In this document: one piece after another, positions 1 through 39,881 of the stretch
Position numbering within the stretch: the first letter of the stretch is position 1
Layout of the letters: the number at the start of each line of letters is the position of its first letter
NCBI GenBank assembly: GCA_031258205.1
Contig: JAIRNE010000008.1
Span: 1-39,881, forward strand
Direction of reading: 5' to 3'
Length of the DNA stretch: 39,881 bases
DNA from: Campylobacteraceae bacterium
GTDB taxonomy: Bacteria > Campylobacterota > Campylobacteria > Campylobacterales > Campylobacteraceae
Notes under the pieces: model-generated
Told to the model about the DNA's origin: nothing
Database searches by the model: none
Seen by the model: the letters and a program-made list of their open reading frames with translations, nothing else
Made by a program: the position numbers and the translations under genes

Positions 1-1
1 C

Positions 2-112
2 GCCGAACTAATAGAAAAAAACAGTGAGAAAAACGAAGTTGTTAAGGCAAAAATAGAGCTGGAGACACATAATGAAAGCGATGCTATTGCTATTTTGCGC
101 CGTTATCTTTAG
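2..112 (+). CDS. C-terminal part of an ORF (5' end outside window): possible inner-membrane spanin (Rz-like)
   Basis: Open frame from base 2 (..AELIEKNSEKNEVVKAKIELETHNESDAIAILRRYL*) ending TAG 110-112. It overlaps the following lipoprotein ORF by 41 nt out of frame, as in Rz/Rz1 pairs, and is charged and coiled-coil-like. Confidence 0.45.
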   Translation, partial: AELIEKNSEKNEVVKAKIELETHNESDAIAILRRYL

Positions 113-305
113 CGGCTGCACAAGTACCGTTTATATACCAAAGCCTTGCGAGGTTGAGCTACCCGCACGGCTTTATGACGGTCTTAAATGCGGCTGGATT
201 AAGGACGATAAAGCTTTTGCCTTATGCGTAGTTAATAAGGACAAAGACAAAGATACGGATTATGACAATCTAAAAATAGCATTTGAAAAATGCAAAGGAG
301 AGTGA
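72..305 (+). CDS. small lipoprotein, possible outer-membrane spanin (Rz1-like)
   Basis: N-terminal signal with lipobox FSGC (MKAMLLLFCAVIFSGC). Start lies inside the preceding frame; located next to an endolysin. Confidence 0.5.
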   Translation: MKAMLLLFCAVIFSGCTSTVYIPKPCEVELPARLYDGLKCGWIKDDKAFALCVVNKDKDKDTDYDNLKIAFEKCKGE

Positions 306-306
306 A

Positions 307-390
307 ATGACAGCCTTTATTACATCTTTGGCGGTTTTAGCTCTAATGCTTTTAGTTTTGGCGTACGCATATTTAAAGGACGAAAAATGA
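307..390 (+). CDS. 27-aa single-TM small protein (possible holin/lysis accessory)
   Basis: MTAFITSLAVLALMLLVLAYAYLKDEK*; ATGA overlap with next ORF at 387; hydrophobic helix; too short for the ORF track. Confidence 0.4.
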   Translation: MTAFITSLAVLALMLLVLAYAYLKDEK

Positions 391-692
391 AAAAAGTAAT
401 GATATCTCAACCTATGAAAGGTAAGACGATAGAAGAGATAAGAGCTGAAAGAGAAGAGACTAAAACAAGATTAAATGAGTTGGGCTATGAAGTTATAGAT
501 ACCATTATCCCTGAAGCAGAAAAAGTATCTACGAATAATAAAGCTTTATGGTTTTTGGGCAAATCGTTGCAGTTAATGTCTGAGGTTGATTTAGTTTATT
601 TTATGAAAGGCTGGGATAAAGCAAGAGGTTGTCTTATAGAAAAACAAGCAGCTGAAAATTATGGATTAGAAATTATAGAGCAACTAAAATGA
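387..692 (+). CDS. DUF4406-like protein (nucleoside 2-deoxyribosyltransferase-like fold)
   Basis: MKKVMISQPMKGKTIEEI... VDLVYFMKGWDKARGCLIEKQAAENYGLEI pattern typical of phage DUF4406 proteins. Confidence 0.75.
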   Translation: MKKVMISQPMKGKTIEEIRAEREETKTRLNELGYEVIDTIIPEAEKVSTNNKALWFLGKSLQLMSEVDLVYFMKGWDKARGCLIEKQAAENYGLEIIEQLK

Positions 693-850
693 AAAAGATA
701 AAAGGTTTTGGAAAACGAGAAATAAAAGCTTTTAAAAAGCAGATGGGAATGATAAATGAGTTAAGAGAGTTAGGTTTAATCAAAAAACCTAAATTTGACA
801 TCCCTTACGGACCAGATATTTATAAAAATCAAAAAAAAGGCATATTATGA
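689..850 (+). CDS. 53-aa basic hypothetical phage protein
   Basis: MKKIKGFGKREIKAFKKQMGMINELRELGLIKKPKFDIPYGPDIYKNQKKGIL*; ATGA overlaps with both neighbours. Confidence 0.5.
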   Translation: MKKIKGFGKREIKAFKKQMGMINELRELGLIKKPKFDIPYGPDIYKNQKKGIL

Positions 851-1296
851 TAGAGATATACACGTTAGAGATACCGCAGTTAAAACAAGACGAGGGTTTT
901 AGAGCTGAAGCTTATCAAGACAGTTTGGGCTATTTAACGCAAGGTTACGGCACAAAACTGCCCTTGTCACAGTATGAAGCGAGCAGAGTTAAAAACCCAA
1001 AAAAGTGGACGGAAAAAGAGGCGGAGGAGCTTTTGGAGTATAGATTAAGAGCCTCCTCAAGAGCTATTGCCAACAAAAAGCCTTTTATGGAAAAACTAAG
1101 CTCGCAAAGACAAAGAGTTATATTTAATATGGCATATCAGTTAGGCGTAATTAAGCTCTTGCTGTTTAAGAAATTCTGGACGGCATTGGAAGAAAGAGAC
1201 TTCGCAAAAGCGGCAGACGAAATGAAAGACAGCAGGTGGTATATGCAAACTCCCAAACGTGCAAACAGATTAATAAACAGGATGTTGGAGGGATAA
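847..1296 (+). CDS. phage endolysin, GH24 lysozyme
   Basis: DEGFRAEAYQDSLGYLTQGYGT catalytic region; 149 aa; IFNMAYQLG; C-terminal RANRLINRML. Confidence 0.9.
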   Translation: MIEIYTLEIPQLKQDEGFRAEAYQDSLGYLTQGYGTKLPLSQYEASRVKNPKKWTEKEAEELLEYRLRASSRAIANKKPFMEKLSSQRQRVIFNMAYQLGVIKLLLFKKFWTALEERDFAKAADEMKDSRWYMQTPKRANRLINRMLEG

Positions 1297-1297
1297 G

Positions 1298-1834
1298 ATG
1301 GCGGCAAAATATCTTGATGACGTAAAAGAGGTGTTTGAAACCTTGTGGGATTCGGCGTCAGGTAAATTGGAAGGCGAATTTAAAAGATATGGTTTTAAGC
1401 GCGAAGAGTTTATCAAGTACGTTGCGGAAGCTATGAATAATATCCTTGAAAACGCAGTCAAATACCCATTGCAGCTTAAGCAGATGGAGTTAATAGAAAA
1501 GCAGATAGAAGAAGCCGACCAGCTGCTGCCAGAAAAAAGAGCTTTGGCAAAAGCGCAGGTAGCAAGCGAATTTACTAAAGCGATGCTGACATTAAAACAG
1601 ATGCTTGCATATGATGATAATATTTACGCGAAAACCGCAGAGACGCAAGGGCAAATGCTCGGCATGGTGCTCGCAGGCAATGTAGAAATAGATGCCGAAA
1701 AGTGGAGCTCTTTTGCCGCATCCCTTAATGACCTTAAAAATAGAAGCATGAGCGACGATGAGAGGATATTACAGCTAAAAGACAAAGTAAGGGAGATTAC
1801 GCTTGAAACAGCTCCAACTCAGCCTGAACCCTAA
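1298..1834 (+). CDS. hypothetical phage protein (helical, virion-associated candidate)
   Basis: 178-aa ORF in the collinear phage gene string; helical composition. Confidence 0.6.
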   Translation: MAAKYLDDVKEVFETLWDSASGKLEGEFKRYGFKREEFIKYVAEAMNNILENAVKYPLQLKQMELIEKQIEEADQLLPEKRALAKAQVASEFTKAMLTLKQMLAYDDNIYAKTAETQGQMLGMVLAGNVEIDAEKWSSFAASLNDLKNRSMSDDERILQLKDKVREITLETAPTQPEP

Positions 1835-3509
1835 ATATATAATGCCAAGCTTCAGACAATCCGTGTTTTGGAGCGTTATCTCGTACGCGAAAATGTATGA
1901 ACTTTTGCATATGCAGTTGTGGAGAAAAGGCAAATGCCGCTTGCAAGACGGCATAAACGTAACTATTGACGGCGTAGAGTACGGAGCGATAAAAGAGTAC
2001 GATATCAAATCCAGCTCCAAAAAACCTTACAATAGATATACGCATGACTACGGACTTAATCAACTCTTTGTCGGGGGAAATCCGTATAAACATTATGACG
2101 CTCAAGACTTGCCCGATTTGGACGGAGATCATGGCATTCACCATGACGACTGCAAAATTGTGCTAAAGAATAACTTTAGATTTTCGTTTGCACTGCTCGG
2201 CAATAAAAACAGAGGCAAAGACGAACTTCTTGACGATATACCCTTAAGTATTCCTATGCCCGGCTGGCAGTGGGGAACTGCCTATAATCAGACACAAGGG
2301 TGGACGGCATTTTACAAAATAAGAATGTACGACGGCTGGGGAGAAAAGCTTATTGATAACGTAGAGCAGATAGATATCACGGACGAAAACAATGAAACTA
2401 AAAGATACGCGCATATATTTTATACAAACGGTAACGACGGATATATAGAGATGCAAAAAGTAGAGTACGGCATCATAAATCCATCAACGATAATGCCCGT
2501 TTTAGAGTATAAAGAGAAGTTAAATTCTGCAATTGCTACCGTAAATTATCGTGTCGGAAGCCATCAAAGTCAAAAAGAGGTAGAAACTTACGAAGGGTAT
2601 GTGCCAATACCTATGTATATAGAAAAATTCGGCGAGCCTTTGCATATACTGGAAAATATCCAAATGTCCACAAGCAACATTTGGGGTATGACTGCGGGGA
2701 GAGTGTACGTTTTTCCGCGCGGGATAACATTTTTCCTCTCCCCCTCCAAAATGCGAGACGATACAGACCAAGAGTACAATATACACCCTATATCGTATCC
2801 CGGTGCGGACGAAGAGATAAGCGAAGAGATACTTGACGAAACATTCGGAAGCGGCGGCAATAGATATTTTCTGCCGTTAGTAAATAAACAAACAGGCAGA
2901 ACGTTAGCGTCTAAGATAGTTTTTATTGACTATTGGGACAGCATTTTTGAACTCTACGTGCATGAAGATACCGAATGGTACAAAATAGTCATAGCTATGA
3001 TAGTGATAGTGGTAGCGGCGATAATAACCTACTTCTTCCCTCCGTTTGGCATTGCCGCAAAAAGCGCTATTGCCGCAGTTTTAGCGATGGGTGTGTTTAT
3101 AGGAGGCATAGGCGCGCTCTCGGGCAACAAGTGGCTGCAGGCTATAGGCATGGTGATGACTTTGGGAGCTTCCATCTACGGAGGAGCGCAAAGCGTGGCA
3201 ATACAAGGCGCGATGGAAGCGGGTAAAGGAGTATTGACACAGGCGGCAATGCAGGAAGCGGCAAGGGTGGGCATAATGCAAATGCTCCAATACGCGTTTG
3301 CCGAAATGCCTTTAGAGATGTTTTTACAGATTTTTTCTTTATATAACACTCTTAGCGCTCCAACTCCCGAAATGCCAAGCCAACAGCGGCAAAATGAAGA
3401 GAGTAACCGTCCCCAAGTGCAGTTTATGATAAGCGCGAATGAACAGATTGACGAAGTGATGATGATATCAAAAGCGCATGACGATGTTATGAATATGGTG
3501 AAAATATAA
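1803..3509 (+). CDS. hypothetical phage virion/tail protein with C-terminal hydrophobic segments
   Basis: 568 aa; TTG start at 1803 preceded by AAGGGAG; overlaps previous gene by 32 nt; hydrophobic segments around IVIAMIVIVVAAIITYFFPPFGIAAKSAIAAVLAMGVFIGGIGAL. Confidence 0.7.
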   Translation: MKQLQLSLNPKYIMPSFRQSVFWSVISYAKMYELLHMQLWRKGKCRLQDGINVTIDGVEYGAIKEYDIKSSSKKPYNRYTHDYGLNQLFVGGNPYKHYDAQDLPDLDGDHGIHHDDCKIVLKNNFRFSFALLGNKNRGKDELLDDIPLSIPMPGWQWGTAYNQTQGWTAFYKIRMYDGWGEKLIDNVEQIDITDENNETKRYAHIFYTNGNDGYIEMQKVEYGIINPSTIMPVLEYKEKLNSAIATVNYRVGSHQSQKEVETYEGYVPIPMYIEKFGEPLHILENIQMSTSNIWGMTAGRVYVFPRGITFFLSPSKMRDDTDQEYNIHPISYPGADEEISEEILDETFGSGGNRYFLPLVNKQTGRTLASKIVFIDYWDSIFELYVHEDTEWYKIVIAMIVIVVAAIITYFFPPFGIAAKSAIAAVLAMGVFIGGIGALSGNKWLQAIGMVMTLGASIYGGAQSVAIQGAMEAGKGVLTQAAMQEAARVGIMQMLQYAFAEMPLEMFLQIFSLYNTLSAPTPEMPSQQRQNEESNRPQVQFMISANEQIDEVMMISKAHDDVMNMVKI

Positions 3510-3555
3510 AAAAAGGCGAAAAGAGCCTAATAAAATTAAAAATAAGGAGCTTAAG

Positions 3556-3777
3556 ATGTTTGGCAACATTATGGACTTTTTTAACAAAAATTCGCAGGGA
3601 ATCGGCGCGATTGGTAATCTTTTGGGTTCTGTAGGGCAGGCTTACGACTCTTACAAAACTGCAAAATACAACAAAAAGCTTATGGATATGAATAAGCAGT
3701 ATTTTCAATGGAGTTTGGACAAACAAAAAAAGAACGATGAAAGCTTTAACAAAGGCTTTAATCTCAATCTTGTGTGA
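3556..3777 (+). CDS. small phage protein, possible ejection/internal virion component
   Basis: 73 aa; AAGGAG upstream; NLLGSVGQAYDSYKTAKYNKKLMDMNKQYFQWSLDKQ resembles small ejection proteins of podoviruses. Confidence 0.6.
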   Translation: MFGNIMDFFNKNSQGIGAIGNLLGSVGQAYDSYKTAKYNKKLMDMNKQYFQWSLDKQKKNDESFNKGFNLNLV

Positions 3778-3785
3778 GGTGAGAG

Positions 3786-4952
3786 ATGAAACTTCAATAT
3801 CTACAGCCGATAAGCAATGCGAGCGGTTGGGGCGCAGGACTGGCAGCACTTGGCAAAGGCGTTAAAGACACGGCAAATTGGTCGTTAGAGAGAATGGATA
3901 AGGACAAGGAACATGCACGCGCCGATAAAACTTTAGAAAATCAAACAAATCTTACGGGTGCACAAGTAGGAAATCTCAATGCCAATACGGATGCAACAAA
4001 TCAGAATATAGCCTTTAATAAAGAACTGCATCCTTATAATTTACAATATCGTCAAACTCAAAACGAAATTGCCGATTTGACGAAACGAGCGCAAGAATAT
4101 AAAAATATTGCTTTAAAGCAAGATGCCGATGACATTGAATGGATTAATAAAAATATTCCAAAAGATAGTCGTTCCAAAGCTCTTGTTGAAATAGCCAAAA
4201 AATCCAATCCTTCTTTTTATGAAGGTATGAGCGATGAATATATTATAGCTTTGGCTTTCAAAAACCCTGAGATTTTTGAAAGTGTCAATAAGCTCGGTAC
4301 AACTTATTTTAACATGGGCATAGGTTATGAAGGCGAAAACCAATATGGATATTTTGGTAATCCTTATAACCCAACAATCAAGAAGCCAATGGGAAAATCT
4401 TATGCTACAGATAAAGATGGTAACCCGATGATAGGCAAAGGTTCAGACGGCGATAATTTTACAGCTTTCAATGCCGAGAACCCTGACGGCACCAAACAAG
4501 CAATTATTTACAGTAAAAAGACAGGGGAGTGGATAGATGCAAGCAGCGGAAAAGAGATAAAAAATATTATACTTGACGATGCTGTAGCAAGAGTTTTACA
4601 TAAAAAAGTTTTAGGTAAAGACCCGAGCGGTATTTTTGTGGATAGCGATACGGATATCAGCAGAAGTGTTGGCGGCGGGAAATATGAAACAAACATTAAT
4701 AATTTTGCACCGTATCTTGGTATGTTTGTAGAAGATGCTTTTGATATAGCTTATACTCCTGAAGGTGTACAAATAGTGAAGCTCAATCCAAAATACGCCA
4801 AAAATCCGTCTGCGATTTATAAACAAGCAACTCCTGAAGAAATGGCTAAAGCATGGTCTAATGCCAATATTAATTCGCCCTTTTCGTTAAGTCGTACAGA
4901 AGGGACTATGCCATCTAACAATATGAATTTTAACTTGAATGATTACAAATGA
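3786..4952 (+). CDS. phage internal virion/ejection-type protein
   Basis: 388 aa, helical; ATGA overlap with the giant downstream gene. Confidence 0.55.
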   Translation: MKLQYLQPISNASGWGAGLAALGKGVKDTANWSLERMDKDKEHARADKTLENQTNLTGAQVGNLNANTDATNQNIAFNKELHPYNLQYRQTQNEIADLTKRAQEYKNIALKQDADDIEWINKNIPKDSRSKALVEIAKKSNPSFYEGMSDEYIIALAFKNPEIFESVNKLGTTYFNMGIGYEGENQYGYFGNPYNPTIKKPMGKSYATDKDGNPMIGKGSDGDNFTAFNAENPDGTKQAIIYSKKTGEWIDASSGKEIKNIILDDAVARVLHKKVLGKDPSGIFVDSDTDISRSVGGGKYETNINNFAPYLGMFVEDAFDIAYTPEGVQIVKLNPKYAKNPSAIYKQATPEEMAKAWSNANINSPFSLSRTEGTMPSNNMNFNLNDYK

Positions 4953-7900
4953 ATAATTTAAAAATCGGAGATTTTTTCAGCGATGACGAATTAACCGGAT
5001 TTGCCGAGAAAGGATTTAGTTTTCAGCAAGTACAGGCTCTTGCTCAAAACAAATACAATAAACAACTTAACTTAAACCCCGTAGAAGTTCCTAAATTTAC
5101 CGCAGAACAGTTTAGCGAAGAGGCAAAGCAAAAACGCAACGAGCGCTTGGACGAGGAGATACTCCATCCAACGCGCGCTATGCTCAAACAAAACGCAGCC
5201 GTTGGTCTTGGTTCGCTTTTAAAATTTAACAGATGGTTAGTAGGTACTGCTAACCCAGCCACATGGACATCGCGCATACGGTATGGCAATAAAGCCGTAG
5301 ATAAAGCCTTTGAAGATATCGGAGGCGATGAGATAAAATTTTGGGACGAGATAGCAAAAGGGTACGAGGATGCAAGAGAGTACGGCATAGGATTAACCGG
5401 CGCTGACCCGATACCTCTTTACGCTGATTTTGTAGGACAAGCAGCCAATCCTATCAATTTTATCGGCGCAAACGGAGGAGCGTATTATAGCGGCGGTAAA
5501 ATTCTTTGGAAAGCAATAGGCGAAAGGTTTTTAATCAATTCGCTTGCGGGCGGCTCTATGGCTGCTTACGAATATAATAACATTTACAAGAAAGATACCG
5601 AAACGACACTTAAAGCCGCCGCTTTTGGCGCTCTTGCCTCTGGAGCTTTGGGGGAGGGCATCAACGGTTTGTTTAGGGGCGCAATTCACGGATACGGCAA
5701 AGTTAAAGATATGCAAATGTATAGGTCGCTGCCAAATATAGAAAATAAGCTTAGCGGTATCTTTGAAGCAAACAAAGACGACCCCGAAAAAGCGTTTAAA
5801 GAGATGGATTTTGATATTAAAGAGTTTTTGAAAAAAAACGCTCATTCATCAAAATCTGTTGAAGAGTTGAATAAAATCCTTAAAAAAATATTTGGCATAG
5901 ATAAACAGAGTACTCCCGAACAGCAAAAAGCATTAGCCGAAGCTATGGACGACCCGCTTTTTGCCGCGAATGAAGACAATCCAACTGAAGCTATAGTTAA
6001 TACTTTTTTGTACGGCGAGAGTTTAGACACAAAATTAACCGTCCTTAATGACCTTGAAAATGACTCTCCAAGCAGTGTTATAGATCAAGAGTTGTATGAC
6101 GGATTGAAAGAGTATAACGCCGAAACCATAAAAATAAAAGGCTTAGATACCATAGGGCAGGAGCTTGCGCAAAAAAGAGCCGAGATTTTTACGGCTTATG
6201 AAAATTCCGTTAATGCTTATGCAAAAGACGTAGAGCTTACGCAGACTTATATCAATAAATTTCCCGACTTTAATATAGAGCAAATCAATGAGCTTGTGTA
6301 CGTAAACAATAAGCCGACTCCCGAAATGCTGCAGATAAGTTCATACATCAATGACGGCGTGAGCGTTCACCCAAGAGCTGCGGGTATGAAGATAATATCT
6401 ATGCTTGAAAGCGAGATAAAACATGGACAAAGAACTCCCGAAGAGTTAGCCGTAAAGCTTAAAGAGCTTGGCTTTGGAGATGAGCAGATAAATGTTTTTG
6501 TGGAGGCTTACGCTAAAAAAGATATAATGATAGCTAAGCAATACATTGATAAAAAAATAGCGGCAAAAGGAGCTGACGATGCAGTTTCAACCATATACCC
6601 CGACGATGGACAAAGACCAAATGGAAGAGTTTCTCCTTTCCAAAATCCCGAAAGAGAAGTGGATGCAGCTTTTGGAGGAGGTGAAGGAGGGAGAAGTAAT
6701 GTCGGAAGCGGAGAGTTATCCCAAAGCCTTGAGGGAACACTTTCAAACAGTGAAAGTACAGGCGTACAAGGATCTGGACAGAGTACTAAGAGCGTTAGCG
6801 ATAGAGGCGGGATACCCAACGACGTTGAGGGATTGGGACGACAGTTACCCTCTGGGCGCTCTGGCGGCAGTGATGGAGGGGTTGGAAAACTCCCAGTGGT
6901 ACAACGTAAAACTCGGGATAGTGATGGGGCTTTACGCCGAGAGTTAGAAGAACCAAAACCAAAAAACGCCGAACCTCTTTCTATATCTAAATTAAGCGTA
7001 CAAATATTTGCAAACGCTTCAGAGAAACAAAAACGCATAAATATCAACGGTAAAAATGTAAATGCCTACGAATTAGACATAGAGGGAACAAAAGCGTATA
7101 TTTACAGCCAAAGCAATGGCAAAAGAGCTAAAAGCAAGAGCGTAACAGTCGTTGATAAAAACGGCAAAGAGTTAGGATTTAACGGACAAGGAAACTTCTT
7201 GGACGCTATAGGCTCGGCAATAATAACGCTAAGATCAGATCGTATGAATATTGATATGGAAAACAAAAAAAAGCTTAGATACGAAGCGTGGGAAAAGAGA
7301 CAAGCGGCACAATCTAAAAAGGAAACAAAAAATGAAGTAAAACCCCAAGAGCCCGAAACAGAGCTTGAAACCCCTATAGACGTTAATGTTGATGCGGCTG
7401 TAAAAGATATAAAGGTACTGTTCGGCGAAAGCGAAGCTAAGGAGAGTTTAAATAAAAACTACAACCTTAACGGTAAAGAACCCATAGAACTAACTAAGGC
7501 TCAAAGAAAAGAGATAAACGCTAAAGTAGATGAGATAATAAAAAAAGAGGTTAAGGATATAACTCATGAGGATAGAGAGATACTGCGTCAATACACGGGA
7601 GAGGGAGGACTTGGAGGCGAGGGATATAACACTCTAAGCCAGCATTTTACGCCGTATCATATCGCCCAAAATATATATAACGCCTTAGAAAATGCGGGCG
7701 TAAAGTTTAACAATGTTCTTGAACCAGCGGCTGGAAGCGGTAACTTTGTAGGAATGAGACCAAATTTAAAATGGACAACTATAGACATTGACGAAAAAGC
7801 TTTTAAAGTTTTACAGAGGCTTTATCCCGAAGCTAACCACTATAACATCTCCTTTGAAGAGTTTAAGGGTAAAGATTTTGATTTAATCATATCTAACGTC

Positions 7901-10900
7901 CCTTTTATAGAACAAAGAGGCGCTGGAAGCCTTAAAGCAAGACCTGATATAAAAACCCTGCATGATTACTACTTTGCTTCAGCTATAGACAAAGTGAAAG
8001 ATAACGGCGTTGTGGCATTTATAACAGCGCGCGGCACAATGGATAGAGTGGACGGTACTTTAAGAGCAGAACTGATGAGTAAGGCTGATATCATAGGAGC
8101 TTACCGTCTTAGCGATAATACCTTTTCCAAAAATGCCCACACTGACGTTGGAGCCGATATCATCTTTTTGCAAAAACGCCCCGAAGGAGTTAAGCCAAGA
8201 GAGACAAACGCCTTAGACAACGAGGCGTTTATCAAATCCTCCAAAGACGAAAACGGCATAACTATCAACGACTACTATAAAAACCGCCCTGAAAATATAA
8301 TGGGCGAAGCGGCAATAATAAAAGACAGATTTGGCAAAGACACATATAAAATAATGGGCGAAGCTAAAGAGATAGAGATTGATTACAAGCCTTACAGTAT
8401 AGACACTCCAGCTCCCTCTGCAAAATCCGCGCCTCTTAATTCCAAAGAGTTTACCGCGTGGGCGAAAGAGAACAGCGTTGTTTATGATAAACCAAAAGCC
8501 AAAGGCGTCCAAATCCAAAACGATAAAGTTTACGCAGCCAAAGAGGAGATAAGCTTTGACGACATTGAAGGCGGGGTAAAAATATATGAGAATATCTCCG
8601 CAAGCAAAGAGGGCGAAAAAATACTGCTTTTAGATAAGATACTCCACTCCTCCCAAAACGATAAAGTTGCTGGCATAAAACTTATAGATACCTATAAAAA
8701 ACTATACAAAAAACACCCGTATGACGATAAGGCTCTGCGAAAAATATTTGAAAACGCGGTAGATAAAGAGAAATTTTACGAACTTGGAAGTTACTTTGAT
8801 AAAGATTTTACTCCCGCTCCAGTATTTACAAGAGAGACTAAATTTAAAGACAGCGGCAGGGTTGAAGTTAATTCAAATTCGCCTCTGAAAGATAGACTGC
8901 TCCACAATGAAAATGCGCAGGGCATTACGGAAGTTTCAAAAAACGAACTCAAAGAGGCTTTGGATAATGAATACGCCCTTATCTCCGACGATATGATACA
9001 AAACAATATCCTGTATTACGGCGGTAACATTTACAAAAAGCTTGACGAAGCTAAAAAACTTCTTGAACAGCACAAAGACGATGAATTTTTGAGCGGTAAA
9101 CTTCAATCGCAGATAGAAAAACTGACAGAAATCCTGCCTCATGCAAAGAGCATTGACGATTTTAGCGTAAGAGGCGATGAGAGATGGCTGCTTAATGACG
9201 GTCTTGAAATATACGACCTTAAGACAATTACAAAAAACTTCGGCGATAGGAGTACTACGGAGTATTACACGCCTTTTGGACAAATATTTAACAACTATAT
9301 CAACTCAAGAGCGCTTATCAATATTAAAGACGGCGAATCTATAGTCTCATACCGCAGAAGGCTTAGAGCGGCAAAAGACAACGTTAAAGAGACGCTTTTA
9401 AAAATCAAAGAGTTAATCCGCTCCGACCCGGAACTGCAGGCTAAAATAGAGGATAAATACAACAGGCTCTATAACGCTTACGTATCTCCCGATTATTCCC
9501 GCATGGAGTACTTGGCTAAAAAAGCGTTTGACGAAAGTCTTGTAAAACTAAGAGACAATCAAAAAAAGTGGGTACTGCACGCTCTGTATGAAGGCAAAGG
9601 TATCAACGCGCATGACGTTGGAGGCGGTAAAACGTTTGCCGCTATTGTCTTAGCGCGCGCTATGAAGCAAAGAGGCATAGCCAAAAAGCCTCTGTTTGTC
9701 GTTCCCTCAAAAGTATTAAAAAATTGGGAGAAAGAGATAAAAAGAGCGTATCCCGACGCTAAGGTTATAAACCTTTACGCCCTGCCTAAAGACACAAGGA
9801 CGAAAACGCTGTATGAGTTGGCAAATCAAGAGGCTGATTATATTCTTATCTCTCATGAAGGTTTTAAAAAACTGCAATTGCCGCTTGACGTTGAGATGAG
9901 ATATACTGACGAACTTTTGAATGAAAACTTAAAAACCGAAGCGTTGAAAGGACGCCAGCTTGCGCTTGAACAGGAGAAAATAGCAAAATATAAAGCGGCA
10001 TTGATGGCGCAGGAAGAGGATAAAAAGATATCCCTTGACGCGCTTGGCATTGACGCTATTATAGCGGATGAGGCGAGAGCGTTTAAAAATATCGGCGTGA
10101 ACTCTAAGCTTGCGCGCGCAGGGCTTGGAAAACAATTTAGCATTAAAACGGGCGAAGGAGATAAAATAGGCATAGACAGCGCGATAGCTTATGATTTCAG
10201 ATTTAAAACAAGATTTATCGCTGAAAATAATAACGGCAGGAATGTCTTTATGCTGGACGCTACTCCAACTCCCAATAAGCCATTAGAGATATACACAATG
10301 CTAAAACATCTTGACAATAATATCTTTGACGAGTACGGCATAAGAACGGATATGGACTTTTCAAATAAGTTTTTTTCTTACGGTAAAAAGGTAACCGCAG
10401 ACGGTAAAAGAGAAGACGCGCTTCAAGATATAATAAGCGCGTGGGATTTAAAGAGCATAATAGACAGATATATAGAAAAGATACCAACTTCCGCTTTTGA
10501 GAGTTACGGCATCAAACTGCCTAAAAAGATTATCCTGCCTCCGCACATCATTGAGCCTTCGCCTGAAAGTACTTTAGCGTTTGGAGATATTCTTGAAAGG
10601 CTTGGTAAAGCAAGAGGCTCGCAAGACGAGATGGGTTCAATTCTTGGCATATATTCAGAAGGACGTTCGGCTTCTACCGATGCAAGGCTTTATCAAAGAG
10701 CGGGCATAAGAGAATTTGTAGATCCGACAGCTAAAAACAATAAGCTTTTAGCGGTTATAGACGAAGTTCTTAAAGTGCGCAAAAAGGATAAAAAAGCGGG
10801 ACAGGTGATATTTCTTGATAACGCGGGACATACCGCAATGCAGGCTAATATCCTTAAAGACAGTAAAAAAGGACAAGTAACATTAGAGCCTACTTTAACT

Positions 10901-11905
10901 AAAAACCTGCATCAAGAGATAAAAGAGAAGCTTATCGCTTCAGGAGAGTATAAAGCCAATGAGATAGCCATACTAAACGGTAAAGAGATAACAGACCCAA
11001 CTTCGGGTAAAGAGGTAAGCGCGGCAGGCAAAAGAGGCATAGAGTTGAAACAAAAGATTGTGGACGCTTACGATAAGGGGCAGATAAAAGTTATTATAGG
11101 CACAACTCAAAGCGCGGGAGAGGGTATGAATATACAAAAATTTACAACAGATATTCATCACGTAGATATGACATGGACAAGCGCCCAGATAGAACAGCGA
11201 AACGGTCGCGGGGTAAGATACGGCAATATTTACGATAGCGTAAATATACATAATTACTTCCAAAAAGGCAGCTTTGACGAGCTTAGCTATAAAAAAGTGC
11301 GCGAAAAAGAGGGGTGGAACGAAGCTTTGTGGGAGGGTAAGATAATTGACGATAAAGTTTCGGTAGAGGAGGTAAGCAACGGTATGCCTACAACCGAAGA
11401 GCTTATGATACAGCTTGAGAGCGACCCTGTGAAAAGACAAAAACTTGAACTTCAAGTTGAGCATCAAAGGTTAGAAGATGAATATAACAACGCTCAAAAC
11501 ATGAATATATATCTAAACAATAAATTTCAAAACCTGAAAGGCGCTATCAATGTGGCTCATAATGATATCAAAGCCCTTGAGGAAAAGCTAAAAACCGACA
11601 CCCCAAATCAAACTCTTAAAGACTTGCGGCAGAGGATACTAAAAACAAAAGAAGCCGCAAAAAGAGCAGAGCTTCAAAGTCAATTTGACAAAATGCTCGC
11701 AGGCAGCCAAACTCATACTAAAAATATGATTGAAGCCAAGCAGAAAAGAATAAACGAAATGTCAAAGCAGGCGTACGATATGCAGTCTGAGATAAAAACA
11801 AGCAAGGAAGACCTTGACAATATAGCTAAAAAACTCACAGAGTTTGAAGATAAGAATATGAACGATAAAGGCGAAATAGTAACCGACTTTGAGGAGATAT
11901 GCTGA
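4949..11905 (+). CDS. giant polyvalent phage protein: ejection-like N-terminus, N6-adenine MTase domain, SF2/SNF2 helicase (DarB-like antirestriction)
   Basis: 2318 aa. MTase motif I LEPAAGSGNF and motif IV-like NVPF (~7.55-8.2 kb); helicase HDVGGGKTFAAIVLARA, IADEARAFKN, MLDATPTPN, and C-lobe IGTTQSAGEGMNIQKFTTDIHHVDMTWTSAQIEQRNGRGVRYG (~9.5-11.3 kb); C-terminal coiled coil. Confidence 0.85.
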   Translation: MNNLKIGDFFSDDELTGFAEKGFSFQQVQALAQNKYNKQLNLNPVEVPKFTAEQFSEEAKQKRNERLDEEILHPTRAMLKQNAAVGLGSLLKFNRWLVGTANPATWTSRIRYGNKAVDKAFEDIGGDEIKFWDEIAKGYEDAREYGIGLTGADPIPLYADFVGQAANPINFIGANGGAYYSGGKILWKAIGERFLINSLAGGSMAAYEYNNIYKKDTETTLKAAAFGALASGALGEGINGLFRGAIHGYGKVKDMQMYRSLPNIENKLSGIFEANKDDPEKAFKEMDFDIKEFLKKNAHSSKSVEELNKILKKIFGIDKQSTPEQQKALAEAMDDPLFAANEDNPTEAIVNTFLYGESLDTKLTVLNDLENDSPSSVIDQELYDGLKEYNAETIKIKGLDTIGQELAQKRAEIFTAYENSVNAYAKDVELTQTYINKFPDFNIEQINELVYVNNKPTPEMLQISSYINDGVSVHPRAAGMKIISMLESEIKHGQRTPEELAVKLKELGFGDEQINVFVEAYAKKDIMIAKQYIDKKIAAKGADDAVSTIYPDDGQRPNGRVSPFQNPEREVDAAFGGGEGGRSNVGSGELSQSLEGTLSNSESTGVQGSGQSTKSVSDRGGIPNDVEGLGRQLPSGRSGGSDGGVGKLPVVQRKTRDSDGALRRELEEPKPKNAEPLSISKLSVQIFANASEKQKRININGKNVNAYELDIEGTKAYIYSQSNGKRAKSKSVTVVDKNGKELGFNGQGNFLDAIGSAIITLRSDRMNIDMENKKKLRYEAWEKRQAAQSKKETKNEVKPQEPETELETPIDVNVDAAVKDIKVLFGESEAKESLNKNYNLNGKEPIELTKAQRKEINAKVDEIIKKEVKDITHEDREILRQYTGEGGLGGEGYNTLSQHFTPYHIAQNIYNALENAGVKFNNVLEPAAGSGNFVGMRPNLKWTTIDIDEKAFKVLQRLYPEANHYNISFEEFKGKDFDLIISNVPFIEQRGAGSLKARPDIKTLHDYYFASAIDKVKDNGVVAFITARGTMDRVDGTLRAELMSKADIIGAYRLSDNTFSKNAHTDVGADIIFLQKRPEGVKPRETNALDNEAFIKSSKDENGITINDYYKNRPENIMGEAAIIKDRFGKDTYKIMGEAKEIEIDYKPYSIDTPAPSAKSAPLNSKEFTAWAKENSVVYDKPKAKGVQIQNDKVYAAKEEISFDDIEGGVKIYENISASKEGEKILLLDKILHSSQNDKVAGIKLIDTYKKLYKKHPYDDKALRKIFENAVDKEKFYELGSYFDKDFTPAPVFTRETKFKDSGRVEVNSNSPLKDRLLHNENAQGITEVSKNELKEALDNEYALISDDMIQNNILYYGGNIYKKLDEAKKLLEQHKDDEFLSGKLQSQIEKLTEILPHAKSIDDFSVRGDERWLLNDGLEIYDLKTITKNFGDRSTTEYYTPFGQIFNNYINSRALINIKDGESIVSYRRRLRAAKDNVKETLLKIKELIRSDPELQAKIEDKYNRLYNAYVSPDYSRMEYLAKKAFDESLVKLRDNQKKWVLHALYEGKGINAHDVGGGKTFAAIVLARAMKQRGIAKKPLFVVPSKVLKNWEKEIKRAYPDAKVINLYALPKDTRTKTLYELANQEADYILISHEGFKKLQLPLDVEMRYTDELLNENLKTEALKGRQLALEQEKIAKYKAALMAQEEDKKISLDALGIDAIIADEARAFKNIGVNSKLARAGLGKQFSIKTGEGDKIGIDSAIAYDFRFKTRFIAENNNGRNVFMLDATPTPNKPLEIYTMLKHLDNNIFDEYGIRTDMDFSNKFFSYGKKVTADGKREDALQDIISAWDLKSIIDRYIEKIPTSAFESYGIKLPKKIILPPHIIEPSPESTLAFGDILERLGKARGSQDEMGSILGIYSEGRSASTDARLYQRAGIREFVDPTAKNNKLLAVIDEVLKVRKKDKKAGQVIFLDNAGHTAMQANILKDSKKGQVTLEPTLTKNLHQEIKEKLIASGEYKANEIAILNGKEITDPTSGKEVSAAGKRGIELKQKIVDAYDKGQIKVIIGTTQSAGEGMNIQKFTTDIHHVDMTWTSAQIEQRNGRGVRYGNIYDSVNIHNYFQKGSFDELSYKKVREKEGWNEALWEGKIIDDKVSVEEVSNGMPTTEELMIQLESDPVKRQKLELQVEHQRLEDEYNNAQNMNIYLNNKFQNLKGAINVAHNDIKALEEKLKTDTPNQTLKDLRQRILKTKEAAKRAELQSQFDKMLAGSQTHTKNMIEAKQKRINEMSKQAYDMQSEIKTSKEDLDNIAKKLTEFEDKNMNDKGEIVTDFEEIC
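6579..6947 (+). CDS. candidate overprinted gene, 122 aa, nested in the +1 frame of the giant polyvalent gene
   Basis: ATG 6579 preceded by AAAAGGAG (6565-6572) with 6-nt spacer; globular composition (MQFQPYTPTMDKDQMEEFLLSKIPKEKWMQLLEEV...NSQWYNVKLGIVMGLYAES). The enclosing frame is G/S/R-rich low complexity over the same bases. Second internal ATG 6699 with GGAGG upstream. Confidence 0.65.
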   Translation: MQFQPYTPTMDKDQMEEFLLSKIPKEKWMQLLEEVKEGEVMSEAESYPKALREHFQTVKVQAYKDLDRVLRALAIEAGYPTTLRDWDDSYPLGALAAVMEGLENSQWYNVKLGIVMGLYAES

Positions 11906-14640
11906 TGCTGTTTGATAGTATAAAATGCTTTGGGAAAAGAGCTTTAAGCAAGAATGTTGAGTTTTTGAAAAATCTTAATAAAGATACCGTACCATCACAA
12001 CCAAAACCCGTAACTAAAAATGGAAAAAAGATAGTAGAGTTTTTTAAAAAAGCTCTTGATAATAAAAGCGTTAAAAGCGAGCTTCAACTTGACCCCGTTG
12101 ATAATAAAAATGCTTTAATGATAAAAGAGAGTATAGGTCTTGATATAAAAGGATATGAGCGTAAAATCACAAGCGATGGAGTTATACATATAGAAAATGA
12201 GCACGGCGTTAATTCTAATGACAGACATAAGATAACAGACGACGATATAATGCTGTATGAGGATATAGTAACTAATCCGGACAAAATAGCTAAGTCAAAA
12301 ACTACGCAAGGACTTGACGCTATTGTATATCAAAAAAGATATAACGATACTATATATATCGTTGAAGAGGTAAGAACGGGCAGCAGAAAAAATAAGAATC
12401 CATCTCTTGCGCTAAAAACAATGTTTAAAAACAGCATTGACAAATGGAAACGATATAAAGGAAAAGATATAGAATGGAAAGATGTTAAAGGAGGGCGGGC
12501 GCTCGATGTCAATATATCATCTCCAAAAGGAGATGCCCCCGAGCTTTACGTCCGAAACACTCCCGCCGATAATGAAATTATACCACAATCTTGGTATCAA
12601 AATCAAGTTGATAAAGTTTTTGATACTGTCGGCGGTATCATAAGAAAGAGTGATAAAAAAGCAAATGATTTGGCTGATAATCTTACAAAAGGAAAACTCA
12701 AAAAGATAACGGGAGACGGATTTGTAACCGTATCCAAGACAATAGAAGAGGTAAGCTCTGTCATAGAAGACTTTAGAAATGCCACAAGACAGATATACGA
12801 ACAGGCTAAAAACAGAAGAGAGACTTTAGATAAAATGCTCACTTACGACGATAAGGTCGCTTTGCATAACGCTTTGGGAGGAGACTTGAGAGCTAAAGAA
12901 CTTCCCTCGCATCTTACCAATCTATATAAAAACATAAGAAAGATGATAGACGATAACGCCGAAGCTCTCATTAAAGCCGGAGCATTAGATAAGAAATATA
13001 AAATAGACGACTATCTAAAAAGATACTATAAAGAGTATGTAAAAAACAAAGAGGGCTTTTTTAGAAATTACTTTGACAAAAAGTTTAAAGCAAGAAAAGA
13101 TTTGACATACGATGAGAGAATAGCTCTTGGTATGATAGAAGACGCCTCTTTGGTAGTTCCTAACACTATCGCAGAGCAAAGAGTACAATTAGTCAAAGCT
13201 AACTTCTTAAAACAGGTTGCCGATAAATTTGGCGTTGATGAGGAACTTGACGGCTTTGTTAGAATGAGCGATGAGACGGTAGGAGGCGGCATAAAGAAGT
13301 ACGGAGCTTTGGGCGGTAAGTATGTGCCTCGTGAAGTTGCGGATGCAATCAAGGGAGCAGGAATACTAAAAGAGAACCTCTCCGCCCTTGAAGACGTTCT
13401 TTATCCTCTTATAGACCACATTAAAGTCAATGTTACCGTTAAAAACCCGACAACTCACCTTTATAACTTTGGCTCTAATATGCTGATGTCGTTTCTACAC
13501 GGCGATATGACATCTTTGGCAAGAGTGATAAAAATGCGCTTTAGCGATAAAGCGGCATTTGACAGCTTAGTGAAAAGAGCGCATGCGCAAGGCGTAGTCT
13601 CTCATCTTGGCGATATGGAGGAGATGTTTAAAAATGCTAAGCCTTTAGAGGGAAAAGAGCCTATCGCGCTTACGATACTTAAAAATATTTATATGGCTAA
13701 AGGCTCTAAGAGCGGCGAGTTTATGAGGAATGCTTACGGCTGGGGAGATTTAATCTTTAAAATAGCGCACTTTGACAGACTGACAAGAAGCGGGGTAAGC
13801 GATGCGGCTGCGGGTAAAGCGGCTAAAAAAGCTTATGTAGATTACTCAGAACCTCTGCCCGCGCTTTTAAGAATGGCAGACAAGGGAGGATTGATGCCTT
13901 TTATAGGATATACATATAGATCTACTCCTGTTGTGCTTAGGGCTATAGCTAAACACCCTTTTAGATTTGCAGTAATGCAGGCTGCGCTTATCGGCATGGG
14001 CGCTTCTGCTTGGTTTGGCGATACAGACAGAAAGAACGCTTATAAACCAAAGTGGGCGGGCAACAAGTGGTATGTTAATGCTTTTGGCGCGGACAGCTGG
14101 ATGAAAGTACCTGTTCTTGGCGGAGGGTGGTATCTTAACTCGGGACGTCTTGTGCCTGCGTTTAGATATGACGGATTTGATTTGCTTGACTTTCAGGGAG
14201 GTTTTTTGGGCGGAGTGATAAAAATATCAACGGGATACACTCCTTTAAACCGCAAAATAGACAAAGAAGATGACGCCGCCGGAACTAAAATACTAAAGCG
14301 CGCGACAGAAATGGCAAAGAATTACCTGCCTCCTCTTACGCTTGGCAGGTATGCACAGCAAAGCGCGGGATATATAACAGGACTTAATCCTCCAAAAAAC
14401 TACTACAATGAAGAGATGGGAGTAACTGAAATATACGCCAGATCGCTTGGAGTTAGGAAGTTTGACGAACAAACAGAGGCAACAAGCAAAGTAAACTTGT
14501 TGATAAACAGACAGAAAAAAGAGCTTAAAGAGGCTAAAACTACAACCCAAAGGCAAGAGATAAGAGATAAATACAAATGGGAGTTGGACAGATACAAAGA
14601 GTATGAGAAATCGGCACGGTTTAACTTGTCTAATTTTTAG
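11899..14640 (+). CDS. polyvalent phage protein with N-terminal PBECR-like (Barnase/EndoU/ColicinE5/RelE-like) nuclease domain and virion-associated C-terminus
   Basis: 913 aa; IENEHG...DRHKITDDDIMLYEDIVTNPD...IYIVEEVRTGSRKNKNPSLALKTMFK resembles PBECR domains. Start may be ATG 11905 (GGAG 8 nt upstream). Confidence 0.7.
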   Translation: MLMLFDSIKCFGKRALSKNVEFLKNLNKDTVPSQPKPVTKNGKKIVEFFKKALDNKSVKSELQLDPVDNKNALMIKESIGLDIKGYERKITSDGVIHIENEHGVNSNDRHKITDDDIMLYEDIVTNPDKIAKSKTTQGLDAIVYQKRYNDTIYIVEEVRTGSRKNKNPSLALKTMFKNSIDKWKRYKGKDIEWKDVKGGRALDVNISSPKGDAPELYVRNTPADNEIIPQSWYQNQVDKVFDTVGGIIRKSDKKANDLADNLTKGKLKKITGDGFVTVSKTIEEVSSVIEDFRNATRQIYEQAKNRRETLDKMLTYDDKVALHNALGGDLRAKELPSHLTNLYKNIRKMIDDNAEALIKAGALDKKYKIDDYLKRYYKEYVKNKEGFFRNYFDKKFKARKDLTYDERIALGMIEDASLVVPNTIAEQRVQLVKANFLKQVADKFGVDEELDGFVRMSDETVGGGIKKYGALGGKYVPREVADAIKGAGILKENLSALEDVLYPLIDHIKVNVTVKNPTTHLYNFGSNMLMSFLHGDMTSLARVIKMRFSDKAAFDSLVKRAHAQGVVSHLGDMEEMFKNAKPLEGKEPIALTILKNIYMAKGSKSGEFMRNAYGWGDLIFKIAHFDRLTRSGVSDAAAGKAAKKAYVDYSEPLPALLRMADKGGLMPFIGYTYRSTPVVLRAIAKHPFRFAVMQAALIGMGASAWFGDTDRKNAYKPKWAGNKWYVNAFGADSWMKVPVLGGGWYLNSGRLVPAFRYDGFDLLDFQGGFLGGVIKISTGYTPLNRKIDKEDDAAGTKILKRATEMAKNYLPPLTLGRYAQQSAGYITGLNPPKNYYNEEMGVTEIYARSLGVRKFDEQTEATSKVNLLINRQKKELKEAKTTTQRQEIRDKYKWELDRYKEYEKSARFNLSNF

Positions 14641-14675
14641 GATAATGCTATAATGGCGCAAAGGAAAGGATATAA

Positions 14676-14909
14676 ATGACTGAAAGTGAGTTTTTAAAAA
14701 CAAAGCTTGACTTTTTCAAGGCAGGTTTTACTATCTTAGCCGTTTCTTTTGCTGGTTTGGTTGGTTTTTTAGCTGTCAATTTCGGCAAAAATACGCTAAT
14801 CTTAAATTGCCTAACAATAGGCGCTATAGTTGTATTGGGTTTCATATTTTTAGTAGTCATGCTTGAAGTAGGAAAGATATTTAAAAGAATGAAGGAGTTA
14901 ATAAAATGA
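14676..14909 (+). CDS. small two-TM membrane protein (holin-like candidate)
   Basis: 77 aa, two hydrophobic helices, charged C-terminus KIFKRMKELIK. Confidence 0.5.
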   Translation: MTESEFLKTKLDFFKAGFTILAVSFAGLVGFLAVNFGKNTLILNCLTIGAIVVLGFIFLVVMLEVGKIFKRMKELIK

Positions 14910-14989
14910 TACAAGCATTTATTATTTTGGCTGTTGTCGCTTTTTGTCTAATAACGTTTTATGGCATTATTAAAGTCGCGCACACATAA
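14906..14989 (+). CDS. 27-aa single-TM small protein
   Basis: MIQAFIILAVVAFCLITFYGIIKVAHT*; overlaps previous ORF by 4 nt; AAGGAG upstream; below ORF-track length. Confidence 0.35.
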   Translation: MIQAFIILAVVAFCLITFYGIIKVAHT

Positions 14990-14996
14990 GAGAGTT

Positions 14997-15548
14997 TTAA
15001 TATACGCTGTTTAATGCGTTTTGCAAATCCTTTTCCGAAAGCCTCTGATATATAAGCGTTGTCGCGGCGTTGGCGTGTCCTAAATGTATCTGCGCCGCTT
15101 TTAGTAAGCCCTTTTCGCATAGTCTTGTCGCCGCGCCCGCTCTAAAAGAGTGCGAACTGTAGTGTTCTCCTAACACGGCTTGAATGTGCGTATTTAAAAG
15201 GCGTTTGAAGCTTGCCTTACTCATATCTCCGCCTTTCGCGCTCTTAAACCCGTCAAAACTGCCCGCGATTTTAGCTATCTCCTCCCTGCCTTTGTCGCTT
15301 GCGCGTATAATGCGCGCACGTTTTGATTTGGTGCGCTCTTTAGGCAGGACAAGTTCGCCTTTATTGCTAAGAGTTTGCAAGTCCTCGCGCGTAAAGAGCC
15401 TTATCTCGTCTATCCTGCATGCGGTGTGATAAAGCAGAGTATAGGCGCACATAAGTTTCTCTTTTGTGCCTTTTTGCATGCGTTTATTCACGCGTGCGGC
15501 TAATATTAATAGGTCAAACTGTGTCTTTGTTATCGGCTTTTTTTGCAT
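14997..15548 (-). CDS. tyrosine recombinase/phage integrase family (catalytic-domain-only)
   Basis: R..(CRIDEIRLF), HSFRAGAATRL, HLGHANAATTLIYQRL. Start revised from 15605 to ATG 15548, preceded by AAAAGGAG. Confidence 0.85.
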   Translation of the reverse strand: MQKKPITKTQFDLLILAARVNKRMQKGTKEKLMCAYTLLYHTACRIDEIRLFTREDLQTLSNKGELVLPKERTKSKRARIIRASDKGREEIAKIAGSFDGFKSAKGGDMSKASFKRLLNTHIQAVLGEHYSSHSFRAGAATRLCEKGLLKAAQIHLGHANAATTLIYQRLSEKDLQNALNSVY

Positions 15549-15723
15549 TTTTAAACTCCTTTTCTTTTTGCTCTCTAACATATTTTCGCCATCTAATGCC
15601 GTCAAGCATTAGCGCAAGCTTTGTGGGCGAAGTGGCTTTGTATCTATAGACTGTGTTTACGGATACGCCTAACTCTTTGGCAAGCTCGGCTGCCGAAGCT
15701 TTAACTTTAATCTCTTTTTGCAT
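15514..15723 (-). CDS. small HTH DNA-binding protein
   Basis: 69 aa; SAAELAKELGVSVNTVYRYKATSPTKLALMLDGIRWRKYV helix-turn-helix; AAAGGA upstream. Confidence 0.65.
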   Translation of the reverse strand: MQKEIKVKASAAELAKELGVSVNTVYRYKATSPTKLALMLDGIRWRKYVREQKEKEFKNAKKADNKDTV

Positions 15724-15739
15724 TTTTTATCCTTTCTTA

Positions 15740-15761
15740 AAAGAGGGTTTATACCCTCTTT
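15740..15761. terminator. hairpin between recombinase and HTH genes
   Basis: AAAGAGGG-TTTATA-CCCTCTTT, 8-bp perfect stem, followed on + strand by GATTTTTTT. Confidence 0.45.
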
Positions 15762-15770
15762 GATTTTTTT

Positions 15771-16661
15771 CTATTTTAACACAGAAAAGTTTGTAAACTT
15801 TAGCGGCTCTATGTATCTTGCATAGTGTTTATATAACATATCTGGGTTTGAATGCCCTAAGATATAACATAGTTCGCTTATCTTAACGCCTTTATCCAAA
15901 GCTGTAATAGCAAAAGTGTGGCGAGTTTGATATAGAATCCTATTGTTTTCCATGCCGCATTTTCTAAGCAAAGCGTGCCATCTATAAAACAAGCTGCATG
16001 CACCCTTTACATTAGGAAAAATGCGACCTGTTTTAGTTATCTTTTTTTGATCTCTAATAAATGTTTTAAGTTCTCTAAGAAGCGGTACGCGGCGTGGATT
16101 GTAGGTTTTAGGGGCATCTATAACATTCTTGTAAATATGTTTTGTAACATAGATACTTTCCTCGTTTATATCTTCCCAATCCAGAGCTGCAACCTCTCCT
16201 ATCCTCATACCTGTAAAAAATAAAAACGCAAGAAAGTTTCTAAACCAACCATTTGCATTATTTAAGAGCAGATTTATCTCTTGCTTTGTAAAGGGGTGCG
16301 GTTCTTTTTTTGGCTGCCTTCTTTTCATTTTTATCTCATCAAAAATATTTTTTTTGATCTTTTTATCAACAACAGCGCATTGTAATATACATCTAAAAAG
16401 GCTTATCACGTGTCGCTGTGAATTGCAATACAGATGAGAAATATCTTTGCATATCTGTTCTACTACATGTCTATTTATTTTTTTAATGTGCAATTTTGCA
16501 TATTTTACTATGTATCTTTTGTATATAGATGTATAGTCAAGGATAGTAGAATTTTTATATTTTCTTATATGCATGTGTTTATAAAAGTAGTATTCAACCG
16601 TGTATTTATCGCGAGAGAAGGCAGCAGCTAAAAAGCTGCTGCTATTAAGTAACTTTATCAA
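15771..16661 (-). CDS. tyrosine recombinase/phage integrase family
   Basis: 296 aa; N-terminal SAM-like domain; GMRIGEVAAL, TRHTFAITAL, LGHSNPDMLYKHYARY. Confidence 0.88.
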   Translation of the reverse strand: MIKLLNSSSFLAAAFSRDKYTVEYYFYKHMHIRKYKNSTILDYTSIYKRYIVKYAKLHIKKINRHVVEQICKDISHLYCNSQRHVISLFRCILQCAVVDKKIKKNIFDEIKMKRRQPKKEPHPFTKQEINLLLNNANGWFRNFLAFLFFTGMRIGEVAALDWEDINEESIYVTKHIYKNVIDAPKTYNPRRVPLLRELKTFIRDQKKITKTGRIFPNVKGACSLFYRWHALLRKCGMENNRILYQTRHTFAITALDKGVKISELCYILGHSNPDMLYKHYARYIEPLKFTNFSVLK

Positions 16662-17131
16662 CTTCCCTCCTTAATATTTAGCTCTTTAATCTCTTCAAGC
16701 ATTTTTACTCTCTCGTCTGTTATCTCGTTCAGCTTTTCTTTGTATCTATTAACAGCTGCAATAAGAGATCTTGCATAACGCATAACGCCTGTCTTTTTTA
16801 TCTTTTCGGGGCTATCTATGTATTTTGGGTGTTTGCTGTTTATTCTTTCCCAGCCATCTCCATCGTACTCCATCTCCTTAAAGAGGATCTTATTTTCGTC
16901 TTTATCCCAGACTGCCCAAATTTCCTTATTATCACTATCATAGGTGCTTTGCTTATATAATTCATCACCCGTATAAATAGTTATCAAATACCTATTGGAA
17001 TAGATATCTATGTTTTCTTTTATTAATTCTCCAAACTCTGCCCATTTTTGAATGAGCGCCGTTTGCAACTCTTTTGAAACTTTTCTGTTTCTTTGCGCGA
17101 TTTCTTGAATCTCTTTTCTTAGACTTTCCAT
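16658..17131 (-). CDS. hypothetical phage protein
   Basis: 157 aa; RBS AAAGGAT upstream; 4-nt overlap with recombinase gene. Confidence 0.55.
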   Translation of the reverse strand: MESLRKEIQEIAQRNRKVSKELQTALIQKWAEFGELIKENIDIYSNRYLITIYTGDELYKQSTYDSDNKEIWAVWDKDENKILFKEMEYDGDGWERINSKHPKYIDSPEKIKKTGVMRYARSLIAAVNRYKEKLNEITDERVKMLEEIKELNIKEGS

Positions 17132-17155
17132 TATTTATCCTTTATGGTATAATAA

Positions 17156-17178
17156 AGGCTGGAGTTTACCTCCAGCCT
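17156..17178 (-). terminator. hairpin/likely terminator after the 39-aa ORF
   Basis: AGGCTGGAG-(5-nt loop)-CTCCAGCCT perfect 9-bp stem; minus strand continues TTATTATACC. Confidence 0.5.
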
Positions 17179-17196
17179 CTTGTTTAAGGCTTATGC

Positions 17197-17316
17197 CTAA
17201 CCTATGGTTCGTGGGAGTTTGTTAGCGAGGTGGAACATAGCCGCAAACTCCCTTATATCTATCAGCTCTAAGCGGGCTAATAGGAAAGCTAAATCTCTTA
17301 GCTTCTTTCTTAACAT
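17197..17316 (-). CDS. 39-aa small protein
   Basis: MLRKKLRDLAFLLARLELIDIREFAAMFHLANKLPRTIG*; strong SD AAGGAGG 7 nt upstream (CCTCCTT at 17324-17330 on + strand); hairpin follows. Confidence 0.5.
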   Translation of the reverse strand: MLRKKLRDLAFLLARLELIDIREFAAMFHLANKLPRTIG

Positions 17317-17407
17317 TGGTTTTCCTCCTTTCTCAGTTTCCTGAAAAATTTGTAAAGAACTCGTAGATTTTTAAACCTACAATGGAATTATTGCATATTC
17401 AATATTA

Positions 17408-17453
17408 AAACATACTTAAAATCAATCAGAATATGATTAAGTAGTGTATGTTT
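17408..17453 (+). terminator. imperfect hairpin followed by T-run
   Basis: AAACATAC...GTATGTTT with further TTAA/ATCA pairing, then GCCCTTTTTTCTT. Confidence 0.35.
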
Positions 17454-17740
17454 GCCCTTTTTTCTTATATTTGGGTAAGCCCTGCGCTTATTTTGCGGCA
17501 GCAAAATAATAAGCACGCAGGCTTCCTATTGTTATTGCGTGCGGCGCGCAAGCTCTAAGGCGTGTAGATCCTCTTTTTACGTCTTTTTTTAAGCTCTAAC
17601 GCATAGGGTGGGGGAGAGGCAAATAAGATAAAAAGAACGGACGGGGCGGGGTTTTGGTGCGGGTTTGGAAAATTTCTGCCCCGCGCGTAAAGTGCAAGGT
17701 TGCAAGCGTTCTTGTCTTAAATATCTGCCTTAATATGTGA

Positions 17741-17771
17741 AAATGTATCTTTTTAACAAAAAGATACATTT
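17741..17771. repeat. perfect 14-bp inverted repeat with 3-nt centre
   Basis: AAATGTATCTTTTT-AAC-AAAAAGATACATTT. Confidence 0.7.
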
Positions 17772-18029
17772 ATTTTAAGTTTCAAGCTGTTTTTTTTAAG
17801 TTTCGGGGCTTGTTTAAGGTTAAGAGCGTTTTTGGCTTAAGGTTACATGGTTTGCGCGCGCGTGAAACATTATTACATCGTGTTTTTTCTCCACAGATGG
17901 TCGGCATCACGGCAGTTTATGGGGGGGGTATGTACCCATTTCGCCCATCGCGCCAATATGTCCGTTGGTTTATAATTTTTATAATTTTTGAAAAACTTGC
18001 CCTAATGTGAACAATTGCGCCAAACAGTA

Positions 18030-18047
18030 CATATTCACATGAATATG
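18030..18047. repeat. palindromic operator-like site
   Basis: CATATTCA-CA-TGAATATG; flanked by direct repeats ATGTGAACAA at 18004 and 18045. Confidence 0.5.
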
Positions 18048-18337
18048 TGAACAAAAAAGATTTTTTATATATGTTTTGGATTGGTTGAGTAGGCTCGCTT
18101 TCTCTTGCGTTGGCACTTGCAGGGTGCGCCCATTCCTCCCCCGTGTTGGGGCTTACGGCGTTTCTCTCTGCGGCGTTGAGGCTTACGCGTTTGCTTGTGA
18201 AACGTATAACTGAAAATGGTGTCGGTATTAGCTATAACACTGCCGGGAGCGGACGGTTAAAGATGAACGCTTGGACAATAACAAGGCTCAATAATTATGA
18301 CCATATCATTTTCGTGAAGTCAGGGAAATGATTAAAG

Positions 18338-19954
18338 TTAAAACAGCTCATCTCTCTCTATAGGTTCATACTCTTCTATCTCTTCCCAATCTTCCATCAT
18401 ATCATGAGAGCCTATAAATTCAACCATATAAGCAAGAGCGTCCATAAGGTCGTCATGCTTGCTTTCTACTTCAGGATCAAACTCCAAGAGTTCGGCTTCA
18501 AGTTCTATAGTAGCGCTTTGACGCTTGTTAAAAAATATCTTTCCAGTGATAAACAGCGGGTGAAGCTGCATAATGCGCAGATTTTTATTTTTACTGTGAT
18601 GAGACAGAGGAGTGATATTTATCTTTATCCCCGTCTCTTTTTGCGCCGCTTGTATGGTATAAAAGAAGTCATTCTGCGCCGAAGCTTTTTCAATGCCGAA
18701 ACTTATCGGGTTAAATGACGTTTGTATCCTAATAGCATTCACAGATTTTTCAAACGGCGTCCAATGCCCGCAGCTTATATCAAGTATGTATATATTATTG
18801 TCCTGTGCCTGCGCAAATGTAACTATAGCCGTTCTGTCAGCTCCGTCATAACTTGCAAGGTCCATAGTAGTATATATGCGGCAGGAAGATAACTCTATCT
18901 TTTTATCTCCAACTATAATATGGGTAGGCTGCGGGCATTGGACATTTTTTATATTTATCGCATCTCTCATAGTGATAGATGGAACGATATCTTTATATTC
19001 AAGTCCATCGAAATAGTTAAAATCCTCTCTTTTAAATACTTGTCTTTCGGGAGAAAAAGGTTTACACATATACTCTTGATAAAACTCGTTCTCTAAGCCG
19101 CGAGATGAGAACATATTTTTCATGTTCTCTATATAGTCTAAACTAAAACGAGATGCCCATGTAGGTTTGCCGTCCTTGAGTATAGGATATACTTTTATAT
19201 CCCAATCATTCTGATGCGTTCTTCCAACAGGTTCGTCCGTATCCTCATTAGGTATGTCGGGGTTGATTATATTATTTAATAGACTGGCTACATGTACGAT
19301 AGTACCCAATATATAAACTTGACCTCTTATAGGGTGTAGTGTCGGGAGTAAATCCGCATAAAAAAACCGCTCAATCTTTTTTCTGTTTGATGCGCTGCCG
19401 ACTGCAAACTGTCCGACAGTGCTTTCCATATCATCACATACGATGAGGGTTGGTCTAATGCCATTTTTAACGTAACCTCTCGGACTTGTACCTACCGATA
19501 TACTTACAATATAACATGTTTTCTCTAAACATCTGCCTGTCTCATCTTTTTTACCTTTATTGACAATTATGTCTATCTTCTCTTTTGTCCACTCTTTGCC
19601 CGGTTCTATCGCATAACCTTTTCTTCCTGCCTCTATTATCATATTTTTGATATCAGACAAAAAGTTCTCCGCCTTTTCTCTGTTTGCAGAGCAAAGAAGA
19701 GTAAAGGGTTCAAACTCAAAAAATACGCGGCAAAATATATTTACTTTATTTAAGAGGGTAGTTTTTCCTGCGCCTCTAAAAATAGCTGCGGCTTTATACT
19801 GTTCGTCGCCGTTTATAAAATTTAGTATGTCTAAGTGAAACGCAGGTGTCGGATGCTCAAAGACTGAGGGCATTATATGCTTTGCAACTTTAAGCTGCTG
19901 GATTGGGGAAAGTCTATATTTGATATTTGGGTTGATTACTTTTGGCAAACTCAT
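18338..19954 (-). CDS. phage terminase large subunit
   Basis: 538 aa; Walker A AAIFRGAGKTTLL, Walker B LIVCDDME, nuclease motifs TTMDLASYDGADRTA and KHDDLMDALAYMVEF. Confidence 0.88.
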   Translation of the reverse strand: MSLPKVINPNIKYRLSPIQQLKVAKHIMPSVFEHPTPAFHLDILNFINGDEQYKAAAIFRGAGKTTLLNKVNIFCRVFFEFEPFTLLCSANREKAENFLSDIKNMIIEAGRKGYAIEPGKEWTKEKIDIIVNKGKKDETGRCLEKTCYIVSISVGTSPRGYVKNGIRPTLIVCDDMESTVGQFAVGSASNRKKIERFFYADLLPTLHPIRGQVYILGTIVHVASLLNNIINPDIPNEDTDEPVGRTHQNDWDIKVYPILKDGKPTWASRFSLDYIENMKNMFSSRGLENEFYQEYMCKPFSPERQVFKREDFNYFDGLEYKDIVPSITMRDAINIKNVQCPQPTHIIVGDKKIELSSCRIYTTMDLASYDGADRTAIVTFAQAQDNNIYILDISCGHWTPFEKSVNAIRIQTSFNPISFGIEKASAQNDFFYTIQAAQKETGIKINITPLSHHSKNKNLRIMQLHPLFITGKIFFNKRQSATIELEAELLEFDPEVESKHDDLMDALAYMVEFIGSHDMMEDWEEIEEYEPIERDELF

Positions 19955-20021
19955 GCCGAAAAGTATCGTTTGTTATTCGCCTTTTTTTATACTGTTTTTA
20001 CATTTTGATTTGTTTTAGCAA

Positions 20022-21215
20022 CTAACCCTTTTTTATACTCTCTAAATAATCCGACCACCACTGCATAAGCTTGGTTCTCTCCGTTAGATATTCGGCATGG
20101 TTATAGGCGGCTTTGACTTTATTCCGTTCCAAGTGGGCAAGCTGACGTTCTATGGCATCCGAATGTATGCCGTGAACGCTTATATTCTCGTGCAGGATTG
20201 TACTTGCAATGCCGCGAAATGAGTGCGCCACTATCTCGTCTCTTGTATAGTCAAGCCGTCTTAAAGCCTTTACAAGCGTTCCATCGCTGATTGGTTTAGT
20301 AGTTGTTACAGGACTTGGAAATAAATATTTGCCGCGTCCTGTTATCTCTTTAAGCTCTTGCAATATTTTTATGACTTGATTTGACAATGGAACTATATGA
20401 GGATCTTTCATTTTCATTTTTTCTGGGGGAATACGATAAATCTTTTTTTCAAAATTAATTTCACTCCATTCGGCAAAGCGGATATTTGCGGGTCGTAAGA
20501 ATACATGAGGCGCAAGCTTGAGAGCATATCTTGTAACGATATTGCCGTGATACTCGTCAATGGACAATAGAAGCTTTCTTAACTCTTTGCTGTCTGTTAT
20601 GACAGGGTAATTCTTTTGCGGTATTCGTTTGAATACGCTTTTTTTATCAATGTCTTTTACAATATTATGTTTGGTATATCCCATAGAGACGGCATAAGTG
20701 AATATTTGACTAAGGGTATTCAGCGTTTTATCAAGCGTTTCTATATGTCCCTCAGCTTCTATGTTTTTACCAAATCGTATAATATCTTGCACGGTTAAAT
20801 CTTGTATGCCGTAATGTCCCAATTTTGGTATTATGCGTTTATTGATAAATATATTGATGCTTTTTTGGTAACTGTCGGCAAATCTATCACGATTAAGCTC
20901 CCGCCACTCTTGAGCTATACTCTCTATAGTATTAGATTGTGAAACTCTTGCATACTGCGGGTCAAGTTTGTTTTTGAGATATTCTTTGTATTCGTCTCTT
21001 GTTTGACGCGCCTCTTTGAGTGAGGTCTGCGGATATACTCCGACAGAGATTGTTTTTTGTTTATTGGCAAAGATATAGTTAAAACGCCAATATTTAGCTC
21101 CTGACGTTTTAACCAATAAAATCAATCCATATCCGTCTGATAACTTATAATCTTTTGCCTTTGCTTTCGCATTTTTAATCTGCGTATCATTAAGAGGTTT
21201 TACCGTCTTTGGCAT
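20022..21215 (-). CDS. int: P4-type tyrosine integrase (DUF4102 N-terminus)
   Basis: LNDTQIKNAKAKAKDYKLSDGYGLILLVKTSGAKYWRFNY...SVGVYPQTSLKEAR; HSFRGIASTILHE; adjacent to tRNA-Pro. Start revised from 21275 to ATG 21215 (AAAGG upstream). Confidence 0.92.
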   Translation of the reverse strand: MPKTVKPLNDTQIKNAKAKAKDYKLSDGYGLILLVKTSGAKYWRFNYIFANKQKTISVGVYPQTSLKEARQTRDEYKEYLKNKLDPQYARVSQSNTIESIAQEWRELNRDRFADSYQKSINIFINKRIIPKLGHYGIQDLTVQDIIRFGKNIEAEGHIETLDKTLNTLSQIFTYAVSMGYTKHNIVKDIDKKSVFKRIPQKNYPVITDSKELRKLLLSIDEYHGNIVTRYALKLAPHVFLRPANIRFAEWSEINFEKKIYRIPPEKMKMKDPHIVPLSNQVIKILQELKEITGRGKYLFPSPVTTTKPISDGTLVKALRRLDYTRDEIVAHSFRGIASTILHENISVHGIHSDAIERQLAHLERNKVKAAYNHAEYLTERTKLMQWWSDYLESIKKG

Positions 21216-21250
21216 AGCTAACCTTTTTATGGTCTCAATGAAAAAATTGT

Positions 21251-21278
21251 ACCATAAAACCATAAAAAAGACCATAAA
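21251..21278. repeat. three ACCATAAA repeats in integrase promoter region
   Basis: ACCATAAA at 21251, 21259 and 21271; TTTATGGTC (21226-21234) forms an inverted repeat with GACCATAAA (21270-21278). Confidence 0.55.
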
Positions 21279-21304
21279 GAAACAAGAATGTATAAGTATT
21301 TATA

Positions 21305-21381
21305 GGGATTTAACGGGACGCAAGAAGTTTTAAAAGAGGCGATTTAAAGGGCTTTTCGGGACGTTTTGGGATTTAAGGGGA
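21305..21381. repeat. candidate integrase arm-type repeats
   Basis: GGGATTTAACGGGA (21305), GCGATTTAAAGGGC (21339), GGGATTTAAGGGGA (21368): three copies of GSGATTTAANGGG between int and tRNA-Pro. Confidence 0.55.
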
Positions 21382-21390
21382 TTTGTAAAA

Positions 21391-21468
21391 TGGTCGGGGT
21401 GACGGGACTTGAACCCGCGACCTCTACCACCCCAAGATAGCGCGCTAGCCAGGCTGCGCTACACCCCG
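21391..21468 (-). tRNA. tRNA-Pro(GGG), CCA encoded; probable attachment site
   Basis: Minus strand CGGGGTGTAGCGCAGCCTGGCTAGCGCGCTATCTTGGGGTGGTAGAGGTCGCGGGTTCAAGTCCCGTCACCCCGACCA; cloverleaf with anticodon loop TTGGGGT. Confidence 0.95.
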
Positions 21469-21481
21469 AAACCAAACGAGT

Positions 21482-21487
21482 ATTATA
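21482..21487 (-). promoter_or_regulatory. -10 element of tRNA-Pro promoter
   Basis: TATAAT on minus strand about 14 nt upstream of the tRNA 5' end. Confidence 0.5.
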
Positions 21488-21659
21488 CACATAAAGATTT
21501 AAAGTTTCATTTGACGGCGTGAAAAATTTTTTAAAGTTTTTCACATCTTTTTCACGGTGTGAAAGCGTGAATATAAAAAAAATATTTATAGTAAACAGTA
21601 TGCCTATTTTTTCGTTTTATTTGCGTATATTATATTTTAAACAAAGCTGAAAAAATAGA

Positions 21660-23660
21660 TTATGCGATGGCGTCTAAGAGCGAATTTAATATATTTCTAA
21701 GTTTCACATATTCAGTTTTATTTTCTAAAATAAATTTAAGCCGCTCCTCTTTTATTTTTATAAACTCCTCCAAAAGCAAGTCATAATTTTTAACGATAAA
21801 ATTTCTGCCGCCTTTTATCATATTCTGAAATTCATGCAGATGCAGATTGATTTTTAGCCGCTCTTTTATTTCGTCAAGTTTTGGCTCATACACGCTAAAT
21901 TGCATAGGATTTTCTTCGTAAAGTTTTATAGATTTTTCTATTCTGCGCTCCAAAAACGCTATAACGACTTCGGTTGCATTTTGATAGTTAAATTTTATAC
22001 CCGCGCTTACATGTTTTAATTCCGAGCTCATTCTCGTAAAACTTGCGGTTATTTCGCCGCTAAACGGCTTTAGTATATTTTCATAACTTTTAGAGGCAAA
22101 CTTGCGTATATTGGCAAACTGTATATCGGATTGGATGCTTTTGTTTTTTCTTATTAATTCGTAAGGCTTCTGCCATTTTAAGACTTTATCTTCAAGCGTT
22201 TTGAAAACAGCCCTGTTTTCACAGTCAATCTCCTCTTGTATGGCTTCCAAAGAACGCAGATACCGCTTAAACATTTTGCCTATCAAGTCGTCGTCAAAAA
22301 AAAGTCTTTTGTAAACCTCATCAGAGTTAATCTTCGCCGCTTCATAATAACAAGGCTCATAACCTTTGAAAAATCCCCGTTTTTTTACATATCTTACGCG
22401 CTTAGCGTCTGTTTTATTGGATAAAATCTCAAAAGATATCTTTTCTATTATCTCTTCTATTTTTAAGTATGATTCGTGTAAAGAGGTTGAAAATCGGCTT
22501 TTTAGTTTTGCGCAGACCGTTTTAATCTCATCTTCGTAACAGTTCAATATCTCTTCAAGTTCCTCAAAAATAGAGATTATTTTCTCCTCTTGCTCCAATA
22601 AATCGGACAAAAGCCGTTTTATCTCTTGAGTTATCGCAAACTCTTTAGAGTTAATCGCAATAGGCTTAATCTCGCTATAGATAAAATCCAACACTTTTTC
22701 TATATTGGATTCTTTTAAAAGTTTCTCTTTGGAGGGGAGATGCGCAATATTTAAAGCCGCTTTATTGAACGAATTTGCGGCGTTTTGCATAAACTCTTCT
22801 TTTATTTCGTAATTATTCGCCTCTATATCTGCCTTAAGCGTTTTTAAAACCTTTTTTAACTCGTTTTCCAGCACAATATGCTTCTCTTCAGAGCGCGATT
22901 CTAAAGCCTGTTTAGCCGATATGGGAACGACTTCGGCAAAGTAGTTTTTGAAAGAGTTTTTCACATATTCTACGGTTGTTTCTATTTGCTCTAAAGAGAA
23001 TTTATCTTTTTGATTTAATACGCATAAAGATTTGTTTTGGTAAGAGTGCATGTATCGCTCTAACGTTTCGGCTTCGCTCATTTTGCCCGCATTATCCATA
23101 AGACTCAACCAAATAATGCCGTCCACCTCTTTTAAAACCAATTCGGTCGTTTCCGTGTCGCTGAAATTTTGCGAATTAAGCCCCGGCGTATCCACAAAGA
23201 TAATATATTTTAAAAGCTCTAAAGGCGCGTAAAGCGTCAGATAATCTATATCTTCTATAGCGTTTCGCTGGTCGGTGAAAGATTTGATATTCTCTATGGC
23301 ATGAAAGCTCTCCCGTCCGTCTTTGTATTTGACCATAAGAGTGAATTCGCCGCCGTATCTTATATAATTAACTTTTGACGTAACGGGCGTAATACCCGTA
23401 GGAAGAATATTTTTAGCCAAAAGCGCGTTTAAAAATGTGGATTTGCCGCTTGAAAATTGCCCCGTTATTGCCACTTTCATGGGTTCTTCGGCGCGTATTT
23501 TAAGTTTATTAATCAACTCTTTAAGCTCTTTTGAGGGAAACATTTTAGAATCAAGCAAACTGTCGCTAATCTCATTTATAAGTTTTAAAATCCCCTCATG
23601 AACAGGCGTTTTTTTAATTTCAGCCTTATATTCTGCAATAAAATCTTCAAATACTCCCAT
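21660..23660 (-). CDS. bacterial dynamin-like GTPase (second gene of pair)
   Basis: 666 aa; G1 GQFSSGKSTFLNALL, G3 VDTPGLNS, G4-like LNQKDKF; long helical stalk. Confidence 0.9.
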   Translation of the reverse strand: MGVFEDFIAEYKAEIKKTPVHEGILKLINEISDSLLDSKMFPSKELKELINKLKIRAEEPMKVAITGQFSSGKSTFLNALLAKNILPTGITPVTSKVNYIRYGGEFTLMVKYKDGRESFHAIENIKSFTDQRNAIEDIDYLTLYAPLELLKYIIFVDTPGLNSQNFSDTETTELVLKEVDGIIWLSLMDNAGKMSEAETLERYMHSYQNKSLCVLNQKDKFSLEQIETTVEYVKNSFKNYFAEVVPISAKQALESRSEEKHIVLENELKKVLKTLKADIEANNYEIKEEFMQNAANSFNKAALNIAHLPSKEKLLKESNIEKVLDFIYSEIKPIAINSKEFAITQEIKRLLSDLLEQEEKIISIFEELEEILNCYEDEIKTVCAKLKSRFSTSLHESYLKIEEIIEKISFEILSNKTDAKRVRYVKKRGFFKGYEPCYYEAAKINSDEVYKRLFFDDDLIGKMFKRYLRSLEAIQEEIDCENRAVFKTLEDKVLKWQKPYELIRKNKSIQSDIQFANIRKFASKSYENILKPFSGEITASFTRMSSELKHVSAGIKFNYQNATEVVIAFLERRIEKSIKLYEENPMQFSVYEPKLDEIKERLKINLHLHEFQNMIKGGRNFIVKNYDLLLEEFIKIKEERLKFILENKTEYVKLRNILNSLLDAIA

Positions 23661-25899
23661 GTAATTCCGCCGACTGTTTTATAATTTCTCTTAACTCTGC
23701 GCATCTTTTTTGTATAATAACGTCTCTTTTTTTTGCCTCGTTTGCATGTAATTCTAAAAGATTTATCTGTTTATTTAAATCCGCAACTTCCTCTCTCATA
23801 AAGCTTTGTAGAAATTTTAAAGGCTCTTCGTTTTTCATTTGAAATTCGCCCAAAAGCATATCGTTGAGATTTGCAAGAGCGTTACTAAGCCGCTGTTTTA
23901 GGATTATAAATTCATCTTTCAAAATAGCGTTTAAATTTTCGCCGAATCTGTTAAGCGTACTTTTCGAACATTTTTTTAAAGCCGACAAAATCCGCGCCGA
24001 CAACTCCTCAAAATTCTGTCCGACGCTAAATGCGTTAGAAGCAAAAAACGCTTTCGCGTCAAAACTCCCTATGTTTAAGTCAAGTTTTAAATCCGCAAAA
24101 CGCAAAAGCAGTTTTTCCTGCGCCAAAACCGATTGTTTGCTAAAACTAAAACGATAATCCCGCGTCAAATCCAAAATGCCGTCTTTTAATCCGCTTTGGA
24201 CAATATAAATCACCCGCTCAAAAGAGGGCATTTTTTTATTTTTTTCAAGCTCATACTTTACGTCGTCAAAAACGCGCGAAAAGAGTTTGTTATGAAGCCC
24301 ATTTGCGCGCGTATCCATCTCCAAAAGAAGCGTTTTTGCAAACTCTTCAAGCTCCGTTAAAATAGATTTTATCGCGGAGAGCAGACTCTCTATTTTTGCT
24401 TCTTGTATGTCGTTTTGGGATTGGAGACGCTTTAAATCCGCCCTTAATTGATCGGAAGATTTATTCAAATTTCTACTCTCTTTTTCGTACGCGCTTAAAC
24501 TCTCAGACGCCGCGAGATATAAGATTTTTGCATTAGAGGCTATCAATAGATTTGCTTTTTCGCCTCCAAAAAGCGTTTGATTTAAATAATTTTCTACGGC
24601 AAATATACCGCTTTTTTCTTCGCTGTATCCCGCATCTTCGGCGTCTTTGGCGCGTCCTGTTCGATGCAGTAAGGCAAATTTAGCCGCTACGGGGATAAAT
24701 TCTATTTTTTCAATTACGCTTTTAAACAGCCCTCCTCTGTTTTGCCGCTCTAACTGCATTTTAATGCTTGTTTTTGCATACTCTATTACTTCGTTTAACT
24801 CCTCTTCGTTTATCATGTCAACTCTTGTGATAACAATAAGAATTTTGGATATGCCATGATACGTCAGAGCGTCAATGATAAAATCTATATCTTTTGCGGT
24901 CGCGCTTTGAGCCGCATTCATGAGGTGTATCATCAAATCGCATGAGCTTAAGTATTCCCTTGTTATCTCTTCTCGTTTTACCACAGGATCGTCAAGCCCG
25001 GGCGTATCCACTATCGTAACGCCGTCTTTTAAAAACGCGTTATCGGCATATAACTCCACGCTTTTTACAAGAGCGCATTTCATGTCAGATTTGTGCGCTG
25101 AAGTGTAGAGACTGATATCTTGGATATCTATTTCGTCGCTTCTGCCGGCATTAATTATAAAATCGTCCAAAGAGGCGCCGAATTTACTTTTTGCGCCGTC
25201 TATAAATTTAGCCGTTTTGGGTAAAAATCCGCCGCTTTTTTCCATGCTTTGCCACTCTTGTTTATTCCAAAAATTGACTACTGCTTTAGCGGTAGAGGCA
25301 TATTTTAAGACAGTAAGATTTGCCGTTTCGGGAACAACGGCGGTTCCTAATATATCGGCTCTTAAAATAGCGTTTAAAAGCGTGGATTTACCCGCATTCA
25401 TAACGCCCGTAACGCCTATGGAAAAACTTCTTTCATCAAGAGTTTCTTTTACCTTATCAAATCTTATCCGCTGTAAAGGACTCTGTGTAAGTTCATATAA
25501 TTTACTCAAAAGTTCGTATAAAATATCCAATTTTTCCGAAAACGTCTTATCTGTAAATCCATACTCTATCTTTTCGGCTTGAGGCGTATCTATAATTTCG
25601 CTGATGACAAAAGTTTTTTCGTACTCTTCTAATTTATACGCATCTAAAATGCCCTCTTCGTAAAGTTTTGCCAAAGCCTCTAAGAGATGTTTTTTTAAAA
25701 CGGCTGAGTTTTGCTTTTTAAATTCTAAAATTATGCTCTCTTTCGCCGCTTCTATATTTATTTCATTAAATGGTTTCTCTTTAAACAGCGCTTCCCAAAT
25801 CTTATTAAACGAGGCTGTTTTGCGGACGATATCTATATTATCTGCTCTTACGCCAAGCACAGCGGCGTAAAGTTTTGCAAGTTCGCTTAAAGATGCCAT
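23647..25899 (-). CDS. bacterial dynamin-like GTPase (first gene of pair)
   Basis: 750 aa; G1 GVMNAGKSTLLNAIL, G3 VDTPGLDDP, G4 TRVDMI; 14-nt overlap with partner gene. Confidence 0.9.
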   Translation of the reverse strand: MASLSELAKLYAAVLGVRADNIDIVRKTASFNKIWEALFKEKPFNEINIEAAKESIILEFKKQNSAVLKKHLLEALAKLYEEGILDAYKLEEYEKTFVISEIIDTPQAEKIEYGFTDKTFSEKLDILYELLSKLYELTQSPLQRIRFDKVKETLDERSFSIGVTGVMNAGKSTLLNAILRADILGTAVVPETANLTVLKYASTAKAVVNFWNKQEWQSMEKSGGFLPKTAKFIDGAKSKFGASLDDFIINAGRSDEIDIQDISLYTSAHKSDMKCALVKSVELYADNAFLKDGVTIVDTPGLDDPVVKREEITREYLSSCDLMIHLMNAAQSATAKDIDFIIDALTYHGISKILIVITRVDMINEEELNEVIEYAKTSIKMQLERQNRGGLFKSVIEKIEFIPVAAKFALLHRTGRAKDAEDAGYSEEKSGIFAVENYLNQTLFGGEKANLLIASNAKILYLAASESLSAYEKESRNLNKSSDQLRADLKRLQSQNDIQEAKIESLLSAIKSILTELEEFAKTLLLEMDTRANGLHNKLFSRVFDDVKYELEKNKKMPSFERVIYIVQSGLKDGILDLTRDYRFSFSKQSVLAQEKLLLRFADLKLDLNIGSFDAKAFFASNAFSVGQNFEELSARILSALKKCSKSTLNRFGENLNAILKDEFIILKQRLSNALANLNDMLLGEFQMKNEEPLKFLQSFMREEVADLNKQINLLELHANEAKKRDVIIQKRCAELREIIKQSAELHGSI

Positions 25900-26006
25900 G
25901 ATTCTCTTTTGTTTTTTTTGGAAGAGAGATTATAGCAGAAAAACTTGCCGATAATCTTATAGTATTCCGACAATATATTTATCGGAATGTTTTAATATTT
26001 CAGAGT

Positions 26007-26657
26007 CTATTTATCCGCAAGTTCTTTAATGATTTCCGCTAAATCGTTTGTTAAATTAATTTTTTTTGAGTTTATAAGATATTTGCCGTTTACCACATAC
26101 ACAGGAACGTTTTGTACTTCGGCTATATTATTGTCCCACATGTCAAGAAGTTCTTTTACCCTCGGATCGTTTTTTAGCGTTTTAAATTCGTCCATAGATA
26201 AACCGCTCGCATTCAAGCCCGTTCTGATAAAGCTTTCGCCGCCGATTTTCCATTTTGATCTCTTTTCATGGTAAGCGTTATAATAAGCCATTTTAGCTTT
26301 TTTAAATTGTGAATTTTTATCAAAAATAGAAGTTATGCCGTTATCTCTATCTTTTATCAACAGTACGGCAAAAATTTCACTCGCCTCTTTGGCGTATATG
26401 CCCTGCGTCTTAACATGAAAAGGTTTAATCTCCACAATGCTCTCAATCTCTTTTATAATATCCGTTTTCTCCGCCTTGTCGTCTTCATAACATGTAGAAC
26501 ATGTATAACTGAACACTTTTATAAGCGTTTTGTTCATGTTCGCAATGGGAGTTTCAAGCGTTATATAATCCACGCCTTCGCTGAATCCAAAAGCGCTCAT
26601 ATGTAAAAATCCGATTGCGGCTAAAACCCTGCATATACTCAAATAAATTTTTTTCAT
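26007..26657 (-). CDS. DsbA-like thiol:disulfide oxidoreductase with CSTC motif
   Basis: Signal peptide; VFSYTCSTCYEDDK; cis-Pro region NVPVYVVNGKYLI. Confidence 0.8.
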   Translation of the reverse strand: MKKIYLSICRVLAAIGFLHMSAFGFSEGVDYITLETPIANMNKTLIKVFSYTCSTCYEDDKAEKTDIIKEIESIVEIKPFHVKTQGIYAKEASEIFAVLLIKDRDNGITSIFDKNSQFKKAKMAYYNAYHEKRSKWKIGGESFIRTGLNASGLSMDEFKTLKNDPRVKELLDMWDNNIAEVQNVPVYVVNGKYLINSKKINLTNDLAEIIKELADK

Positions 26658-26948
26658 GACATTCCTTTATTTAATTTTATATATTCAAAAGCAATCTTGC
26701 TATTTAAATCAAAATATATTTGATATGCTAACGGCTCATATTAGCAATAAACTAACGTCAATATTAATTTTTTCATAACTATCGTAAAAAATATGATTTT
26801 GCAGATATTGTCTTTCTGCGATTAGTATATTATTTCGGCTTAGAGGCTGAATTTTTTGGTAAAACCGCCGAATCAATCGGATAATAAAGAGCGCAATTGT
26901 TAGAGAGTTCGCCGTTTTCCGGCGATGATGTATTTTGCATGTATTAAA

Positions 26949-27024
26949 TGGTGGTCAGAGACGGAATTGAACCGCCGACACGGAGATTTTCAGTCTCCTG
27001 CTCTACCGACTGAGCTATCTGACC
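26949..27024 (-). tRNA. tRNA-Phe(GAA), CCA encoded
   Basis: GGTCAGATAGCTCAGTCGGTAGAGCAGGAGACTGAAAATCTCCGTGTCGGCGGTTCAATTCCGTCTCTGACCACCA; anticodon GAA. Confidence 0.95.
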
Positions 27025-27039
27025 GGCAAAAACAAGAGT

Positions 27040-27237
27040 GAAATTATACCGATTAAACTTTAATATTGGCTTTACGTCTGCCGTAACTTTCAAACCGCCG
27101 CTATAAATACCGTCCGCAAAAGTTTCAGAACTATAAAATCAGAAATTAAAACCTTTAACTCTATTTTGAATTCCAAAGCTTGGCGCAAACAAACTTAGAG
27201 GTATTGTTAATTTAAAATAGCCGCATATTCTAATTAT
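27040..27237 (-). pseudogene. possible C-terminal remnant of a decayed (envelope/beta-barrel-like?) ORF
   Basis: One minus frame reads GIIRICGYFKLTIPLSLFAPSFGIQNRVKGFNF*FYSSETFADGIYSGGLKVTADVKPILKFNRYNF, protein-like with a single in-frame TGA (27139-27141). Confidence 0.3.
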
Positions 27238-27259
27238 GCCCTTAAAAGACCGCTTTTTA

Positions 27260-27268
27260 TGTTATAAT
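27260..27268 (+). promoter_or_regulatory. extended -10 promoter of T2SS operon
   Basis: TGTTATAAT about 25 nt upstream of the GspG GTG start. Confidence 0.5.
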
Positions 27269-27292
27269 CTTATAAAAATTAAGATTAGGAAT

Positions 27293-27718
27293 GTGAAATT
27301 GAGAAAAGCGTTTACACTTATGGAACTTATGATAGTTATCATGATTTTGGGGCTTCTTACAGCCATTGTTGTACCCAATCTTGTCGGTCAAAGCGAAAGG
27401 GCAAAAAGGAGTTTAGTCTGCATACAGATGAAAACCATCAGCGAATCGCTTAAAATGTTTAGAGCTGATTTCGGAAATTACCCGCAGTTAGACGAGGGGC
27501 TTGAAGCTCTTATCAATAATCCAGACGCGTCAAAATACAAAAACTATCCAAACGGCGGATATCTATCGGCTCAATCTGCGCCGAAAGACTCTTGGGGAAC
27601 GGAGTATGTATATATAGCGGACGGTGAAATTTTTGATATTATATCTTTAGGCAGAGACAAAAAAGAGGGCGGAGACGGCGACGACGAGGATATATATTTT
27701 AGCAAATGTCAAAATTAA
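27293..27718 (+). CDS. gspG: type II secretion major pseudopilin GspG
   Basis: KAFTLMELMIVIMILGLLTAIVVPNL...DSWGTEYVY; GTG start 27293 with AGGA upstream preferred over ATG 27236. Confidence 0.92.
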   Translation: MKLRKAFTLMELMIVIMILGLLTAIVVPNLVGQSERAKRSLVCIQMKTISESLKMFRADFGNYPQLDEGLEALINNPDASKYKNYPNGGYLSAQSAPKDSWGTEYVYIADGEIFDIISLGRDKKEGGDGDDEDIYFSKCQN

Positions 27719-28239
27719 GAGGCGCGTTTACGCTTTTTGAATTGTTATTGGTTTTGCTGTTGATAGTGATTTTATACGGTTTATTTGCCCAAAACTTTTC
27801 CATCTCATCTCAAGAAGACGAATCGGTAAAATTAGAAAGATTAAATCTGTATCTTGCTGGAATCGGCGGCGGTGAAAATCTTGTCTCTTTAAGATGTATT
27901 GATAATTGCAATGAGTGCAGAGTGTTAATAAACGGCAAGGATACAAATAAAACGCTTAATGTTTTTGAAAAAAACAGCGCTGTGGAAGCTTACTATTTTG
28001 ACGGCAAAAGATTGGAAAAAGCGGCGTTTGACGATTATCATGTAAGCGGATACAGAAGAGAAAAGGTCTGCTTTAGATTGGATGTATATCCAAATGGCAG
28101 CAGCGATAAATTAGTATTGGAATATAAGAAAAAAGCGTATCTGTTTGAAAACTACATGGAAGATGGGAAAGTATTTGACAGCGTTGCAAGCGCGCGGGAT
28201 TTTTTGGAAAACAGCCAGCTTGAAGCAAGAGGACGATAA
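27706..28239 (+). CDS. type II secretion minor pseudopilin (GspH-like)
   Basis: GAFTLFELLLVLLLIVILYGLF prepilin motif; position in operon. Confidence 0.7.
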   Translation: MSKLRGAFTLFELLLVLLLIVILYGLFAQNFSISSQEDESVKLERLNLYLAGIGGGENLVSLRCIDNCNECRVLINGKDTNKTLNVFEKNSAVEAYYFDGKRLEKAAFDDYHVSGYRREKVCFRLDVYPNGSSDKLVLEYKKKAYLFENYMEDGKVFDSVASARDFLENSQLEARGR

Positions 28240-28241
28240 CA

Positions 28242-29456
28242 TTGATATTTAAATATTCGGGGATAGACGGGTTTGGCAATAAAGTAAACTCTAAAATAGA
28301 AGCTTTAAGTTTGGACGATGCCAAACGCAGGCTAAAGTCTCAAAATATTATTTACAAAAGCCTGAAAGAGGATAGCTTTACGTTCCTAAACAGATTTACC
28401 CTCAAAAGAAAGCATAAAATTTCCTCCGGCGAACTCGCCGTATTCAGCCGCGATATCAGCATATATTTAAAATCCGGAATATCGTTGGTGGACGCCGTGG
28501 CTCTATCCTCAAATCAGTATGCAAAAAATAAAAAAATGCAGCTTTTTTTAAGAAGCATAAAAACGGCGTTAGACGAGGGGAAAAATTTCTATTTCGCGCT
28601 TGAAAATCAAAATGTCATAGCGCTGCCGAATTTTTACAAACAATCCATAAAAGTATCGGAAGACAGCGGCATATTAACCGAAATACTGCTTGAGTTGTCG
28701 CGCTTTTTAAAAGAGCAGGAGAGATTGGAAAAGCAGGTGCAAAACGCGTTTGCGTACCCCATCTTTATACTGATAGTCTCTTGTTTTATGGTGGGCTTTA
28801 TAGTAACTTATATAGTTCCGAAAATCAGCTCCATATTTGAGCAAATGAATCAAGAACTCCCTAAAATCACGCAAATAGTGATAGCTTTCGGAAACTGGAT
28901 GTCAAATAACTGGCTCTATCTTGCCGCAGGAATATTTCTGTTTGCGCTTCTATTCAGATTTATTTTGAAAACAAGCTCAAAAATAAGATACAGATTTGAT
29001 TTTCTCATGTTAAAACTGCCGTTTTTCGGCAAAATCATACAATCCTCAGAACTTGGGAGATTTACGTATGTGGCTTCCGTTTTGGTAAGATCGGGCGTGC
29101 CTTTCGTAAAAACCGTAAGACTTAGTTCTAGTATCTTGAAAAACAGCGTTATCGCCGCCGTATTTGAAAAAGCTTCACTGAAAGTCGTAGAGGGTTCGCG
29201 TCTTTCCGCCGCGCTTCTTAAAAGCGGTTTTGAGCTTGACAACTCTTTTGTTCAAGCTATTACGCTGGGAGAAGAGACGAGCGAGGTTTCTATGGTTTTA
29301 CACAATATGTCGGAGCTCTATTTTGAGGAAAACAGAGACAAAATAGCGCTTTTTTTATCTCTTTTGGAACCTGCATTGATGCTGATTGTCGGCGGAATTA
29401 TCGGGCTTATAGTAACTTCTATGCTGCTTCCTATATTTTCAATAAATATCTCATGA
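28242..29456 (+). CDS. gspF: type II secretion inner-membrane protein GspF
   Basis: LAVFSRDISIYLKSGISLVDAV; three TM regions; IVPKISSIFEQMNQELPKITQ; TTG start with AAGAGGA. Confidence 0.93.
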   Translation: MIFKYSGIDGFGNKVNSKIEALSLDDAKRRLKSQNIIYKSLKEDSFTFLNRFTLKRKHKISSGELAVFSRDISIYLKSGISLVDAVALSSNQYAKNKKMQLFLRSIKTALDEGKNFYFALENQNVIALPNFYKQSIKVSEDSGILTEILLELSRFLKEQERLEKQVQNAFAYPIFILIVSCFMVGFIVTYIVPKISSIFEQMNQELPKITQIVIAFGNWMSNNWLYLAAGIFLFALLFRFILKTSSKIRYRFDFLMLKLPFFGKIIQSSELGRFTYVASVLVRSGVPFVKTVRLSSSILKNSVIAAVFEKASLKVVEGSRLSAALLKSGFELDNSFVQAITLGEETSEVSMVLHNMSELYFEENRDKIALFLSLLEPALMLIVGGIIGLIVTSMLLPIFSINIS

Positions 29457-29463
29457 GGTTTAT

Positions 29464-30351
29464 ATGCGCAGAAAAAAAGGAGTAGTTCTTCTTACCGCCG
29501 TAGGACTTATCATGATGCTCTCTTTGCTGATTTTAAAGAGTGTGGATATTTCGCAAAAATATTTTGACAGAGCAAACGAGAAAAGCTTGTTTATACAGTT
29601 AAATAAGAGTTTTCTTGACGTTTTGGCAATCTTGCAAAAAAGCTCCCAAGAGATAAAAGATGCGCAGACGCTTTCTGTTATCATAGGGCTTCCCATAGTT
29701 CTTGGCACGGATAACGGCGACATAAACGTCATGTTAGACATATCGTCCGCAGGAGGCGTCATAAACGTCAATAATCTCATTTTGAACAACAACGGCACAA
29801 ACGAGCCTTTATATAATCTTCTGCAGACTCTTTTATACGAATATGAAGTGGCGAATTCAAATTTTTTCTTATCTGTTTTGCTTGACGCTATAGATACGGA
29901 TAAAGAAGAGAGAACATACGCAAGCGAAGCGGCTTTGAAAGGTTACAGATTCAGCGACGGCGGCATAAATTCAAAAGAGTCGTTTGATTATCTTTTGGAC
30001 TATTTCACGATAAACGGCGGAGACGCTAAAATATACGATATCCCATGGGAAGAGATTATAGGCTTTGTCGGAAAGGATGTAGATTTTAACTATATAAAAG
30101 AGCCGTTATTTGCTTTAATAAAAAAAGAGTATAATCTGTATTCGTTACAGAAAGACGGGATTATAAGTTCTTACGACGAACTATATATCTCCTCAAGCGA
30201 CAAAGAGAAGCTCAAAGCTTTGAATATTGGGTTTTTTTCACCCAGAATATTTTGCAATATGAATTTTTTTTACATGAAACAGGCGAAATCCTTTAATTTT
30301 TTATATGATATGGAGTCAAAGAGAGTTGGTTACATTGAAACGGTTTTTTGA
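29464..30351 (+). CDS. type II secretion GspK-like minor pseudopilin
   Basis: KKGVVLLTAVGLIMMLSLLIL N-terminus; VMLDISSAGGVINVNNL; DAIDTDKEER; operon position. Confidence 0.75.
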   Translation: MRRKKGVVLLTAVGLIMMLSLLILKSVDISQKYFDRANEKSLFIQLNKSFLDVLAILQKSSQEIKDAQTLSVIIGLPIVLGTDNGDINVMLDISSAGGVINVNNLILNNNGTNEPLYNLLQTLLYEYEVANSNFFLSVLLDAIDTDKEERTYASEAALKGYRFSDGGINSKESFDYLLDYFTINGGDAKIYDIPWEEIIGFVGKDVDFNYIKEPLFALIKKEYNLYSLQKDGIISSYDELYISSSDKEKLKALNIGFFSPRIFCNMNFFYMKQAKSFNFLYDMESKRVGYIETVF

Positions 30352-31342
30352 TAATTTGCGAAGTATGTCAAAGCGTTTATTGGACGCTTTCAAATGGCTC
30401 TGCCGCGATAAATTCTACAAAGCTTACGACAATAAAGTAGTTTTTGCGGATACAAAACATATAACGACAGACGGTTTGAATATGTTTGACGTTATTTTGT
30501 CTCCTAAATATTATTGGACAAAAATAGAGACGCTCCCCGTAAAATACGCTTTTCAAGCGCGCGAATATGCTCCTTCCATATTTGAGGGTTTTATCCCAAA
30601 GGGCGACTACTCGTACATGGCGGTAAAACAAAACGGCAGCTTCATGCTGTTTGTTTATGATATCAAAAATATATTGGATAATTTAGAATCCATAGGCATT
30701 AAACCCTCTCATATAAGAAAAGCGTATTTTGCGCAGACAGAGTTTGCAAGCTGCCAATGCGATATAAAAATAGACGACAATAACGCTTTGTCCATACGCG
30801 AGGGCAAAGTCATAAAAGTTCCGCTCTCATTGGCAAAAGAGCATGTGAATATACAAGAGATACTGCGTACGTTAAAACTTTCAAAAAATGTGGTCAAACT
30901 CGGCAAATTCAATCGTATTTACGAAAAACGCACAGCCCTTAAAGGCGTCATATACGCGCTGATATTTTTGACTGCGCTCTTGTTTGCGGAACTGTTTTTT
31001 GTTACGCATGTATTAAATTCGCAGGAGAAAAAGAGGGAAGAGATATTAAAAGAATATTCTCTGCCCTCTACCGAAATTCAGCTAAACGCGCTTTTAAAAC
31101 AACATGAGAGAATAAATAAAGAACAAAAAGATATCAGAGAAAAAGTCAGCGAAGTTTTCAAATTTCCATTTTCGCAGGGCGGATATTTCAAAAGCATAGA
31201 AGCAAGCCGCTCGCAAATTTCGCTGATAATGCATGTAAACGACAAAAGCGACAGCATTAAGAGTTATTTTCAAAAATCTTTTGTCATAGAAGATTTTCAA
31301 GACAGTACCAACGATATTAAAATAAAGCTGCGCTATGAATAA
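30305..31342 (+). CDS. GspL-like type II secretion protein
   Basis: Cytoplasmic N-domain, single TM (GVIYALIFLTALLFAELFFV), coiled coil; true start probably TTG 30326 or 30335. Confidence 0.6.
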   Translation: MIWSQRELVTLKRFFDNLRSMSKRLLDAFKWLCRDKFYKAYDNKVVFADTKHITTDGLNMFDVILSPKYYWTKIETLPVKYAFQAREYAPSIFEGFIPKGDYSYMAVKQNGSFMLFVYDIKNILDNLESIGIKPSHIRKAYFAQTEFASCQCDIKIDDNNALSIREGKVIKVPLSLAKEHVNIQEILRTLKLSKNVVKLGKFNRIYEKRTALKGVIYALIFLTALLFAELFFVTHVLNSQEKKREEILKEYSLPSTEIQLNALLKQHERINKEQKDIREKVSEVFKFPFSQGGYFKSIEASRSQISLIMHVNDKSDSIKSYFQKSFVIEDFQDSTNDIKIKLRYE

Positions 31343-31718
31343 GATAAATCCTTTAATTTTGATATCGGTTTTGGTTTTGATACTGACAGCGGCGGCATTT
31401 AACGTTTCTCGTTTGAAAAATGAGATGGGAGAAAACGGCAAAGCTCTTCTTGCTTTAGACGACAATGCAAAGAAAATAGCGGTTTCTAAAAAAATCTGGG
31501 ATAAAACAAACTTAAAAGAACGCTTGGACGCTATTTTTAACGCCGCGAACATCAGCGATAAAGGAAAAACGTTTGAGGTAAAAATTTCATCTTTAACGCG
31601 CGGACAGATAAATGATATAGTCAAAAAAACGTTGAGCGGCGGCTTTGAAATAGAGAAATTTGCGATTTTAGCCGAAGCGGAAGATAAAATATCTTTTACT
31701 TTGGAGATAGCAAAATGA
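31335..31718 (+). CDS. GspM-like type II secretion protein
   Basis: 127 aa, N-terminal TM, ferredoxin-like periplasmic remainder; follows GspL-like gene. Confidence 0.55.
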   Translation: MNKINPLILISVLVLILTAAAFNVSRLKNEMGENGKALLALDDNAKKIAVSKKIWDKTNLKERLDAIFNAANISDKGKTFEVKISSLTRGQINDIVKKTLSGGFEIEKFAILAEAEDKISFTLEIAK

Positions 31719-32242
31719 AAATTTTAAAATACGTCCTATATACGATACTGTTTTTATATGTTGCGGTCATATTTCTGCCTAAAGAGAATTTCTATTTTTT
31801 TGCGGAGCATAAACTTAACGAGCGTAAAATTATATTGAGCAATGAAACATTGAGCGATTTTATGGGCGTTTTTACGGCGCAAGAGGCACATGTATCATAT
31901 TATGGCGACGATATCGCGCAGATAGATACGATAAGAATTGTGCCGTTTATTTTGTATAACGAGGCAGCTCTTGAAAGCCTGCATGTCTCAAAAAAGTTCC
32001 AAAGTTTTATTCCAAGCGAAATAGACGCAGTAAAAATAAAATTTACGCCGCTTTATCCGACAAAATTGTGGCTGAGCGCGGACGGCGATTTCGGAGAGAT
32101 TCGCGGCAGTTATAACATGTACGATAAAAAATTGAGACTTATCTTAAATCCTCAAGAATATTTTAAGCAAAAATATCCGACTATTTACAGAGAATTTAAA
32201 GACATGGACGGAGAGTTGATATATGAATCATCTTTTGAATGA
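31715..32242 (+). CDS. GspN-like type II secretion protein
   Basis: 175 aa, N-terminal TM, GSYNMYDKKLRLIL; operon position before GspC. Confidence 0.55.
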   Translation: MKILKYVLYTILFLYVAVIFLPKENFYFFAEHKLNERKIILSNETLSDFMGVFTAQEAHVSYYGDDIAQIDTIRIVPFILYNEAALESLHVSKKFQSFIPSEIDAVKIKFTPLYPTKLWLSADGDFGEIRGSYNMYDKKLRLILNPQEYFKQKYPTIYREFKDMDGELIYESSFE

Positions 32243-33038
32243 TAAAACGCTAAACGTTATCTTTAAAATTTTAATTTGCATAGCCGTATCAAAAAGCATA
32301 GCGTTGGCGTTTTTTATTTTTCTCCCCAAAAGCGGCGTAGAGATTAGCCGCGGCGAAAAAAACCTTATAAATTTTAACGCTTACGATTTCTCTTTTTTTT
32401 CTCGTCCGTCTCAAAATTCAGAAGTTTTAAATACTCAAAATTCGCAGATAAGCAGTTTGAAACTTTCGGCGATATATAAAGAAAACAGCGGCAAAAACGT
32501 TTTTATCATTATCTCGGACGGCAGTTCGTCCGAAGTTTTAAAAACGGGGGACAGGTATAAACAATACGTTGTGGGCGAGGTAAAATCAAACGGCGCGTTT
32601 CTTAAAGAGAATGACAATGACCTTTGGATAGCTCTCGCTGAGATTACCTCTCAAAATACGCAGGCTGCAACCAGCAGAGTGAGTCCTTCGCGGCAGAATT
32701 TACAGACAAATGAACAAGAATATACAAATATTTTAAAAAGAAGCGAGATAGACGAACTTATGGCAAATCCGGATACGGTATTTAAAAATATAGGCTTTAA
32801 AGAGGTCATGAAAAACGGAAAAATGGAAGGTTTTAGAGTGCTTAGTATCAATAGAAACTCCCCTTTGGCAAAATTGGGGCTTCGCGCGGGAGATATCGTA
32901 CAAAGCTTTAACGGAATTAAGCTTGATAACTACTCAAGCGTTCTTGAAATTTATAACAATGCCAAATCATACAGCAGAGTAAAATTGGAAGTTATGAGAA
33001 ACAATGAAAAAAAGGAGTTTGAATATGAAATTTATTAG
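32223..33038 (+). CDS. gspC: GspC-like protein with C-terminal PDZ-like domain
   Basis: Single N-terminal TM; FRVLSINRNSPLAKLGLRAGDIVQSFNGIKL. Confidence 0.85.
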   Translation: MNHLLNDKTLNVIFKILICIAVSKSIALAFFIFLPKSGVEISRGEKNLINFNAYDFSFFSRPSQNSEVLNTQNSQISSLKLSAIYKENSGKNVFIIISDGSSSEVLKTGDRYKQYVVGEVKSNGAFLKENDNDLWIALAEITSQNTQAATSRVSPSRQNLQTNEQEYTNILKRSEIDELMANPDTVFKNIGFKEVMKNGKMEGFRVLSINRNSPLAKLGLRAGDIVQSFNGIKLDNYSSVLEIYNNAKSYSRVKLEVMRNNEKKEFEYEIY

Positions 33039-34995
33039 AATAGTCATGTGTGTTATTTTATCGGTAAGCTTAAATGCTCAAAGTATTGAAGACGCTAATT
33101 CCGCGGTTGAAATAAATTTTAGAGATTTGGAGATTACGGATTTTATAAGGCTTGTTTCAAACGTTTTAAATAAAAATATACTGTTTTTAGAAACAATACC
33201 GGGCAAAGTAGAGTTTACTTCCACAACGCCGGTAACCAAACAGGATTTACCGCTCATATTGCAGTCTGTTCTTGCGGCAAAAGGCTATACTATGGTAGAT
33301 CATGGTCAATACATGGAGATTGTAAGAAGCAATATGGTAGCGCAGTACAATCTGCCTGTAGTAGGCAAGTCTCAAGGGTATACGCAGATGGTTACGCAGA
33401 CGATAAAAGTAAAAGGTTTGAATGTTGACGAAGTTATAAATAAGATAAGACATCTTGCATCCGTATCCGTCAAATTTGCGACCGTTAGAGAGAGTAATCT
33501 GCTCGTTATAACCGATTTCCCAAAAAATATAGACACAATAAAAAAAGTCATAACGCTCATGGAGCAAAATGTAGCTTCGGAAGTGGCGTTTATCAAAATG
33601 TATAACGCCAATATAGAGCAGACTTTTCCGATACTGCAGTCAATATCAAGAAGCGTTTTTAATGAAAGGATAGAGAGCGAGAAAGTAGCGTTATACGAAA
33701 ACAGAGCCGATAACGGAATCATTGCCGTGGGTTCGTATGAAAATATAGAAAAACTGAAAGAGATTATAGCCAATTTGGACAAAGGGCAAGAGTCGTTTCA
33801 AATGGTTACAAGAGTGATACAGCTCAATAATACCGAAGCCAAAAATGTCCATAAAATAGTAAGCGAAATTCTCTCTTCAAACGCTTTAAACGTAACGGCG
33901 CCCTCTTCAAGCGTTTTAATTTCCGGAAACCAGACGATTATACAAAACGCCGCGAGAGCAGTCAATGCTAATAAACCCATACTCTCTTTGGACGAAGCGA
34001 GCAACTCTATAGTCGTTCTGGCTGCGCAAAAAGATCATGAGATTATAAAAGAGATAATAAGCGAACTTGATAAAGAGCAAAAGCAAGTCTTTGTAAAAGC
34101 GAAAATTATTGAAATCAGCGAAGCGGCTTCGCAAAGAATAGGCGTACAGTACGGATTTGAAGGTGGGAGAGTAACCTCGGACGGACTTTATACGTTTGCT
34201 ATGAACATGGGAGGAAGCGCGCTTGCCTTATCTCCTGTATTAGGCTCTGTTATTAATTTTGAAGATATAAAATCAGGTCTTGCTTTCGGCGCATCCATAG
34301 ATTTTCTAAAAACAAACGGCGCGGCTAATATCGTCTCGGAGCCATCATTGTTGTGCGTAAACAATATTGAGTCAAAAATATATATAGGACAGACGCAATC
34401 CATCATTACAAGCGCTACAAATTCGGACAGCACTACGGATTTAACAAGAAACACATACACAAGAGAAGACATAGGCTTAACCCTGCAGGTAAAACCCAGA
34501 ATTGCAAATGACGGAAAAGTTACCCTGCAAATAGAAGCGATAGTAGAAGATGTGATAGACGGAAGCGGCGGAAGCGGCGGTATGCCCACTACGACAAAAA
34601 GGGAAGTGAGCACGACGGCTATAGTAAAACACGGCGAAAGCGTCATCGTGGGAGGTCTTATCCGCAATAAAGATACCGAAAACAGCAATAAAGTTCCGCT
34701 TTTGGGGGATATACCGCTTTTGGGAAATCTTTTTACGCATACCACCGACGTTAATGATCAGCTCAATATTGTTTTGGTTTTAACTCCTTATATAGTAAAC
34801 TCCAGCGATGAATTATCACAGTTAAAGGTGCAGTTATCCGAACTTGATATGATTCAAGATGTTTACAGCAGACAGTTGAAAGAGGAGCTTAAAAAAAGAG
34901 TGGAAAATGCGCCGAAAATTAAAGACAATATTGAAAAAAGCGCCGATGCGCCATTCGGAAGCGACGCGTATTGGAATAATTTAATACGCAAATAG
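33025..34995 (+). CDS. gspD: type II secretion secretin GspD
   Basis: Signal peptide; NLDKGQ..., VFVKAKIIEISE, ...ILVLTPYIV-type ending NIVLVLTPYIVNSS; start ATG 33025 with AAAGGAG (ORF track 33004). Confidence 0.95.
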   Translation: MKFIRIVMCVILSVSLNAQSIEDANSAVEINFRDLEITDFIRLVSNVLNKNILFLETIPGKVEFTSTTPVTKQDLPLILQSVLAAKGYTMVDHGQYMEIVRSNMVAQYNLPVVGKSQGYTQMVTQTIKVKGLNVDEVINKIRHLASVSVKFATVRESNLLVITDFPKNIDTIKKVITLMEQNVASEVAFIKMYNANIEQTFPILQSISRSVFNERIESEKVALYENRADNGIIAVGSYENIEKLKEIIANLDKGQESFQMVTRVIQLNNTEAKNVHKIVSEILSSNALNVTAPSSSVLISGNQTIIQNAARAVNANKPILSLDEASNSIVVLAAQKDHEIIKEIISELDKEQKQVFVKAKIIEISEAASQRIGVQYGFEGGRVTSDGLYTFAMNMGGSALALSPVLGSVINFEDIKSGLAFGASIDFLKTNGAANIVSEPSLLCVNNIESKIYIGQTQSIITSATNSDSTTDLTRNTYTREDIGLTLQVKPRIANDGKVTLQIEAIVEDVIDGSGGSGGMPTTTKREVSTTAIVKHGESVIVGGLIRNKDTENSNKVPLLGDIPLLGNLFTHTTDVNDQLNIVLVLTPYIVNSSDELSQLKVQLSELDMIQDVYSRQLKEELKKRVENAPKIKDNIEKSADAPFGSDAYWNNLIRK

Positions 34996-35004
34996 GACAA
35001 TTTG

Positions 35005-36525
35005 ATGAGCGGCATAGAATATATACATGATACGAATTTAGAACCTTTTGAGGTTGAGTCCGAAGAGATTAACGTAGCTCTTAAAAATTATGTGCTTTTT
35101 TCAAAGATAGACGATATCGTGTGTGCATGCATTGCCGAAAACTACATGAATGCGGCTTTTGAATATCTATCCAAACAAAAGACGGGATATAAAGTAGTAT
35201 TTTTGGACGAAGAGTCGTACGAGAGGCTTTTTAATAAATTTTTAGAACTTAGAACCGATAAAGAGCTTGGAGCTATAGATAAAAACGCCGAAGAGGAGGC
35301 AAGCGTTGACGAAGATATGAATTTGACGGAGTTTTTGAGAAACTCGGGCGATATTCTAACGTCCGAAGAGTCTGCGCCGATTATAAAATTTGTAAATTCG
35401 CTTTTTTATCAAGCCATCAAAAAACGCTCAAGCGATATTCATATAGAGATGCATGAGTTTAAAGGCGAAATACGCTTTCGTATAGACGGCGTATTGACAA
35501 AACATATAGAGCTTGAAAAAAACATTTTAAACCTTGTCATAAGCCGTATTAAAGTCATATCAAATCTTGACATATCCGAAAAACGCATCCCGCAAGACGG
35601 CAGAACGCAGATAAAAATAGCCGGACGCACGCTTGATATCCGCGTCTCTATACTGCCCGTGTATTACGGCGAGAGAGTCGTTATGCGTATTTTGATGGAT
35701 TCTACGCAGATTCCATCGCTTTTGGAACTTGGATTTACCGACAGTTTGATAAATGGATTGAACAGTATCTTGCAATACTCGCATGGTATTATTTTGGTAA
35801 CGGGACCGACCGGCAGCGGCAAATCTACCACGCTGCATTCGTTTTTGCAAAAATTGGCATCGCCCGAAAAAAACATCATCACTATAGAAGATCCGGTAGA
35901 GTATAAGACAAACAATATAAATCAAATTCAAGTAAATAATAAAGTCGGACTTACTTTTGCCGCAGGGCTGCGCTCCATTTTAAGGCAGGATCCGGATATA
36001 GTCATGGTAGGCGAGATACGCGATAACGAGACCGCTTCCATAGCCACGCAGGCGGCTCTTACCGGACATTTGGTGCTCTCCACGCTGCATACAAATAACG
36101 CTACAGCCGCTATAACAAGACTTGTGGATATGAAGATAGAGCCGTTTTTGATTTCATCAACGCTACTTGCCGTGCTGGCTCAAAGATTGGTGCGGCTGCT
36201 TTGTCCTCACTGCAAATCGGAGGATAAGATAGCCGAAGATTACGCAAATCAATTTTCCATCAAAAAAGAGACCGTTATTTATAAAGCCAACGGCTGCAAA
36301 CAGTGCGGTTATACGGGATATATAGGCAGACAGGCGATAGGAGAACTGCTTATTATGAACGACGATATAAAAACGATACTCAAAACGACTACGAACGATT
36401 ATCAAATCCGCTCTTTTGCCAAAGGAAAAGGTATGATATTTTTATCGCACAGACTAAAAGAGCTTTTGTCGGAAGGCAAAATATCGCTTGACGAAGCGAT
36501 AAGAATCGGAATAAAAGATGACTAA
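35005..36525 (+). CDS. gspE: type II secretion ATPase GspE
   Basis: Walker A VTGPTGSGKSTTLHSFL, Asp box IITIEDPVEY, Walker B ILRQDPDIVMVGEIRDNETA, zinc motif CPHC...CKQCGYTGY. Confidence 0.97.
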   Translation: MSGIEYIHDTNLEPFEVESEEINVALKNYVLFSKIDDIVCACIAENYMNAAFEYLSKQKTGYKVVFLDEESYERLFNKFLELRTDKELGAIDKNAEEEASVDEDMNLTEFLRNSGDILTSEESAPIIKFVNSLFYQAIKKRSSDIHIEMHEFKGEIRFRIDGVLTKHIELEKNILNLVISRIKVISNLDISEKRIPQDGRTQIKIAGRTLDIRVSILPVYYGERVVMRILMDSTQIPSLLELGFTDSLINGLNSILQYSHGIILVTGPTGSGKSTTLHSFLQKLASPEKNIITIEDPVEYKTNNINQIQVNNKVGLTFAAGLRSILRQDPDIVMVGEIRDNETASIATQAALTGHLVLSTLHTNNATAAITRLVDMKIEPFLISSTLLAVLAQRLVRLLCPHCKSEDKIAEDYANQFSIKKETVIYKANGCKQCGYTGYIGRQAIGELLIMNDDIKTILKTTTNDYQIRSFAKGKGMIFLSHRLKELLSEGKISLDEAIRIGIKDD

Positions 36526-36946
36526 AGCGTTTACGCTTATTGAAGTTTTGATAGCTGTGGCTATAGTATTCACAGCAGGTCTTGGACTTTTGAGCGTAAG
36601 TTCCAATAACTCTAAAATTATCAATTACGCAAAGAGTAAAACGCAGGCAAATATGTTTTTCTCTTTGGCGGTTTTAAATAACCTCTGCGGCGCAGATAAA
36701 GAGACAAACTTGTACGATGCGGTGAAAACAAAATTTATGATAAAAGACGACAGCCTCATATCCGCCTTAAAAGAGCAAAACCTCACATGCGAGAGCGAAG
36801 AGGTATTTAATATGAAACTCTCGGACAGCAAAGAGATTGAGGAGAGCTTGGATAAAATTCCGCAGATGACATTTATCATCAACAAAATCGCCGCTAACAT
36901 AAACGGCGCAAATATAATAGGATACGAGATAAAGGCAGAGATGTGA
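36518..36946 (+). CDS. type II secretion minor pseudopilin (GspI-like)
   Basis: TKAFTLIEVLIAVAIVFTAGLGLL. Confidence 0.7.
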   Translation: MTKAFTLIEVLIAVAIVFTAGLGLLSVSSNNSKIINYAKSKTQANMFFSLAVLNNLCGADKETNLYDAVKTKFMIKDDSLISALKEQNLTCESEEVFNMKLSDSKEIEESLDKIPQMTFIINKIAANINGANIIGYEIKAEM

Positions 36947-37476
36947 AAAGAGCTTTCACGCTCATAGAGATAGTCGTATCTATCGCTATATTTTCCGTTA
37001 TAGCCATATACATGTATCAAGCTATAAACACCGTGCAAAAAAGTAACGACATTAACTCTTTGCGTTACATAGAGTACGCGAAAGAGCAAAAAATAACAAA
37101 GCTTTTTTATAACGACTTTTTTTTGCAGACAAATATATACGCCGCCCTAAACATCACAAACAGCGGCGATTTTGATATTTTGCGCCTGCGTACCAAAAAC
37201 TCCCTGCATGCCATGATAAATCCCCATATTGCTTATTTTGTCAAAGATAACTCTTTATACAGGATAGAATCAAAAAGAGATGAAACCATTCCTTTGACTT
37301 ATGAAAACATAGAGCGCGTCAAGGTGGATAAACTCATGGAAAACGTAACCCTTTTTCGCATATATGCAAACAAAAACTCTTATCTTATCAGTTACCGCGC
37401 CAAAGAAAGGTTTGCCGCATTTCAAATCTCTTTGCCGCAAATCCCCAGCGCAAATAATCAAACCAATCAAAAATAG
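36943..37476 (+). CDS. type II secretion minor pseudopilin (GspJ-like)
   Basis: KRAFTLIEIVVSIAIFSVIAIYMYQAI. Confidence 0.7.
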   Translation: MKRAFTLIEIVVSIAIFSVIAIYMYQAINTVQKSNDINSLRYIEYAKEQKITKLFYNDFFLQTNIYAALNITNSGDFDILRLRTKNSLHAMINPHIAYFVKDNSLYRIESKRDETIPLTYENIERVKVDKLMENVTLFRIYANKNSYLISYRAKERFAAFQISLPQIPSANNQTNQK

Positions 37477-37590
37477 CGGCTGTTCGCATCCGCAATTTTG
37501 CTTATTCAAGATAAAATGCCAATCATACGCAGTTTTGATTGCGTTTATATATTTCGCAATAAAATCAGAACAATAAAAGTTATATTTACA

Positions 37591-37596
37591 TATAAT
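37591..37596 (+). promoter_or_regulatory. -10 element for the Sel1 gene
   Basis: TATAAT about 33 nt upstream of ATG 37629. Confidence 0.4.
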
Positions 37597-37628
37597 GCGA
37601 TAAATTTTTGACTGATAAAGAAGCGGCG

Positions 37629-38969
37629 ATGAGCAGAGCAAGACAACTATTTTGGGCGGCAAGTTTAATTATAATCGTTTTGATTGCATATTTAAATTTT
37701 TTCTATTTTGATTTTGCAAATACGAAAAACAGAGAGTGCGGCAATGGCAATATGACAAGCTGTTATGAGCTTGGTTTTGCGTATTACAATGGAATGCATG
37801 AGCTTAAAAAAGATCTCCCAACGGCATTAACTTATATACAAAAAGCTTGCGAAGGCAAATATGCGCAAGGCTGTCAATATTTAGGCGGCGTAACTGCCGA
37901 TTTGCAAAACAGCACAAATTATTATGATTTAGCCTGCAGTTACGGTTCATTGGATTCATGCTACCGGCTTGGTATTTTGTATAGAGATCAACCGTCGGAA
38001 AATCTATCCAAATCATTCTCGTATTTTGAAAATTTGTGCAAACAGGATTATAAACGCAGTTGTTACGGCGTTGCTTTTGTATCTATAAAAGATGAAGCTC
38101 CGCCGAATATCAAAAATTACAAAAAAGCGCTGTCCATATTTGAGAACCTCTGCGATAAAAATGACTTTGAAGCATGCTATGCGGCTGGCTGGCTGTATTA
38201 TATGGGCAAGGTAGAGTCTTCACAAAGCTTGGCAAAGTCGCTGTATTATTTTGCAAAATCCTGCGAAAACGGTTATAACAACGGATGCAAAGTCATAGAT
38301 ATGCATAAAAATGCATTAAAAAACTTTGAAGAAAATCAAAAACTGTGCGAAAGCGGTTCAATTAAAGATTGCGCCCAAGCGGCGCAGGCATACAAAAACG
38401 GCAGAACAGTTCAAAAGGATTTTGATAAAGCCGCTTCGTATTACGCAAAAGCCTGCGACGAATACGATCACGCCAAATCCTGCGAAAATGCATATTTTAC
38501 CTACAAACAACATGACCTCGTAAATAAAATGAGATATGCCCTGAAAGCATGCGACAAAAAAATATATAAAGCCTGCATAAATGTGGGAGATTTATATCTG
38601 CACATGTATGAACATGCTTTGGATTACAGATTGGCTTATTTTGAAAATCCCGACATACTGCCGAAAGATCCGCAAAAAGCTCTGTATTATTATAAAAAAG
38701 CTTACGAAAACGGCATAGATGACGGATATTACAAAACGGGAATGGCATACTATAGAGAAAAGGCGATATACGACTTAAAAGCGGCGGCAAAATATCTGAA
38801 AATAGTATGCGATAAAAGCGACGGACACGGTTGTTTTTATTTAAGCGAAGTTTACGCAAGCGGCAAAGATATGCAAAACGCTATGATATACGCTAAAAAA
38901 GGGTGCGATTTAAACAATACCGGCGCATGTGATCAGGTAACATGGCTTAAAAAAAAGTTAAATAAATAG
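37629..38969 (+). CDS. Cys-rich Sel1/Hcp-type repeat protein, N-terminal membrane anchor or signal
   Basis: Repeats such as CEGKYAQGCQYLGG, ACSYGSLDSCYRLGILY, CEKDG-like; paired cysteines; N-terminal TM LFWAASLIIIVLIAYLNFF; ORF track start 37608. Confidence 0.88.
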   Translation: MSRARQLFWAASLIIIVLIAYLNFFYFDFANTKNRECGNGNMTSCYELGFAYYNGMHELKKDLPTALTYIQKACEGKYAQGCQYLGGVTADLQNSTNYYDLACSYGSLDSCYRLGILYRDQPSENLSKSFSYFENLCKQDYKRSCYGVAFVSIKDEAPPNIKNYKKALSIFENLCDKNDFEACYAAGWLYYMGKVESSQSLAKSLYYFAKSCENGYNNGCKVIDMHKNALKNFEENQKLCESGSIKDCAQAAQAYKNGRTVQKDFDKAASYYAKACDEYDHAKSCENAYFTYKQHDLVNKMRYALKACDKKIYKACINVGDLYLHMYEHALDYRLAYFENPDILPKDPQKALYYYKKAYENGIDDGYYKTGMAYYREKAIYDLKAAAKYLKIVCDKSDGHGCFYLSEVYASGKDMQNAMIYAKKGCDLNNTGACDQVTWLKKKLNK

Positions 38970-38977
38970 GAGTTTAT

Positions 38978-39881
38978 ATGCAAAAAAAATTGTTCGCAGG
39001 AGTTTTGTCTCTTTTTGCGTTAATAGCCGCAACCGCTTATGTCTCAAAGCTCTATTTTTCCGTTGAAAATACTCTGTCAAAAAGATGCAACGAGGGCGAC
39101 AGCGCGAGTTGTTACAGTCTTGGGATTTTGCACGAAAACAGTTCGTCAGCCTTTGATTATTTCAAAAAGGGGTGCGATAATAATCACGCGCAAAGCTGTC
39201 AATATCTTGGCAATTTGATAAACGGTACGAATGATTTAACGTACATGCAAAAAGCCTGCGAACATAACAGCGCAAGAGCCTGCTTTGCTTTAGGAGAAGA
39301 GAGTAAAAACGCCAATGAAAGCTCTAATATAACGGTTAAATATTTTAAAAAATCATGCGAAAACGGCGATAAAAAAGGCTGTTTTGAGCTTGCATCCATA
39401 GAGTACGATAGATACAATGTAGAAAAATCGCTTTATCTTTTCGGGGAGTTGTGCGAAAAAAATGTTTACGAAGCTTGTTATAAGCTGGGCGGAATTTACA
39501 GAAAAAGCGATATCGTCAAGTACCCTTCGCGCATTATATATGCCAAAGACTATTATAAATTAGCCTGCGAAAAAGGATATATCAAAGAGTCCTGCGAAGC
39601 GTTAGATAAAATGAATAGACACGAGCAAGATATAATAAAACTTAGAAAATTGTGCTCTTTAAACGATTCGTATTCATGCAACAAACTTGCCGAAGCATAC
39701 TTGTCTGTTGGCATAGCTGTTGATTACAGTTTTATAATGGCAGGAAAACTTTATCAAAAATCATGCGATGAGTTGAACGACAAAGAAGCTTGTCGGCGCG
39801 CTGAAAATTATTCGCCGTTTGATGAAATAAGCGAAGCAAAATATGCCGCTAAAAATTGTGATGAGGGCTTGACATCGCACT
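38978..39881 (+). CDS. second Cys-rich Sel1/Hcp-type repeat protein (truncated by window end)
   Basis: MQKKLFAGVLSLFALIAATAYVSKLYF...CNEGDSASCYSLGILHENSSSAFDYFKKGCDNNHAQSCQYLG...; open to last base; TAGGAG upstream. Confidence 0.85.
   Translation, partial: MQKKLFAGVLSLFALIAATAYVSKLYFSVENTLSKRCNEGDSASCYSLGILHENSSSAFDYFKKGCDNNHAQSCQYLGNLINGTNDLTYMQKACEHNSARACFALGEESKNANESSNITVKYFKKSCENGDKKGCFELASIEYDRYNVEKSLYLFGELCEKNVYEACYKLGGIYRKSDIVKYPSRIIYAKDYYKLACEKGYIKESCEALDKMNRHEQDIIKLRKLCSLNDSYSCNKLAEAYLSVGIAVDYSFIMAGKLYQKSCDELNDKEACRRAENYSPFDEISEAKYAAKNCDEGLTSH

Follow-up and report, generated by a model that had tools for sequence, protein, structure and literature searches.

The gene-free interval

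The window (the whole 39,881-nucleotide stretch analyzed here) is contig C97 of a 59%-complete Campylobacteraceae MAG, and carries the right-hand portion of a prophage: the late genes run along the + strand as far as 14909, recombinase genes, a 157-aa gene, and a 39-aa gene follow on the − strand, and beyond a gap come terL, the integrase, and tRNA-Pro.

17197-17316, − strand: small 39-aa gene bordering the gap, with a Shine-Dalgarno-like AAAGGAGG and relatives in the same genus
17317-18337: gene-free gap of 1,021 nt, bounded by the 39-aa ORF on one side and the terL stop (18338) on the other
18338-19954, − strand: terL, whose stop codon borders the gap
20022-21275, − strand: integrase
21387-21414: 28-nt tRNA-Pro 3′-end sequence, probable att core, with a second copy on contig C30 (L114, about 876-917)

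The initial annotation had singled out about 1 kb of non-coding DNA in a densely packed prophage, and rightly so: the remaining intergenic gaps in the part of the prophage inside the window are at most 165 nt, the expected G-rich stretch is present, and the only candidate ORFs in the gap, of 66 and 73 aa with TTG starts, look unconvincing. It had also raised a conserved small protein, or a lack of conservation in related prophages, as outcomes that would speak against it; a mechanical check of 15 loci revealed no long frame of common size in the element described below, and the element proved to be ordered and conserved across genera. The conserved part is narrower than the interval originally proposed, however, running from 17587 to 17995, while 17318-17586 and 17996-18337 are mostly not conserved. 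Its Shine-Dalgarno-like sequence and its relatives identify the 39-aa ORF as a genuine small gene; it has a conserved leader, and related sequences occur at three other loci (L004 862-1095, L012, and L013), of which one shares its genome and the other two belong to a second genome of the genus. Elsewhere in the gap, 18136-18187 holds two 22-nt copies that are 77% alike and 30 nt apart (CTCCCCCGTGTTGGGGCTTACG), and near them are sequences resembling the GCGTTGGCGCTTGC of L026 and C. concisus.

Anatomy of the conserved element

The conserved element is 409 bp long in the window and comprises the following parts:

17587-17995, + strand: whole element, box P to box D (P+A model 17587-17688, D model 17918-17995; both models include the window)
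17589-17603, + strand: box P, TTAAGCTCTAACGCA (group consensus TAAGCNCTAACACA; alignment A4)
17642-17684, + strand: box A, G-rich, with CGGGGCGGGG at 17642-17651 and a possible partner GCCCCGC at 17678-17684 (alignment, helix counts)
17741-17771: hairpin, a 14-bp perfect inverted repeat with a 3-nt loop, at the equivalent place in relatives
17774-17845, + strand: four TTAAGKTT repeats, TTTAAGTTTC at 17774, TTTAAGTTTC at 17795, TTTAAGGTTA at 17813, and CTTAAGGTTA at 17836
17918-17995, + strand: box D, with a G-tract at 17921-17928, TATGTACCCATTT, then AATATGTCCG at 17955-17964 (alignment A3, model R1)
17965-18000: AT-rich tract, 83% A+T, the same place being AT-rich in relatives

On the strand opposite terL the parts come in the order box P, box A, a first repeat (at the majority of loci), the hairpin, the repeat cluster, a variable spacer of up to ~350 nt, and box D, which itself consists of a G-tract, GTACCCATTT, and an AT-rich run.

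Of the secondary structures proposed initially, the 14-bp inverted repeat is by far the strongest (fold z = −8.5, far beyond chance); in relatives, double changes at three pairs keep the pairing (five sequences), without G.U pairs. The hairpins at 17408-17453 (z −2.4) and 17477-17524 (z −2.5) are present with modest scores, neither 17535-17551 (z −0.65) nor GGGTATGTACCC read as a hairpin (z −0.1) goes beyond chance, and most of the hairpins listed lie outside the conserved part. Pairing of the box A helix is kept in 87.5% of cases, often through G.U pairs on the + strand that would be C.A on the other strand, and may be mimicry because a run of G faces pyrimidines; box D shows no paired change in the alignment. 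Column-shuffle z-scores on gapped alignments are unreliable, and we left them out of the argument.

At 13 of 15 loci the repeats are more numerous than in dinucleotide shuffles (p≤0.001), and nearly all of them are on one strand; the element has the multiple one-strand direct repeats of an iteron-type origin. Their spacing is 21, 18, and 22/23 in the window, L011, and L050; 21, 18, and 34 in L054; 128, 45, and 33 in L026; and 128, 55, and 44 in C. concisus. Steps of 21 and 22/23 fit two helical turns and 18 is off phase (few independent classes), while the values of the last step (22-23, 33-34, and 44) differ by about one helical turn (~11 nt) and would keep the sites on one face of duplex DNA, a pattern that is suggestive only, because there are just three classes.

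Relatives and reach of the element

A search with TerL retrieved homologs 44-67% identical in prophages of the window's genus (L011), of Campylobacter, of a Sulfurospirillum MAG (L050), and of a Helicobacteraceae MAG (L054), as well as on metagenomic contigs (L047 and L048), some of these loci stopping short of the element. The P+A model finds 14 loci and the D model 19, the window counted in both: 13 other loci, from the window's genus, Campylobacter, and the Sulfurospirillum and Helicobacteraceae MAGs, have both ends, and five more, forming one diverged group (L025, L043-L045, and L049), have box D alone. Models built without the window's genus recover the window (D, E=1e-8; P+A, E=0.008), and the Sulfurospirillum copy, when held out, is itself recovered at 2.5e-5 and 0.002; the Helicobacteraceae/metagenomic pair, likewise held out, gives weak scores (best D 0.026 in L054, best P+A 0.7 in L047). 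For C. concisus P+A copies that were not used in training, scores are 1.4e-16 or better, a close relative having been among the training sequences. In 399 genomes of the order, TerL matches seven and P+A six, with both in five; the sixth P+A genome, G015, is a remnant without TerL, one genome (G028) has D only, and in another (G196) the contig ends near terL. Claims about the element rest on P+A together with D, because the D model alone is not specific and gives chance matches next to a host terminator in a different group of Campylobacter. This is a conserved element of one prophage family in Campylobacter and relatives.

Two loci that look degraded deserve mention. In the G015 remnant (C1:928100-928500; L127/L128), box P, box A, the hairpin, and two repeats are retained up to a G-tract, where the sequence passes into late-gene fragments; nothing is left of TerL, the phage primase, or the remainder of box D. 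In L011 (G012:C2, 6785-9650), terL is broken across two frames, as the integrase probably is too, which reflects a decaying prophage or assembly errors.

The host prophage and the position of the element

The 28-nt tRNA-Pro 3′-end copies on C97 and C30 probably mark the two ends of the prophage. Contig C30, from the same MAG, has SU10-like portal and capsid genes, a relative of the TerS-like gene, and a D5-type primase-helicase that shares 46% identity with its L047 counterpart; it is probably the left half of the same prophage, the contigs being unjoined and connected only through the att core and gene content. In one relative, the portal and capsid proteins match Pfam SU10 families, and the closest isolate-phage terminases, among the matches listed, are 22-27% identical; most of these come from large podovirus genomes of the N4-like kind. 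The family can be described as one of temperate phages whose capsid and portal are SU10-like and whose terminase is closest to those of N4-like phages. A phage D5-type primase-helicase occurs in 13 of the 14 genomes with this terminase, including that of the window; in the exception, G012 (85% complete, its prophage apparently decayed), the element is kept and no phage primase was detected. The window also encodes (4949-14640) a very large protein of 2318 aa that has SNF2-type helicase domains and, after it, one of 913 aa bearing a PBECR3 nuclease-like domain, both probably ejected virion proteins.

In the loci compared, the element is always found past the 3′ end of the late operon, with recombinase genes coming between in the window. 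The far side is terL in the window, L011, L026, L050, L051, and L061; a methylase and then terL in L047; other small genes and then terL in L054; other genes in the L025 group; and in C. concisus an early operon with the primase and TerS-like genes, terL being ~21 kb off or on another contig. Proximity to the terminase, which had been noted in the window, is therefore not a general trait. As for the primase, the element lies 3-7 kb after the primase operon in C. concisus, and across the att site from the primase in window-type prophages. Because the flanks differ between prophages, neither terL nor the primase is a constant neighbor.

Possible functions

An origin of replication, a packaging site, a regulatory hub, and a non-coding RNA had all been proposed for the interval, a fair list from which the conserved direct repeats, two G-rich boxes, single hairpin, and AT-rich tract lean toward the origin, packaging and RNA being less likely. 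The Rep helicases of SaPIs and the Cch2 helicases of SCCmec, some of which have D5_N-type domains, bind to short iterons that lie immediately downstream of the helicase genes (PMC7581432), and helical spacing matters for the binding of iterons (PMC4980987). The repeats with their partly helical spacing, the AT-rich tract at a constant place near them, and the D5-type primase-helicase of the same prophage fit an origin of the SaPI/iteron kind, and our preferred reading, which we hold with slightly less than even confidence, is that the element is cis-acting DNA that may serve as the replication origin of this temperate phage family. An initiator protein of the phage, with the D5-type primase-helicase as the likeliest candidate, would bind the TTAAGKTT repeats; the AT-rich tract (17965-18000), a possible unwinding region, would then open; and the helicase-primase would load and DNA copying begin. 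Binding of the repeats, the identity of the protein that binds them, and initiation of replication at this site are all predictions from sequence.

The fit to known origins is imperfect. Like SaPI/SCCmec-type origins (with Rep or D5-type helicases), the element has short direct repeats in a non-coding stretch, with a D5-type primase-helicase encoded in the same prophage, but the repeats, so far as they were compared, are unrelated in sequence, there are additional conserved boxes (P, A, and D), and the element is not directly downstream of the primase gene. Like the plasmid iteron origins of RK2, F, and R6K, it has four or more direct repeats on one strand, some 21-23 nt spacing, and an AT-rich tract, but the repeats are only ~10 bp rather than 17-22 bp, the spacing is not uniform (one step, 18 nt, being off helical phase), and no Rep protein of that type was identified. 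Against an origin we also count that a simple iteron origin offers no clear role for boxes P and A, that the primase does not adjoin the element in window-type prophages, and that G012 retains the element with no phage primase detected. A rolling-circle nick site, considered on account of AATACTAC-like sequences in box D, was set aside: no such initiator is found among the proteins scanned.

The element could instead be a cos/pac packaging site: the repeats would be recognized by a TerS-like protein, and cleavage by the terminase close to the G-tract/ACCC box would define the ends of virion DNA. We consider this unlikely, yet several points favor it: terL adjoins the element in half of the group; most members have a TerS-like gene, directly before terL in L047 and L054; and the repeats with the near-palindromic box resemble, in outline, the arrangement of cosB and cosN. 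A constant link to the terminase is nonetheless lacking, since the C. concisus element stays at the end of the late operon with terL far away; the TerS assignment is weak (Pfam E=0.0017; a low-confidence structure model without a PDB match; no PHROG match); and a packaging site does not require an AT-rich tract.

A structured RNA transcribed on the + strand from box P to box D seems improbable to us. Two short helices with paired changes and the strand-specific G.U pairs of box A argue for it, and long non-coding stretches with hairpins in prophages recall GOLLD and ROOL RNAs; the element differs from these, however, in having no Rfam match and variable spacers. Moreover, spacer lengths differ by hundreds of nt, the box A pairing can be mimicked by a G-run facing pyrimidines, the other helix has no G.U pairs and box D no paired change, no promoter-like site lies directly upstream of box P on the + strand, and fold z-scores show no consistent strand preference. 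The more specific proposal of a new class of structured + strand phage RNA with repeated UUUAAGGUU motifs and G-tract boxes, maybe in R-loop priming or as a terminase partner and not as plain duplex DNA, is more improbable again. Least of all do we expect a zone of transcription termination or insulation between convergent operons, for instance Rho-dependent on a C-rich, G-poor − strand transcript: late genes and far-side genes do converge on the element in most loci, and GC skew on the + strand is +0.15 to +0.42 in 14 of 15 loci, but termination would not require exact repeat spacing and boxes kept between genera, and the core contains no intrinsic terminator.

Novelty and significance

The element was unmatched in Rfam, in a phage collection (window and C. 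concisus queries), and in a plasmid collection (C. concisus query), and no close isolate phage or plasmid was found there. In IMG/VR, a motif scan with GGGGTATGTACCCAYTTG gave only chance matches that look coding, and one with GGGCTATGAACCCAYTTGG gave one C. concisus-type prophage; a single-sequence terL search had no match, but a terL alignment did, and the contig ends gave nothing informative on virion ends. Full-text literature searches, including the outline of one Campylobacter prophage survey, returned no description of the element. As a sequence family the element thus appears to be undescribed; as a kind, a phage cis-acting element, it is familiar.

We wish to emphasize that the element is a sequence-defined cis-acting unit of seemingly little-described temperate phages in Campylobacterales, including C. 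concisus. It can mark these prophages and their remnants where terL and primase are gone, as it did for the remnant in G015, and its 409 bp in the window offer a short, precise target for study of how these phages copy or package their DNA.
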